From: Daejeonella sp. H1SJ63
GTDB taxonomy: Bacteria > Bacteroidota > Bacteroidia > Sphingobacteriales > Sphingobacteriaceae
Direction of reading: 5' to 3'
DNA length: 64,000 nucleotides
Assembly (NCBI RefSeq): GCF_029360775.1
Contig: NZ_JARKMZ010000037.1
Coordinates: forward strand, 1-64,000
Shown: piece by piece, positions 1-64,000 of the stretch
Layout of the letters: every line of letters begins with the position of its first letter
How positions within the stretch are numbered: position 1 is the stretch's first letter
Program-made: the position numbers and the translations under genes
Notes under the pieces: model-generated
What the model was told of the DNA's origin: nothing
Databases searched by the model: none
The model's input: only the letters and a program-made list of their open reading frames with translations

Positions 1-341
1 GTTTGTAGAAAGTTACCAACTCTTATTTACATGCCCCTGTGTGTGCTAAAATCTCATGTTCGCTTCATATTAATAAATTTAAACTATTTTTTATTTAAAC
101 TTTAATCATACTACGGGTGTACCAACACTTGAAAATAAAGCTAAAAACCTCGATTTATTGTTTATATAATTCAGGGCTTCTTAGCATTAGTCCTGATACT
201 GCTTATACGCTCTTATCATCTGCGTTTACAAGGCGAACGATGGGGCAACAGTACATAATACGGTTCGAATGGATTTCTTGTACATCATTCCCGAATATAC
301 TGCCCGGTATAAACTGGAGATACATTACAAATTCTCACACA

Positions 342-360
342 TCCGCGTTGCAAACGCGGA
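342..360. repeat. REP-like hairpin
   Basis: A perfect 8-bp inverted repeat (TCCGCGTT / AACGCGGA) separated by only 3 bases. It is GC-rich inside an AT-rich spacer. The shape is that of REP/BIME units mobilised by REP-associated tyrosine transposases, but only one copy is seen here and no transposase is nearby, so the identification is an inference. Confidence 0.4.
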
Positions 361-467
361 CGAGAGTATAGAGAAGCCAAATGGTAAATAACCAATCCTG
401 TTGACCATCATAGAAAAAAACTATATAGCTATAAACATTATCAATATGATTTAGTTGTGCATTAGCG

Positions 468-475
468 TATTTTTG
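468..475 (+). promoter_or_regulatory. Candidate Bacteroidota -7 element for katG
   Basis: TATTTTTG matches the TAnnTTTG -7 consensus of the Bacteroidota primary sigma factor and lies about 57 bases before the katG start. No clear TTTG -33 element sits at the usual distance, so this is only a candidate. Confidence 0.25.
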
Positions 476-525
476 AATTTGATATTTCAATCACAGAAAA
501 TTATAAATCAGATAATATAAATTAA

Positions 526-2739
<2,214 letters not shown>

Positions 2740-2757
2740 TCCCATTGCTATGGTTTA

Positions 2758-2795
2758 TATAAAAAGGTGGTCCGGAAACAGGCCACCTTTTTATA
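2758..2795 (+). terminator. Rho-independent terminator after katG
   Basis: Perfect 13-bp inverted repeat (2758-2770 with 2783-2795), GGTGG/CCACC core, ending in a T run, 19 bases past the katG stop. Confidence 0.85.
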
Positions 2796-2966
2796 TTTAC
2801 ACATTTCTCTGAAAATTTAATTTGTCAGACCCTGAAAAAAGACTTCACCTGATATAATTTTGCGCTCTAAAAAAGCTAAACTGAACAATTTATTTTCTTT
2901 GCCATTCTGCCCTTATTTTCAAAAAATTAACCTATAATCGTATCAGAATAGAACATTTGCCTGAAA

Positions 2967-3896
2967 ATGAAAAGAAAGGATTTTTTAAAACTCAGTTCTG
3001 CAGCAGCAGGACTTTCATTATTACCTGAAGCACTTACTGCCAGGGAAGCTGCACCTGCCGCCAGGCGCTCCCTCCGATTTGCATATCTTACTGATATACA
3101 CGTAAAACCTGGAGAAGTACCGGAAAAGGGAATGGCTAAAGCTTTGCAGCATGTTCAAAAATTAAGGCCTAAAGTCGATTTCATTATTAACGGAGGTGAT
3201 TCTATTATGGATGCGCTGGCAGCCACTGCAGAATCAACTCAAACTCAATGGGATCTTTTCAACAAGATCCTGAAGCAGGAAAACAATCTTCCGGTCTATC
3301 CCTGCATAGGGAATCATGATGTGTACGGATGGTTTCAAAAAAATCCGGATACTTCAAACCCCCTGTATGGTAAAGCCTGGGCAGTAAAAGCACTTCAAAT
3401 GTCTGAACGCTATTATCACTTCAATAAAGGGAAATGGGATTTCATTGTTCTGGACAGCACCCAGCTTAATCCTGCAGGAGGCTATATCGGCAAAATTGAT
3501 GATGAACAGTTAGTCTGGCTAAAGAACAAACTGGCAGAAATTCCATCCGATCATTATATCAGTATCATCTCTCATATTCCGATCTTATCGATCTGCTCCG
3601 GTCTCTTCTTCAACAAGAATGAACCGAACGGCGATCTGAAAATTCAGCGAAACCTGATGCATACCGACTTCTTAGAACTTAAAAAGCTATTCCGTCAATA
3701 CCCTAATCTTAAATCATGTCTGAGCGGGCATATTCACCTGCAAGATGAATTACGCTATCTGGATATCAGTTATTATTGCAATGGTGCAGTAAGCGGAGCC
3801 TGGTGGAAGGGTGCATATCAGGAATTTCAGCCGGCCTATGCAGTGTTTGAATATTTCAATGATGGTACATGCACCAGAGAAATGGTTCCTTATTGA
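2967..3896 (+). CDS. Exported calcineurin-like metallophosphoesterase
   Basis: Predicted phosphoesterase of the calcineurin-like family, 309 residues. Metal-binding motifs appear in order: DIH in YLTDIHVKPG near residue 42, GGD in INGGDSI, GNHD in IGNHDVYG, SH in IISHIP, and GHIH near residue 254. The N-terminus is Tat-like (KRKDFLKLSSAAAG then a hydrophobic stretch), with KRK rather than a strict twin arginine, so it probably acts in the periplasm. The substrate cannot be told from sequence. A cupin gene follows after 19 bases and may be co-transcribed. Confidence 0.88.
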   Translation: MKRKDFLKLSSAAAGLSLLPEALTAREAAPAARRSLRFAYLTDIHVKPGEVPEKGMAKALQHVQKLRPKVDFIINGGDSIMDALAATAESTQTQWDLFNKILKQENNLPVYPCIGNHDVYGWFQKNPDTSNPLYGKAWAVKALQMSERYYHFNKGKWDFIVLDSTQLNPAGGYIGKIDDEQLVWLKNKLAEIPSDHYISIISHIPILSICSGLFFNKNEPNGDLKIQRNLMHTDFLELKKLFRQYPNLKSCLSGHIHLQDELRYLDISYYCNGAVSGAWWKGAYQEFQPAYAVFEYFNDGTCTREMVPY

Positions 3897-3915
3897 TCAT
3901 TTATGCCTGCTTAAT

Positions 3916-4404
3916 ATGATAAAAGATCTGATTCAGCAGTACGGACTTTTGCCGCATCCTGAAGGTGGCTTTTACAAGGAAACCTACCGTTCATCAGAAA
4001 GTATTCCTTTGCAGGGCTTGCCGGCACGCTTTTCGGGAGAAAGAGCTTTTTCTACAGCAATTTATTTTCTGCTGGTCAAAAAATCATTCTCTGCCTTCCA
4101 TCGTATCCAAAGTGATGAATGCTGGCATTTTTATGATGGCGACAGCCTGCAGGTCCATGTGCTTCATTCAAATGGCAGTTATGAACTAATCCGTCTGGGA
4201 AGAAACAGTAAGCAGGGCGAGGTTTATCAGGCTGTAGTTCCATCCGGTTCATGGTTTGCTTCAGAAACAAGCGGTGAATATTCATTCGTCGGCTGTACTG
4301 TGGCTCCGGGTTTTGATTTTCAGGATTTTGAACTGGCTGAAGCAGCAGCACTGACAGACATTTATCCGGAATTTACAGAACTGATCCAAAGACTCTGCCG
4401 CTGA
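3916..4404 (+). CDS. Cupin superfamily protein (DUF985/cupin_5)
   Basis: Small beta-barrel protein of the DUF985 cupin family, 162 residues from the ATG at 3916. An earlier in-frame start would run inside the upstream gene and add 35 residues with no family character, so it was not used. Hallmarks are HPEGGFYKETYRS near the N-terminus, FHRIQSDECWHFYDGD in the first cupin motif, and VPSGSWFASE with GCTVAPGFDFQDFELA in the second half. Family members are cytoplasmic with no agreed function; sugar or nucleotide-sugar binding has been proposed. Confidence 0.88.
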   Translation: MIKDLIQQYGLLPHPEGGFYKETYRSSESIPLQGLPARFSGERAFSTAIYFLLVKKSFSAFHRIQSDECWHFYDGDSLQVHVLHSNGSYELIRLGRNSKQGEVYQAVVPSGSWFASETSGEYSFVGCTVAPGFDFQDFELAEAAALTDIYPEFTELIQRLCR

Positions 4405-4407
4405 AAG

Positions 4408-4742
4408 TTAATTAGGCTGTATAAGCTTGAGCGATCTTAATGAATCTGTAATCTGATTGTATAATTCATCAGTCCATGGAATCTGTTTACCTGTTTTTTA
4501 TAGGCAGACATCCCGGCCCCTCTTTTCTTCAGTTCGGCACTCATTAGTTCAGCCATTTCCTTCAGCTTATCGGGCTGCATTGAAGCAAGATCATTTTTCT
4601 CGCCGGTATCGGAATTGAGATCATATAGCTCCTGTTTAGCTGCTATATGAAAATATAAAAGTTTCCCTTTCCTGATAGCATATCCCCAGGGATCCCCTTA
4701 AGATCGACGGAAGTCTGGTTATTCGGATAATACCATAGTAAA
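4408..4742 (-). pseudogene. Remnant of a sulfatase C-terminus
   Basis: Reading the minus strand across two frameshifts gives a continuous arylsulfatase-type C-terminus. It starts LWYYPNNQTSVDLK, passes GDPWGYAIRKGKLLYFH, then QELYDLNSDTGEKNDLA, then a helix ending KKRGAGM, and closes with KTGKQIPW before the stop at 4408. This matches the family pattern WxYPH...AIRxGdwKLIyf...ELYdLxxDxgExxNLA...GAxMP. The first frame change needs one base restored at the G run near 4699; a second shift lies near 4497. Only about 110 residues survive and no catalytic Cys/Ser-x-Pro-x-Arg segment is present, so it is dead. It abuts the helicase stop. Confidence 0.75.
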
Positions 4743-4743
4743 C

Positions 4744-6171
4744 CTATTTATTTGCAGCTGCCTTTTCAAAAAACTGATCACTGAAATTAACCAGAAACAG
4801 TTCAGCATTTGATCGGGTAACACCGGTATACAGCCAGCGTAAAAACTCTGTATTCAGCATCTCATCTGTAAGATATCCCTGATCAATAAATACTGCAGGC
4901 CATTGCCCGCCCTGGGCCTTATGACAGGTAACTGCAAAGGCAAACTTAATCTGCAGTGCATTATAATAAGGATCTTTTTTGATCTCCTCCATCCTGAAGC
5001 GCTTATTTTCAATATGCTGGTAATCTTCCATAACAGCTTCAAAGAAACGTTTATTATCTGCTGCCGAAAGACTCGGGCTTTCTGAATACAAAGTATCAAG
5101 CATTACTTTACAGGTGAGAGGTTCCTGATCGGGATAATCAAGCAGTTCGATCACAAGCTCAGCAAAACGAAATCCGTATTGCTCTTCCACCCTCCGCACC
5201 TTTCTGACCCTCGCTATATCCCCATTGGCAATAAAATCACCACTGTTATCTTCGGGCTTTAACCAGAAATAATTATTGCGAACTACCATGATATGATCAC
5301 CACCGGTAATTTCTTCCTCACGGTAAAGAATACGATTTCTGATATTCTGATTATAAGCATTGGCATTTTTATTGGATCGGCAGATTACAATAGTATTCTC
5401 CATTCCATATTTATCATAAGCATAACTCAGACCCTCCACCAGCCTTTCGCCAGTCATCCTGAAAATATCACGGTATCCTTTTATAATAAACTTCGGAAAA
5501 GTCTGCTTACCCTTTCTGATCAATTCACGCAACTGTGTGGCATTGTACAGAATGCCCGACTGCTTCTCCTGCCTCACTACATCAGTCAGTTCATAGCTTA
5601 ATACCTGAAGCCTGAAATCAGCAGCAAGCAAATTCTTATCCAAAGCGGGACTCAAATCCGATCCTACAGGAGGCAGCTGTGCCGTATCCCCTACAAACAT
5701 CAGTTTACAATCCTTGCCATTATATACATATCTGATCAGGTCTTCAAGAAGGCTTTGACGGCTGTAATCATGAACCTGATCTGAGATCATTGAGGCTTCA
5801 TCTACAATAAAGATGGTATTTTCCATCAGGTTCTCGCCAAGAACAAAATTCATCTCCGGACTTGCAGCAAGCTTTTTTCTGTAGATCTTCTTATGAATGG
5901 TAAAAGCTTTTTTGCCTGAATAATTACTGATTACTTTAGCCGCACGGCCTGTAGGTGCCAGCAATACAGACTTCAGCTTAATACCCGGCAGCACCTTCAC
6001 CAATGCACTGATCAATGTAGTTTTACCGGTTCCGGCATACCCTCTAAGTAAAAAACACTGATTTTCATCATCAGAAAGCAAAAATTTCTCCAGCAAGGTA
6101 AACACCTCCCTCTGCTGTGCTGTAGGTGTTTTACCGAAATGCTGTTCAATCAGATTCTGAATATTCATCAT
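4744..6171 (-). CDS. RecD-like superfamily 1 DNA helicase
   Basis: ATP-dependent helicase of the RecD/UvrD-C group, about 475 residues, likely acting in DNA repair or recombination. Visible are Walker A GYAGTGKTTLI near residue 45, Walker B IFIVDEASM, GDTAQLPPVGS (motif III), and near the C-terminus VTCHKAQGGQWPAVFID and LYTGVTRS (motifs V-VI). It is shorter than true RecD2 and lacks a long N-terminal domain. The ATG at 6171 gives MMNIQNLIEQHFG; a TTG four codons upstream is possible. No recB or recC lies nearby. Confidence 0.9.
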   Translation of the reverse strand: MMNIQNLIEQHFGKTPTAQQREVFTLLEKFLLSDDENQCFLLRGYAGTGKTTLISALVKVLPGIKLKSVLLAPTGRAAKVISNYSGKKAFTIHKKIYRKKLAASPEMNFVLGENLMENTIFIVDEASMISDQVHDYSRQSLLEDLIRYVYNGKDCKLMFVGDTAQLPPVGSDLSPALDKNLLAADFRLQVLSYELTDVVRQEKQSGILYNATQLRELIRKGKQTFPKFIIKGYRDIFRMTGERLVEGLSYAYDKYGMENTIVICRSNKNANAYNQNIRNRILYREEEITGGDHIMVVRNNYFWLKPEDNSGDFIANGDIARVRKVRRVEEQYGFRFAELVIELLDYPDQEPLTCKVMLDTLYSESPSLSAADNKRFFEAVMEDYQHIENKRFRMEEIKKDPYYNALQIKFAFAVTCHKAQGGQWPAVFIDQGYLTDEMLNTEFLRWLYTGVTRSNAELFLVNFSDQFFEKAAANK

Positions 6172-6291
6172 CGCAAATTGCAAAATCTAAGCTGATTTCT
6201 CCTGAAATAGGGATGATGATTTTTAAACAAACAGAGGTCTAAATACCTTAAGCGAATAAAAAATTGAAAAGAAACTATACTTTTGTTATCG

Positions 6292-7146
6292 ATGATTAAA
6301 CTGTTCCACCTTTTTGATGATGATTTTCAGTCTCAGAATGCTGCTAAATGTGATCTTCTGATCCACATTGGTTTTGAAACATTTCAATATGCCGTTGTTG
6401 ACATCGTAAGAGATGAACTAAAATCACTGGCTGAATACCAGATCCCCCCTTCTGCACATAATCCGCAGGATCTGATCAGTGCCATCGAAAAACTGCCTGA
6501 ATACCCCCGTGAATTTAAATTCCCGTTCAATAAGATCAGTTTATCTTTCGACACTCTGAGTTATACTTTAATTCCTGAAAGTCTGTATAATGAAGAAAGT
6601 AAGGAGCAATATGCCGGTTATTTTCAAAGTGCTGTTCCCGGAGTAATTCTGAGCAATACAATCAAATCTGAAAAGATCAGAAATATCTTTTCGATCAATA
6701 AAGAATTGTATGCAGATATGAACAGAATTTTCAATAAGCCTCATATCTATTCACAGTCATGTACATTTATTGAGGGCATAAAAAAGACATATAAAGAACT
6801 GACAATTAATACCCTGTACATTGATATACATGAAAAACATGTTCAGCTTGCCCTGTTCAATAATTCAGGTCTTTCTTTCTATAATATATTTGATTGCCAG
6901 AATGCCGATGAGTTGAATTATTTTATTCTGAATACGATTGAAACCCTTCAGCTGCTTACTAAAGAAATCTCAGTTATACTCTCCGGAAGGATAAACTCAG
7001 ATGATGAGTATTACAATAGAGTTAAGAAATATTTTAATAAAATCAGCTTTGCAGATAGCAGGCTTATCGTTAATCACTCTCCTAAATTTGACGGCATCTC
7101 ATCGCATACCTATTTCTCACTAATCTGTCTGGATCAATGCGAATAA
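6292..7146 (+). CDS. DUF3822 family protein
   Basis: About 284 residues; the ATG at 6292 is preferred to a TTG three codons earlier. It matches the Bacteroidota family DUF3822, habitually encoded just before rsmD, and here it overlaps rsmD by 10 bases, indicating translational coupling. Two similar phosphate-loop-like segments can be seen, CDLLIHIGFETFQYAVVD near residue 21 and NTLYIDIHEKHVQLALF near residue 180. These recall the paired subdomains of actin-like/ASKHA proteins such as PilM. That fold is an inference. Function is unknown. Confidence 0.82.
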   Translation: MIKLFHLFDDDFQSQNAAKCDLLIHIGFETFQYAVVDIVRDELKSLAEYQIPPSAHNPQDLISAIEKLPEYPREFKFPFNKISLSFDTLSYTLIPESLYNEESKEQYAGYFQSAVPGVILSNTIKSEKIRNIFSINKELYADMNRIFNKPHIYSQSCTFIEGIKKTYKELTINTLYIDIHEKHVQLALFNNSGLSFYNIFDCQNADELNYFILNTIETLQLLTKEISVILSGRINSDDEYYNRVKKYFNKISFADSRLIVNHSPKFDGISSHTYFSLICLDQCE

Positions 7147-7679
7147 TAGGTGGACGTTTAAAAGGCCTGCGTTTAAACCCTCCGGCCAAACTTCCTGTAA
7201 GGCCTACTACCGATCTGGCCAAGGAAGCCCTATTCAATATTCTTTACAACCAGTTTGATTTTGAAAGTATCAGGGTGCTCGATCTGTTCAGCGGTACAGG
7301 AAACATTTCTCTGGAATTTGCATCAAGAGGTGTAAATGAAATATGTTCTGTTGACAGGGACTTCGGATGTACCCATTATCTAAAATCGCTGGTTAAACAA
7401 TATGATTTAAGTGCAATAAAGGTGATCAAGTCGGATGTATTTAAGTTTTTAGAAATGGAAATCGACAAATATGATCTGATCTTTGCCGACCCGCCTTATG
7501 ATATGCCACAGATCAATCAGATAGCATCAAAAGTTATTGACCGGAATCTGCTGAGTCCAGGAGGATATCTGATCATTGAACATCCGAGCATGAAAAAACT
7601 GGATAATCATCCGCTTTTCATAGAACAAAGAAAATATGGTTCATCTTCGTTCAGCTTTTACGGTCAGAAGCCGCTTTAA
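7137..7679 (+). CDS. rsmD: 16S rRNA (guanine(966)-N(2))-methyltransferase RsmD
   Basis: S-adenosylmethionine-dependent methyltransferase acting on G966 of 16S rRNA (E. coli numbering) in the 30S subunit. It has 180 residues, the usual length. The family start MRIIGGRLKGLRL is present, followed by the SAM site VLDLFSGTGNISLEFASRG near residues 45-63 and the catalytic DPPYDMP near residue 117. It overlaps the preceding DUF3822 gene and is followed 113 bases later by coaD, a common rsmD-coaD order. Confidence 0.96.
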   Translation: MRIIGGRLKGLRLNPPAKLPVRPTTDLAKEALFNILYNQFDFESIRVLDLFSGTGNISLEFASRGVNEICSVDRDFGCTHYLKSLVKQYDLSAIKVIKSDVFKFLEMEIDKYDLIFADPPYDMPQINQIASKVIDRNLLSPGGYLIIEHPSMKKLDNHPLFIEQRKYGSSSFSFYGQKPL

Positions 7680-7792
7680 TCTGAATCCGCTTACTAAATT
7701 TATAATTATCGTTAACTTTACATTAATATCCCTGCTAAATCTGCCATTTGACACTTAATTAATACCGGCAATAGCAATAAAAAGACTAAACA

Positions 7793-8254
7793 ATGAAAAT
7801 TGCACTTTTTCCTGGCTCATTCGATCCTGTTACCAAAGCTCATGTTGATATCTTGAAACGCGCATTACCATTGTTTGACAAGGTTGTGATCGGAATAGGG
7901 TTAAACAGTACCAAGGCTCCTTATCTGAGTACGGAGAAAAGAAAAGCAATGCTCAGGGCAGTATTTGCAAATGAACCAAAAATTGAGGTACAGACTTATG
8001 AAGGACTAACAGTTGATTTCTGCAAAAAGATCAATGCAGGCTATATGATCAGGGGAATCAGAACAGTTTCAGATTTCGAGTACGAAAAAGCAATTGCACA
8101 GATGAACCATGCATTGGCACCTGAAATTGAAAGTATATTTATCGTTAGTAAGCCCGGTTATTCATCAATCAGCTCAACAATTGTCAGAGATATCCTCAGA
8201 AACAATGGTGATGTACAACAATTCATCCCGAAAGAAGCCTTTGATCTTTTGTAA
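7793..8254 (+). CDS. coaD: Phosphopantetheine adenylyltransferase CoaD
   Basis: Transfers AMP from ATP to 4'-phosphopantetheine, the penultimate step of coenzyme A synthesis. The 153-residue length is typical. The nucleotidyltransferase signature is FPGSFDPVTKAHVDI at residues 6-20, with the histidine of the HxGH-like motif in TKAH. The second motif, SISSTIVRDIL, lies near the C-terminus. The stop is two bases from the end of the convergent NUDIX gene. Confidence 0.96.
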   Translation: MKIALFPGSFDPVTKAHVDILKRALPLFDKVVIGIGLNSTKAPYLSTEKRKAMLRAVFANEPKIEVQTYEGLTVDFCKKINAGYMIRGIRTVSDFEYEKAIAQMNHALAPEIESIFIVSKPGYSSISSTIVRDILRNNGDVQQFIPKEAFDLL

Positions 8255-8256
8255 AA

Positions 8257-8865
8257 TTACCCGATGGGGCTGATCAGATCCCTGACCAGAGGATAGGTGT
8301 TCTGCTTCACCATCATCAGATCGCCCGGCCCAAGCCAGCGTACATCCGTAATACCTTCTTCAAGCTGAGGAATAAGCTCATTCTGGTTTTCTGTCTTCAT
8401 TTTATACCAGGAAGTTTTTTTGAGTACCCTCTCATTATTGAACTCATAAATATGATAGGTATTGCAGATCTTTTTACCACTTTTTTGAATCCGGATACCA
8501 CATTCTTCCTCAACCTCGCGAATTGCTGCAAGCCTGGTCTTTTCACCCTCTTCTATCTTTCCTTTCGGAAGGTCCCATTTTCCGTTTCTGAAGATAAATA
8601 AATACTTTTCTTCTTCATTTTTAACTAAACCACCGGCTGCCTTTATTAATTGCATGGAGCGTTTCATATTCCTGAACAGCGATTTAAACTCCCGACTCCG
8701 AATCACAAATATTTTCGGTCTGTTCATCTGTTTTGCATGCTCATAAAACTCAGAAAACCTAAAATCAGAACTCTTAACTTCCTGATAATCTTCAATATCT
8801 GATGGGATCGTATGTGTTAGTATTAAAACTATTTCGTTGATATAAATTTTATAAATTTGAGGCAT
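8257..8865 (-). CDS. NUDIX hydrolase
   Basis: Predicted hydrolase of nucleoside diphosphate linked to X, 202 residues. The complete Nudix box GKIEEGEKTRLAAIREVEEECGI lies at about residues 107-129. About 75 residues precede the domain, opening MPQIYKIYINEIVLIL; such an extension fits the Bacteroidota version placed beside pyrE. If this start is right, its ATG overlaps the pyrE ATG on the other strand at CATG (8863-8866), so its promoter must lie within pyrE. The substrate is unknown. Confidence 0.9.
   Translation of the reverse strand: MPQIYKIYINEIVLILTHTIPSDIEDYQEVKSSDFRFSEFYEHAKQMNRPKIFVIRSREFKSLFRNMKRSMQLIKAAGGLVKNEEEKYLFIFRNGKWDLPKGKIEEGEKTRLAAIREVEEECGIRIQKSGKKICNTYHIYEFNNERVLKKTSWYKMKTENQNELIPQLEEGITDVRWLGPGDLMMVKQNTYPLVRDLISPIG
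8852..8859 (+). promoter_or_regulatory. Candidate -7 element of pyrE inside the NUDIX gene
   Basis: TAAATTTG fits the Bacteroidota TAnnTTTG consensus and ends 4 bases before the pyrE ATG. If used, transcription would start at or next to the ATG, giving a leaderless or nearly leaderless mRNA. No good -33 element is visible at the usual spacing, so this is tentative. Confidence 0.3.
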
Positions 8866-9517
8866 GATTAATAAGAGTGAAGTTGAACAGAAAGTAGCTG
8901 AATTTTTGCTACAAATTAAAGCAATAAAATTACAACCTAATAATCCATTTACCTGGGCTTCAGGTTGGAAATCCCCAATTTATTGCGATAATAGGATTAC
9001 CCTTTCACACCCTGCTATTCGTACTTATATTCGTCAGAAACTTAGCTCTCTGATCCAGGAGGAATTTGGATCTGTATCAGTGATAGCAGGCGTGGCTACT
9101 GCCGGTATTCCCCAGGGTGTTTTGGTTGCACAGGAATTAGGCCTGCCTTTTATCTATGTAAGATCCAAAGCCAAAGAACATGGAACAGGAAGTTTGATTG
9201 AAGGAGAATTCTCTCCAGGACAACGTGTTGTTGTTGTTGAAGACCTGATTTCTACAGGAAAAAGCAGTCTGCAGGCCGTACATGCCCTGAGAGATGCAGG
9301 TTGTGAAGTTGCCGGACTTGTTGCTATTTTCAATTATGGATTTGCTGCCGCTGATGAAAATTTCAAAAATGCCAAGTGCAGATTTTTAACTCTTTCAAAT
9401 TATAATTCCCTTATCGATTATGCTGCGGAGCATAGTTTTGTTTCAGCCGATGATTTAAAGCTATTAAGAAAATGGCGCGAAGACCCGCAGGCATGGGGAA
9501 ATAATATTGAAAGCTAA
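8864..9517 (+). CDS. pyrE: Orotate phosphoribosyltransferase
   Basis: Makes orotidine 5'-monophosphate from orotate and PRPP in de novo pyrimidine synthesis. It has 217 residues. The PRPP-binding motif VVVVEDLISTGKSS lies near residues 121-134. The substrate segment WASGWKSPIYCDNR is near residue 31 and AGVATAGIPQG near residue 77. Its ATG overlaps that of the divergent NUDIX gene. An SRPBCC-like gene follows 10 bases after its stop, likely in the same transcript. Confidence 0.97.
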   Translation: MINKSEVEQKVAEFLLQIKAIKLQPNNPFTWASGWKSPIYCDNRITLSHPAIRTYIRQKLSSLIQEEFGSVSVIAGVATAGIPQGVLVAQELGLPFIYVRSKAKEHGTGSLIEGEFSPGQRVVVVEDLISTGKSSLQAVHALRDAGCEVAGLVAIFNYGFAAADENFKNAKCRFLTLSNYNSLIDYAAEHSFVSADDLKLLRKWREDPQAWGNNIES

Positions 9518-9527
9518 TCATAAGCCC

Positions 9528-9926
9528 ATGACAACTATTGAAAGCAGAGTTAATATCAATAAACCGGTAAGTGAAGTATTTGCTTTCCTTGCTGATCTGA
9601 ATAATCACCAGCAATTGATGCCTGAGAATATTTATAACTGGTCATCAACAAAAGATGAAGCCCGCTTTACTATTCAGAACATGGCAAAACTTGCGCTGAA
9701 AGTATCCTCCATAACTCTGGATAAAGAAATTGTTGTAAAACCCTCTGAGCAGGCGCCATTTGAACTTGAATTAAAATGGACCTTAAATGATTTAGGCAAG
9801 GGACAAACTGAAGCGGTGTATACCATTTCTGCCGACCTCAACATGATGATGAAAATGATAGTTTCAGGTCCACTGCAAAAGCTGGTTGACCACGAAGCCG
9901 GTACACTTAAATCAGTCTTAGCCTGA
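9528..9926 (+). CDS. SRPBCC-like (START/polyketide cyclase fold) protein
   Basis: A 132-residue protein from the ATG at 9528; a TTG at 9507 inside the pyrE end is less likely. The opening TIESRVNINKPVSEVFAFLADLNNHQQLMP is the usual first strand and helix of the SRPBCC ligand-binding fold (xxxVxIxxPxxxVFxFLsDxxN). The C-terminal long helix is visible as LQKLVDHEAGTLKSVL. No signal peptide. The hydrophobic ligand is unknown. It is 10 bases from pyrE and probably co-transcribed. Confidence 0.75.
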   Translation: MTTIESRVNINKPVSEVFAFLADLNNHQQLMPENIYNWSSTKDEARFTIQNMAKLALKVSSITLDKEIVVKPSEQAPFELELKWTLNDLGKGQTEAVYTISADLNMMMKMIVSGPLQKLVDHEAGTLKSVLA

Positions 9927-9950
9927 TTGATATTTTGCATTCTTCAACAT

Positions 9951-10120
9951 GAGGCTGTTTCAAAAGTCATTTTTGATTTTAATGCAGACCTTAAATGAAC
10001 TTAAAACGGCAATTTCCGATGTGAAAATTGCCGTTTTCTATTAGTTTTTAGAATCAAAAATAAATTGATCTGAATTTAATTCCGTTTTTAAATCTTAGTT
10101 TTTGCTTTTGAGAAAGCCTC
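9951..10120. mobile_element. MITE-like element, 170 bp
   Basis: Non-coding segment bounded by imperfect terminal inverted repeats: GAGGCTGTTTCAAAAG at the left (9951-9966) and GAGGCTTTCTCAAAAG on the opposite strand at the right (10105-10120), 14 of 16 matching. Inside are a second inverted pair (ATTTTTGATT near 9970 against AATCAAAAAT near 10051-10062) and a central 13-bp perfect hairpin (10003-10015 with 10025-10037). The layered palindromic design, absence of a gene and IS-like ends fit a miniature inverted-repeat element. No clear target-site duplication is seen. Confidence 0.6.
10003..10037. terminator. Hairpin inside the MITE-like element
   Basis: Perfect 13-bp stem (AAAACGGCAATTT / AAATTGCCGTTTT) with a 9-base loop and A/T runs on both sides. 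It could stop transcription leaving the pyrE pair, but it is also the core of the repeat element. Confidence 0.55.
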
Positions 10121-10168
10121 TATCTTTTGTAATTTATTACGGGTACCCAATTAAAACACTGAAAAACA

Positions 10169-10244
10169 GACAATTTAGCAGTTCAATTCATTTTCAACCG
10201 ACAATTTTTCAGTTCAGCGCAAAATAATCAGACAGATTTTCTGT
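10169..10244 (+). promoter_or_regulatory. Three 31-bp-phased repeats upstream of clpB
   Basis: Three related sites start at 10169 (GACAATTTAGCAGTTCA), 10200 (GACAATTTTTCAGTTCA) and 10231 (GACAGATTTTCTGT). The starts are exactly 31 bases apart, three helical turns, so the same DNA face is presented. Each is a loose palindrome of GACA with C-A/T-G. They lie 62-137 bases before clpB and look like operator or activator sites. The cognate regulator is unknown; they are not CIRCE elements. Confidence 0.5.
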
Positions 10245-10305
10245 AAGGGAGCTATAAAATACACCTGGCAACTGATTTGAGCATAAGCAAGCATAGACAA
10301 TTACC

Positions 10306-12906
10306 ATGAATCTAAACAACTTCACTATCAAAGCACAGGAAGCAGTTCAAAAAGCTTCTGAAATAGCAAGCGGTAATCAGCAACAAGCTATTGAAACTGC
10401 CCACATTCTAAAAGGCCTATTAAGTGTTGACGAGAATGTGATCAGTTACCTGTTAAAAAAACTGAATGTAAACCTAAACCGCATCTCTGAGGTTTTGGAT
10501 GCTCAGATCAAAAGCTTCCCGAAAGTAAGTGGAAGTGATATCTATCTGGCTTCCGGAGCAAATAGTGCATTGCAGAAAGCAATTTCATACCTGAAAGAAT
10601 TTAAAGATGAATTTGTTTCTGTAGAGCACATCCTGCTTGGATTATTAAGTACCGGAGACAAAGTGAGTTCGATCCTTAAAGATGCCGGAGTTAATGAGTC
10701 GGATCTTAAGAAAGCTATCCTGGAACTGAGAGGCAACAGCAGAGTTACCGACCAGAATGCAGAGGCAACTTATAATGCACTGAATAAATATGCCCGCAAT
10801 CTGAATGAATATGCTGAATCAGGGAAACTGGATCCGGTAATCGGACGCGATGAAGAGATCAGGAGAGTGATCCAGATCCTTTCCCGAAGAACAAAAAACA
10901 ATCCAATATTAATCGGAGAGCCCGGAGTTGGTAAAACTGCCATAGCAGAAGGTATTGCCTTCAGGGTAATTCAGGGAGATGTGCCTGAAAACCTGAAGTC
11001 TAAAACGGTTTATTCACTGGATATGGGTGCCCTGATTGCCGGTGCAAAATATAAAGGAGAATTTGAAGAACGTTTAAAAGCAGTAATCAAGGAGGTTACT
11101 CAAAGTGACGGGGAGATCATTCTTTTCATTGATGAGATTCACACACTTGTCGGTGCAGGTGGTGGCGAAGGTGCAATGGATGCGGCAAATATCCTGAAAC
11201 CAGCCCTGGCTCGGGGAGAGTTAAGAGCAATCGGCGCCACTACCTTAAATGAGTATCAAAAATATTTCGAAAAAGATAAAGCTCTGGAACGTCGTTTTCA
11301 GAAAGTTATGGTCGACGAGCCAAGTACACAAGATGCCATTTCTATTCTAAGAGGTTTAAAAGAGAGATATGAGACTCATCATAAAGTAAGAATTAAAGAT
11401 GAGGCGATCATTGCGGCAGTAGAATTGTCGCAGAGATATATTTCAGACCGCTTCCTTCCGGATAAAGCGATCGACCTGATGGACGAAGCTGCATCTAAAC
11501 TTCGTCTCGAGATGGATTCAGTTCCGGAAGCAGTGGATGAACTGGATCGTAAGATCATGCAGCTTGAAATTGAACGCGAAGCCATAAAAAGAGAGAACGA
11601 CGAGAAAAAAGTTAAAGAACTTTCTGAAGAAATCGCCAACCTTTCATCTGAACGAGACTCATTAAGAGCACGCTGGAAAGCTGAAAAAGACCTTGTTGAA
11701 GCGATTAACAATCAGGGAGAACAGATTGAAAACTTTAAGCTGGAAGCTGATCAGGCTGAACGTGCCGGAGATTATGGCAAGGTTGCTGAGTTGAGATACG
11801 GTAAGATCAAGGAAGCTCAGGACCGTGCTGAAGAGCTGAAAAAACAGCTTGCGGATACTCAGATCGACAACAGAATGCTGAAAGAAGAAGTTACATCTGA
11901 AGATATTGCTGGAGTGGTGTCTCGCTGGACCGGAGTACCTGTTACAAAAATGATCCAGAGTGAACGTGAGAAACTTCTTCATATGGAAGCTGAACTTCAC
12001 AAACGTGTTGCCGGCCAGGAAGAAGCAATTGAAGCCATTTCGGATGCAATACGCCGCTCAAGAGCAGGTTTACAGGATAAACGTAAGCCTATCGGATCAT
12101 TTATCTTTCTGGGAACTACCGGCGTTGGTAAAACCGAGCTTGCCAAAGCTTTGGCCGAGTACCTGTTCAATGATGAGCATGCTATGATACGCATTGATAT
12201 GAGCGAATATCAGGAACGTCATGCAGTATCAAGATTAATCGGAGCGCCTCCGGGATATGTTGGATACGATGAAGGAGGGCAACTTACTGAAGCAGTTCGC
12301 AGAAAGCCATACTCTGTAATCCTGCTTGACGAAATCGAAAAGGCACACCCTGATGTATTCAATATACTTCTGCAGGTACTTGATGATGGAAGATTAACAG
12401 ATAATAAAGGACGTTTGGTTGATTTTAAGAATACAATCATCATCATGACATCCAATATTGGTTCGCACCTGATCCAGGATAACTTCAAAGATTTATCCGA
12501 AATCAACCGTGAAGAAGTTATTGCCAAAACAAAAACAGAACTGTTTGACCTTTTAAAGCAAACCATCAGACCAGAATTCCTTAACAGAATTGATGAGCTG
12601 ATTATGTTTACTCCTTTAAATCGTGAAGAACTGAGAGACATTGTAAGTCTTCAGTTTAAAGGGGTGCAGAATACCCTGGCTGATATGGGTGTGGAAATTG
12701 AAGCTTCTGAAGAAGCCCTTGACTGGCTTGCACAGTTAGGATATGATCCTCAGTTTGGTGCCCGCCCGTTAAAGCGTGTCATTCAAAAGAGAATACTGAA
12801 TGAGCTTTCTAAAGAGATACTTTCAGGTAAGATTGATAAAGACAGCAAAATTAAGCTGGATGTATTTGACAATCATTTTGTATTCCTGAATGCAGACAAT
12901 GCTTAA
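10306..12906 (+). CDS. clpB: ATP-dependent chaperone ClpB
   Basis: Hexameric AAA+ disaggregase that pulls polypeptides out of aggregates together with DnaK. It has 866 residues, full length. The Clp N-domain (1-145) opens [20 protein letters not shown]1 has Walker A GEPGVGKT near residue 205 and Walker [10 protein letters not shown]. The coiled-coil middle domain spans about residues 400-520. NBD2 has Walker [12 protein letters not shown] near residue 604 and Walker [15 protein letters not shown]. The middle domain and lack of an IGF/L ClpP loop separate it from ClpA/ClpC. It is monocistronic, preceded by phased repeats and followed by a strong terminator. Confidence 0.98.
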
Positions 12907-12921
12907 CAGATAATTCTATTA

Positions 12922-12961
12922 AACAACTAAGCCCCGGGATAAATCCCGGGGCTTAGTTGTT
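12922..12961. terminator. Bidirectional terminator between clpB and the cold-shock gene
   Basis: Perfect 17-bp inverted repeat (12922-12938 with 12945-12961), core GCCCCGGG/CCCGGGGC, 6-base loop. It lies between the convergent ends of clpB and the minus-strand cold-shock gene. Confidence 0.85.
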
Positions 12962-12989
12962 TTAGGATGTAATATATGATCTAAAAATA

Positions 12990-13178
12990 TTAAGCAAGTC
13001 TAACATTTACTGCACTTAATCCCTTCTTACCTTCTTCAACATCAAATTGCACTTTATCATTTTGTCTTATATCCTGTTTTAGTCCACTTACGTGAACGAA
13101 AATTTCTTTGCCATCCTCAAGGGTAATAAATCCGAATCCTTTGGACTCATTGAAAAATTTTACTGTACCGGTTTCCAT
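12990..13178 (-). CDS. Cold-shock domain protein (CspA family)
   Basis: Single cold-shock domain of 62 residues that binds single-stranded RNA or DNA. RNP1 appears as KGFGFITL (residues 13-20) and RNP2 as IFVHVSGL (residues 26-33). It starts METGTVKFFNESKGFG as usual for the family. The upstream 160 bases contain no gene and could form a structured 5' leader of the kind that regulates csp genes, though no specific element was recognised. Confidence 0.95.
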   Translation of the reverse strand: METGTVKFFNESKGFGFITLEDGKEIFVHVSGLKQDIRQNDKVQFDVEEGKKGLSAVNVRLA

Positions 13179-13340
13179 TAAATTAATAGTTTAGTTTTTA
13201 AAAATTTTAAGTGTTACTGCAAATTAGTTAAATATTTGGAATAATTAAACTTCTTAAAAACTAAATTCCAGCACAGTATTAGAAAATAACAATTTATTAC
13301 ACTGAAATTAGTATCCACAGTATTTAAAGCCCGATAATGA

Positions 13341-14435
13341 TCAGGTATTCCCTTCAAATTCCTTTAAGCATTTATTTACAATACTTACCAGTATCTTTTC
13401 ATTTTCAAAAAGTTCGTCTAAAAGTTTGAACTGATTTTTAGTCCTGTCGAGGTTTTGCTCCGGATAACCAATAGGGTAATATACATCCCCATTAAGATAA
13501 TCAGTTAAAAACCGGATTGCCTGCATATAGATCAGATATTTACCTGAAAAAAGAATCAGATCCTTTTCAACCGGACTTAACATGGATCCCATTTCCTGAA
13601 GATATCCTTTTACAATTGCTTCAAAATATTCAACCCTGACAGATATTTTACTGATATCCGGTTCATTCTCAGAATAAGCACAGAGATAAGTACGCATCAT
13701 ATCACCCAGATCAGAGATAAATTTTCCTGACATAAGGGTATCAAGATCGATCACGCAGACACCTTTCATACTATCCTTATCAAATAACATATTACTGATC
13801 TTGGTATCATGATGCATTGCCCTGTCCGGAAAGTCCCTGGAATCTTTAAATGAATTGAAATAATCCAAAATAAACTTATAGTGTAATGCTTTTTGAATCT
13901 CATTTGATGCAGTTTGTCTGAGATGTTCAGGCGCAATACTTAAGGCATCTGTAAACTGTTGATAACGCAAACCAAGATCATGAAAACCCGGAATAGTTTC
14001 TTTTAGTTGAGAAGCATCAAAAGCAGAAAGCAGTTTATTTAACCTTCCAAACTGAACGGCAGCTTCATAAGCCTGCACAGGATCGCTAAGGGTATCAAAT
14101 GAAACAGAATTTTCAATAAAGTTCGTCAATCGCCAGTAATCACCGTCTACCAGCGCCATTTCTTTACCATCATTGGTTTTAATAGCACCAACAAACAAAT
14201 AATCGGGATGATTCTTTGCAAGATAATCTCCAACAAGCTTCACATTTTGAGCAATAACATCAGGCTTTTTAAAAACATTGATATTAATACTCTGAAGTAT
14301 GAACTTATGACCACTTTTTTGATCAGTAACTAAAAAAGTTGAATTGATATGTCCTGTACCGAAAGTCTTATAAATAACATCTTCAGTATTGAGTCCGTAT
14401 TCAATCAGGACCTTCTCGATCTTTATATTATCCAT
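13341..14435 (-). CDS. APH-fold phosphotransferase, NahK-like sugar kinase
   Basis: Kinase of the aminoglycoside-phosphotransferase fold, 364 residues. The catalytic loop HHDTKISNMLFD (HxDxxxxN) lies near residues 207-218, followed by VCVIDLDTLMSG, which supplies the second metal-binding Asp. The N-lobe opens with a glycine-rich GTGHINSTFLV. Overall it resembles N-acetylhexosamine 1-kinase (NahK) more than antibiotic kinases. It starts 28 bases after the DUF5690 transporter-like gene, probably in one operon, suggesting uptake and phosphorylation of an amino sugar. Substrate is inferred. Some databases misname relatives as mucin desulfatase. Confidence 0.8.
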   Translation of the reverse strand: MDNIKIEKVLIEYGLNTEDVIYKTFGTGHINSTFLVTDQKSGHKFILQSININVFKKPDVIAQNVKLVGDYLAKNHPDYLFVGAIKTNDGKEMALVDGDYWRLTNFIENSVSFDTLSDPVQAYEAAVQFGRLNKLLSAFDASQLKETIPGFHDLGLRYQQFTDALSIAPEHLRQTASNEIQKALHYKFILDYFNSFKDSRDFPDRAMHHDTKISNMLFDKDSMKGVCVIDLDTLMSGKFISDLGDMMRTYLCAYSENEPDISKISVRVEYFEAIVKGYLQEMGSMLSPVEKDLILFSGKYLIYMQAIRFLTDYLNGDVYYPIGYPEQNLDRTKNQFKLLDELFENEKILVSIVNKCLKEFEGNT

Positions 14436-14463
14436 TTTATATAATGCAATTACAAAGGCTAAA

Positions 14464-15756
14464 TTAATGAGGATTATTTACTTTCTGCACCAATGATCTG
14501 TACTTGGTTAAAAAATAAACCGAAGAAAACACGGTAAGAAGCAATCCAACAACCGAAAGAATAATTACACTGTTTGAAAAGAAAGTAACCCAATTCAGCT
14601 GTACTTTAAAAATCTCCTTACTCAGCATTACTCCTACGCTTCCTACATAACCGAAAGAATCAGCGAGATAAATCAGGAAACCAACATTACCGGTATGCTT
14701 AAAAGATGCAATCAGCCTCTCAAAAAACACAGAATTAAAAGGTATATAAACCATATACAAACCCAGTCCGACCAGAGTCATCCACCAGACAGGAGTAATA
14801 TTTTCTCCGGCAAACATAAAGGAAGACACTCCGGCAAGTATAAAACCAATCCCGATGAACAGGTGCGAAAGCATCAGAGCCTTAAAGCTGTCGCGGATCA
14901 GCACCATACTGCCGATCAGTACCAGAATAATGATGGTAATCGGGGTTTCTGTTTTTGCAAAAAGTTCGGGCTTGTCAAAAAAGCCCATTTCCTTCCACAT
15001 TTCAGCACTGAAATTATCTCTCATATCCCTGAAGATGGTGGCAAAAACATAAATCAAAATACAGGCAACCAGTCCGGGAAGAAACATTTTAACGAATTTC
15101 TTCCTGTCTGCAGCTAGCATGGGTACCCTGTTCATCCGAAAGGAAATATCCTGTTCATCCGGAGGGGGAATTCTTTCGATCAAATAAACAAATAATAATA
15201 AGGGACCGGCAAATACCAATCCTGTAAAGAAAGGCACCCATAATTCAGTTATCTGAAAAGTCAGCATCAGCCAGGCACCTACAGTCTTTACAAAGCCTGA
15301 AGCGAAAATGAAACTTACAGCCAATGTAGCCCCAATAAAGTCTGTACTCCTCCGCCCCTCTACATAGGAAAAAACCACTCCCCAAAGCATTCCAAGAGGA
15401 AACCCGTTAATAAAAAGAAAAAGAATATTAAAGGGTGCAGGTACCAGGGCGAAGAGCAACCAGCTTAACCAGGATATTGATGTGAGATAAATAATGATCT
15501 GCCCGCGTCCATGACGTTTAAGTTCTGAGATGTATTTGATGCCATAAAATTTGGCAAGCATATAACCCAGCATCTGTGAGATGACCAGAATAGTCTTATA
15601 GCTGTATCCGGCAATAGTAATTCCATCGAAAGTAGCAACGGTAAAAGATTTTCTGAAACCAAAAACCATTGTATAAGTCAGAAAAACAGTAATAGCGGCG
15701 TATAATCCTACCTGAAATGCATTCCCACTAATTTGTTTTGGCTTCAGAATACTCAT
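14464..15756 (-). CDS. DUF5690 family MFS-like membrane protein
   Basis: Integral inner-membrane protein of 430 residues with about 11-12 hydrophobic segments and the layout of a major facilitator. It opens with a short cytoplasmic stretch, then GLYAAITVFLTYTMVFGFRKSF. A large soluble loop with PPPDEQ and charged residues lies near residues 195-220, between the two halves, as in MFS proteins. It is the first gene of a likely two-gene operon with the NahK-like kinase. The transported compound is not known; an amino sugar is an inference from context. Confidence 0.82.
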   Translation of the reverse strand: MSILKPKQISGNAFQVGLYAAITVFLTYTMVFGFRKSFTVATFDGITIAGYSYKTILVISQMLGYMLAKFYGIKYISELKRHGRGQIIIYLTSISWLSWLLFALVPAPFNILFLFINGFPLGMLWGVVFSYVEGRRSTDFIGATLAVSFIFASGFVKTVGAWLMLTFQITELWVPFFTGLVFAGPLLLFVYLIERIPPPDEQDISFRMNRVPMLAADRKKFVKMFLPGLVACILIYVFATIFRDMRDNFSAEMWKEMGFFDKPELFAKTETPITIIILVLIGSMVLIRDSFKALMLSHLFIGIGFILAGVSSFMFAGENITPVWWMTLVGLGLYMVYIPFNSVFFERLIASFKHTGNVGFLIYLADSFGYVGSVGVMLSKEIFKVQLNWVTFFSNSVIILSVVGLLLTVFSSVYFLTKYRSLVQKVNNPH

Positions 15757-15893
15757 GGATGATGATTTTATGTTTCGGAAGGTAATAAAACCTTTGTCAA
15801 TGAAAAAATCTCAATGCAAATTCAAAACTTTCAGTTGAATAAATACAATTTCGGATGAATTGTATATCTTCAGGAAGATTAAACCCATTAAGC

Positions 15894-16769
15894 ATGAAAT
15901 TACAGTCCATTTTCTGTTTCTTATTGATCTTTTGCCATTCATTTACCAGAGCACAGGATAAACCTCTTCAAATCATTATGATCGGAGCACATCCCGACGA
16001 CTGCGATATAAAAAGCGGGGGCACCGCTGCATTATTTGTTGCCATGGGACATAAAGTAAAGTTCCTGTCTGTAACCAATGGAGATGCCGGACATATGACG
16101 GAAGGAGGAGGAATACTGGCCAAGCGAAGGCTTGAAGAAACAAAAGAAGTAGCAAGAAGGCTCGGTATTACCTACGAAGTACTCGATAACCATGACGGTG
16201 AACTGTTGCCAACTTTACCTATTCGATTTGAGATAATCAGGAGAATCAGAGAGTGGAATGCTGATGTGGTAATTGCACCGCGACCAAACGATTATCACCC
16301 CGATCATAGATATACAGGTGTATTGGTTCAGGATGCTGCCTTTATGGTTGGAGTACCGAATGTTGCTGCAGACACACCACCTTTACGCAAGAACCCCGTA
16401 TTTCTTTATTTCCAGGATAATTTCAAGAAGCCAAACCCTTTTCAACCTGATATTTCAATCGATATCACTTCAGTAATTGACATCAAAGCTAATGCATTGG
16501 ATGCGCACCAGTCGCAATTTTATGAATGGCTGCCATGGATTGGAGGATATACCGATAAGATTCCGGCAAAAGTATCTGAAAGGAAAGAATGGGTTAAGCA
16601 ATTAAGAGGAAATGGAATCACCCCTGAGGTAAAGGCAAGTTTGCAGAAATGGTATGGGCTTCAAAGGGCAGAGCAAGTCAAATTCTCTGAATCATTTGAA
16701 ATCTGCGAATATGGCAGCAGACCTAATGAAGCAGAAATAAAAAGATTATTCCCAATGCTGGGGAAATAA
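15894..16769 (+). CDS. Exported PIG-L family deacetylase
   Basis: Zinc-dependent de-N-acetylase of the PIG-L/LmbE family, about 291 residues from the ATG at 15894. This start gives a clear signal peptide (MKLQSIFCFLLIFCHSFTRAQ). An upstream ATG at 15855 would bury it behind 13 residues. Zinc motifs are AHPDD near residue 32 and HPDH near residue 140. The family removes acetyl groups from N-acetylglucosamine-containing substrates, and the signal peptide places this one outside the cytoplasm. It ends convergently, 29 bases from the DUF1456 gene. Confidence 0.92.
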   Translation: MKLQSIFCFLLIFCHSFTRAQDKPLQIIMIGAHPDDCDIKSGGTAALFVAMGHKVKFLSVTNGDAGHMTEGGGILAKRRLEETKEVARRLGITYEVLDNHDGELLPTLPIRFEIIRRIREWNADVVIAPRPNDYHPDHRYTGVLVQDAAFMVGVPNVAADTPPLRKNPVFLYFQDNFKKPNPFQPDISIDITSVIDIKANALDAHQSQFYEWLPWIGGYTDKIPAKVSERKEWVKQLRGNGITPEVKASLQKWYGLQRAEQVKFSESFEICEYGSRPNEAEIKRLFPMLGK

Positions 16770-16798
16770 CAAACTCTAAGTCATGTAAAATACAGCAC

Positions 16799-17023
16799 TT
16801 ACTGAGGTTTCGGTCCGCGCTTGTAAATAATCAGTCCATTGAGAAAATTTCTCAGTATCTGATCACCACATGGTTTGAAATTTTCATGTTCCTTATTCCT
16901 GAAAATTGCGCCCAACTCTGCTTTTGTGATCTTAAAATCTACCAATTGAAGTATTTCAACAATTTGCTGATCGTTTAGCTTTAATGCCACCCGAAGCTTT
17001 TTCATGATGTCGTTATTACTCAT
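16799..17023 (-). CDS. DUF1456 family protein, single-repeat form
   Basis: A 74-residue protein matching DUF1456 (E. coli YehS type): NNDIMKKLRVALKLNDQQIVEI at the start and FLNGLIIYKRG at the end. Family members generally carry two copies of this roughly 68-residue unit; only one is present. The start lies 5 bases after the stop of the DEAD-box helicase gene, so the two are almost certainly co-transcribed. Function unknown. Confidence 0.85.
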   Translation of the reverse strand: MSNNDIMKKLRVALKLNDQQIVEILQLVDFKITKAELGAIFRNKEHENFKPCGDQILRNFLNGLIIYKRGPKPQ

Positions 17024-17028
17024 TTTAT

Positions 17029-18330
17029 TTATCTGGAGATATCAATTTTTATTTTTTTATTTTTTATTTTCTCGTTTTTAAGAAGCTTCAGCATAGAATC
17101 AATCTTCGTTCTGCTGACTCCTGCATAAGATGCAAAATCCTGAATTTCTATCAGTCCAAGTTCATCCTTTTCAAGCTTACCTTTCTTCATCAGTAATCCT
17201 GCCACATCAATTTTATTAACTTTATCCTTCCTCCCTGCCCCGATATAGACAGTTGCCCATCCTGTATTTTCAGGAATTGTATCCTGTTCAGGTAAAGTTT
17301 CCGCTTCAATATCATCACCTAAAAACGAAGGTTTCTCGTTTTCTGTCAGAATCACATACACAGTTCCGCCTGAATGCATACGGGCAGTACGGCCATTCCT
17401 GTGCAGAAATGCTTCTTCATTATGTGGTAATTGGTAATGAATAACATATTCAATTTCAGGAATATCCAATCCGCGGGAAGCAAGATCTGTAGTAATTAAA
17501 AGCCGGTAGCTTCCATTTCTGAACTTCAGCAATGCCTTCTCACGATCTTCCTGCTCCATTCCTCCGTGAAACACCCCATGATCCAAACCCATGTCTCCAA
17601 GCAATCCGCTGATTCTGTCTACTGCCTCTCTGTGATTACAAAAAACCAGGGCAGAATGATTACCAATCATACAAATGAGTGAAAATAATGTTTTCAGCTT
17701 ATCCGGGGCTTCTGAAATTACAGATTTAACCTTCAGTCTGGGAATACTATTTACATCTTTCAAAAAATTGATCTCTGCAGGATCTTTCAGTCCAGTAAAG
17801 GCAGGGATCTCACCCATAGTTGTAGCTGAGGTAAGCACCCGTCGTTGAACATTACCAAGCTTATTGATAATAAAAGCCATGTCCTCTTCAAATCCAAACT
17901 CCAGGGCTTTATCAAATTCATCTAATACAATTGTATGGATACCTTCAGCTTCTATATTTCCATGACGGATATGATAAGCCAGGCGCCCGGGTGTACCAAT
18001 AAGCAATGACGGTGCTTCTGTAAGATTATTTTTTTCAGTCCTGACCGGATGCCCGCCATAAAAGCAATTAACCTTAAATCCTGTTCCCATTGATTTGAAA
18101 ACCTGTTCAATCTGCAATCCCAGTTCGCGCGATGGTACAAGGATCAAAGCCTGAATGCCTTTTTTGGTCTTATCCAGCCTGGTTAATAATGGGATTAAAA
18201 AAGCTAAAGTCTTGCCGGAACCGGTTGGCGACAGAATAACTGTATCTCTCTTAACCACCGAATCAATTGCAGCACGCTGCATTTCATTCAGAGCGGCAAT
18301 CTTCAAATTCTTTAATATCCTGTCAATCAT
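17029..18330 (-). CDS. DEAD-box RNA helicase with DbpA-like C-terminal domain
   Basis: ATP-dependent RNA helicase, 433 residues. Motifs in order: Q-motif region NEMQRAAI, Walker A SPTGSGKT near residue 35, PSREL (Ia), GTPGRL (Ib), motif II VLDEFDKAL (DEFD in place of DEAD), TSATT (III), DLASRGLDIPEI (V) and HRNGRTAR (VI). The last 70 residues (ATVYIGAGRKDKVNKIDVAG and on) resemble the DbpA RNA-binding domain that targets 23S rRNA helix 92, suggesting a role in 50S assembly. DUF1456 follows 5 bases downstream. Confidence 0.92.
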   Translation of the reverse strand: MIDRILKNLKIAALNEMQRAAIDSVVKRDTVILSPTGSGKTLAFLIPLLTRLDKTKKGIQALILVPSRELGLQIEQVFKSMGTGFKVNCFYGGHPVRTEKNNLTEAPSLLIGTPGRLAYHIRHGNIEAEGIHTIVLDEFDKALEFGFEEDMAFIINKLGNVQRRVLTSATTMGEIPAFTGLKDPAEINFLKDVNSIPRLKVKSVISEAPDKLKTLFSLICMIGNHSALVFCNHREAVDRISGLLGDMGLDHGVFHGGMEQEDREKALLKFRNGSYRLLITTDLASRGLDIPEIEYVIHYQLPHNEEAFLHRNGRTARMHSGGTVYVILTENEKPSFLGDDIEAETLPEQDTIPENTGWATVYIGAGRKDKVNKIDVAGLLMKKGKLEKDELGLIEIQDFASYAGVSRTKIDSMLKLLKNEKIKNKKIKIDISR

Positions 18331-18473
18331 TTGCTTTTAAAAATACAAAGGTAGTGCAATTATCTTCATTCAGCTTTCAATAATATTTAATGAGGTTAAA
18401 GGATGCTGATGCAGCTTTTTTATTTATTTTCGTTTAACAAACAATAGATTAAAAACCAATTAAAATTAATTTA

Positions 18474-19337
18474 ATGCAGAAAGCATATCTCCCATTACTG
18501 GTCCTTATAACAGCCCTTTATCTGAGTTCATGTCAATCGAGTTCAAAAACAAAAACTTCAGAGAGTTCAGATATTACCAAACCTGAACAAATCGAAGCAG
18601 AAAGCGAAGACAGTCAGAAACCGGATGGCCCAAAAGCCACTGCTGCTGAGATTCTGGCAAGACCTCAGGTACCTATTCTTTGCTATCATCAGATCAGAAA
18701 CTGGACTTCGACCGATGGTAAAATGGGCAAAGATTATATAGTTCCTGTTGCTGAGTTCAAGTCTCAGATGAAAATGCTGGCAGACAGCGGCTATCATACC
18801 ATTTTACCCGATCAGCTTTATGAATACCTGGTTTACGGAAAGAAACTGCCCAAAAAACCAATCATGCTGACTTTTGATGACACTAAACTGGATCAGTATA
18901 CTACGGCAATTCCTGAAATGAAAAAATATGGCTTTAAAGGAGTCTTTTTTATTATGACTGTATCTCTGGGTAAACCAAATTATATGAGCAAAGCACAGGT
19001 TAAAGAACTTTCTGATGCAGGACACGTTATCGGTTCACACACCTACGACCATCAAAATGTAAAAAAATATCAGGGAGAAGACTGGGTAACACAAATTGAA
19101 AAGCCAACTAAAACCCTTAAGGAAATTACCGGAAAAGATGTTAAATACTTCGCTTATCCCTTTGGTCTGTGGAATAAAGAAGCTATCCCTCATTTAAAGA
19201 AAAGAGGATTCACGTCTGCATTTATTCTTGCTGAAAAGCGGGACGAGAATGATCCTCTTTTTACAATTCGCAGAATCATAGCCAGCGGATACTGGAATAC
19301 AAAAACTCTTCATAATAGTATAGTCAAAAGTTTCTGA
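18474..19337 (+). CDS. Polysaccharide deacetylase lipoprotein
   Basis: Predicted carbohydrate esterase family 4 (NodB) protein, 287 residues. The N-terminus is a lipoprotein signal with lipobox LSSC (Cys20), then a serine/acid-rich linker. NodB motif 1 reads LTFDDTKLDQY, with both metal-site aspartates but Thr in place of the usual Gly. Motif 2 is GSHTYDH (HxxxH). The later catalytic segment is YFAYPFGLWNKEA. It is likely anchored in an outer or inner membrane facing the periplasm and may deacetylate an N-acetylated glycan; the substrate is unknown. Confidence 0.9.
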   Translation: MQKAYLPLLVLITALYLSSCQSSSKTKTSESSDITKPEQIEAESEDSQKPDGPKATAAEILARPQVPILCYHQIRNWTSTDGKMGKDYIVPVAEFKSQMKMLADSGYHTILPDQLYEYLVYGKKLPKKPIMLTFDDTKLDQYTTAIPEMKKYGFKGVFFIMTVSLGKPNYMSKAQVKELSDAGHVIGSHTYDHQNVKKYQGEDWVTQIEKPTKTLKEITGKDVKYFAYPFGLWNKEAIPHLKKRGFTSAFILAEKRDENDPLFTIRRIIASGYWNTKTLHNSIVKSF

Positions 19338-19413
19338 TTGAAAATTCAAATGGCATAATCATGTCCAATCTTATTATATTAGAGGTTAATAATAAATTAA
19401 AATAAACGGAATC

Positions 19414-19926
19414 ATGAAAAAACTATTAGTACTAACCCTGATAGCAGGCCTGTTTAGCAGCACTGCTTCTTTTGCACAACAGGACAAAAGCAAAAGACCA
19501 AGTCCGCCGGCAAAAGTTTCACAAACTTTGGCATCAGGTGCTGAAATTTCAATTGATTACAGTCAGCCTTCAATCAAAGGAAGATCTCTGAGCACCTTAG
19601 CTCCGGCAGGGAAAGTATGGCGCACCGGTGCGAATGAAGCGACTGTTTTTGAAACTTCAAAAGATGTAACAATTGAAGGCCGGAAATTAGCTGCAGGGAA
19701 ATACAGTCTTTATACAATTCCCGGAGATAAAGAATGGGTTATTATCTTCAACAAAACCTGGAAACAATGGGGAACCGTTTACAAAGAGGCTGAAGATGCA
19801 CTCAGAGTAAATGTTAAACCAGGCAAAGCTTCAGCTTTTACTGAAAAGATGACTTTCGAAATCGTTAAAAACGGAAAAGTATCATTGGCATGGGCTGATA
19901 CACAGATTGAGTTTAGAGTTCGATAA
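19414..19926 (+). CDS. DUF2911 family exported protein
   Basis: A 170-residue secreted protein with a signal peptide (MKKLLVLTLIAGLFSSTASFA). It matches Bacteroidota DUF2911: PSPPAKVSQTLASG followed by IDYSQPSIKGR, then GKVWRTGANEATVFE, AAGKYSLYTIPG and EWVIIFNKTWKQWG. Function is unknown. It has its own terminator immediately downstream. Confidence 0.93.
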   Translation: MKKLLVLTLIAGLFSSTASFAQQDKSKRPSPPAKVSQTLASGAEISIDYSQPSIKGRSLSTLAPAGKVWRTGANEATVFETSKDVTIEGRKLAAGKYSLYTIPGDKEWVIIFNKTWKQWGTVYKEAEDALRVNVKPGKASAFTEKMTFEIVKNGKVSLAWADTQIEFRVR

Positions 19927-19944
19927 AAATATTTACTATATTGA

Positions 19945-19971
19945 AGGGCTTAAGTGATAAACTTAGGCCCT
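19945..19971 (+). terminator. Rho-independent terminator after DUF2911 gene
   Basis: An 11-bp stem (AGGGCTTAAGT with ACTTAGGCCCT, one T-G wobble), short loop, followed by a T6 run. Confidence 0.85.
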
Positions 19972-20014
19972 TTTTTATTGGATACTATTTTAATTGAAAT
20001 TGCAGCAACCCTCT

Positions 20015-20941
20015 ATGAAAATAGTTTATACGTATTACCTCCTGTTCCTGATTCCGATTGTTTTTCTTTCTTCATGTAAATCAGGATCCTCAATCAATTC
20101 TTCCAAAAACAATATCGACTACCTGTACAATGACTTCAAACCTGATGAGTTTTACCCGGCAGGACAGGTTGAACTGCAAATAAAATCATCGGGATCCACA
20201 ATGTATGGATTTGCCTATACAGCAAATGGCAAAGGGCCTCATCCTACTGTTCTTATTCTCCATGGTCTGCCCGGCAATGAGCGGGGGCTTGATATCGCAC
20301 AAAATCTCAGAAGGGCCGGATACAATGTTCTGTATTTCAACTACAGGGGTGCCTGGGGCAGTAAAGGCACTTTTGGATTTCAGAATGCCGTTGATGATGT
20401 AAGCGCGGTTATGGATTATATTACAGACAGTCTGAACAAGGAGAAATTAAAAGTTGATACTGAGAAAATCGCAGTGGTAGGACACAGTATGGGGGCAGGA
20501 ATAGCATTAATTGCCGGAACAAAGGATCCCAGAATTAAGGGTATAATAGGAGTATCAGTTTTCAATCCTTATACTCTTCTTCAGGGAGAATTGGCTGAGG
20601 GCAACCTGATAGGGTTGAAAGAGTATCTGCTTACATTGGGAATGCTGAATTGCAACCCGGACACCTTCCTGAATGATATCTTAGCTAAGATTGACAATTA
20701 CAATATTGAAGAAATGGTAGCCAGGTCACGAAAGCCTATTCTGGTTCTGGATGAGCATCAAAACAACACCTACTTTACAAAATATAATAAAAGCAACACA
20801 TTCGAATATAAAATCTGGAATACCGATCATGCATTCTCAAACCGAAGAATTGCATTAACCAAAGAAATTATAAACTGGATGGATACCAATCTTCTTAAAA
20901 AAGGAAGCGGGAAGAAAAATAAACGCAAAAAGAAGAACTAA
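20015..20941 (+). CDS. Alpha/beta hydrolase lipoprotein
   Basis: Serine hydrolase of the alpha/beta fold, about 308 residues from the ATG at 20015. A TTG seven codons earlier is less likely. The lipoprotein signal ends in LSSC, then a serine-rich linker. The oxyanion region is LILHGLPGNERG, and the nucleophile elbow is GHSMGAG. Late acid and base residues are plausible at VLDEHQ and TDHAFS. The C-terminus is very basic (KKGSGKKNKRKKKN). Related proteins are peptidases or esterases (S9/dienelactone-hydrolase type); the substrate is unknown. Its stop overlaps that of the convergent next gene. Confidence 0.88.
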   Translation: MKIVYTYYLLFLIPIVFLSSCKSGSSINSSKNNIDYLYNDFKPDEFYPAGQVELQIKSSGSTMYGFAYTANGKGPHPTVLILHGLPGNERGLDIAQNLRRAGYNVLYFNYRGAWGSKGTFGFQNAVDDVSAVMDYITDSLNKEKLKVDTEKIAVVGHSMGAGIALIAGTKDPRIKGIIGVSVFNPYTLLQGELAEGNLIGLKEYLLTLGMLNCNPDTFLNDILAKIDNYNIEEMVARSRKPILVLDEHQNNTYFTKYNKSNTFEYKIWNTDHAFSNRRIALTKEIINWMDTNLLKKGSGKKNKRKKKN

Positions 20942-21390
20942 AGAACATCTTCAATTTTGAAAATCTTCCCATTAAAATTGAATTCATATCCTTTTTTCTG
21001 TCTGATAAGTTTAGCTCCAATCGGAGATACTGCTGAAACGGCAAAGTAGTTATTCCCATCTGCGACAAGCTGCCCGCGGCTGATACTGATATAAAATTTA
21101 CCCAAGTTCGTTATTACAAGGCTTCCGTTCTGAACAGTATCAGAAACCTGATTCTGATCAATAGAAAGGAGAAGGTTTTTCATCTTAACAGCCTCATCAA
21201 GCTGCTTTCGGTTTCTGTCAATCTCCTGCTGCATCATTTCCCGTCCCGTTTCATATTTATCGCCGGCACTGCTCTTTGTATCATCATTAGCAGATTCGAT
21301 TGCATCATTTATGGCTTGTCTGGAAGCTTGAATACAATCTTCTGCATAATGCATGCACTGCTTATATAATTCCTCTTTAATCCTCTTCAT
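20938..21390 (-). CDS. GreA/GreB-like C-terminal-domain protein
   Basis: A 150-residue cytoplasmic protein. The N-terminal half is a charged alpha-helical region with GDKYETGREMMQQEIDRN, recalling the coiled coil of Gre factors. The C-terminal half reads VSAVSPIGAKLIRQKKGYEF, matching the GreA C-terminal motif (SPIGxALLGKxxGDxV). It is therefore a Gre-fold protein that could bind RNA polymerase through the secondary channel. It lacks a clear D-E pair at the tip, so RNA-cleavage activity is uncertain. Relatives are sometimes misannotated as 3-oxoacyl-ACP synthase. Its stop overlaps that of the convergent hydrolase gene. Confidence 0.72.
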   Translation of the reverse strand: MKRIKEELYKQCMHYAEDCIQASRQAINDAIESANDDTKSSAGDKYETGREMMQQEIDRNRKQLDEAVKMKNLLLSIDQNQVSDTVQNGSLVITNLGKFYISISRGQLVADGNNYFAVSAVSPIGAKLIRQKKGYEFNFNGKIFKIEDVL

Positions 21391-21450
21391 TAATGCAAAG
21401 AAGCATATTATTTAAAGGTCTGACAAGAATGCATTTGCAAATATTTATGC

Positions 21451-23695
<2,245 letters not shown>

Positions 23696-23705
23696 TAAGA
23701 GTATC

Positions 23706-23762
23706 AGATAAAATGAATTGTCCCCAATAAGTAGATACTTTTGGGGACAATTCATTTTATCT
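23706..23762. terminator. Bidirectional terminator between ybiT-like gene and GH20 gene
   Basis: A perfect 22-bp inverted repeat (23706-23727 with 23741-23762), 13-base loop, centred on GTCCCC/GGGGAC. It separates two convergent genes. Confidence 0.85.
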
Positions 23763-23771
23763 CAACATTTC

Positions 23772-25685
23772 TCACTGTAACTTTGCCCGCTTTTTCAGTT
23801 CAGCTATGGGCATGGTAATCATTCTCCCAACAGGTACTTTATCTTTATAAGTAATCACTTTCAATTGTTTTGCATCAATTGGAACGATTAACGTTGTCAT
23901 GTATTTGGGATAGAATCTGTCGGGAAAAGAATTATCAAAGCTGTAATAAATATCCAATCCATCGATTTCGGTGTTAAGATCAACTGTTAATTTATTATCT
24001 GTCGTTTTACCCGCTTTAAAGATTGGATCATACACAGCCGGAGCGTATTTAGTTTCTGAGAAATCAAACCGCTTAAAGTGCTGTTCAACCCGTGAAAAGA
24101 ATTCAGGCCAGTTTTTATTACCTGAAGGGGACCAAACCGACTCAGCAATAGCCAATCCTCTTGGCCATGTCATATATTCTGCCTGACGGATATTATAGAC
24201 TTGCTCAGTCCATAAATTAGCCTGTCCTCCCTTAATATACTTAGGATCTACATCTGCAGGAACAGGCTCAAATTCATAAGATTTACTTAATCTCAGAGAT
24301 GCATAAACCCTTGGCTCGGAAATCTGATCAGACTGCATATAATCTAAATAAGCATAAGTAGTAGGGCTCATAACAACCTCATGACCATCATTTGCAGCTT
24401 CAATTCCGTATTTCATTCCACGCCAGCTCATTACAGCTGTAGTAGGGCTCACCCCTCCTTCTAAAACCTCATCCCAGGCCATCATTTTTTTACCTTTCGA
24501 TTCTACGATTTTCTCAACCCTCCGGGTAAAATATCCCTGAACCTCGGTTATCTTTTTTATTCCCTCGCGCGCCATCAATGCCTTAATCTGACTATTATTC
24601 TGCCAGTAATTTATTGGGGCCTCATCACCACCCAAATGAATATAGTCAAACGGAAAAAGTTCAGCAAGTTGGGTAATTACTGAATCCATAAATGAATAAA
24701 CCTTCTCATTTGCTGGGCAAAGTGTATTATCGAGTAATGCTTTTGGCGGGGCGCCACCCGACCAATCCATTATCTTTTCTCCGGATCTGACCTTATAATT
24801 AACTGCCTCGGGCGTACATGAGAGCTCAGGATAGGATGCAATAGCTGCCAGGCTATGACCCGGGACATCAATTTCAGGAAGAATATTTACAAAACGCTCT
24901 TTCGCATACTGAACTAATTCTTTAATATCCTCCTGAGTATAAAAGCCTCCGTAATTACGTGGTTCATCAGCACCTGGCGGAATAAAATCTCCAAACTCCC
25001 CTACTCTCTTTACATTCCAGGCACCTACTTCGGTTAATTTAGGGAAACCCTTTATTTCTATTCTCCAGCCTTCATCATCAGTTAAGTGTAAATGCAAAAC
25101 ATTGTATTTATAGCGAACCATAGCATCAATGTATTGCTTAACTTCATCCTTCGTAAAGAAATGCCGGGCAACATCAAACATCAAACCTCTCCAGCCAAGC
25201 TTTGGAAAATCCGTTATCTCAACAAATGGAAGAACCCATTTAACGGTACTTACGTGCTCTTTGCTTTCAATTTCAGGAGGAAAAAGCTGAATCAAAGATT
25301 GAACCCCATAGAATAAGCCTGCAGGTTTATTCGCTTTCAATAATACTCCGGCATGACTTACTGAAAGTTCATACCCCTCATTTCCCAGCTTCTCATTAAA
25401 GCTTTCATTCAGATACAGCTTAATTGTTGAAGAAGTTGAATGGCTTGTTTTGACCACATGAAAACCTGCTGCTCCACTTAATTTATCACGCAAAACAGAA
25501 ATTGTATGGGCGATACCAGGAATATCAGGCGCTTGAATAACAACATTCCGGGGCAAAGAATAATAGCCCTGATTTTTTTTCAACAAAACAGGTTGAGGAA
25601 TTATGAAAATATCAGCAGGTTGAGTTTGACTAAACAGTGTAGATGATAAAAGGAGCAGTGTTAAAAACAGACTTATTTGCTTCAT
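23772..25685 (-). CDS. Beta-N-acetylhexosaminidase (GH20)
   Basis: Exo-hydrolase releasing terminal N-acetylglucosamine or N-acetylgalactosamine, about 637 residues. Starting at 25685 gives a clean signal peptide (MKQISLFLTLLLLSSTLFSQ). A GH20b domain (about 22-155) precedes the catalytic barrel. The substrate strand HLHLTDDEGWRIEIKGFP is at about 198-214. The catalytic pair is Asp354-Glu355 in HLGGDEAPINYW. A small C-terminal beta domain follows. It probably acts in the periplasm on chitin oligomers, glycoproteins or murein fragments. Confidence 0.97.
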   Translation of the reverse strand: MKQISLFLTLLLLSSTLFSQTQPADIFIIPQPVLLKKNQGYYSLPRNVVIQAPDIPGIAHTISVLRDKLSGAAGFHVVKTSHSTSSTIKLYLNESFNEKLGNEGYELSVSHAGVLLKANKPAGLFYGVQSLIQLFPPEIESKEHVSTVKWVLPFVEITDFPKLGWRGLMFDVARHFFTKDEVKQYIDAMVRYKYNVLHLHLTDDEGWRIEIKGFPKLTEVGAWNVKRVGEFGDFIPPGADEPRNYGGFYTQEDIKELVQYAKERFVNILPEIDVPGHSLAAIASYPELSCTPEAVNYKVRSGEKIMDWSGGAPPKALLDNTLCPANEKVYSFMDSVITQLAELFPFDYIHLGGDEAPINYWQNNSQIKALMAREGIKKITEVQGYFTRRVEKIVESKGKKMMAWDEVLEGGVSPTTAVMSWRGMKYGIEAANDGHEVVMSPTTYAYLDYMQSDQISEPRVYASLRLSKSYEFEPVPADVDPKYIKGGQANLWTEQVYNIRQAEYMTWPRGLAIAESVWSPSGNKNWPEFFSRVEQHFKRFDFSETKYAPAVYDPIFKAGKTTDNKLTVDLNTEIDGLDIYYSFDNSFPDRFYPKYMTTLIVPIDAKQLKVITYKDKVPVGRMITMPIAELKKRAKLQ

Positions 25686-25770
25686 GAATACGTAAAATAT
25701 ATTTCCGCAATATATGAATAAACCCAAATCGCACCAACTGATGCCAAACTGTTAGCAGCACCCTATAAAA

Positions 25771-25806
25771 CAGAAAACAGTCTCCCAAATAAGAGACTGC
25801 TTTCTG
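25771..25806 (-). terminator. Terminator after the PepSY-like lipoprotein gene
   Basis: Stem CAGTCTC/GAGACTG (25778-25784 with 25793-25799), extended by CAGAAA/TTTCTG at its base, just past the minus-strand gene ending at 25825. Confidence 0.6.
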
Positions 25807-25824
25807 AAAATACTGTCCTGCAAT

Positions 25825-26745
25825 TTATCTAATGGTTACGACGGAAGCAAATTGTCCGCTGGCATCAAAACTAACAGCATATTTTGTAAGATTTGCATCA
25901 ATCAATACAAGATAGCCCTTCAATGTATCATTTGCTTTAATTTCAAATGATTTCTTAAACACATAATTTGGATAGGTATTGCTTAAATAAGTTAGGGATG
26001 CAGCTGGAAGTGCTGATACTTCAATTGACTTTCCCTTTGCATGTTGGAAAGCAGGAAGCTGAATACGCTTCATAAATGCACCAGTAGCTGAGAATGCCGT
26101 TGCAAAATAATTCACATTCTTTGAAATAACTATTATACTCTGATCTTTGTTAACAAATGCATGCAACAGAGTATCAGATGAATATGCAGTTGACAGATAT
26201 GCTTTTATTGCCACCGGAAGTAAACTAACAGCAATAGTATCACGCTGTTTTCCATCTCTGTGTTCAAAGCATCCACCCAGATGCCAGCCACCCCTGCCTT
26301 TCATATTTTTGCCTTCCCTAATCTCAAAAACTTTCAAGAATGCACCAGTGGCATCAAATTTCAAAGCAACAGGTTTATTGTTAAATTGAATAATTACAGC
26401 ATAACTGTCAATTGCAGAACTGGATTCAATAGCAATTTGAAATGCCTTTTGGAAAGTATAACCAGAATAATTAGCATTCAGATAGGTTGCAATTGAAGCC
26501 GGAAGAGCAGTAAATTCCATGGAATTTTTTTTATTTCCTTTTTTACATGCCCCCATTGCATAAAGAGTATCAGATGAACTGCCTGAGCCTGCAATTGCAG
26601 AGGTACTACTAATTGTAATAGCCTCAAGTTTTGCAAACTCCAATTCATTATCTAATGTAAGCTTATCTTTCTGGCAAGAGCCCAGACTCAATAGTGCAAT
26701 ACTTAATCCAAGCAGGGCACTCTTAATGTGTGTGTTTGTCTTCAT
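25825..26745 (-). CDS. Triple PepSY-like repeat lipoprotein
   Basis: A 306-residue lipoprotein with lipobox SLGSC (Cys24). Three tandem repeats of about 70 residues are visible, each beginning with a short strand and LPxxxxxYLxxxYxxxxxxxAF and ending in FxATGAFxK or FDASGQF. They begin near residues 75, 165 and 235. This is the pattern of the PepSY-like family (DUF2874/BLIP-like fold). Proteins of this kind are periplasmic or surface exposed with unknown roles, possibly inhibitory binding. The N-terminal 50 residues are low complexity (Ser, Thr, Ala). Confidence 0.75.
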   Translation of the reverse strand: MKTNTHIKSALLGLSIALLSLGSCQKDKLTLDNELEFAKLEAITISSTSAIAGSGSSSDTLYAMGACKKGNKKNSMEFTALPASIATYLNANYSGYTFQKAFQIAIESSSAIDSYAVIIQFNNKPVALKFDATGAFLKVFEIREGKNMKGRGGWHLGGCFEHRDGKQRDTIAVSLLPVAIKAYLSTAYSSDTLLHAFVNKDQSIIVISKNVNYFATAFSATGAFMKRIQLPAFQHAKGKSIEVSALPAASLTYLSNTYPNYVFKKSFEIKANDTLKGYLVLIDANLTKYAVSFDASGQFASVVTIR

Positions 26746-26882
26746 ATTGTTTGTTTTTACTGTAAAACTATTTTGGCAAAATGAAGAGAAGATGATTTTT
26801 ATTTATTTTTTTGCAATCATTTAATTTTTTTTTTTGAGAGCGATCAGTCAAAAAACTAAATGCGAATTATCCTAAACAGCAC

Positions 26883-26912
26883 AAAAAAGGGCCCTACCAA
26901 TGGTAAGGCCCC
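26883..26912 (-). terminator. Terminator after slyD
   Basis: Stem GGGCC with GGCCC plus TACC with GGTA around a 3-base loop, with A6 on the plus strand that becomes U6 in the minus-strand transcript. Confidence 0.75.
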
Positions 26913-26933
26913 GATGTTAAAAATCAAGTTAGA

Positions 26934-27431
26934 TTAGTGTCCCTGATGACCATCAGCACCATGAGCATGTCCATGAGCCAGTTCTTCACTCGTAGCAGGA
27001 CGAACTGAAATAATTTTTCCGATAAAACGAAGATCCTGACCTGCCATTGGATGATTTAAATCAACAGTCACTGCTGAATCAGAAATTTCATGAACTCTGG
27101 CCCTGAATTGGTTACCTTCATTATCCTGCAAAGGTAAAATCGAACCAATTTCCGGCATTTCCATATTTCCGAACATATCCAAAGGAAGTTCTGTTATCGC
27201 ATTTTCATCTTTCAAACCATATGCATCTTCTGCAACAAGCTGAAAATCATATGCATCACCTGCCAGCAAACCTGAAAGATTTTCTTCGAATTTAGGAAGC
27301 ATCATGCCTACACCATATAAGAATACTAATGGGTTTTGTTCATCAGCTCTTTCAACGAACACTTCCTGTCCATTTTCATTGGTGTAAAGATCATAAGTTA
27401 GCGCTACAACGCTGTTTAATTGAATTGTCAT
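26934..27431 (-). CDS. slyD: FKBP-type peptidyl-prolyl isomerase, SlyD type
   Basis: Prolyl isomerase and chaperone of 165 residues. The FKBP domain with inserted IF chaperone flap is visible: FLYGVGMMLPKFEENLSGLLAGD near residues 33-55, AEDAYGL, and VDLNHPMAGQDLRFIGKI near 122-139. The tail is histidine rich (HGHAHGADGHQGH), as in metal-binding SlyD. It lies 36 bases after the DUF255 gene and may share its transcript. Probably cytoplasmic, as no signal is seen. Confidence 0.93.
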   Translation of the reverse strand: MTIQLNSVVALTYDLYTNENGQEVFVERADEQNPLVFLYGVGMMLPKFEENLSGLLAGDAYDFQLVAEDAYGLKDENAITELPLDMFGNMEMPEIGSILPLQDNEGNQFRARVHEISDSAVTVDLNHPMAGQDLRFIGKIISVRPATSEELAHGHAHGADGHQGH

Positions 27432-27467
27432 TTTAATTAAAATTAAGTAAAGGACAGGACTGGACTT

Positions 27468-29501
27468 TTAATCCTGAACTCCCGGCGTTGTACTTGGGTT
27501 ATCGATTTGTTTAATTGCGTCAATCACCTCTTTTACAGGCAATAAACAAGTTTTGTTTCGACATACATAGACTTTAGTTTCTGCATGCCATTTATCATTT
27601 AACAAAGGTAATGTTCCTGTCGTTCCCCCCAAAAGTATTTTGTTAGGAATATAATATTTTTCGATTTCTTTTCTCTTCCCATCACTTGCAGAGCCAGTAA
27701 TCGCGATTTCATATAACCCAAAAATCTTATACATCAGTAATGATGCCCAGTTAGAATAAGCTGATGCATAGGTTTTAATATTAGGATGAATATTTCGCAA
27801 CATCTGATCTGACATATCCAAATAGGTCTGATCATCAAAGAAATGGCCTAACTTAAACAGATTATTAGCCATAACCGAATTAGATGCAGGAATAACATTG
27901 TCCATCAATTCCAATTTTCTGGCTATCAGTTGTTCACCGCTTGCGGATGTATAATAAAACATTCCTGATTCCTGATCATAAAACTCTATGATGCTTATAT
28001 CTGTTAAATCTTTGGCCTTTTTAAGATATACCTCTTCAAAAGTAACCTCATACAGCCCGATCAATGCCTCAATAATAAATGCATAATCATCCAGAAAAGC
28101 TCCCTTCCAATCATCATTATCAAAGGGATAAACTCGTTGAAGTCTATTGTTTATGAATAGCTTTTGAAAAATAAAGTCTGCATTTTTCAATGCCTTTTCG
28201 ATAAATTTCTCTTCTCCAAAAACACGGTAAGCGTCGGTATAAGCTTTTAGCATCATCCCATTCCAGGCAGCAAGAATCTTATCATCCAATCCGGGTCGAA
28301 CCCGAGAAGAACGGGCAAGTAATACTTTTGACTTCAGCACATCAATTTTAGTTTTCAATTCAGATGTATCAATGCCTAATTCAGAAGCAAACTCTGTATC
28401 GTCAAATTCCCGCATCAGAATATTAGTGTGCTCTTCCTCCCAGTTCCCTGCTTCAGTAACCTGATAATAATTGCAAAACCAATCTGCATCATCCCCCAGT
28501 ATTTCAATCAGCTCCGATTTTGTAAAAGTGTAAAATTTACCTTCTACGCCTTCACTATCTGCATCCAATGCAGAATAATAACCCCCTTCCGGAGATGTCA
28601 ATTCTCTTTCTATAAATGCAAGAGACTCATAAACTACGTCCTTATATAAACTATCTGGTGTATATTGATAAGCCTCTGAATAGAGCGAAACAAGCTGAGC
28701 ATTATCATACAACATTTTCTCAAAATGAGGCACATGCCATTTCCCATCAACTGAATATCGGGCAAAGCCACCGCCAATCTGATCATAAATTCCACCAAAT
28801 GCCATTTTTTGCAAGGTTACTCTGACCGCAGTATGCGCTGCATCATCTTTCATCAAATGAGCATAACGAAGCATAAACTGCCAGTTGTTTGGCATTGGAA
28901 ATTTGGGAGCCCTGTTAAAGCCCCCATCCACAAGATCAAATGATCGTTTCCAGGGTTCAAAAATTGATAACAGATCCTGAATAGTGTATTCAACGGAGCC
29001 AACTTTCTTAATTACATTTTCACTTTGTTGAATTCCATCAGTAAGTCTAACCGCATATTCTATTGCCTCATCCGGCTTTTTCTTCCAGAATTCGGCAAGA
29101 TTTTTCAAAAGATTTTTCCAATCATTCTTCCTGAAATAAGTACCTCCATAAATAGGACGCTGATCAGGCAGACAAAAGCAATTCAATGGCCAGCCTCCTG
29201 CTCCGGTCATTAACTGCACAGCATTCATATATATCTGATCAATATCAGAACGAACTTCACGATCGATCTTTATACAAACAAAATACTTATTCATTATTTC
29301 AGCCACCTCCTCATCTTCAAAACTCTCATGCTCCATTACATGACACCAATGGCAGGCAGAATATCCTATACTCACCAGAATCAGTTTATTCTCAGTCATT
29401 GCTTTTGACAAAGCCTCTTCGCCCCATGGAAACCAGTCTACAGGGTTATTTGCATGTTGCAATAAATAAGGAGATGATTGATTGATTAATCTGTTCGGCA
29501 T
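27468..29501 (-). CDS. DUF255/YyaL thioredoxin-domain protein
   Basis: A 677-residue protein of the YyaL/SPATA20 family. An N-terminal thioredoxin-like domain holds [13 protein letters not shown] and CHWCHVM (CxxC, near residues 50-56), followed by [12 protein letters not shown] and GGTYF. The remainder is a large (alpha/alpha)6-type domain similar to N-acylglucosamine 2-epimerases, with [38 protein letters not shown], and [13 protein letters not shown]. No signal peptide. The biochemical role is not established. slyD follows 36 bases on. Confidence 0.95.
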
Positions 29502-29626
29502 ATTATCAAATTAGTAAACAAAAATACGAAAGGTGTTATCAATTGAGGCAGTAAACAAAAAATGACCAATGAATTATTGAACACAGAGGATATTCAGGTA
29601 TATTTCAGAATAAAGCATTAAATTTC

Positions 29627-30727
29627 ATGATGAAAATTACACACACTGATATTTACAGATTTAGTATCCCAATGGAACCTTTTGTTATTGCCACAGGGAC
29701 TATGGATTATGCCCAAAATGTATTTATTAGAATCCATACCGACACCGACTTTTATGGGGTTGGAGAATGTTCAGCGTTTCCAATGATTGTTGGTGAAACT
29801 CAGGAAACATGTTTGGCAATGGCAAAAGACTTCGCCAGGCTATGGAAAGGAAAAGACCCTTTGGATATTGAAGGCCGTATCCTGGAGCTCAATAATTTCA
29901 CTGCACATAATTCAACAATAAAAAGTGCATTTGACATGGCTCTTTATGACCTTGCAGCTAAGAACGCAGGCCAGCCATTGTATAAATATTTAGGTGGCAA
30001 AAAACGCAGTATAGAAACAGATATGACTATTGGCATCGGTAGTCCGGATGAAATGGTCGAAACTGCACTGAAATACCAAAGCCAGGGAGCCAAAATTTTA
30101 AAAATCAAATTGGGCAAAAAGCCAGAAGTAGATTTACTGCGTATCCGCAAAATCAGAGAAGGTGTAGGCAAGGGCATGGTTCTTAGAATTGATGCTAACC
30201 AGGGATGGAATTTCGAAGAAGCATTGCATTGTTTAAATGGCATGAATGACCTTGATATTGAGTTTTGTGAACAACCTATGCGTACCTGGTACGACGATCA
30301 GTTGCCCGATTTAAACAAAAAAACCTCAATAAAGATTATGGCTGATGAAAGCTGTTATAATCATCATGATGCAAGAAAATTGATCAATTCCCAAGCCTGT
30401 GATTATATTAATATAAAATTTGCAAAATCAGGTGGCATTAATGAGGGCCTTAAAGTTCATGACATTGCTTCAAAAGCAGGAATGTCCTGTATGATCGGCA
30501 GCATGCTTGAAAGCCGGATTGCCTTAAGTGCCAATCTCCACTTTGCTTACGCCTGCCAGGGAATAAAATATTTTGACCTGGATACCTGCCTGCTTGGGCA
30601 TTTAATTGATCCTGTAAAAGGCGGAGTAACTTATGAGGGATTTTTTCTGGATATTCCGGACACTCCGGGAATTGGCGCTGATGCAGACGATGATTTTCTC
30701 AAAACTTGCGAGAAATGGAGGATATAA
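29627..30727 (+). CDS. Dipeptide epimerase (enolase superfamily)
   Basis: Member of the mandelate racemase/muconate lactonizing group, 366 residues, most like L-Ala-D/L-Glu (dipeptide) epimerases. The KxK catalytic motif is KIKLG near residue 160. Metal ligands are Asp in RIDANQGW, Glu in EFCEQP and Asp in MADES. The second catalytic lysine is in INIKFAKSGG. A methionine-preceded ATG at 29630 is equally possible. The convergent M20 dipeptidase next door fits a role in dipeptide salvage, for example from murein. Exact substrate specificity is inferred. Confidence 0.88.
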   Translation: MMKITHTDIYRFSIPMEPFVIATGTMDYAQNVFIRIHTDTDFYGVGECSAFPMIVGETQETCLAMAKDFARLWKGKDPLDIEGRILELNNFTAHNSTIKSAFDMALYDLAAKNAGQPLYKYLGGKKRSIETDMTIGIGSPDEMVETALKYQSQGAKILKIKLGKKPEVDLLRIRKIREGVGKGMVLRIDANQGWNFEEALHCLNGMNDLDIEFCEQPMRTWYDDQLPDLNKKTSIKIMADESCYNHHDARKLINSQACDYINIKFAKSGGINEGLKVHDIASKAGMSCMIGSMLESRIALSANLHFAYACQGIKYFDLDTCLLGHLIDPVKGGVTYEGFFLDIPDTPGIGADADDDFLKTCEKWRI

Positions 30728-30765
30728 AATTACAGTTCATGTAAGTAATCACATGAACTGTAATT
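30728..30765. terminator. Bidirectional terminator between epimerase and dipeptidase
   Basis: Perfect 15-bp inverted repeat (30728-30742 with 30751-30765), 8-base loop, followed by a T run on the plus strand. Confidence 0.85.
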
Positions 30766-30771
30766 AGTTTT

Positions 30772-32142
30772 TTATTTGCTCAATTCTGCAAAATACTTGT
30801 GAAAAAGAGGAATAGTTTCAATTCCCTTGTAAAAATTGGCTATGTCAAACTTCTCGTTTGGAGAATGCAAATTATCACTATCAAGTCCAAAGCCCATTAA
30901 AACAGTTTTAACCCCAAGTTCTCTCTCAAACAATGCTACAATTGGAATACTTCCCCCACCTCTTGTAGGAATTGGATCTTTTCCGAATGACTCAAAAATC
31001 GCTTTTTGAGCAGCTTTATAGGCAATACTGTCGGTTGGTGTTACAACCGGCTCTCCGCCATGATGCGGATTAACCTTTACTTTAACACTATTAGGGGCAA
31101 TACTTTCAAAGTGATCTTTAAAAAGTTTCGTAATCTTCTCTGAACTCTGATTAGGGACAAGACGCATTGATATCTTCGCAAATGCTTTGGAAGGAAGTAC
31201 AGTTTTCGCTCCTTCTCCGGTATAACCACCCCAGATTCCATTCACCTCCAGTGTGGGGCGAGTACCGGTCCGCTCCAAAGTTGAATACCCCTTTTCCCCC
31301 CATAACTCTTCTACTTTGAGATCTTTTTTATATTCTTCCTCATCAAATGGAGCTTTATTCAACATTTCACGTTCCTGAGCACTCAAGTCTATCACCTCAT
31401 CATAAAAGCCTGGGATAGTAATATGATTATTCTCGTCATGGAGGGAGGCGATTAGCTTTGAAAGAACAGTAGCTGGATTTGCTACTGCACCGCCATAAAC
31501 CCCTGAATGTAAATCACGATCAGGACCAGTCACCTCAACTTCAACGTATGATAGTCCACGCAAACCAGTCTCTAATGAAGGATGATCCATACTAATCATC
31601 GAAGTATCAGATATCAATACGACATCAGCCTTGAGTTTTTCCTTATTCTCTGATACGAATATTCCAAGATTACCGGACCCCACCTCCTCTTCTCCCTCAA
31701 TCATAAATTTGATATTACATGGCAAAGTATTCGTCCTCATCATCAGTTCGAAAGCCTTGACATGCATATAAAATTGCCCTTTATCATCACAGGCACCACG
31801 TGCATAAATCTTTTCATCACGAACAGTTGGTTCGAACGGAGGCGTGTGCCAAAGTCCCAAAGGATCCGGAGGCTGAACATCGTAATGACCATAAACTAAA
31901 ACTGTTGGCAGAGAATTACTAATAATCTTTTCTCCATAAACAATTGGATAGCCCTCGGTTGGACAGATTTCAACTTTTTCAGCACCTGCAGACTTCAACT
32001 TTTCAGCGACATAACCAGCTGTCTTAAGCATATCTTCTTTATACTTAGGATCTGCGCTAATTGACTGAAAGCGAAGAAGTTCAAATAGTTCCTCTAAAAA
32101 TCGTTGTCTATTATCATTTACATACTGTCTGATTACGTGCAT
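30772..32142 (-). CDS. M20 family dipeptidase
   Basis: Zinc metallopeptidase of 456 residues. Metal and catalytic motifs: VYGHYDVQPPDP near residue 84, ARGACDDKGQ near 115, MIEGEEEVGSGN near 148, LISDTSMI near 177, and DNLHSPNE near the end. The lid domain lies in the middle (about 190-330). No signal peptide, so cytoplasmic. It belongs to the carnosinase-like dipeptidase branch that takes varied dipeptides. It is convergent with the dipeptide epimerase, so the two do not share a promoter. Confidence 0.95.
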   Translation of the reverse strand: MHVIRQYVNDNRQRFLEELFELLRFQSISADPKYKEDMLKTAGYVAEKLKSAGAEKVEICPTEGYPIVYGEKIISNSLPTVLVYGHYDVQPPDPLGLWHTPPFEPTVRDEKIYARGACDDKGQFYMHVKAFELMMRTNTLPCNIKFMIEGEEEVGSGNLGIFVSENKEKLKADVVLISDTSMISMDHPSLETGLRGLSYVEVEVTGPDRDLHSGVYGGAVANPATVLSKLIASLHDENNHITIPGFYDEVIDLSAQEREMLNKAPFDEEEYKKDLKVEELWGEKGYSTLERTGTRPTLEVNGIWGGYTGEGAKTVLPSKAFAKISMRLVPNQSSEKITKLFKDHFESIAPNSVKVKVNPHHGGEPVVTPTDSIAYKAAQKAIFESFGKDPIPTRGGGSIPIVALFERELGVKTVLMGFGLDSDNLHSPNEKFDIANFYKGIETIPLFHKYFAELSK

Positions 32143-32210
32143 ATTAATTGGTTTTGTGCAAAGATAGGAATATACAAACAGTACCCATCCTCAAAAATCC
32201 GTCAAGCTAG

Positions 32211-32387
32211 TTAATCCCAACTTGCCAATCTTTTATCAGCAGTCTTATCTAAAAAATTTGAATTGGAGAGACTATTTTTCATCAACAACTTTGTACTTTC
32301 AGCTAAAGAAATATTACTATTTTGAAACACTGAAATACCTAATGAGACAAATCCAGTTATTACTATTGCAATTATTATTTTCTTCAT
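32211..32387 (-). CDS. Small exported or membrane peptide, 58 residues
   Basis: Short frame read from the sequence with ATG at 32387. It starts MKKIIIAIVITGFVSLGISV, a basic N-terminus and hydrophobic core typical of a signal peptide or single membrane helix, and continues with a polar tail ending KTADKRLASWD. Composition fits a real small secreted peptide, but no family was recognised. It lies downstream of the 85-residue lipoprotein gene on the same strand, 70 bases away, and both sit opposite the TPR sensor gene. Confidence 0.55.
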   Translation of the reverse strand: MKKIIIAIVITGFVSLGISVFQNSNISLAESTKLLMKNSLSNSNFLDKTADKRLASWD

Positions 32388-32457
32388 GATCCATTTTTTT
32401 GAGCCAATTTATTTTATTAACTAATACTTTAGAAGTCTAAACAGAAATCAAAAACTA

Positions 32458-32715
32458 TTAATTATTTCTCGTCATTGGTCTTATCGGCATTTTCGAATTT
32501 AAAATTGAATCTAATTTAGTTATTTGATCAGCTTCCGTTCCCACAACATTATCAACTCCATTTAGGTCCCAACCTGCCCCACATCCTGTACACAAAATTT
32601 TCGATTCCACTCCATTTATTTTTTCTTCAACTTCTGGCTTCAATGATTGATCCTTTTCACAGGAACTGAACACCACTGCTCCAATAACAAATAAGGCAAA
32701 TAATATCTTTCTCAT
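32458..32715 (-). CDS. Small lipoprotein of unknown function
   Basis: An 85-residue protein with a lipoprotein signal MRKILFALFVIGAVVFSSC (Cys19). The mature part is about 67 residues and acidic at first (KPEVEEKINGVESK), then contains a CTGCGAGWDLNG segment whose two cysteines could bind metal or form a disulfide, and ends basic (MPIRPMTRNN). No family recognised. It is AT-rich and lies head-to-head with the TPR sensor gene, 161 bases apart. Confidence 0.7.
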   Translation of the reverse strand: MRKILFALFVIGAVVFSSCEKDQSLKPEVEEKINGVESKILCTGCGAGWDLNGVDNVVGTEADQITKLDSILNSKMPIRPMTRNN

Positions 32716-32810
32716 GATTTTTGGGGTTAATTATACTATTGTTTATTATTTTATATTATATCTATATTGCATGCACATTAGTTAGCCGATCGTTTAAAAT
32801 TTTTGTTTCT

Positions 32811-32818
32811 TAATTTTG
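32811..32818 (+). promoter_or_regulatory. Candidate -7 element for the TPR sensor gene
   Basis: TAATTTTG matches TAnnTTTG and lies 58 bases before the ATG at 32877. No clear -33 partner is seen. Confidence 0.25.
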
Positions 32819-32876
32819 TTTAAAGATATAAAAAAGGGCATAATAACTTGTTTTAAACTTGCAATCGAAATTTACA

Positions 32877-34340
32877 ATGAAATTAATTTACATTTTCATT
32901 TCGGTATTTTTAGTCCTTCTAGATAATAATACTCCAAAAGAAGCAAAAAAATCCAATAATTCAACAGGGCAAATTGACACATCTTTGGTTATTAAATTAA
33001 ATCAAGATGCCTATAACAACAGATTAACTAATCCAGATTTAACTATTATTCAAGGGGAAAAAGCTCTATTAATAGCTGAAAAATTAAAATACAAGACTGG
33101 TATTGCAGAAGCCCACAGGGTATTAGGAATCGGGAAATATTATTTAAATCAAATAGACTCCTCAATAGAAAGCTATTTGACAGCATTAGCCTTCTTTAAA
33201 GAAGAAAACGACCTTGTAGGACAAGCAAAAGTTTACAATAATATAGGAAATTTATATCGTGATTTAGACAATAAAAAATCACTATATTATTTCAACAAAT
33301 CACTTAATATAGCCAAAAAACTTCAGATAAAGGAACTTATAGCAGGCCTATACCTTAATATAGGTACAGTAAATCAACGAATGCAAAATTACAGTAGAGC
33401 ATTATTATTCTACAAACATAGTTTGCATTTATTCACCATTTTAGGGAATATTGTTGGAATTGTTCAAAGTCAACAAAATCTTGGATTAATTTATCTAAAT
33501 ATTCAGCAATTTGATACTGCCGAACAATATCTAATTAAAGCAAAAAAACAAGCCTATGAATTCAAACTCTATAACTCCATTGCAAGTATAAACTTGACTC
33601 TTAGTTCAGTTTATATAGCAAAAAAAAGTTTTCACAACGCAGAAGTTGCTATCAATGAAGGCATGATTTATGCCCAAAAGGTTAAAGATCCCAAATTAGT
33701 TTATAACCTAACATTAACTTCTTATAAGCTAGAAAACACCCGAAAAAACTATCAACTTGCACTTCATTATCTTAAAAAAGTATATCAGCAAGATAGTGTT
33801 ACTTATAAGAGCAATGTCTCGGATAAAATTAGTCTATTAGAAGCCCAACACAGACAACTGGAAAAACAAAAAGAAAATGAACTTACTATTGCCAAACAAA
33901 AATATGCACAAATCTTATTTTGGGCAAGTAGCTTAGTGGCGTTGTTAGCATTTTTTGTTATATTTCTATTAGTTAGGAATGTGAAAAAATCTACGAATAC
34001 AAATAAGGAACTAACACGCCTCAACCTCGAAATATCAAAACAAAAGGATGATTTAGATAAAATCAACCAGAACTTGGAAGAAATAATCAGCGAAAGGACA
34101 AAAGATCTAAAAGTAAAAAACAAAAAGCTTTCCGAATACTCCTCCCACTTGTCACATCAGGTGAGAAGTCCGGTAGCCAGCTTAAAGGGATTAATGCTTT
34201 TGGAAAAGGATGATCTGATTGATAAAGAAGAGTTCATTGAACAAATGTCTATATGTATACATGACCTTGATGACAAAATAATCAACATTAACGAAAATTT
34301 GAATAATCCTTCAAAACCAAGTTTAATAAATGAAGATTAA
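32877..34340 (+). CDS. TPR-repeat membrane sensor with DHp-like domain and no ATPase domain
   Basis: A 487-residue protein with a signal peptide (MKLIYIFISVFLVLL), about six tetratricopeptide repeats (residues 45-310), a membrane helix at about 347-367, a coiled coil (370-420), and a phosphoacceptor-like box SHLSHQVRSPVASLKGLM with His427. The protein stops about 60 residues later, so the N, G1 and G2 boxes of a histidine kinase are absent. It may be a phosphotransfer hub or a sensor needing a partner ATPase. The ATG at 32877 is preferred to a TTG six codons earlier. The gene is visibly AT-rich compared with its neighbours. Confidence 0.82.
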   Translation: MKLIYIFISVFLVLLDNNTPKEAKKSNNSTGQIDTSLVIKLNQDAYNNRLTNPDLTIIQGEKALLIAEKLKYKTGIAEAHRVLGIGKYYLNQIDSSIESYLTALAFFKEENDLVGQAKVYNNIGNLYRDLDNKKSLYYFNKSLNIAKKLQIKELIAGLYLNIGTVNQRMQNYSRALLFYKHSLHLFTILGNIVGIVQSQQNLGLIYLNIQQFDTAEQYLIKAKKQAYEFKLYNSIASINLTLSSVYIAKKSFHNAEVAINEGMIYAQKVKDPKLVYNLTLTSYKLENTRKNYQLALHYLKKVYQQDSVTYKSNVSDKISLLEAQHRQLEKQKENELTIAKQKYAQILFWASSLVALLAFFVIFLLVRNVKKSTNTNKELTRLNLEISKQKDDLDKINQNLEEIISERTKDLKVKNKKLSEYSSHLSHQVRSPVASLKGLMLLEKDDLIDKEEFIEQMSICIHDLDDKIININENLNNPSKPSLINED

Positions 34341-34459
34341 AATTATTTTTTGCCTTGATTTAATCATCTCTATATTCTCCCCTTCAAGATAAATATCCTG
34401 AGTATTCGGTTCCCTGATCCTTAATCTCAAATCTCTTTCTTAATTTAGCGCGTTAAAAC

Positions 34460-34464
34460 AGGAG
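34460..34464 (+). promoter_or_regulatory. Shine-Dalgarno site supporting a TTG start
   Basis: AGGAG lies 6 bases before the TTG of the UvrD-like gene. Such sites are uncommon in this window, and it decides the start. Confidence 0.65.
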
Positions 34465-34470
34465 CAGATT

Positions 34471-36738
34471 TTGGATTATTTAGACGGATTAAATCCTTCA
34501 CAAAGAGCAGCAGTCGAACAAACAGAGGGGCCGGTAATGATTGTTGCAGGTGCCGGTTCAGGGAAAACAAGAGTAATAACCTACAGGGTTGCCCATCTGA
34601 TTAGAAAAGGTATTGATCCTTTCAACATTTTGGTTCTTACTTTCACAAACAAGGCGGCTAAAGAAATGCGGGAAAGAATCATGAAGGTTGTTGGAGCCGA
34701 AGCAAAGAATATTTGGATGGGTACATTTCACTCAGTATTTGCCAAAATACTCAGAGTTGAAGCTGAAAAAATTGGGTATCCTAAAAATTTCACAATCTAT
34801 GATACCGATGACAGTAAGAGTCTGATTAGAACAATCCTGAAAGAGATGCAATTAGATGACAAACTGTATAATGCCAATTATGTTTACAACAGAATCTCAT
34901 CTTCAAAAAACAATCTGATATCACCCTCCGAATATTCCAAAAATGAACATATTAAAGCCGAAGATTTTTCTTCAGGCAGAGGTATGATGGGTGAAATTTA
35001 TCAAACATACGCTCAAAGATGCTATAAAGCCGGGGCGATGGATTTTGATGATTTGCTTTTTAAAACCAATGTACTGCTGCGCGAACATCCAGAAGTACTT
35101 TACAAGTACCAGAATAAGTTCAAATATTTGATGGTTGATGAGTATCAGGATACTAACTATTCTCAGTATCTGATTGTAAAAAAACTTGCTGCAAACAATG
35201 AAAATCTCTGCGTTGTAGGCGATGATGCGCAAAGTATTTATGCATTTAGAGGAGCCAATATTCAGAATATTCTCAACTTTGAAAAAGACTATCCCGATCT
35301 CAAAGTATTTAAGCTTGAACAAAATTATCGTTCTACGCAAAACATAGTTAATGTTGCTAATAGTATTATTGCCAACAATAAAAATCAGCTGAAGAAATCT
35401 GTATTTTCCGCGAATGAAACCGGAGATAAAATAAAAGTATGCAGAGCTTTCAGCGATAATGAAGAGGGAAAGACCGTAGCTGAAGCTATTGTGAATGAAC
35501 AAGCATTGACGGGTGCTAAATATCATGATTTTGCGATCCTGTACAGAACCAATGCTCAATCAAGAGCTATGGAAGAGGCCCTCCGAAAACTTAATGTTCC
35601 TTACAAAATTTATGGTGGGCTTTCATTCTATCAAAGGAAAGAGATTAAAGACCTCATTGCTTATTTCAGACTTACATTCAATCCTAATGACGAAGAAGCT
35701 ATAAAACGTATCATAAACTATCCTCGCAGAGGAATCGGCGATACGACAATTGAAAGGATAATGATTGCTGCAGACCAGAATAACTTAACTCTTTGGGAGG
35801 TTATTTGTGATGCACAAAAATATCTTGACTCCAGAAGTTCAGGCGCTGTTGCAGGATTTGCATCGCTTATACAGAGTTTTCAGGTTATGACCAAAACTCA
35901 TTCAGCCTATGATACAGCTCTGCATATTGCTCAGCATTCAACATTATTGAAAGAACTTTATTCTGATAAGTCAGTGGAAGGTCTGGCCAGATATGAAAAT
36001 ATCCAGGAATTACTCAATGGTATAAAGGAATTCAGTGAAAGGGAAGATATTGAAGATCGGGGCCTTGATATTTTCATGCAGGATATAGCTCTCCTTACCA
36101 ATGATGATAATGACAAGAACCCGGATGCCGATACTGTATCCTTAATGACCATTCATTCATCAAAAGGTCTTGAATTTGATAATGTATTTGTAGTAGGCCT
36201 TGAAGAGAATCTATTCCCATCTCAAATGTCATTAAGTTCAAGGACTGACCTGGAGGAAGAACGCAGATTATTTTATGTGGCAGTTACCCGGGCTGGTAAA
36301 AAACTAACTCTGTCTTATGCAACTTCAAGATATCGCTGGGGAACATTAACCAGTTGTGAACCTAGCCGTTTTATCGAAGAAATAGATGCCCAATATCTCG
36401 AACTGGACTTTAGACAAGCAACAAAACAGGGAAATCCTTTTTCTGGTGAAGAACGGTCGCCCTGGCAGCAAAAAGAGATGTTCAGTAAGCCTAAGCCAGC
36501 TATAACTCCACGTACCGCCTCCATATTACCGAAAGCCCACGTGCCCAGCGAAGGCTTCGCACCATCCGACACTTCGGGTCTGCAGGTAGGTATGGAAGTT
36601 GAGCATGAACGTTTTGGATTTGGTAAAGTTTTGAATCTGGAAGGCAGTAAACCCGACATAAAAGCAACAATTTTCTTTAAAGAATTAGGACAGAAGCAAT
36701 TATTGCTAAAATTTGCTAAATTGAAAATTATAAAATAA
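34471..36738 (+). CDS. UvrD/PcrA superfamily 1 DNA helicase
   Basis: ATP-dependent 3'-5' DNA helicase for repair and replication, 755 residues. Motifs: GLNPSQRAAV (Q), Walker A AGAGSGKTRV near residue 30, TFTNKAAKEM (Ia), VDEYQDTN (II), GDDAQSIYAFRGA (III), LEQNYRS (IV), TIHSSKGLEFDNVFVVGLEE (V) and YVAVTRAGK (VI). The last 50 residues form the PcrA-type Tudor-like domain (EHERFGFGKVLN). The start is TTG at 34471, backed by AGGAG 6 bases upstream and by the family opening MDYLDGLN; no ATG fits. Confidence 0.96.
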   Translation: MDYLDGLNPSQRAAVEQTEGPVMIVAGAGSGKTRVITYRVAHLIRKGIDPFNILVLTFTNKAAKEMRERIMKVVGAEAKNIWMGTFHSVFAKILRVEAEKIGYPKNFTIYDTDDSKSLIRTILKEMQLDDKLYNANYVYNRISSSKNNLISPSEYSKNEHIKAEDFSSGRGMMGEIYQTYAQRCYKAGAMDFDDLLFKTNVLLREHPEVLYKYQNKFKYLMVDEYQDTNYSQYLIVKKLAANNENLCVVGDDAQSIYAFRGANIQNILNFEKDYPDLKVFKLEQNYRSTQNIVNVANSIIANNKNQLKKSVFSANETGDKIKVCRAFSDNEEGKTVAEAIVNEQALTGAKYHDFAILYRTNAQSRAMEEALRKLNVPYKIYGGLSFYQRKEIKDLIAYFRLTFNPNDEEAIKRIINYPRRGIGDTTIERIMIAADQNNLTLWEVICDAQKYLDSRSSGAVAGFASLIQSFQVMTKTHSAYDTALHIAQHSTLLKELYSDKSVEGLARYENIQELLNGIKEFSEREDIEDRGLDIFMQDIALLTNDDNDKNPDADTVSLMTIHSSKGLEFDNVFVVGLEENLFPSQMSLSSRTDLEEERRLFYVAVTRAGKKLTLSYATSRYRWGTLTSCEPSRFIEEIDAQYLELDFRQATKQGNPFSGEERSPWQQKEMFSKPKPAITPRTASILPKAHVPSEGFAPSDTSGLQVGMEVEHERFGFGKVLNLEGSKPDIKATIFFKELGQKQLLLKFAKLKIIK

Positions 36739-36802
36739 AATCAAAATCGCTGATTTAAGCTTTTAAACCGCATATTTAAGCTGGCGATAATTTAAAAATA
36801 CA

Positions 36803-37480
36803 ATGACATTCGATTATAATACCACCAGGAAAAAGTTAATCCTTGCCGAATATGGACGTAATGTTCAAAATATGGTCAAATATATTGTTGATCTTCCCAC
36901 TAAAGAAGAGCGCAACCGATATGCTCAGGTAGTTATTGATCTGATGGGGTTCTTAAACCCTCATCTTCGTGATGTCGCTGATTTCAAGCATAAATTATGG
37001 GATCATTTACATATTATTTCTGACTTCAAAATAGATGTGGATTCGCCCTATCCAAAACCATCTGAAGATGCAATTCGCTTTAAACCAGCACCTCTTTCGT
37101 ACCCTCAACAAAGGATAAAGTACAAACATTATGGTAAAACAGTAGAACTAATGATTACCCGTGCTAAAGCGATTGAAGATCCTGCCCGTAAACAAGCTAT
37201 GGTACAATCCATCGCAAATTTCATGAAAATGGCATATGTTACATGGAATAAAGATAGTGTAGCTGATGAAACTATTATCAAAGACCTCAGAGAGATGTCT
37301 AACGGTGCTCTGCATTTGGAGGAAAATGTAAACCTTCAACGTGTGGAGGTAAGACAAGCTTCAAATTCCGGACGTCAAAGAAACAGCAGTCAAAACAAAG
37401 GACGTCAAAACAGCAGCAACAGGAATAATTCAGGATCTAATCGTCAGAGAGGTAATAACCCGGGAGGCAAGAGATACTGA
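36803..37480 (+). CDS. DUF4290 family protein
   Basis: A 225-residue cytoplasmic protein matching Bacteroidota DUF4290, usually found directly before murA, as here. The conserved part is residues 1-185: FDYNTTRKKLILAEYGRNV, LMGFLNPHLRDVADFKHKLWDHL and PQQRIKYKHYGKTVELMI. The last 40 residues are a low-complexity tail rich in Asn, Ser, Arg, Gln and Gly, probably disordered and possibly nucleic-acid binding. Function unknown; the link to murA suggests a cell-envelope or growth role by context only. Confidence 0.92.
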   Translation: MTFDYNTTRKKLILAEYGRNVQNMVKYIVDLPTKEERNRYAQVVIDLMGFLNPHLRDVADFKHKLWDHLHIISDFKIDVDSPYPKPSEDAIRFKPAPLSYPQQRIKYKHYGKTVELMITRAKAIEDPARKQAMVQSIANFMKMAYVTWNKDSVADETIIKDLREMSNGALHLEENVNLQRVEVRQASNSGRQRNSSQNKGRQNSSNRNNSGSNRQRGNNPGGKRY

Positions 37481-37657
37481 TAAACCTCAATTAAACTTTA
37501 CAGATTAGCACTTTTGAACTTCTTGCATGGAGTTGTTGTTCGAATCTTTTCATGATTCATAGAACACAAATTCTCATTATATTTATTGATTGAAAATTAA
37601 TTTTCAGAATTAAATTCATTCTAACCGAAACCATTTTATTAATTTTTTATTATACAA

Positions 37658-38983
37658 ATGAACGCATTTGAAATTGTTGGTGGCAAACCTCTTAAGGGAG
37701 AAATTATTCCTCAGGGAGCGAAAAACGAAGCATTACAAATTATTTCAGCAGTATTGCTCACTGAAGAGAAAATTACGATCAGCAATATTCCCGACATCCA
37801 GGATGTCAATAAACTCATAGAATTAATTGGGGATTTGGGTGTAAAGACAGAACGAATCAATAAGGACACCTACACTTTTGAAGCAAAGAACATTAACCTT
37901 GATTTTTTTCAATCTGCCGCATTTAAATCCAAAGGCGGAAGCTTAAGAGGATCAATTATGATTGTAGGTCCCCTGCTTGCACGTTTTGGTAAAGCTGCCA
38001 TCCCAAAGCCAGGCGGAGATAAAATTGGCCGACGAAGGTTAGATACTCACTTTTTAGGTTTTGAAAAATTGGGGGCGAAATTTGTATTCGATAAGAAAAC
38101 GAATTTTTTCAACGTAGATGCCAGTAATTTACAAGGCGCTTATATTCTCCTCGATGAAGCTTCAGTAACCGGTACGGCTAATGTGGTAATGGCAGCAGTC
38201 CTTGCAAAAGGAATAACAACTATTTATAACGCAGCTTGCGAGCCATACCTTCAGCAATTATGTAAAATGCTGAACCGTATGGGTGCAAAGATCTCGGGTA
38301 TTGGATCAAACCTCTTAAAAATTGAAGGAGTTAAGAAATTAGGCGGTACTGAACACAGATTATTGCCTGACATGATTGAAATTGGTTCTTTTATTGGACT
38401 TGCTGCCATGACCGAGTCAGAGATCACCATTAAAAATGTCCATTATGAAGAATTGGGGATGATTCCCGCAGTTTTCAAAAGACTAGGTATACAATTTGAA
38501 CTTAGAGGAGATGATATCTATATTCCTGCTCAAAAACATTACGAAATTGAAACTTTTATTGATGGATCAATCATGACCATTGCCGATGCGCCATGGCCTG
38601 GTTTTACACCGGATCTCTTAAGCATTATGCTCGTTGTTGCCACTCAATCTAAAGGAAATGTCCTGATACATCAGAAGATGTTCGAAAGCAGATTGTTCTT
38701 CGTAGATAAACTGATTGATATGGGTGCCCAAATCATCCTTTGCGACCCGCACCGTGCAACAGTTATCGGGCTCGACAAAAAGGTAAAACTGCGTGGCATC
38801 GAAATGACATCTCCTGATATCAGAGCGGGAGTTTCTTTACTAATTGCTGCACTTTCAGCACAAGGAAAATCAGTTATCCATAATATTGAACAAATTGAAC
38901 GAGGCTATCAGGATATAGATGTCAGGTTAAGGGCCCTCGGAGCAGACATTAAACGTATTGTTGCCACCACCAAACCTCATTAA
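37658..38983 (+). CDS. murA: UDP-N-acetylglucosamine 1-carboxyvinyltransferase MurA
   Basis: First committed step of peptidoglycan synthesis: adds enolpyruvate from PEP to UDP-GlcNAc. 441 residues, typical. The KN pair binding UDP-GlcNAc is in GAKNEAL (residues 22-23). The active-site loop reads KPGGDKIGRRRLDTH, so the residue equal to E. coli Cys115 is Asp121. That Cys-to-Asp state keeps activity but prevents fosfomycin from alkylating the enzyme, as known for mycobacterial and chlamydial MurA. The DUF4290 gene lies upstream and a terminator downstream. Confidence 0.97.
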   Translation: MNAFEIVGGKPLKGEIIPQGAKNEALQIISAVLLTEEKITISNIPDIQDVNKLIELIGDLGVKTERINKDTYTFEAKNINLDFFQSAAFKSKGGSLRGSIMIVGPLLARFGKAAIPKPGGDKIGRRRLDTHFLGFEKLGAKFVFDKKTNFFNVDASNLQGAYILLDEASVTGTANVVMAAVLAKGITTIYNAACEPYLQQLCKMLNRMGAKISGIGSNLLKIEGVKKLGGTEHRLLPDMIEIGSFIGLAAMTESEITIKNVHYEELGMIPAVFKRLGIQFELRGDDIYIPAQKHYEIETFIDGSIMTIADAPWPGFTPDLLSIMLVVATQSKGNVLIHQKMFESRLFFVDKLIDMGAQIILCDPHRATVIGLDKKVKLRGIEMTSPDIRAGVSLLIAALSAQGKSVIHNIEQIERGYQDIDVRLRALGADIKRIVATTKPH

Positions 38984-39008
38984 TCCTGAATCCAAATAAA
39001 AAAATCTC

Positions 39009-39040
39009 AAAAACCGGACTACTAAATCAGCCCGGTTTTT
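39009..39040 (+). terminator. Rho-independent terminator after murA
   Basis: Stem AAAAACCGG/CCGGTTTTT (39009-39017 with 39032-39040), 14-base loop, ending in a T run. Confidence 0.85.
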
Positions 39041-39158
39041 TATTTAATAAAGGCCTGGCCTCTGTTCAATTCAGAACTTCTACATTTATATATCTGTTTA
39101 CTTTTTGAGCGCATACTATTAATTTAGAAAAAGAAACATAACCAATCACAGGCATACA

Positions 39159-40460
39159 ATGAATATCGTTATAATCGGAAACGGAATTACAGGAATTACC
39201 TGTGCAAGAAATATAAGAAAACAGCTTTCTGATGTGCGGATAACTGTAATTTCAGGAGAAAGTGACTATTTCTATTCCCGTACTGCATTAATGTATATCT
39301 ATATGGGGCATATGAAATTCGAAAACACCAAACCATATGAAGACTGGTTTTGGCAAAAAAACAGGATTGATCTTGTCAAATCCCATGTAACCTGCTTAAA
39401 TACCGATTCCAAAAGCATTGAACTTGACACAAACAGGACTATATCCTATGATAAGCTTATAATTGCATCAGGTTCAAAACCTAATAAATCTGGCCTGAGA
39501 GGAGAAAATCTAAAAGGAGTGCAGGGCTTATACAATCTGCAGGATCTCAAAGAAATGACCCTTAACACTTCAGAAATTAATTCTGCTGTAGTGGTCGGAG
39601 GGGGATTAATCGGAATTGAGATGGCCGAAATGCTTCATAGCCGAAATATTGATGTCACCATGATCGTTCGGGAAAAAGCATATTGGAATAATGTTTTACC
39701 TCTGGAAGAAGCAAAATTGATCAGCAGGCACATCTCTGCACATGGCATCAACGTACTATTGGAAACGGAACTTAAAGAATTTATTCCGGATGAAAATGGA
39801 AGAGTTAAAGCAGTACAAACTGATTCGGATAAAATTATTCCATGTCAGTTTGCCGGCGTTACCATCGGAGTAAGTCCGAATATTGATTTTCTTAAAGAAA
39901 GTCCGTTGGAAACAGATCGTGGAATTTTGGTTAATGAATATCTTGAAACAAATATTCCGGACGTTTATGCTGCAGGCGACTGTGCACAGTTCAGGAATCC
40001 AAAAGCCGGACACCCGGCAATTGAACAGTTATGGTATACCGGCAAAATGCAGGCTGAGGCACTTGCAGAAATTATTTACGGAAACAAAAAGGTATATAAC
40101 AGAGGCATATGGTTTAATTCAGCTAAATTTTTTAACATTGAATATCAGACCTATGGTGAAGTAAACCCTGAGTTAAATGATCATACCCAAAGCTTCTATT
40201 GGGAACACCCGAATGGAAACCTTGCATTCAGAGCAAATTTTAGTAAAGTCAGCAAATGTATTAAAGGGTTTAACTTTCTTGGGATCAGATTCAGACAGGT
40301 CATCGCTGAAGACTGGATAAGAAATCATAAAACCATTGAATATGTGATTGAAAATCTAAATCAAGGCTGGTTCGATCCTGAATTTTCGATTCCATATTAC
40401 AATGACATAAAACATATGTTCTCTATATCAGAAAACAATAATACCTTTTGCACAGATTAA
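39159..40460 (+). CDS. NAD(P)/FAD-dependent oxidoreductase
   Basis: Flavoprotein of the pyridine-nucleotide disulfide oxidoreductase fold, 433 residues. The FAD-binding motif IGNGITGITCARN opens the protein, the NAD(P) Rossmann motif VVGGGLIGIEMAE lies near residues 147-159, and the second FAD motif YAAGDCAQF near 271. No CxxxxC redox pair is visible, so it is more like ferredoxin or nitrite reductase-type (NirB/rubredoxin) reductases than glutathione reductase. It is the first gene of a tight operon, with its stop directly against the polyferredoxin gene. It may pass electrons to that partner. Confidence 0.88.
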   Translation: MNIVIIGNGITGITCARNIRKQLSDVRITVISGESDYFYSRTALMYIYMGHMKFENTKPYEDWFWQKNRIDLVKSHVTCLNTDSKSIELDTNRTISYDKLIIASGSKPNKSGLRGENLKGVQGLYNLQDLKEMTLNTSEINSAVVVGGGLIGIEMAEMLHSRNIDVTMIVREKAYWNNVLPLEEAKLISRHISAHGINVLLETELKEFIPDENGRVKAVQTDSDKIIPCQFAGVTIGVSPNIDFLKESPLETDRGILVNEYLETNIPDVYAAGDCAQFRNPKAGHPAIEQLWYTGKMQAEALAEIIYGNKKVYNRGIWFNSAKFFNIEYQTYGEVNPELNDHTQSFYWEHPNGNLAFRANFSKVSKCIKGFNFLGIRFRQVIAEDWIRNHKTIEYVIENLNQGWFDPEFSIPYYNDIKHMFSISENNNTFCTD

Positions 40461-40469
40461 TTGGAAAAC

Positions 40470-41792
40470 ATGCCGGATCAATCTTTATCAATAGCCAAAC
40501 CTTCAGAAAGCCACTTTATACAAAAGGTAGGTGCTACTTTAGCTGCTGCCGCTATTCTGTGTGCATTTATTGCAGCATTTGGCCCCGGGAAAGCACACCC
40601 ATTGCTATTTTTTTTCTTGATTACCGGATTGATTGCTGCCGGTGGCATTACTTATTCAATTCCTTATTATAAAGCGATCCCCGGCATAAAAAACAATGGA
40701 ATTATGCAAAATCCTGCAACCAGCAGAGGAGCAATCGCATGGGGGATTGGGGTACTTATGACAGGGTTTTATATCATTCTTTACTGGTATCCCTATTACC
40801 TTGAAGGCCTGATCAGAACAATGGATCCGCTAAGCCTTATCCTTAGAGGTAAAATCTCAGATCAATGGTTCCTGTATGGCACATTTTATACACTCGCTGT
40901 ATTAATTATGGGACTTAGATTTATTGGTAAGTACAAACACAGCAGATATCAGATTTTCAGAACTATCTCGGTAATGTTCTTTCAACTGGGTTTTGCATTT
41001 CTTATTCCGGCATTTTTGCAAAAATTAAATCAGCCGGAATTTTATTTTTCTTACTTCTGGCCTTTAAAATACTCCTACTTATTCCCTGACGATATCAATT
41101 ACCTTATCAGCTCGGGAAATATCGGCATATTTATGATTTTCTGGGGCTTAATGATGACTTTCATTGCCACCCCTATATTAACCTACAACTATGGGAAACG
41201 CTGGTATTGTTCATGGGTTTGCGGTTGCGGGGCACTGGCCGAAACACTTGGAGATCCTTACAGACAGAATTCAGATAAAACATTGAAGGCCTGGAAAATT
41301 GAAAGATGGATGATCTATCCCATTCTTGCTTTTATTACCCTTACCACAATTCTGTTGTGGCTGAATTCATGGAAAAGCGGCACTATACTGGGAACATTTT
41401 CAGGTCTGTTCTCGCAATGGTATGGTTTTTTGATTGGCTCAGCTTTCTCAGGAGTTATAGGTACCGGTTTTTACCCAATTATGGGTTCAAGAGTCTGGTG
41501 CAGGTTTGGTTGTCCGATGGCTGCAATTCTTGGCCTTCTTCAACGCTTCAAGTCGAGGTTTAGAATTACTACCAATGGTGGGCAATGTATTTCCTGCGGC
41601 AATTGTTCTACTTATTGTGAGATGGGGATAGATGTAAGAGCCTATGCACAAAAAGGTGAAAATATTATCAGATCATCCTGCGTTGGCTGCGGGGTTTGCT
41701 CATCTGTTTGTCCAAGAGGTGTATTAAGACTCGAAAACATCCGGGAAGAAGATCGCTTTATTCCTTATACACGCTATGAAGATAAAATATGA
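40470..41792 (+). CDS. Membrane polyferredoxin (NapH/CcoG-like, two 4Fe-4S clusters)
   Basis: Integral membrane iron-sulfur protein of about 440 residues with roughly 8 membrane helices. Cys-rich loops WYCSWVCGCGAL and VWCRFGCPMAAILG fit NapH/NosR/CcoG-type proteins. The C-terminal 80 residues carry two 4Fe-4S motifs, CISCGNCSTYCEMG and CVGCGVCSSVCPRG. Start options are ATG at 40470 or TTG at 40461, directly after the preceding stop. The next gene overlaps by 4 bases (ATGA). It would move electrons across or along the inner membrane, but the acceptor is unknown. No nap, nos or cco genes are near. Confidence 0.87.
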   Translation: MPDQSLSIAKPSESHFIQKVGATLAAAAILCAFIAAFGPGKAHPLLFFFLITGLIAAGGITYSIPYYKAIPGIKNNGIMQNPATSRGAIAWGIGVLMTGFYIILYWYPYYLEGLIRTMDPLSLILRGKISDQWFLYGTFYTLAVLIMGLRFIGKYKHSRYQIFRTISVMFFQLGFAFLIPAFLQKLNQPEFYFSYFWPLKYSYLFPDDINYLISSGNIGIFMIFWGLMMTFIATPILTYNYGKRWYCSWVCGCGALAETLGDPYRQNSDKTLKAWKIERWMIYPILAFITLTTILLWLNSWKSGTILGTFSGLFSQWYGFLIGSAFSGVIGTGFYPIMGSRVWCRFGCPMAAILGLLQRFKSRFRITTNGGQCISCGNCSTYCEMGIDVRAYAQKGENIIRSSCVGCGVCSSVCPRGVLRLENIREEDRFIPYTRYEDKI

Positions 41793-42493
41793 TCCCAGAT
41801 AAGGAAATTGAGTCGGTTTTTGTAATCATACCCGCATTTAACGAAAGTTTATCTATCGGTAAAGTTATTCATGATATTCCCAAAGATCTTGTTACCGAAA
41901 CAATTGTTGTAGACAATGGATCAACTGACGGCACAGGAGATATAGCTAAAAATAATGGTGCAACCGTATTAATAGAGAATCGTAAGGGCTACGGCTACAG
42001 CTGCTTGATGGGAATGGAATACCTTAACTCAAAAGCTAAGCCGGATGATATTGTCGTATTTCTTGATGGCGATTATTCCGATTTCCCTGAAGAAATATCA
42101 CAGCTTATCAAACCTGTTCTGTATTCCGGATTTGACATGGTAATTGGGTCAAGAGTGCTGGGCAAACGGCAAGCCGGCTCACTCCTCTTTCAGCAAATTG
42201 CAGGGAACTGGTTGGCTACTACATTGATCAAACTATTCTTTGGAGCAAAATTTACAGACCTTGGGCCATTCCGTGCCATACGCTGGGATGCCCTTCAAAG
42301 ATTAAACATGCAGGATAAAACTTTTGGATGGACTGTAGAGATGCAGATAAAAGCTGCAAAAAGCAAATTGCAATTCACTGAAATGCCTGTCAGCTATCGC
42401 AAGCGCATTGGTGTCAGTAAGGTATCCGGAACAATCAGGGGCACATTTATGGCGGGATATAAAATTTTGTTTACCATCTTCAAGTATATCTAA
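41789..42493 (+). CDS. Family 2 glycosyltransferase (DPM1-like)
   Basis: A 234-residue GT-A glycosyltransferase similar to dolichol-phosphate or undecaprenyl-phosphate sugar synthases. Hallmarks are FVIIPAFNESLSIGKVI at the start, VDNGSTDGTGDIA, the metal site FLDGDYSD (DxD), IGSRVLGKR, and GPFRAIRWDAL. A weak C-terminal amphipathic stretch may tether it to the membrane. It overlaps the polyferredoxin gene by ATGA and is followed 15 bases later by a second glycosyltransferase. A lipid-linked sugar donor is an inference. Confidence 0.9.
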   Translation: MIPDKEIESVFVIIPAFNESLSIGKVIHDIPKDLVTETIVVDNGSTDGTGDIAKNNGATVLIENRKGYGYSCLMGMEYLNSKAKPDDIVVFLDGDYSDFPEEISQLIKPVLYSGFDMVIGSRVLGKRQAGSLLFQQIAGNWLATTLIKLFFGAKFTDLGPFRAIRWDALQRLNMQDKTFGWTVEMQIKAAKSKLQFTEMPVSYRKRIGVSKVSGTIRGTFMAGYKILFTIFKYI

Positions 42494-42508
42494 TTATCAG
42501 ATCGATAA

Positions 42509-43957
42509 ATGATAGCAACCGGTATTATTATTCTGTACTGTTTCCTTTTCTCTTTTGTGATTCTGTTCAGTATCGGGCAGCTCGCTCTACTTATATCCTA
42601 TCTGATCAACAAACAAAATACTACAGGGCAAAATATTATTCCAGATCAATTTCCCCAACTTACAATCCAGCTACCTGTCTATAATGAACGGTATGTAATC
42701 GAAAGGCTTCTGGATTCAATCTCAAAATTAAATTACCCGAAAGACCTGATGGAGATCCAGGTACTGGATGATTCAACTGATGATACTGTTTCAATCGCTA
42801 AAAAGAAAATCATTGAACTGAATACAAACGGATTTAATATAAAACATATTCGAAGAACTGAGAGGCAGGGATTTAAGGCAGGGGCACTGCAAAATGGATT
42901 AGCCACTGCTTCAGGTGAGTTTATCGTCATTTTTGATGCTGATTTCATTCCTGAACAAGATTTTCTTATTAAAGTATTAGCTCATTTCAAGGCCGCAAAT
43001 ATTGGAATGGTCCAAACCAGGTGGGGCTTTCTCAATTCAAAAGATTCATGGCTTACCATGGCACAGGAGATAGGCCTGAATGGACATTTCATTATAGAAC
43101 AGGAAGGCCGGAACAAAAGCGGATATTTTATGAACTTCAACGGAACTGCAGGAATCTGGAGAAAAAGCTGCATTCATGATGCCGGAGGATGGGAAGCTGA
43201 TACTCTTACAGAAGATCTGGACCTCAGTTACAGAGCACAAATGAAAGGCTGGAAATTCATTTACTGCCCTGAAATTATTACCCCTTCTGAACTTCCGAAT
43301 AATCTGAGTGCCGTTCGGTCGCAACAATATCGCTGGGTAAAAGGTGGAGTTGAAACGTCGAAAAAGTTAATGGGTAAACTCTGGACTTGTAATCTTTCTT
43401 TACCCATAAAACTATTCGGCAGCCTTCATTTACTTAATAATTATATATACATCTTCATACTTATGACTGCGGTCTTAAGTGTCCCCGTCATGCTCATCAA
43501 AAATCTGTATCCTGAATTCGGGACATTTTTCAAATGGAACATGGTACTGATACTGATCTTTCTGATCAATTTTATTTACTGCTTTACTGCCATCAGGAAA
43601 AACAATAAGTCAATCATTCATTCATTACTCGAAATCTCTAAAAAATTCCCGATTGCAATGATTGTCTCCCTGGGCATGAGTTATCATAATTCCAAAGCAA
43701 TAATTAGCGGACTTATTGGAAGAAAATCTGAATTTATAAGGACACCAAAATTGAATACCAACTCAGGAGAAAATGAATATATCAGAGAAAACAATCCTGG
43801 AAGGCTTCAAATTTCCGAAGTATTCCTGTTCCTCTACTTTCTTTGCGCAGTAATCACCGGAATTTACCTCAATGATCCCGGATTTCTGAGTTACCACATC
43901 CTGATACTTTCAGGATTTGGATTTATTCTTGTTAAAACTTACCAGGAAAAGTATTAA
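42509..43957 (+). CDS. Membrane family 2 glycosyltransferase (processive, QxxRW type)
   Basis: A 482-residue inner-membrane protein with an N-terminal helix, a cytoplasmic GT-A domain and about four C-terminal helices. The D,D,D,QxxRW set is visible: VLDDSTDD, FDADF, TEDLDLSYR and QQYRW near residue 272. This is the architecture of cellulose- or hyaluronan-synthase-like enzymes and of ceramide-type glucosyltransferases. Last gene of the 39159-43957 operon. Product unknown: a membrane glycolipid or a polysaccharide are both possible. Confidence 0.9.
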   Translation: MIATGIIILYCFLFSFVILFSIGQLALLISYLINKQNTTGQNIIPDQFPQLTIQLPVYNERYVIERLLDSISKLNYPKDLMEIQVLDDSTDDTVSIAKKKIIELNTNGFNIKHIRRTERQGFKAGALQNGLATASGEFIVIFDADFIPEQDFLIKVLAHFKAANIGMVQTRWGFLNSKDSWLTMAQEIGLNGHFIIEQEGRNKSGYFMNFNGTAGIWRKSCIHDAGGWEADTLTEDLDLSYRAQMKGWKFIYCPEIITPSELPNNLSAVRSQQYRWVKGGVETSKKLMGKLWTCNLSLPIKLFGSLHLLNNYIYIFILMTAVLSVPVMLIKNLYPEFGTFFKWNMVLILIFLINFIYCFTAIRKNNKSIIHSLLEISKKFPIAMIVSLGMSYHNSKAIISGLIGRKSEFIRTPKLNTNSGENEYIRENNPGRLQISEVFLFLYFLCAVITGIYLNDPGFLSYHILILSGFGFILVKTYQEKY

Positions 43958-43959
43958 AA

Positions 43960-45321
43960 TCAGGCAGAAATAGCATTAATGATATCATATTGAGTAATAA
44001 TCTCAATATTCCCATTTTCATCCTCAACCAGCACTGCCATATTTTCCTTGTTAATAATTGAAGTGATTTTATCAATCGAGGTATTCAAATCAACGAATGG
44101 AAATGAAGCTGTCATGATATCCTTCACTAAACCTGAACGAAGTGCAGGATTTTCAAGCACCGAATTCAAGATGTCGCTCTCTGTCAATTTACCAACAATC
44201 ATCCCTTTCTGAGTAACTGGAATCTGAGAAATGTTTAATGATTTTATTGTATTAATTGCCTGAAGTACCGTTTGCTCACAATCAATTGAAATCATCTCCT
44301 GTCTTCCTCTCTTGGAAAGAATTGATCTGGCGTTAAGTTTCTCATCAGCTAAAAATCCACGTTCTCTCAGCCAGTCTTCGTTATACATCTTACCCATATA
44401 ACGTGATCCGTGATCATGAAATATTATAACTACTACATCATCTTTCTTCAAGCCATCTTTTAATTGAAGCAAGCCTGCCAATGCAGAACCGGCTGAATTG
44501 CCAACGAAAATCCCCTCCCTTCTGGCAATCTCACGGGTCATTAAGGCCGCATCCTTATCGGTAACCTTCTCAAAATGATCTATGATATCGAAATCTACAT
44601 TTTTAGGTAAGAAATCCTCTCCTATTCCCTCAGTGATGTAAGGATAAATCTCGTTCTTATCGAAAATACCGGTCTCCTTATACTTTTTAAATACTGAACC
44701 ATAAGTGTCAATACCCCATATTTTAATATCAGGATTCTTTTCCTTTAAATACCTGCCCGTACCTGAAATTGTACCTCCTGTTCCTACTCCTACAACAAGG
44801 TGAGTGATTTTACCTTCAGTTTGTTCCCAAATCTCCGGACCGGTTTGCTCATAATGAGCCTGTGAGTTAGACAAATTATCGTATTGATTAGGTTTCCATG
44901 AATTAGGCACCTCAAGCTCTAAACGGGATGAGACAGAATAATATGAACGGGGATCTTCAGGATCCACATTGGTAGGACAAACAATCACTTCTGCGCCAAA
45001 AGCACGTAAAGCATCTACCTTCTCCTTAGATTGTTTATCTGTAGTGGTGAAAATACATTTATATCCTTTAACAATTGCGGCCATTGCCAGGCCCATACCT
45101 GTATTTCCGGATGTACCTTCAATAATTGTTCCTCCTGGTTTCAACTTCCCCTCACGTTCAGCATCCTCAATCATTTTGACAGCCATTCTGTCTTTTATTG
45201 AATTTCCGGGATTGCTTGTTTCAATTTTTGCAAGAACAGTAGCTTTAACATCTTTAGTTATCGCGTTTAATCTTACTAAAGGAGTATTTCCAATAGTTTC
45301 AAGAATATTATTGTACCACAT
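43960..45321 (-). CDS. Cystathionine beta-synthase-type PLP enzyme with CBS domains
   Basis: Fold type II PLP enzyme of 453 residues. The PLP lysine is in NPGNSIKDRMA near residue 42, the substrate loop is EGTSGNTGMGLAM near 68, and the phosphate loop VGVGTGGTISGTGRYL near 176. Two CBS motifs occupy the last 115 residues. This is the layout of cystathionine beta-synthase, which condenses serine with homocysteine; cysteine synthase activity is the alternative. It is convergent with the glycosyltransferase operon, 2 bases apart. Confidence 0.92.
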   Translation of the reverse strand: MWYNNILETIGNTPLVRLNAITKDVKATVLAKIETSNPGNSIKDRMAVKMIEDAEREGKLKPGGTIIEGTSGNTGMGLAMAAIVKGYKCIFTTTDKQSKEKVDALRAFGAEVIVCPTNVDPEDPRSYYSVSSRLELEVPNSWKPNQYDNLSNSQAHYEQTGPEIWEQTEGKITHLVVGVGTGGTISGTGRYLKEKNPDIKIWGIDTYGSVFKKYKETGIFDKNEIYPYITEGIGEDFLPKNVDFDIIDHFEKVTDKDAALMTREIARREGIFVGNSAGSALAGLLQLKDGLKKDDVVVIIFHDHGSRYMGKMYNEDWLRERGFLADEKLNARSILSKRGRQEMISIDCEQTVLQAINTIKSLNISQIPVTQKGMIVGKLTESDILNSVLENPALRSGLVKDIMTASFPFVDLNTSIDKITSIINKENMAVLVEDENGNIEIITQYDIINAISA

Positions 45322-45530
45322 GATGCAAAATTAAACATTTATCCCCTAAACAAGATATTTAATGCCATATGCATTAAAATTCAATATATTATACCGAATT
45401 GAAATTTTACACGGAATAATATATCAATAGTCTACAAAATAAATAGTCTTATCCAATGGAGATTCGGAGAATTAGATCATACCGTACAAAAAAAACGAAC
45501 AGAATAATATTCTTATTGCAATAAGAAATA

Positions 45531-46388
45531 TTAAAACTTCAAATGCTTTACGGTCAGTCCATTGTTGATTAGCTGCTTAAGGGAATCAATTCCAACCCGA
45601 AGATGAGTTTCTACGTACTGTTCGGTCACATTAGAATCACTTTCAGCAGTTTTTACTCCTTCCGGAACCATTGGCTGATCTGAAACCAGCAATAAAGCAC
45701 CGGTTGGTATCTTATTGGCAAAACCGGTTGTAAATATTGTAGCAGTCTCCATATCAACAGCCATAACTCTGATACTTTTCAGGTATTTTTTAAAATTTTT
45801 ATCATGCTCCCATACCCTGCGGTTGGTTGTATACACAGTACCGGTCCAGTAATCACGTGAATGATCACGAATTGTGGTTGAGGTTGCTTTCTGAAGAGCA
45901 AATGAAGGCAATGCAGGAACCTCTGGTGGAAAATAGTCATTTGATGTACCTTCACCTCTGATTGCAGCAATCGGCAATATCAGATCGCCAATCATATTTT
46001 TCTTCTTGAGTCCGCCGCATTTACCCAAAAACAAAACGGCTTTAGGCTGAATCGCTGTCAGGAGATCCATCATGGTAGCTGCCATCGGACTTCCCATTCC
46101 GAAATTAATCAATGTAATACCGTCTGCAGATACACTCTGCATGGGTTTATCAAGTCCTATAATCGGAGCATTATTGTGCCATGAAGAAAAAAGATTTAGA
46201 TAATTAGAAAAATTTGTGAGCAAAATAAACTTTCCAAACTCATTCAGAGGCCTGCCTGTATATCTCGGCAACCAGTTGTTAACAATATCTGCTTTGTTTT
46301 TAAGACCCGATTTCAGGGGTGTCTCGATATCATTTACTTGTTGAACAGTTACCTGAGCCTCTTTCTTTATGCTTTGTTTCGTATTCAT
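45531..46388 (-). CDS. amn: AMP nucleosidase
   Basis: Hydrolyses AMP to adenine and ribose 5-phosphate. 285 residues, the shorter Bacteroidota form lacking the long N-terminal domain of E. coli Amn. The phosphorylase-fold motifs are FGMGSPMAATMMDLL near residue 96, FLGKCGG near 119, and the MAVDMETATIF segment near 207, supplying the purine-binding Glu. It lies 49 bases downstream of clpX on the same strand, but a terminator sits between them. Confidence 0.92.
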   Translation of the reverse strand: MNTKQSIKKEAQVTVQQVNDIETPLKSGLKNKADIVNNWLPRYTGRPLNEFGKFILLTNFSNYLNLFSSWHNNAPIIGLDKPMQSVSADGITLINFGMGSPMAATMMDLLTAIQPKAVLFLGKCGGLKKKNMIGDLILPIAAIRGEGTSNDYFPPEVPALPSFALQKATSTTIRDHSRDYWTGTVYTTNRRVWEHDKNFKKYLKSIRVMAVDMETATIFTTGFANKIPTGALLLVSDQPMVPEGVKTAESDSNVTEQYVETHLRVGIDSLKQLINNGLTVKHLKF

Positions 46389-46413
46389 AACTGAAAATTA
46401 ATGATACAAAAAA

Positions 46414-46430
46414 CCCCGAATTTATCGGGG
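46414..46430 (-). terminator. Terminator after clpX
   Basis: Stem CCCCGA/TCGGGG with a 5-base loop; the A6 run before it becomes U6 in the minus-strand transcript. It separates clpX from amn. Confidence 0.75.
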
Positions 46431-46436
46431 CCAATT

Positions 46437-47675
46437 TTATGCTACTTTCAATTTTTTAAGATCAGATTTTTCAAATTTTTCTCTGGCATAATCCAATGTG
46501 ATTATCAACTCCTTACCTGAATTACCTGATGGAGTATCATACATCGCATCAATCATAATTGCTTCACAAATCGACCTGAGTCCTCTTGCTCCCAGATTAA
46601 ATTCCATCGCTTTATCCACAATAAATCCCATAACCTCTTTATCGAATTCGAGTTTAACATTCTCATATTCAAACAGCTTTTTATACTGTTTAATCAATGA
46701 GTTCTTTGGCTCTGTTAAGATATTCAACAAAGTTTCTCTGTCTAAAGGATTCAGATGGGTTATAACAGGCAACCTTCCTATCAACTCAGGAATAAGTCCG
46801 AATGACTTCAGATCCTGAGGAGTAATGTATTTATAAAGATTCTTCAGGTCAATGTTTAACTCTTCCTTATCAACCTTATATCCTACAGTTTGTGTACGAA
46901 GTCTGTTTGCGATCTTTTTTTCAATACCATCAAATGCACCACCGCATATAAACAGGATATTATTGGTATTCACCGGGATCATTTTCTGATCGGGATGTTT
47001 TCTTCCACCCTGGGGAGGCACATTTACAATGGTACCTTCAAGGATCTTTAGTAAAGCCTGTTGCACACCTTCACCAGATACATCGCGGGTAATTGAAGGA
47101 TTATCACTTTTCCTGGCAATCTTATCTACCTCATCAATATATACAATACCACGTTCAGCAGCAGCCACATCATAATCAGCAGCCTGAAGTAAACGGGTTA
47201 AGATACTTTCAACATCTTCCCCCACATATCCAGCCTCAGTCAAAACAGTAGCATCACAGATACAGAAAGGGACATTCAATACTTTAGCTATTGTTTTAGC
47301 CAGCAGAGTTTTTCCTGTACCGGTCTCGCCAACCATAATGATATTCGACTTCTCAATCTCTACTTCATCCTTCCCAATCTTCTGATTAAGACGTTTGTAA
47401 TGATTGTATACAGCAACAGAAAGTATTTTTTTTGCCTGATCCTGACCAATAACGTACTGATCAAGATGAGTTTTAATCTCCGCAGGTTTTAAAAGCGTTT
47501 CAAAAGTCTGAGTAGATTTAGCTTTACGGACATTAAGTTCTTCTGCCAGAATCTGATTTGCCTGAGTAACGCACTTATCACAAATGTGTGCATCCAGTCC
47601 GGCAATAAGCATCAGAGTATCCTGCTTACCTGAGCCGCAGAATGAACATTTAATATCTTTATTTCCCTTACTCAT
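46437..47675 (-). CDS. clpX: ClpX, ATP-binding subunit of ClpXP protease
   Basis: AAA+ unfoldase that delivers substrates to ClpP, 412 residues. The N-terminal zinc domain has CSFCGSGKQ and ICDKCV (four cysteines). Walker A is [13 protein letters not shown] near residue 117 and Walker [12 protein letters not shown] near 177. The ClpP-binding IGF-type loop appears to be [11 protein letters not shown] region and sensor 2 GARGLRS is near 374. The start ATG shares one base with the clpP stop (TAATG), indicating coupled translation. Confidence 0.97.
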
Positions 47676-48373
47676 TATTTTTTATCTCCGGTTCCTGTTA
47701 AAACCTCATCAATCATTCCAAATTCTTTGGCTTCATTAGCAATCATCCAGTAATCACGGTCTGATGCTTTTTCAACCCATTCGTAACTTTGTCCTGAATG
47801 CTTGGCAATAATATCATACAGTTCTTTCTTCAGTTTCAGCATCTCACGAAGATTAATCTCCATATCTGAAGCCACACCTTGTGCACCTCCTGAAGGCTGA
47901 TGGATCATCACTCTTGAATGCGGAAGTGCAGCTCTTTTACCTTTGGTACCTGCACAAAGTAATACCGCAGCCATTGATGCAGCCATACCCGTACAGATCG
48001 TAGCCACATCAGGAGAGATGTACTGCATAGTATCATAAATACCTAAACCCGCATATACTGAGCCCCCCGGAGAATTGATATAAATCTGAATATCCCGCTT
48101 ATTGTCAGTTGACTGAAGGAATAAAAGCTGAGCCTGAATAATATTTGCAATTCCCTCATGCACCGCATCTCCAAGGAAGATAATCCTATCCATCATTAAA
48201 CGGGAGAATACATCCATCTGTGCAACGTTCAACTGACGCTCTTCGATAATATATGGGGTCATCGCAGTAGGGAACGTATTTTGAACTCTTCCTATGAAGC
48301 TGTCAACATGCTGACTTCCAATTCGATGATGCTTTACAGCGTATTTTCTGAATTCGTTTTTATCAATGTTCAT
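47675..48373 (-). CDS. clpP: ClpP, ATP-dependent protease proteolytic subunit
   Basis: Serine protease subunit forming double heptameric rings with ClpX. 232 residues; about 25 residues precede the mature start and may include a propeptide. The catalytic serine is in [13 protein letters not shown], the histidine in HSRVMIHQP, and the aspartate follows in the loop near DYWMI. The conserved IIFLGDAVH segment is present. Located between tig and clpX, the canonical order. Confidence 0.97.
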
Positions 48374-48468
48374 TTTTGAATAATATGTATTAAGTTAACA
48401 TTTACTTTGCCAGTAAAGCTGATACTGATCAAAATAAATGGTTCAATAAGACCAAAAATGATCAGAAA

Positions 48469-49815
48469 TTACTTCAGCTCCAGAAATTTATTATAATCTA
48501 TATTCTTTTTATCTAAGGTAATAACACCCTTAAGATAATCAAATACATGCTGAGCTTTTACTTCTTCAAAAATACGGTTTGCATTCTCCTTATTCTGTAA
48601 AAACTGAGCTGTATACTGCCCAAGCTGCTCTTCAGTTAAAGGTTGTGGACTGTACATACGGAATTGCGCATCAAGGCGATTTTTTGCCGTAGTGAACACT
48701 TCTTCGTATTTGATCTCAATTTTATTATCCTTAATAATCCTGTTCTCGATTAAAGTCCAACGAAGATTACGTGCAAAATCCTCATATCCCTGCGCTAACT
48801 CCTCATCAGACAATTTCTCATTAGTTGCCTTTAACCAACGCTTCAGGAATTCGTCAGGAAGATCAAGTTTCACCTTGTCAAGACCAAACTTAAGCATATC
48901 TGCCTGAAGTTTCTGATCAGCATTCTGAACCATCATACTCTCCAGTTCTTCTCTGATCTTCTCTGTAAATTCCTCTTCAGTTTTAACAACATCCGGGCCA
49001 AAGATTTTATCAAAAAACTCCTGGTTTAAATCTCCTTCTTCAAGACGGTTGATATTTTTTACAGTAAGCTGAAACTTAGATTTTAACTCCTGAGCATCCT
49101 CTTCAGAAATATTTAACACTTTAGAGATGATACTTGCATTAGAATCAAACGCCTTTTGGATATCTAAAGTAACAACATCTTCTTTCTTTAACCCGATAAG
49201 AGATTTTTTAATTTTAGCATCTGCAATCTGATCCAAACGAACAGAAGCAGTTGCACTGATTCCATCTTCAAAAACAGAACCATCTGCTGCTAATTGCTTC
49301 AAATCTGCATACAAAACATCGTCATCTGCCGATACGTCAGGATTTGACATCTTGCCATAGCTCTTTCTTAAATTTGTTATACGTGAAGCAAGGGTTTCTT
49401 CATCAACCTTCACGGTATAATAAGTCAGTTTATCTTTTGAACTAAACTCAAGATCAAACTCAGGAGCAAGTCCTAATTCATAAACAAACTCAAACTCATC
49501 AGTAAAATCCCAATTGAACTCCTTACTGTCATCAATCTTTGGAAGTGGCTGACCCAAAACTTCAAGCTTGCTTTCAGTAATATAATTGTTAAGGGTATCG
49601 TTAAGTATATTGTTGATCTCGTCAACCAGAATATTCTTTCCGTACATTTTCTTGATATGAGCCGGAGGAACCATGCCGGGACGGAATCCAGGTAATTTAG
49701 CCTTCTTTGCCTGAGCTTTGATTGCTTTATCAACACGCTCTTTGTAATCTTCAGGATTAATCTTAACAGTAAGTACAGAATTCAGATTGTCTATTTTGTC
49801 CTGTGTAATGTTCAT
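48469..49815 (-). CDS. tig: Trigger factor
   Basis: Ribosome-associated chaperone and prolyl isomerase, about 448 residues from the ATG at 49815; an earlier ATG adds 11 basic residues within the tRNA-proximal leader and is less likely. The ribosome-binding region contains KLPGFRPGMVPPAHIKKMYG near residue 44, close to the family GFRxGKxP signature. The central PPIase domain is divergent, typical of Bacteroidota, and a helical C-terminal chaperone domain follows. First gene of the tig-clpP-clpX series. Confidence 0.93.
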   Translation of the reverse strand: MNITQDKIDNLNSVLTVKINPEDYKERVDKAIKAQAKKAKLPGFRPGMVPPAHIKKMYGKNILVDEINNILNDTLNNYITESKLEVLGQPLPKIDDSKEFNWDFTDEFEFVYELGLAPEFDLEFSSKDKLTYYTVKVDEETLASRITNLRKSYGKMSNPDVSADDDVLYADLKQLAADGSVFEDGISATASVRLDQIADAKIKKSLIGLKKEDVVTLDIQKAFDSNASIISKVLNISEEDAQELKSKFQLTVKNINRLEEGDLNQEFFDKIFGPDVVKTEEEFTEKIREELESMMVQNADQKLQADMLKFGLDKVKLDLPDEFLKRWLKATNEKLSDEELAQGYEDFARNLRWTLIENRIIKDNKIEIKYEEVFTTAKNRLDAQFRMYSPQPLTEEQLGQYTAQFLQNKENANRIFEEVKAQHVFDYLKGVITLDKKNIDYNKFLELK

Positions 49816-49882
49816 TTTATGAGTTTTATGTCGTTTTAGTTTATACAAAAATTCCCCGGTTTGTAGCCGGGGAATTAATAAG

Positions 49883-49964
49883 TGCGGATGAAGGGACTCG
49901 AACCCCCACGCCGTGAAGCGCCAGATCCTAAGTCTGGTGCGGCTACCAATTACGCCACATCCGC
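49883..49964 (-). tRNA. tRNA-Leu (UAG anticodon)
   Basis: The 82-base minus-strand sequence folds as a class II tRNA. The acceptor stem is GCGGATG paired with CATCCGC, discriminator A. The anticodon stem CCAGA/TCTGG encloses loop CTTAGGA, giving anticodon TAG (reads CUA, leucine). A long variable arm and the T-loop GTTCGAGTC are present. CCA is not encoded. It lies 67 bases before tig. Confidence 0.95.
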
Positions 49965-50098
49965 ATATTTAGGATTATTTTAGAAATATTCTTTAATATT
50001 TAAACCATTAAATGAATTATTTCGGTCGGCAAAAATAACGTTTTTATCCATAAGTGCAAAATGATTTATGCTTATTATTTAATATATAATCAAAATAA

Positions 50099-50878
50099 CT
50101 ATAGTATTGATCTCAGATAGTCAGGAGTGTGAAGCAATCTGCTTCCGTACCATGAGAACATTTCACCATCTACACGTCTGATTTTTGCATCAGGACAAAT
50201 CTTTTTCAGTTCAGCAATGTGCTGATCTTTAAATGGGTATGGCTCAGTAGAAAGAAAAATTAAATCAGGTTTTAAATATGCAATCTGATCTGAACTTAAT
50301 TCAGGATACCTTTCAAGCTCTGTTGCATTACACAATCCTGCCCGGTTCAGAATATTACTAATAAAAGTATTTTTACCGGCAAGCATCCAGGGATCTTTCC
50401 AGATAAAGTATGCAACTCTTAAACCTTCAAAAGAGCCTGTACTGATCTTATCAAATCCGTTCTTAATAGCCATAGCTATTTTTTCTGCTGTTTCCTCCTT
50501 TCCACATAGTCCACCAATCGCCCTGATCATTTCAAGTGCATCATTCAAATCATAAATATCACTCATCCAAACAGGGAATTCCTCCATAAGCTCCAGAATC
50601 TGATGCTGATCATTCTCCTCTTTATTCCCAATGATCAAATCAGGCCTCAGATCCCTGATTTTTTGCAGATCTAATTTTTTTGTGCCCCCCACTTTCGTTT
50701 TTGAAAGAAACATTTCCCGGGGATGTATACAGAATTTGGTTATACCGACCACCTCATCTTTCAGACCGAGATCAAACAATAATTCAGTTTGAGAAGGTAC
50801 CAGAGAAATAATTCGTCCGGGCAACTTACCGACAGAGATTTGCCTCCCCATCTGATCCTTGAATGTGCGTTTTTGCAT
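50099..50878 (-). CDS. BtuF-like helical-backbone metal receptor, no signal peptide
   Basis: About 259 residues, related to vitamin B12 (BtuF) and iron-siderophore binding proteins. It has RIISLVPSQTELLFDLGL near residue 22, DLQKIRDLRPDLIIGNKEEND, GNTFISNILNRAG-like (KNTFISNILNRAG), and YLKPDLIFLSTEPYPFK. Unlike BtuF, the N-terminus (MQKRTFKDQMGRQI) is not a signal peptide, so a cytoplasmic place is likely. No permease or ATPase gene is adjacent. The start at 50878 leaves only 29 bases to the divergent GT-C gene. Confidence 0.85.
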   Translation of the reverse strand: MQKRTFKDQMGRQISVGKLPGRIISLVPSQTELLFDLGLKDEVVGITKFCIHPREMFLSKTKVGGTKKLDLQKIRDLRPDLIIGNKEENDQHQILELMEEFPVWMSDIYDLNDALEMIRAIGGLCGKEETAEKIAMAIKNGFDKISTGSFEGLRVAYFIWKDPWMLAGKNTFISNILNRAGLCNATELERYPELSSDQIAYLKPDLIFLSTEPYPFKDQHIAELKKICPDAKIRRVDGEMFSWYGSRLLHTPDYLRSIL

Positions 50879-50907
50879 ACTTTTACAAAGTAAGTCAATT
50901 TTCAGCA

Positions 50908-52245
50908 ATGCCTAAATGGATCCTTTATTCACTTCTGCTGCTCTCATTTGGAGCATATATATTAATAGGATATCATATTGAAAGAGGAAACTTCATTCAG
51001 CTGATTTCGGTTTACACTGGTTTATTCTTAGCCAGCTATATCCTAATTAAACACAGAAAGCATGTTGATCCGGATTTACTTTTATCTGTATCAGTCATTT
51101 TCAGGTTCTGTCTGCTATTTTCAATACCCGCACTTTCAGATGATTTTTACAGATTTATATGGGATGGCAGAATTCAGCAATTAAACTTTAATCCTTTTGA
51201 TCATACGCCCAGACAAGTATTAACCCGGAGCTCTGACGCATTTCTTCATCAGCTATTCCCGCTACTTAATTCACCTGATTATTTCAGCGTTTATCCTCAA
51301 TTATGTCAGAGTATTTTCCGGATCGCCGCATGGATCGGTCAGGATAACTTACTTATTAACGTAATTGTACTTAAATCAATGATTCTGCTTTCTGAAATTA
51401 GCACAATTATATTACTAAGGAAACTATTAAACATTGAAGAAAGAGATAAAACTTTGGTTCTGATCTATGCTTTGAATCCGCTTGTAATTATTGAGTTAAG
51501 CGGAAATATCCATTTCGAGGCTTTTATGATCAGTTTTTTTCTGCTGACAATCTGGCTGATCAAAAAAAATAAAACAAATTATTCTGCGGTTTCACTTTCT
51601 CTTGCAATTCAGGCAAAATTACTCCCTTTAATTACACTTCCATTGATGGTCAGAGAACTGGGATGGAGAAAGGCGATCTGGTACGGAGTATTATGCCTTG
51701 CTATTACAATACTGATAAGTTTGAGTACGATAAACTCATTTGAGCGTATCTCGAACATCTCAGAAAGTTTGAATCTGTATTATGGAAAATTTGAATTCAA
51801 TGCCGGAGTATATACTTTATTCAGATCCATAGGATGGTGGATCCTGGGCTATAATCCTATAAATACGGTAACCAAAATTTTGTTTTTGCTTTCTATAGCC
51901 GGTATGATATGGATCTATCTTAAAAAAACTGATCTGTTATCCGGATTTTTCTGGTTACTGACAATCTATCTGGCATTCTCAGCGATTGTACATCCCTGGT
52001 ATCTTTGTCCGCTCATTGCCTTATCCCCTTTCGTAAGGTATCGTTTTGCACTGCTTTGGTCAGCACTTATTCCGCTGAGCTATATTGCCTACAGCACACT
52101 ACCATACAGCGAAAACACATTTCTGATTGCTGTTGAATACATCCTGGTAGCAGGTTTTTTAATCCGCGAACACTTAAAAAACAAAGATTTATTGAAAGAC
52201 AGATTTACTCTTCATAGAAATCCTGAAGAGCTCCGAAATAATTAA
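50908..52245 (+). CDS. GT-C type membrane glycosyltransferase (mannosyltransferase-like)
   Basis: A polytopic membrane protein of about 445 residues with roughly 11-12 helices. The first periplasmic loop holds SDDFYRFIWDGRIQQLNFNP, matching the DDxYRYxWDG motif of polyprenol-phosphate-mannose dependent transferases (MptB/GT87-like). ATG at 50908 is chosen because the longer frame would run into the divergent gene's start. It probably uses a lipid-phosphate sugar on the outer face of the inner membrane, perhaps one made by the DPM1-like enzyme at 41789. Its end overlaps the convergent SRPBCC gene by 41 bases. Confidence 0.85.
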   Translation: MPKWILYSLLLLSFGAYILIGYHIERGNFIQLISVYTGLFLASYILIKHRKHVDPDLLLSVSVIFRFCLLFSIPALSDDFYRFIWDGRIQQLNFNPFDHTPRQVLTRSSDAFLHQLFPLLNSPDYFSVYPQLCQSIFRIAAWIGQDNLLINVIVLKSMILLSEISTIILLRKLLNIEERDKTLVLIYALNPLVIIELSGNIHFEAFMISFFLLTIWLIKKNKTNYSAVSLSLAIQAKLLPLITLPLMVRELGWRKAIWYGVLCLAITILISLSTINSFERISNISESLNLYYGKFEFNAGVYTLFRSIGWWILGYNPINTVTKILFLLSIAGMIWIYLKKTDLLSGFFWLLTIYLAFSAIVHPWYLCPLIALSPFVRYRFALLWSALIPLSYIAYSTLPYSENTFLIAVEYILVAGFLIREHLKNKDLLKDRFTLHRNPEELRNN

Positions 52246-52582
52246 GGTTCCATCCATCAATCATATCTTCATAATCTGAATCCGGGATATTGGTATGCCG
52301 TAATTCAAGTGAAGTTCCATTCTTATCAGGATGCAAAATAAAAGTAACTATTGATTCGGGCTGATCTCCGAAATACCATTGCTGAACGATTTTCCTGTTC
52401 TCAACAAACTCAATATTCTTTCCAACTATACTGTCATCCCATAGTGAAAATTCAGAACCCGGCACCGTACTCATTACAGCCTCGGCACCTGTCCATAAAG
52501 AAATTGTTAACGGGTTGGTCAATGCCAGATAGACCTCTTCCGGACTTGCCTGAATCAGATAATAACTCTTAAAATCTTTCAT
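52205..52582 (-). CDS. SRPBCC/AHSA1-like protein
   Basis: A 125-residue protein with the AHSA1-type START fold: IQASPEEVYLALTNPLTISLWTGAEA at the start, FSLWDDSIVGKNIEFVENRKIVQQW in the middle, and DGWNLNYFGALQDFYEE as the final helix. The ATG at 52582 is preferred to a Met four codons earlier. Such proteins bind hydrophobic ligands or act as Hsp90 co-chaperone-like factors. Its last 41 bases overlap the end of the convergent membrane glycosyltransferase gene. Confidence 0.85.
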   Translation of the reverse strand: MKDFKSYYLIQASPEEVYLALTNPLTISLWTGAEAVMSTVPGSEFSLWDDSIVGKNIEFVENRKIVQQWYFGDQPESIVTFILHPDKNGTSLELRHTNIPDSDYEDMIDGWNLNYFGALQDFYEE

Positions 52583-52778
52583 ATTCTTCAGCAAATCTAA
52601 GATAAATGCTCCGTTATTTCGCTTTAAATGACAAATGATCGCTTAAAGTCAAACCTATACGGAAAAATAAATATGCGAAAATCACTTTTTTATTTTTTGC
52701 AGCAACATTTCTACTCAGATCCCGTCATATAAGCGAACATCAAAAAACATTGTCGTATTTTATGTGGAACCCGGATAA
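52583..52778. other. Spacer with no gene seen
   Basis: AT-rich stretch between the SRPBCC gene start and a decayed VOC-like frame. No open frame, tRNA or clear repeat was found. It must hold the SRPBCC promoter. Confidence 0.5.
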
Positions 52779-53198
52779 AAAAAATACAATCAGCCCGTTA
52801 TAACCGGACGAAAACCGATCACACTTCGTCTGAGTTATATCCCAAAGCTTGTACCTCAGATTTCTGCCGCAATTGATTTTGTACTAAGCAAATTAAATTT
52901 CCATCCGGCTGAGATCATTGACTTTACAGAGCGACTAAATACCGGGCCCATTTCCCTTAAAGATCACGAAGGAAATACATTAATCCTGCTAATAAATGAA
53001 TGGAACAGAGATCAGAAAATTGAATACGTCATTTTTCATACAGACGACTGCCTTCGCGATTATCACAAATATGTTATTGCAGGTGTTGAATTTATTAACA
53101 GACCCGAATATACCGATGCAGGGCTACAGGTTAATTTTTTAGACAACAGAGACAATCGTTATACCCTGCTTGAAGAAAGAATTTATACAGATTATTGA
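52779..53198 (+). pseudogene. VOC/glyoxalase-superfamily remnant without a start codon
   Basis: An open frame of about 139 codons ending at TGA 53196-53198. It contains no methionine anywhere. The second half has the VOC pattern: SLKDHEGNTLILLINEW, VIFHTDDC, GVEFINRPEYTDAGLQV and NRYTLLEERIYTDY. The first half retains ISAAIDFVLSKLNFHPAEI, the usual first helix. An in-frame TAA at 52776 bounds the upstream side. A gene that has lost its 5' end is the simplest reading; a non-standard start is possible. Confidence 0.6.
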
Positions 53199-53216
53199 AA
53201 ACAGAAATTCAATGCC

Positions 53217-53531
53217 ATGAAATTCTTAAAAGTACTTAAAAATAATAATCAGATCTCAAGCGAAACAGTAAAACACGCATTTTATCCTGAAAAAGTGGGT
53301 AGCTTTTCGATGAAAATGGTTTTTAACGGAAACACGAACTATATTATCGGAAAAAGACAGTTAAATCTATATCCTGATAGTTTTCTGACCATTAATCAGG
53401 GGACTTCCTATTCAAGTAAAGTTGATTCGTGGCAACCGGTTAACAATCTGTCCATATCATTCTCTCCTTCATTTCTTTCAGATTTTTGCAGAACGCTGCA
53501 AAATAATCACAAAGCACTTCATCACCTTTAA
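53217..53531 (+). pseudogene. Truncated AraC-family regulator (N-terminal domain only)
   Basis: A 104-residue frame with FYPEKVGSFSMKMVFNGNT, IIGKRQLNLYPDSFLTINQG and NLSISFSPSFLSDF. This is the cupin-like sensing domain of a Bacteroidota AraC-type family. It ends abruptly, and no helix-turn-helix region follows in any frame before the next gene. It could still make a domain-only protein, but a regulator lacking DNA binding points to decay. It lies 18 bases after the VOC remnant. Confidence 0.55.
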
Positions 53532-53630
53532 AAAACAAAAAATAAACAGATGAAATAAATTGATCATAAAAGTAACAAACCAGGATAATACATGTCTAAA
53601 CATCAAATGGCCGGATAAACAGGTACTGAA

Positions 53631-54527
53631 ATGAGTCAGAATTCAAAACCAGAAAGATATAGCAGCAGATACACCAGAGGGTTTCTTAAAATGCTTAACA
53701 ATGACGGCCAGACTGTTACAGACAATTATTTCAATCAGTTTTACGAATCAAAGAACTATCAGGAGCGATTGGAAGCAATCCGGTATCTTATCAATGTATC
53801 AGGTAAATATCCTTTTTCGTCGAAGATTTTTATTGATGCCCTCAAAGATTTCTGCTCGCAGGTGAAAATTTATGTATTACAACATTATGACTTTCAAAAT
53901 AATAAGAGCCCTGAAATAGAACTTCGACTGGAAGATATTGCAAAAAATGATGAGAAACTTCAATTAAGGGCTCTGGCAATTGAGAGACTTAGTGAATTCA
54001 ATAACATGAAGCATTATGATCTGTTTTTCTCCGCATCATTATTGAAAAGTTCAAAAGAATCAGCTGAAGGATTAAAAGGTCTATACAATCTAAATGCAGA
54101 AAAAGCATATCAAATGGCTAAGTTCAGGACAAATACTTCAAGCGGGAATCTGGATCTGGCTATTGCCAATATATTTTATAAGGCAGGTAATGCAAGCGAT
54201 CTTGACTTCTTCAGGCAAAGACTTAAAGGAAGAAACAAATTCAATAAAATTGAATTTGCCAGAATTTATCTGAAAATGCTGGTTAATATAAAAAATGAGT
54301 CAATTATTAAAAGCCATATCCTGTTCATCTGCGAGGATATCATTGCAACGTCCAATAAAGACCTGATCCAGCTTTTAATCATGGAACTGCATAAATTCAT
54401 TTCCGGGAATCAATTATTATGCGGGGGAAATACTGAGCTGAATTACTTTTTAAACAAGACTATAGATCTTCTGCTTGAAAAAAATTACAAGCCTAAAGAA
54501 TTGCCGGATCCGTTTGGTCCTGTTTAA
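53631..54527 (+). CDS. Orphan M1-aminopeptidase-like C-terminal helical domain protein
   Basis: A 298-residue helical-repeat protein. Segments such as FYESKNYQERLEAIRYLI, DEKLQLRALAIERLSEF, SAEGLKGLYNLNAEKAYQMAK and SSGNLDLAIANIFYKAGNASDLDFF closely follow the C-terminal HEAT-like domain of Bacteroidota M1 aminopeptidases. The catalytic domain (GxMEN, HExxH) is missing and there is no signal peptide. The N-terminus (MSQNSKPERYSSRYTRG) is basic and unlike a peptidase. It may be a stand-alone scaffold or a leftover. A strong terminator follows, so it seems to be expressed as its own unit. Confidence 0.62.
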   Translation: MSQNSKPERYSSRYTRGFLKMLNNDGQTVTDNYFNQFYESKNYQERLEAIRYLINVSGKYPFSSKIFIDALKDFCSQVKIYVLQHYDFQNNKSPEIELRLEDIAKNDEKLQLRALAIERLSEFNNMKHYDLFFSASLLKSSKESAEGLKGLYNLNAEKAYQMAKFRTNTSSGNLDLAIANIFYKAGNASDLDFFRQRLKGRNKFNKIEFARIYLKMLVNIKNESIIKSHILFICEDIIATSNKDLIQLLIMELHKFISGNQLLCGGNTELNYFLNKTIDLLLEKNYKPKELPDPFGPV

Positions 54528-54544
54528 ATAATATCATTTAACAG

Positions 54545-54587
54545 AAAAAGGCCCTGACCCGTTTCATTACGGGGTCAGGGCCTTTTT
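54545..54587. terminator. Bidirectional terminator after 53631-54527
   Basis: Perfect 16-bp inverted repeat (54545-54560 with 54572-54587), core GGCCCTGACCC, with A and T runs at both ends. It also serves the minus-strand Hc1-like gene. Confidence 0.88.
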
Positions 54588-54610
54588 TTAACTATAAGAA
54601 CGGCCAGAAA

Positions 54611-54790
54611 TTATTTAGCACTATTCTTCTTCTCAGTAACTTCATTTCTGATTTCCTGAGCAAGATTTTTCAAATCCTGCATACCTTTACGAACACGGGT
54701 TCCGGCAGCACTGTTTCCAGAATTGTAAAATTTGTTTGCATCAACTTCTACCGAAGCCAGCAGATCTTTCATTTTTGTAAATTTGTCCAT
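54611..54790 (-). CDS. Hc1-like histone H1 family small protein
   Basis: A 59-residue protein read from the sequence, start ATG at 54790. It opens MDKFTKMKDLLASVEVDANK and contains FYNSGNSAAGTRVRKGMQ, then helical LKNLAQEIRNEVTEKKNSAK. This matches the short Bacteroidota proteins annotated as histone H1/Hc1-like. It is a small, lysine-rich, helical protein that may bind DNA. It stands alone. Confidence 0.85.
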   Translation of the reverse strand: MDKFTKMKDLLASVEVDANKFYNSGNSAAGTRVRKGMQDLKNLAQEIRNEVTEKKNSAK

Positions 54791-55085
54791 TGTTATTTTT
54801 TTTAAGGTTAAACAAATCTAATTTAATTACAGGTATTGGCAAGGCCTTTTTTATTTATTTTTTATTGCCTGTTTTGATTTTTTTCTCCGGAAGAATCAGA
54901 AACTATTTCCATCTCTAATCTTTTTATAAATCCTTTTTTAGACTTTCAATTTTGCCTGTAATCCGAGAGCCTTATTAGGGATAAGTAATTTTCATAAACT
55001 GATTTAGGTCACATTATTAACTGCCCTTAATCACTTAAAAATCAGACAAAAAAGCTTTATATTAGAGTAATAATACTTAAAATTA

Positions 55086-55092
55086 AAGGAGG
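55086..55092 (+). promoter_or_regulatory. Strong Shine-Dalgarno of the Hsp20 gene
   Basis: AAGGAGG lies 7 bases before the ATG at 55100. It is the clearest ribosome-binding site in the window, where most genes have none, so high or special translation is likely. Confidence 0.75.
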
Positions 55093-55099
55093 ATAAACT

Positions 55100-55516
55100 A
55101 TGACACTCATTAAAAGAAGACCATTATTTACAGATTTTTTCGAAAATGATCGTTTCTTTGACAACTTCGAAAAAGATTTGATCAATCGCATCCCTTCGGT
55201 AAACATTACCGAAAATGGCAAGGAATTTAAAATTGAGTTTGGAGCTCCGGGCCTCAAAAAGGAAGATTTCAAGATAGATATTGACAAAAATACCCTAACG
55301 GTCAGCTCTGAAAAAGAAGAGAAAAAGAAAGAAGAAAACGAACGGTTCACCAAACAGGAATTTAACTACTCATCATTCAGCCGCTCATTTATACTTCCAG
55401 ACTCGGTTGAAACAGAGAATGTAAAAGCAAAATATGAAGACGGAGTTCTGAAAATTCACATCGGCAAAAAAGAAGACTCGAAAAACAAAGAGAAAAAGCA
55501 GATTCAGGTTTCCTGA
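55100..55516 (+). CDS. Small heat-shock protein (Hsp20/alpha-crystallin)
   Basis: ATP-independent holdase of 138 residues. The alpha-crystallin domain spans about 30-130: PSVNITENGKEFKIEFGAPGLKKEDF, DKNTLTVSSEKEE, and the closing VKAKYEDGVLKIHI with the G-V-L motif. The tail is short and lysine-rich (KKEDSKNKEKKQIQV), with IQV as the I-x-V oligomerisation motif. Strong ribosome-binding site and own terminator indicate an independent, highly expressible unit. Confidence 0.96.
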   Translation: MTLIKRRPLFTDFFENDRFFDNFEKDLINRIPSVNITENGKEFKIEFGAPGLKKEDFKIDIDKNTLTVSSEKEEKKKEENERFTKQEFNYSSFSRSFILPDSVETENVKAKYEDGVLKIHIGKKEDSKNKEKKQIQVS

Positions 55517-55520
55517 AAAC

Positions 55521-55558
55521 ACAATAAACCGGATAGAAAAATCTATCCGGTTTATTGT
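55521..55558. terminator. Terminator after the Hsp20 gene
   Basis: Perfect 17-bp inverted repeat (55521-55537 with 55542-55558) with a 4-base A loop. Confidence 0.85.
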
Positions 55559-55599
55559 TTAAGCAATTCAACTATTTTGATAATGTGCCTTTTTCTACT

Positions 55600-58005
55600 A
55601 TGCCGGCGTTTCAATTTATAATTCCTTTCACTAAAATCAGCATCAGTGATCTCCCCCATGTTGGTGGCAAAAATGCATCACTTGGTGAAATGTTTAATCA
55701 GCTAAATCCAAAGGGAATTCAGATTCCCGATGGTTTTGCGCTGAATGCCGACGCGTACAGGCTATTCCGCAGAAATAATGACCTTGAAACAGTTCTCAGG
55801 GATCTGCTTTTTTCTTTAGACAGAGAGAATTTCACAAACTTATCCTCGATTGGTGCCCAGGCACGTGAGCTGATCAGACGTGCAAAACTCCCTGCAGAGG
55901 TCATTAAAGAGTGTAAAGAGGCTTATACTCTGTTATGCAATAGTGCAGGCCTGACAGTTCTGGACGTAGCTGTAAGAAGCAGTGCCACAGCAGAAGACCT
56001 CCCCACAGCCAGTTTTGCAGGAAGAATGGAATCTTATCTGAATATCAGCGGATATGCTCAGCTTTTAGAGGCCGTTCATAAATGCTATGTATCTCTCTTT
56101 ACAGACAGAGCTATAAAATACAGACATGATATGGGCTTTATGGATATGGACATTGCCATTTCTGTCGGAGTTCAGCAAATGGTACGAAGCGACAAAGCAT
56201 CTTCAGGTGTAGCATTTACTATCGATCCTGACTCCGGATTTAAAAACACAATCGTGATCAATGGTATATGGGGATTGGGAGAAAATATAGTTCAGGGAAG
56301 GGTTACCCCTGATGAATGGACCATTTTTAAACCCGTACTTGAGGAAGGCAAATATGACCCTATCCTAAAAAGCCATTGTGGTGAAAAGGAATTCACTCTT
56401 ATATATTCAGAAGATTCAGAAAACAAATCTGCTGAGAAGACAATCATTAACCTGAACACTTCAAATGAGAAGAGGAAGCAGTTGTCACTTAGTAAAGATG
56501 AAGTAATAAAACTTGCCGGCTGGTGCTTAACTATTGAGAAACACTATGGCAAAGCAATGGATATTGAATGGGCTAAAGATGGAATCAGCGGCAAGCTTTA
56601 TATTGTTCAGGCGCGACCGGAAACAGTTCATGCCAAACCCCGAAAGCAGATACATGAAATTTTCAAATTATTAGAAAAATCGCGTTTGATTGGGTCAGGA
56701 ATAGCACTTGGTGATAAAATAGCATCCGGAAGAGCAAGAATTCTGAACAGTCCGCTTGAAGGCGATCAATTGCAGGAGGGCGAAATTCTTGTAACCGACA
56801 TTACAAACCCCGACTGGGATCCGGTATTAAAAAAAGCTGCAGCAATCATCACTAACAAGGGAGGAAGGACAAGTCATGCAGCAATTGTTGCCAGAGAACT
56901 TGGAACCGTGGCAGTTGTAGGAACCGGAAATGCAACTCAGGTAATTAAAAATGGTGATCAGATTACTGTATCCTGTGCAGATGGCAAAGACGGACATATT
57001 TATGAAGGTATTTTAAAATGGACAGTAGAGGAACAGGATTTCAGTGGGCTTAAACTACCAAAAACAGCTGCCATGTTTATACTGGCAGACCCAAACCGCG
57101 CATTTGAACTGAGCAATTATCCTAATAAGGGCGTTGGATTATTACGGCTCGAATTTGCAATCTCTAATAGTATCAGAATACATCCTCTTGCCCTCTGTGA
57201 ACCTGAAAAGATCAAAGACATTGAACTTCAGAAAGAAATCAATGAATTGACCAGTGATTATCGTGATGGAAAAGAATATTTTACAGATAAACTTGCCGAA
57301 TCTGTTGCTATTGTTGCCTCTGCCTTTTATCCAAACGATGTAATTGTCAGATTAAGTGATTTTAAGAGCAATGAATATGCTAATCTGCTTGGCGGAAAAT
57401 ACTTTGAGCCGCATGAAGAGAATCCGATGATCGGATTAAGGGGTGCTTCACGATATTACAGCGAATTCTACCGGAAAGGATTTGCACTGGAATGTGTGGC
57501 AATGAGGAAGGTAAGAGACGAAATGGGTCTAAAAAATGTAAAGTTGATGATACCATTCTGCCGCACCATTGAAGAAGGACAGAAAGTCCTGGCAGAGATG
57601 GCTGCAAACGGTCTCAAGCAGGGAGAAAATGGTCTCGAAGTTTATGTCATGATTGAAATACCAAGCAATGTGCTGCTCGCCGATGAGTTTGCCAGGCTTT
57701 TTGATGGTTTTTCTATAGGCTCAAATGATCTGACTCAACTTACATTAGGGCTCGACCGCGATTCAACCCTCATAAGCTATCTTTTCAATGAAGAGAATCC
57801 CGCTGTTAAAGGACTTATTGCAGAAACAATCAAAGCTGCAAAACGAAACAATATTAAAGTTGGACTTTGCGGACAGGCACCAAGTGATATTCCGGCATTT
57901 GCAGAGTTTCTTGTGAATGAGGGAATTGATAGTATTTCATTTAACCCCGACGCATTGATTAGGGGGATTGAGAACATGAACCGGGCAGAAAATCTGAAAC
58001 AATAA
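55600..58005 (+). CDS. ppsA: Phosphoenolpyruvate synthase
   Basis: Makes PEP from pyruvate and ATP, with AMP and phosphate as products, for gluconeogenesis. About 801 residues from the ATG at 55600; a TTG at 55555 lies inside the upstream terminator. The N-terminal ATP-grasp domain starts GGKNASLGEMFNQL and includes VRSSATAEDLPTASFAG. The phospho-histidine loop is NKGGRTSHAAIVARELG near residue 430. The C-terminal PEP/pyruvate barrel has RLEFAISNSIRI and ends with FSIGSNDLTQLTLGLDRDS and GLCGQAPSD, whose Cys is the proton donor. Confidence 0.96.
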   Translation: MPAFQFIIPFTKISISDLPHVGGKNASLGEMFNQLNPKGIQIPDGFALNADAYRLFRRNNDLETVLRDLLFSLDRENFTNLSSIGAQARELIRRAKLPAEVIKECKEAYTLLCNSAGLTVLDVAVRSSATAEDLPTASFAGRMESYLNISGYAQLLEAVHKCYVSLFTDRAIKYRHDMGFMDMDIAISVGVQQMVRSDKASSGVAFTIDPDSGFKNTIVINGIWGLGENIVQGRVTPDEWTIFKPVLEEGKYDPILKSHCGEKEFTLIYSEDSENKSAEKTIINLNTSNEKRKQLSLSKDEVIKLAGWCLTIEKHYGKAMDIEWAKDGISGKLYIVQARPETVHAKPRKQIHEIFKLLEKSRLIGSGIALGDKIASGRARILNSPLEGDQLQEGEILVTDITNPDWDPVLKKAAAIITNKGGRTSHAAIVARELGTVAVVGTGNATQVIKNGDQITVSCADGKDGHIYEGILKWTVEEQDFSGLKLPKTAAMFILADPNRAFELSNYPNKGVGLLRLEFAISNSIRIHPLALCEPEKIKDIELQKEINELTSDYRDGKEYFTDKLAESVAIVASAFYPNDVIVRLSDFKSNEYANLLGGKYFEPHEENPMIGLRGASRYYSEFYRKGFALECVAMRKVRDEMGLKNVKLMIPFCRTIEEGQKVLAEMAANGLKQGENGLEVYVMIEIPSNVLLADEFARLFDGFSIGSNDLTQLTLGLDRDSTLISYLFNEENPAVKGLIAETIKAAKRNNIKVGLCGQAPSDIPAFAEFLVNEGIDSISFNPDALIRGIENMNRAENLKQ

Positions 58006-58103
58006 AAATTCAGTTGGCCTGTATCTGAAACAAAAACTGTCAGAATTTATTTTACCTCCAGAAACGATAGTATTCCGGTTTAAAACCTTTTAAATTTGGC
58101 TTA

Positions 58104-60680
58104 ATGAACTGGCATACATCAAGTATTTCTGAACTATATCAAATTCTGGAAAGCTCATCTTCCGGGTTGAGCAGCCAGCAAGCCGCAACACGCCTGACTC
58201 AGTATGGCAAAAACAGTATTACTGATCATAAGAAGAAAACAGTCTGGCATATTCTTTACCATCAGATAAGTGATTTTATGATCCTTATCCTGATGATTGC
58301 TGCTATAATTTCAGGAATTGCAGGTGATCTCACTGATAGTATCATCATACTTACCATTATCTTTATTAATGCTTTAATAGGCTTTATTCAGGAGTATAAA
58401 GCTGAAAAAGCAATGGAATCGCTGAAGAATATGTCGGGCAGCCGTGCTCAGGTTCTTCGCGACAACAAAACAGTTAAAATTAATGCCACAGAACTTGTCC
58501 CCGGAGATATAATCAGGCTTGAAGCTGGCGATGTTATCCCTGCTGATATCAGATTCATTGAGGTTCATTCTCTTAAGGCCGATGAGTCAGCGCTTACCGG
58601 TGAGTCTGAAAACACTGAAAAAGCTAACAACATTCTCGGGGACGAAATTCTGCCATTGGGCGACCAAAGCAATATGGGCTTTAAAGGTACATTTATTAGC
58701 AGCGGGCATGGAACAGCAATTGTCGTATCAACAGGCATGGTAACTGAACTGGGACGTATTGCTTCTATGATTCAGATGGCCGAAAACATTACTCCGCTTC
58801 AAAAGAGACTTGCTGCATTCGGGAAACGCTTATCAATCATTATCCTGATCATTTGTACTGCAATATTTATATCAGGCTTACTCAGAGGAGAAGAATTAAC
58901 TGAAATGCTGCTGATCGCAATTTCGCTGGCAGTAGCTGCAATCCCTGAAGCGCTGCCGGCTTTGGTTACAATATCGCTTGCCCTTGGAGCCAAAAAACTG
59001 GTCAGACAGCATGTACTTATCCGAAAACTTCCTGCGGTTGAGACATTGGGCTCAGTCACCTATATCTGCACAGACAAAACCGGAACATTGACCCTGAATA
59101 AAATGAAGGTAATGGAGACCTTCGAGTCAGGCAGCAAGGATACTTTTTCGGGGGGAAAGAACAACCTGCTTATTGCAATGGCACTGAATAATGATGTAAC
59201 AAAATCAGAGAGCGGTACATGGCTGGGAGAATCCACAGAACTTGCCTTAATTGAATATGCTTCAATGAACGGTTATAACAAATCAGACCTGGAAACAGAA
59301 TTCCCGCGAATTGCAGAAATTCCGTTCGATCCTGCGAGAAAATGTATGAGCACATTCCACAGAACTAAAAGTGGTGTCATCATGATTACCAAGGGGGCTA
59401 TGGATATCCTTCTCAAAAAACTGGAAAATAAAACAGCAAGCCATATCTCAGAAGCAGAAAATAAAGTAAATGCCATGGCTTCATCAGGCTATCGTGTACT
59501 CGGTTATGCATACAGGATATTGCAGGATATACCCGAAAAACTGATTCCCGAACAACTGGAGGAAGGCCTGACAATGATTGGCTTTACAGGAATGTTCGAC
59601 CCGCCGAGGGAAGAAGCGAAGCAGGCAATAGCGCAATGCAGGGAGGCAGGTATTATACCGGTTATGATTACAGGTGACCATAAACTAACCGCATCAGCTA
59701 TTGCAAAAAAAATTGGAATAATTACATCAGAAAAAGATATCATTTTAACCGGGAACGAATTAACTGCTTTGAGTGATGCTGACTTTGATTTACTGGTTAA
59801 AAATGTACGGGTTTATGCCCGTGTTGATCCGGAGCAAAAGTTAAGGATCATTTATGCATTACAAAAGCAAAATAATTTTGTAGCAATGACCGGCGATGGT
59901 GTAAATGATGCACCTGCATTGAAGAATGCTGATATTGGAATTGCAATGGGAATCAATGGCACCGAAGTCTCAAAAGAAGCTGCGCACATGATACTTCTTG
60001 ATGATAATTTTGCAACAATAGTAAAGGCAATTCGCCGGGGCAGAAGAATTTTTGACAATATCTTAAAATTCATCAAGTACATAATGACCGGCAATTCTGG
60101 TGAAATATGGGCAATATCACTGGCTCCCTTTTTAGGTTTACCGATACCATTACTGGCCATACATATTCTATGGATTAATCTGGTTACAGACGGACTTCCC
60201 GGCCTTGCCCTTGCATCAGAACCTGCAGAGTCTAACATTATGAAACGGCCACCGCGCGACCCTTCCAAAAATATCTTCAGAGGGAGTATGGTCTGGCATA
60301 TACTCTGGGTAGGATTATTAATGGGGGTAGTAACATTAGGTATTCAGGCCTGGGCAATTCAAAATAATAACCCAAATGGTCAAACTATGGCATTCTCAGT
60401 TTTGTGCTTCAGTCAACTGGGGCACGTCATGTCAATCCGCTCAAACAGACAATCGATTTTCAAAATTGGTGTATTTTCAAATAAGCCAATGATGATGGCC
60501 CTTATAGCAACTGTAGCACTGCAGTTGCTGATTATTTATATACCATTCCTGAATCCGGTTTTTAAAACCCAGGCTCTCAGTCTTAAAGAACTTGGTATCA
60601 CTCTGGCGGCGTCAAGTATTGTATTCTGGGCAGTGGAACTCGAAAAAATGATAAAATCGATAAAAAAAATAAGGGTGTAA
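58104..60680 (+). CDS. P2-type cation-transporting ATPase (Ca2+-ATPase like)
   Basis: Ion pump of 858 residues with ten predicted helices. The phosphorylated aspartate is Asp324 in CTDKTGTLT. TGES is at 165-168 (actuator), and the hinge reads TGDGVNDAPALKNADIGIAMG. The helix 4 ion site is PEALP (281-285), where SERCA-type pumps have PEGLP. Helix 6 has NLVTDGLPG, keeping the Asn and Asp of the Ca2+ site. An N-terminal cation-ATPase domain and a C-terminal PacL-like domain are present. Calcium is the most likely ion, but the helix 4 change leaves some doubt. Confidence 0.92.
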   Translation: MNWHTSSISELYQILESSSSGLSSQQAATRLTQYGKNSITDHKKKTVWHILYHQISDFMILILMIAAIISGIAGDLTDSIIILTIIFINALIGFIQEYKAEKAMESLKNMSGSRAQVLRDNKTVKINATELVPGDIIRLEAGDVIPADIRFIEVHSLKADESALTGESENTEKANNILGDEILPLGDQSNMGFKGTFISSGHGTAIVVSTGMVTELGRIASMIQMAENITPLQKRLAAFGKRLSIIILIICTAIFISGLLRGEELTEMLLIAISLAVAAIPEALPALVTISLALGAKKLVRQHVLIRKLPAVETLGSVTYICTDKTGTLTLNKMKVMETFESGSKDTFSGGKNNLLIAMALNNDVTKSESGTWLGESTELALIEYASMNGYNKSDLETEFPRIAEIPFDPARKCMSTFHRTKSGVIMITKGAMDILLKKLENKTASHISEAENKVNAMASSGYRVLGYAYRILQDIPEKLIPEQLEEGLTMIGFTGMFDPPREEAKQAIAQCREAGIIPVMITGDHKLTASAIAKKIGIITSEKDIILTGNELTALSDADFDLLVKNVRVYARVDPEQKLRIIYALQKQNNFVAMTGDGVNDAPALKNADIGIAMGINGTEVSKEAAHMILLDDNFATIVKAIRRGRRIFDNILKFIKYIMTGNSGEIWAISLAPFLGLPIPLLAIHILWINLVTDGLPGLALASEPAESNIMKRPPRDPSKNIFRGSMVWHILWVGLLMGVVTLGIQAWAIQNNNPNGQTMAFSVLCFSQLGHVMSIRSNRQSIFKIGVFSNKPMMMALIATVALQLLIIYIPFLNPVFKTQALSLKELGITLAASSIVFWAVELEKMIKSIKKIRV

Positions 60681-60710
60681 AAACTTATCATAAGCCTTTA
60701 CACCCTTATT
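60668..60710. terminator. Terminator overlapping the ATPase stop codon
   Basis: A 14-bp stem (60668-60681 with 60697-60710), AAGGGTGT/ACACCCTT core. The left arm includes the TAA stop. Confidence 0.8.
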
Positions 60711-60748
60711 TCCCAATACCTGATACGGTTCAGTGAATTGGTTACCAA

Positions 60749-61129
60749 CTACATCCAACGGGATGCGAAACTGTTGAATTGATGTCTGACATCATTGACA
60801 ATCTTTTCCAGGCTCAGATACTGATCGTAAATTTCAGCATTTTGATCAGCGGTACTTTGGTCTAAAAACCCTGCAGAAGATTTGACCTGCTCCTCAATCT
60901 TATTCAGATTCTGATTCAGGTTATGTTTCAGCTCATCTATATTATTTGATTGTATGAGAAATTGATTTTGAAAATACTCAACCTTTTCAGCTACCTCATG
61001 GCCGGTATTATCTGCTGCGATCTCCTCAAGACGTTTCTTTAAAATCTGAATGTCCTGCTTGTAAAAATCTAAAGCTCTCAGTGCATCGGTATGCAGATTT
61101 GCAATGTGTTTGATATTTATTTCTTTCAT
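60749..61129 (-). CDS. Small coiled-coil protein of unknown function
   Basis: A 126-residue helical protein from the ATG at 61129. The longer frame (to 61210) is rejected because its extra residues are encoded by the palindromic repeat. Long heptad-like stretches are visible, e.g. YKQDIQILKKRLEEIAADN and NNIDELKHNLNQNLNKIEEQ. No signal peptide, membrane helix or cysteines. No family recognised; similar small coiled-coil proteins occur in Bacteroidota near stress genes. Confidence 0.7.
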   Translation of the reverse strand: MKEINIKHIANLHTDALRALDFYKQDIQILKKRLEEIAADNTGHEVAEKVEYFQNQFLIQSNNIDELKHNLNQNLNKIEEQVKSSAGFLDQSTADQNAEIYDQYLSLEKIVNDVRHQFNSFASRWM

Positions 61130-61163
61130 CTGTTTGTTTTTTTTGTTTTTTAATGGTGATAAA

Positions 61164-61202
61164 CCTACCTGCCTGTAAGCAGGCCTGCCTACCGCAGGTA
61201 GG
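61164..61202. repeat. REP-like nested palindrome
   Basis: Outer arms CCTACCTGC (61164-61172) and GCAGGTAGG (61194-61202). The inside can also fold as two tandem hairpins: GCCTG/CAGGC with loop TAAG and CCTGC/GCAGG with loop CTACC. The GC-rich block lies in AT-rich DNA, 35 bases upstream of the coiled-coil gene start. The form is that of intergenic REP/BIME repeats. Confidence 0.6.
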
Positions 61203-61404
61203 GAGATCATAATGGTTTAATACCACAAGTTAACAATGCTAATAAGTATTATTAATGACTCATTGCATTGAATTCTATGATCTAGCTCATTTATTTTCAC
61301 TTTAAAACAACAATGATTAAGATACGTCCCAACATAAATATCCACATAAATAACTTATCTTCAAATACTTTCAGGCAATTCCGCAAGAAAGCAAGCAATC
61401 AGCT

Positions 61405-62082
61405 ATGTGTTTCTCTGCCACCGCAAGTTTTGGAGCAAGTGCTGCACTGGCACTAATCGGATCTGTTTCAATGAAGAATTCAGATTCAGCCGGATTAAAA
61501 ACTTTATCATCTATTCCACTGTTACTTTCAATCCAACAATTTACCGAGGGAATCATCTGGCTATCCCTCACTAATCCTGAATATTCAGATTTAAAGAATA
61601 TCTCTACTGTAGTCTTTTTAATCTTTGCAGAGCTTATATGGCCTATATTTCTTCCTGTTTCAATGCTCGTCATTGAAAATTCATCTATCAGAAGAAAAAT
61701 ACTGAGGATTTTATTAATATTCGGAATAATACAGGCACTTTATATTGGATATGGCATGATCTTTTATCCAGTTGACGCTGCAGTGTCGGGCTCACATATT
61801 AAATACCAGCTTGACTTTCCCGGTGCAAATCACTGGACTGCAGGTATATTCTACATCCTTGCAACCGGCTTATCCCCCTTCATTTCCGGAAATAAGCGAA
61901 TAAGCCTGATCGGTATAATTATAATCTGCTCCTATATATTTACCAGATTGCTTTATGCAGATTATATCATATCAGTTTGGTGTTTTTTTGCTGCATTGAT
62001 TAGCATAGTAGTACTTTATGTGGTTTCTGATTTAAAGAAACACCCTTACAAACAAGCAGCTTTTGCAAAACCCTCTCCTTAA
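61405..62082 (+). CDS. DUF6629 family membrane protein
   Basis: A 225-residue integral membrane protein with about seven hydrophobic segments. The family opening MCFSATASFGASAALALIG and the SIPLLLSIQQFTEGIIWLSL segment are both conserved in DUF6629. The middle loop contains GSHIKYQLDFPGANHW. Function is unknown. It stands alone, with a terminator downstream. Confidence 0.88.
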   Translation: MCFSATASFGASAALALIGSVSMKNSDSAGLKTLSSIPLLLSIQQFTEGIIWLSLTNPEYSDLKNISTVVFLIFAELIWPIFLPVSMLVIENSSIRRKILRILLIFGIIQALYIGYGMIFYPVDAAVSGSHIKYQLDFPGANHWTAGIFYILATGLSPFISGNKRISLIGIIIICSYIFTRLLYADYIISVWCFFAALISIVVLYVVSDLKKHPYKQAAFAKPSP

Positions 62083-62136
62083 ATTTCAGCAGATATTGCA
62101 CCCTGGTACAGAGGTAACTTCACAGCTATAATTCGG

Positions 62137-62179
62137 TTAAACAAAAAGAGCCTGAAAATTTCAGGCTCTTTTTGTTTAA
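62137..62179. terminator. Bidirectional terminator between DUF6629 and GH109-like genes
   Basis: A perfect 21-bp inverted repeat (62137-62157 with 62159-62179), AGCCTGAAA core, ending in T5 and A5 runs. Confidence 0.88.
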
Positions 62180-62189
62180 AAATCTACAC

Positions 62190-63599
62190 TCAGACTTTCA
62201 CTTTGGTAGTTCCACCTTGTTTAAGATCGATATCATGCGGTTCATTTTTCTTCCATGCCCCGCGGGTAAAGTCAGGTACATCAACTGAGTTTGAACGATT
62301 GTTCACTGACCATTCGCTTAAAGGCCATACAGCACTCCATGAAGCCGCATCATAAACATCCTGATCAAGAGGCAGTCCATTACGAAGACAATCAATAAGA
62401 CGCCAGTTCATCAGGAAGTCCATACCGCCATGTCCCCCAACTTTTTTAGCCATTTCACCAACTTTTCTGACAATGTTAGGTGTATATTTTGCTTCCAATG
62501 CTTTAAACTCCTCATCAGAAACCCACCCTTCGTGACTGTTTGAAATTTTCGGAGAAGGATATTTCAGAGCTGTTCCCTTAGTTCCGCTCAGCAGATGTAT
62601 CCTTGAATAAGGACGGGGCGAGGTAACATCATGCTGAATCATGATAGTTTTTCCAAGACTGGTACGAATGGTGGTGGTATTCATGTTTCCATTAAAATCA
62701 GCATTCGCAAATTCCTTGTAAAGACTATTACCGGCTGCAAGTTCTTTTGCCCTGGCTCCCATCTGGAAATCATTTGTCGAAACAGATACCAGATAATCCA
62801 TTTTATCACCTCTGTTAATGTTCAAAGCCTGACATACCGGACCTAAGCCATGAGTAGGATAAAGACTTCCCTTTCTGGTGGCATTCTCTCTCAAGCGCCA
62901 CATATCCTGATAACCCTTATCACTGAAATTAAGATCAATCAAATTATGGATATATGCACCTTCAGTATGCAGAAGTTCTCCGAAATATCCCTGTCTCGAC
63001 ATGTTTAATGTCAGTAATTCGAAGAAATCATAACAGCAATTCTCAAGCATCATACAATGCTTGCGGGTACGTTCAGAAGTTTCTACCAGCTGCCAGCATT
63101 CTTCCATAGAAACTGCTGCAGGCACTTCAATAGCTACGTGCTTACCCTGATTCATTGCATAAACAGCCATAGGAACGTGCAAATCCCATGGAGAAGCAAT
63201 GTACACCAGATCAATATCTTTGCGATCGCATAATTTTTTCCATTCATCAGGGCCTCCTGTATAAATCGCAGGCTTATGAGATGTACCATCAATTACCTTT
63301 TTTGCTTTATTGACGCTCGCTTCCCTAAGATCGCAAAGCGCTTTGATCTCAGTTCCTTCAATTTTGGCAACGGCATTCAAATGAGAAGGCCCCCGCTGAC
63401 CTAATCCGATAAAGCCCACCCGAACGGTTTCAAGCTTTGGTGCTGCATACCCGCTCATATTAAAAGTCTGAATGCCCGACTTATTGATATAAGGCCCTTT
63501 TTGAGGTCCGGCGGCAAACCCCTGCAAGACACCACCACCTGCAATACCTAGTCCGGCAAGACTGCTTAATTTTAGAAAATCTCTACGGTTGTTCTTCAT
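62190..63599 (-). CDS. Gfo/Idh/MocA oxidoreductase, GH109-like alpha-N-acetylgalactosaminidase
   Basis: A 469-residue exported NAD-dependent enzyme. The Tat signal is explicit (NNRRDFLKLSSLAGLGIAGG). The Rossmann motif VGFIGLGQRGPSH lies at 61-73. EVPAAVSMEECWQL, a LENCCYDFFELL segment, and SLYPTHGLGP (Tyr247, His250) follow the GH109 pattern, in which Tyr and His near YxTHG are catalytic through an NAD+ redox cycle. It ends with VPDFTRGAWKKNEP as in GH109. The sugar cleaved is inferred; a non-hydrolytic dehydrogenase is the alternative. An amidohydrolase gene lies 43 bases upstream. Confidence 0.85.
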   Translation of the reverse strand: MKNNRRDFLKLSSLAGLGIAGGGVLQGFAAGPQKGPYINKSGIQTFNMSGYAAPKLETVRVGFIGLGQRGPSHLNAVAKIEGTEIKALCDLREASVNKAKKVIDGTSHKPAIYTGGPDEWKKLCDRKDIDLVYIASPWDLHVPMAVYAMNQGKHVAIEVPAAVSMEECWQLVETSERTRKHCMMLENCCYDFFELLTLNMSRQGYFGELLHTEGAYIHNLIDLNFSDKGYQDMWRLRENATRKGSLYPTHGLGPVCQALNINRGDKMDYLVSVSTNDFQMGARAKELAAGNSLYKEFANADFNGNMNTTTIRTSLGKTIMIQHDVTSPRPYSRIHLLSGTKGTALKYPSPKISNSHEGWVSDEEFKALEAKYTPNIVRKVGEMAKKVGGHGGMDFLMNWRLIDCLRNGLPLDQDVYDAASWSAVWPLSEWSVNNRSNSVDVPDFTRGAWKKNEPHDIDLKQGGTTKVKV

Positions 63600-63642
63600 T
63601 GTTTTTATACTGTTTGTTAGGTTGAAAATAGTTTATAGTCTG

Positions 63643-64000
63643 TTAAATCCCCGGAAACCATTTCTCGGCATTCTTCCGGTATATCTTGTCAATCACCTCT
63701 TTTGGCAATTTTAACCCTTTAATCTTATCATTGAAGTAAGGTACCTGCATTTCCTCATCAGTTACAAAAAATCTCCAGTCACTAATATGAGTTTCCTGAA
63801 TATCCTTTTTCATCTCTTCCAGATTTGATTCAGGTCCTACCCAATCGTCGGTTGCATAAATAAGTCTGTCCTGATACTTAATGATAAAATCTCTGACTTT
63901 CTCTCTCTGCTTTATCGACTGATATTCAAGATGACAGATCCGCTCTGCCATGTCAACCGCCATATTAGGAAATTTATCCAGACGTTTTGCCAGCTCATCA
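63643..64000 (-). CDS. Amidohydrolase-related protein, C-terminal part
   Basis: The frame is open to the window edge, so the 5' part is missing; about 119 codons remain. The visible end reads DELAKRLDKFPNMAVDMAERI, then KYQDRLIYATDDWVG, where TDD holds the late metal-ligand or active-site Asp of the amidohydrolase-2 family, and closes with IYRKNAEKWFPGI. It probably forms an operon with the GH109-like gene that starts 43 bases after its stop. Confidence 0.82.
   Translation of the reverse strand, partial: DELAKRLDKFPNMAVDMAERICHLEYQSIKQREKVRDFIIKYQDRLIYATDDWVGPESNLEEMKKDIQETHISDWRFFVTDEEMQVPYFNDKIKGLKLPKEVIDKIYRKNAEKWFPGI

Follow-up and report, generated by a model that had tools for sequence, protein, structure and literature searches.

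Phased dyads and a putative sigma-54 promoter upstream of clpB in Daejeonella, with a candidate activator widespread in Bacteroidota

The clpB locus and its upstream region

The DNA analysed here, referred to as the window, is a 64 kb stretch of Daejeonella sp. H1SJ63 (contig C31 of the genome that we denote G000), an organism whose family includes Pedobacter and Mucilaginibacter relatives. Its plus strand carries an open reading frame for clpB (10306..12906), the regulated gene, which encodes an 866-aa disaggregase whose orthologues in the genus are full-length and 89-96% identical. A perfect 13-bp hairpin (AAAACGGCAATTT / AAATTGCCGTTTT, 10003-10041) followed by T-rich DNA probably terminates transcription of the gene at 9507-9926 and so shields clpB from transcripts that begin upstream. 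Another strong hairpin lies 3′ of clpB (AAGCCCCGGGATAAATCCCGGGGCTT, 12925-12965) and is likely an intrinsic terminator. The gene directly downstream of clpB encodes a cold-shock-like protein of 62 aa on the minus strand (12990-13178), and such a gene adjoins clpB in several genus relatives too.

A preliminary description of this DNA had reported one motif occurring three times at 31-bp intervals upstream of clpB. The spacing is exactly 31 + 31 bp, and the motif, GACAATTTW, is matched exactly at 10169 (GACAATTTA) and 10200 (GACAATTTT), whereas the agreement of the third site at 10231 (GACAGATTT) is limited to GACA and part of the remainder. The 9-mer by itself is not enriched, since the window holds only these two matches versus 3.1 expected by chance. 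Three copies of GACA in 31-bp steps are found at one place in the 64 kb and in none of 100 shuffles; since motif and spacing in this comparison were picked post hoc, with the data already seen, conservation is the fairer and independent test.

The repeat unit proved to be longer than first noted, and consists of imperfect 15-bp palindromes on the plus strand, all of them putative enhancer sites. Dyad 1 (CAGACAATTTAGCAG, 10167..10181) is centred on 10174, at about -118 from the predicted transcription start, dyad 2 (CCGACAATTTTTCAG, 10198..10212) on 10205, at about -87, and the promoter-proximal dyad 3 (CAGACAGATTTTCTG, 10229..10243) on 10236, at about -56.

Directly downstream of the three dyads lies a sigma-54-type -24/-12 element (TGGCAACTGATTTGAG, 10266..10281, plus strand), with the -24 GG at 10267-10268 and the -12 GA at 10279-10280. 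This adjacent promoter had been overlooked in the preliminary description, as had the full extent of the dyads and the class of regulator to which they point, a bacterial enhancer-binding protein. Sigma-54 promoters are defined by GG at -24 and GC at -12 with 10 bases between them, and we regard this definition as met in the window, where the TGG-N8-TTG geometry is exact. The -12 sequence counts against the assignment, since the window and most of its clpB relatives have GA there (TTGA instead of TTGC); GC is found at this position in the clpB locus L009 and in several lon promoters. Transcripts of sigma-54 promoters begin about 12 nt past the -12 element; from the -24/-12 geometry only, the transcription start is predicted at 10292 on the plus strand, approximately 14 nt before the clpB ATG. 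A mapped start assigned to the sigma-54 motif is available solely for the Flavobacterium psychrophilum orthologue. Chance alone would give 0.8 matches to the bare pattern TGGYA-N5-TTTGA in 64 kb, so the case for a sigma-54 promoter rests on conservation. We set aside a function of the repeats at the RNA level, since the dyads precede the conserved promoter and should not be part of its transcript.

Conservation, occurrence at other heat-shock genes and helical phasing

We aligned the regions upstream of 18 clpB orthologues from those genus genomes that are readable there. All 18 loci contain the sigma-54-type TGG-N8-TTG, 17 of them at the aligned position (as TTGC in L009), and the three-site array is likewise present in 17 of the 18, with spacings nearly all of 31-32 bp, so that sites and spacing are both conserved at related clpB genes. 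Two features are prominent in the alignment, namely the three dyads and, 3′ of them, TGGCAAT-N4-TTTGAG, a block with exact sigma-54 -24/-12 geometry (GG, ten bases, GA or GC). The majority-base fraction is 0.72, 0.89 and 0.82 for dyads 1, 2 and 3, respectively (Mann-Whitney p = 5e-11), and 0.82 for the TGG block (p = 3e-6), compared with 0.51 for the spacers, dyad 2 being the best conserved of the three. Dyad 1 is aligned in the genus relatives at 30-33 bp from dyad 2, and dyad 3 is conserved in them as CTGACAAAATTTCAG-like sequence, with 34-35 bp from its GACA to the TGG in the aligned loci. As judged from this sequence conservation, the 31-bp array is real and not a product of chance. The exception in the alignment is the genome G007, which has a canonical sigma-54 site (TTGGCAGAATTTTTGCT) elsewhere, with its TGG 66 bases before the ATG, and a single clpB dyad, which lies 129 bp upstream of the promoter and is half a helical turn off the common phase. 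RpoN (PF04552) is encoded in all 20 genus genomes. A genus scan with a pattern for the clpB arrangement found it in 8 of the 20 genomes, together with three probable chance matches.

Beyond the genus, we inspected 80 named clpB loci of other Bacteroidota, including Pedobacter, Mucilaginibacter, Sphingobacterium, Flavobacterium, Draconibacterium, Adhaeribacter and others. Many of them combine the dyad TGNCA-N3-TGNCA with TGG-N8-TTG, and their dyads are often cleaner (e.g. GACATTTTGTC). Other heat-shock genes were analysed in the window genome, four genus relatives, two Pedobacter and two Flavobacterium species, where sigma-54 sites and exact or one-mismatch TGNCA-N3-TGNCA dyads were observed at dnaK, groES, grpE and htpG; a few of these promoters remained unscored for want of a start codon or a strict sigma-54 match. 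Of the further genes at which the preliminary description had advised a search, dnaK and groES thus have dyads, and the one hsp20 gene checked has neither a sigma-54 site nor a dyad. Both were also lacking at hscA, encoding a DnaK paralogue, in four genomes. A sigma-54 site is present at lon. In most genomes examined, the lon sigma-54 promoter is followed by a conserved dyad (CTGTCATAATGACGTTAT), which lies approximately 28 nt before the ATG (e.g. L203 of the window genome, L201, L202, L204 and L205), and is possibly a downstream enhancer or a repression site.

Position matrices were trained only on the dnaK, groES, grpE and htpG promoters, without clpB. Applied to 98 clpB upstream regions, they find a sigma-54 element plus dyad in 82% at the 5% shuffle threshold and in 58% at the 1% threshold. 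The 80 clpB loci above the 5% threshold show strong conservation of the -24 and -12 bases. The window clpB has a combined score of 10.3, above the 5% threshold (6.3) and below the 1% threshold (11.2), and dyad 2 is the site that the matrix chooses. In 18 of the 20 genus genomes, a tight dyad/sigma-54 pattern gave about one match each, mostly in the grpE promoter, compared with one match for the reversed control. The statement that the sites are not CIRCE also held: the best CIRCE match has 8 mismatches in the window promoter and at least 5 in any heat-shock promoter examined. The best HAIR and CtsR matches have 5 and 7 mismatches in the window promoter and 4 and 4 in any heat-shock promoter examined, and all three operators were rejected for lack of a good match.

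Distances from dyad centre to TGG were collected from 50 non-redundant clpB loci (n = 63) and show peaks at 19, 29-30, 50-51, 59-62, 82 and 92-93 bp. A period of 10.5 bp fits best (R = 0.84), with a statistic of 44.3, whereas 200 shuffles gave at most 5.6. The loci share ancestry, the influence of which is lessened, not removed, by collapsing them to 32 lineages, and the period then is 10.45 bp. Phasing was also observed outside Sphingobacteriaceae and Flavobacterium (R = 0.80, n = 39) and for the dyads of other heat-shock genes (R = 0.82, n = 42). It follows from the period of approximately 10.5 bp that the distance of the dyads changes by whole helical turns and that they present the same face to the sigma-54 element. 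Enhancers usually lie 100-150 bp upstream of the promoter and are reached by DNA looping (PMC7057263). As expected of an enhancer array, the dyads lie upstream and keep to one side of the helix as seen from the promoter. They do not satisfy the expectation of the typical distance and looping, with centres only some 56, 87 and 118 bp upstream of the predicted start in the window and down to about -45 in other species. We infer, from sequence and not from binding data, that the array works like an enhancer but from closer than usual. The original idea of phased sites for a regulator that binds cooperatively at heat-shock genes is supported by the conservation, the shared dyads and the phylum-wide phasing, with binding itself inferred. 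From the sequences, the clpB upstream region is very probably a sigma-54 promoter with activator sites.

EBP2 as candidate activator

Three sigma-54 activators are encoded in the window genome, EBP1, EBP2 and EBP3, of which EBP1 and EBP3 are response regulators. A search for local targets of EBP3 revealed no sigma-54 site in the YtxH-side region. EBP2, a protein of 412 aa (G000:C12:81782-83017), combines an AAA+ domain (Sigma54_activat, PF00158, 226 bits) with a Fis-type HTH (HTH_8, 46.6 bits) and has no receiver. Its GSFTGA loop is kept in most orthologues, and the three hallmarks of a sigma-54 activator (Sigma54_activat, GAFTGA-type loop and HTH) are all met. The linker of approximately 110 residues contains a helix, ERDILYKVLFDMkkDMxDLKKLV (ERDILYKVLFDM..D..DLKKLV), whose conservation across the phylum makes it a possible regulatory contact. 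The PspF equivalog model TIGR02974 matches along the length of EBP2 at 269 bits, without reaching its cut-off of 443.6, and the solved structures closest to it in sequence are those of the AAA+ domains of NtrC-family activators (ZraR, FleQ, LuxO and PspF).

Orthologues of EBP2 were found in all 20 genus genomes (82-93% identity among relatives) and, at full length, in 48 of 50 other Bacteroidota genomes (56-79%). Of the remaining two, one contains an N-terminal fragment, its assembly being apparently gapped, and in the other, a small genome, none was found. The EBP2 gene lies between miaB and lptE, and groES follows 1.8-3.5 kb downstream on the same strand in 44 of 53 genomes. Most Bacteroidota genomes have 2-14 sigma-54 activators. 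EBP2 is the sole one found in G007, which is 100% complete, and in the MAGs G009 and G016; sigma-54 promoters with dyads are present at clpB and groES in G007 and G009 and at clpB in G016. Because no other activator was found there, EBP2 should be the working activator in these three genomes. We consider EBP2 the probable activator of clpB, a role that rests on elimination and gene context.

Two further observations concern the activators of the phylum. In the 2.1 Mb genome G189 (clpB locus L122), neither EBP2 nor GroES was found, and TGG-N8-TTGC and a dyad-like sequence are still there upstream of clpB; either the assembly is incomplete or another activator is used. A second group of short activators (approximately 390 aa) recurs in many genomes of Flavobacteriaceae, Cytophagales and Bacteroidales, is 43-46% identical to the AAA+ domain of EBP2 and likely also lacks a receiver.

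Alternative readings and proposed mechanism

The promoter might be sigma-54-dependent with EBP1 or EBP3, or hexamers of these mixed with EBP2, on the clpB dyads. This would accord with the presence of several activators in the window genome and most other Bacteroidota, with the degeneracy of the clpB dyads relative to TGNCA-N3-TGNCA, and with the assignment of clpB to co-expression cluster B415 and of groEL/dnaK to B254 in F. psychrophilum (PMC9723704). The genomes with EBP2 alone nevertheless keep sigma-54 promoters and dyads at clpB and/or groES, and among the activators the groES linkage is that of EBP2, so that we regard this reading as quite improbable. Co-conservation of dyads and sigma-54 element in a fixed helical phase across the phylum, and the lack of CIRCE, HAIR or CtsR matches, speak against binding of the dyads by a repressor or other non-sigma-54 heat-shock regulator with an incidental or independent TGG...TTG. 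Binding data that could exclude a repressor are missing, the dyads extend near the promoter, where repressors frequently sit, and a dyad is conserved downstream of the lon promoter; even so, such a regulator is very improbable.

A standard Bacteroidota sigma-A promoter (TAnnTTTG -7 box), in which the TTTG at 10276-10279 would serve as the -7 element, is scarcely credible. The Bacteroidota -7 box does include TTTG (PMC9723704) and the distance from TTTGA to the ATG would fit a short leader, but what is invariant is a TGG eight bases upstream of the TTG and not a TA two bases upstream, a -33 TTTG is not conserved in the genus alignment, and F. psychrophilum clpB was mapped to the sigma-54 motif class (PMC9723704). 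Mere chance repetition at 31 bp, in favour of which stands the unenriched 9-mer, is already refuted by the conservation of sites and spacing in relatives and retains a negligible likelihood.

Our preferred reading, to which we assign a probability of roughly three in four, is that the region holds both enhancer and core promoter for a heat-shock gene dependent on sigma-54, with EBP2 as its most likely activator. RNA polymerase with RpoN would form a closed complex at 10266-10281, and up to three EBP2 dimers would occupy the three dyads on one helix face, 31 bp being three turns. The dimers together would build a hexameric AAA+ ring, whose ATP hydrolysis would open the closed complex. EBP2 would also control dnaK, groESL, grpE and htpG, and probably lon. 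That EBP2 binds this DNA, places a single dimer on each dyad, assembles into a hexamer and responds to heat is all inferred. By analogy with PspF and PspA, EBP2 might be activated by release from a chaperone, a guess that we consider unlikely to be right. It is also conceivable, though doubtful, that EBP2 is a dedicated, receiver-less master heat-shock activator of Bacteroidota which acts from promoter-proximal, helix-phased dyads and not from remote enhancers by looping, is kept inactive by a chaperone (perhaps via the linker helix) and is freed when unfolded proteins titrate the chaperone.

Several known systems resemble parts of this arrangement. At E. coli norVW, according to PMC2941729 (citing Tucker 2010), three enhancer sites likewise lie upstream of one sigma-54 promoter and scaffold a hexamer of the activator NorR. 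NorR differs in its NO-sensing GAF domain and in its target, nitric-oxide detoxification and not a heat-shock regulon. The NorR dyad also differs from the clpB dyads. LuxO and NtrC bind short palindromic activator sites, that of LuxO (TTGCA-N3-TGCAA) having the same 5-3-5 geometry, but their half-site sequences and regulons are different from those of the clpB dyads. PspF shares with EBP2 an AAA+ domain plus Fis-type HTH, the lack of a receiver and a connection to stress genes, whereas EBP2 is distinguished by its long linker with the conserved helix, another gene neighbourhood and its TIGR02974 score below cut-off. HrcA/CIRCE, HspR/HAIR and CtsR also represent bacterial heat-shock operators, but these are repressor operators with unrelated sequences.

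Mapping of 5′ ends in F. psychrophilum has assigned sigma-54 (SM4) motifs to groESL, lon, dnaK, grpE-dnaJ, htpG and clpB, leaving the activator open among three candidates (PMC9723704), and in a 2025 survey the predicted sigma-54 targets of Bacteroidota were enriched for chaperones (PMC12316311). Both works concern the same sigma factor, phylum and genes (clpB, groESL, dnaK, grpE, htpG and lon), but the promoters were mapped or predicted only, and dyads, phasing and activator are absent from the searchable text; that of PMC9723704 does not mention palindromes, inverted repeats or upstream activating sites. Further literature searches found no activator assignment, although an earlier description cannot be excluded because supplements and subscription journals were outside their scope. 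Sigma-54 promoters at chaperone genes are already known, whereas the phased dyads and the activator assignment are undescribed in the searchable literature.

The analysis names one nearly universal candidate protein, its DNA site, a positional rule and the target genes for the heat-shock response of Bacteroidota, the regulator of which has, to our knowledge, not been established. If the assignment is true, the heat-shock regulon of these bacteria would depend on sigma-54, and not on an RpoH-type sigma factor or an HrcA, HspR or CtsR repressor, with activator sites nearer to the promoter than usual.
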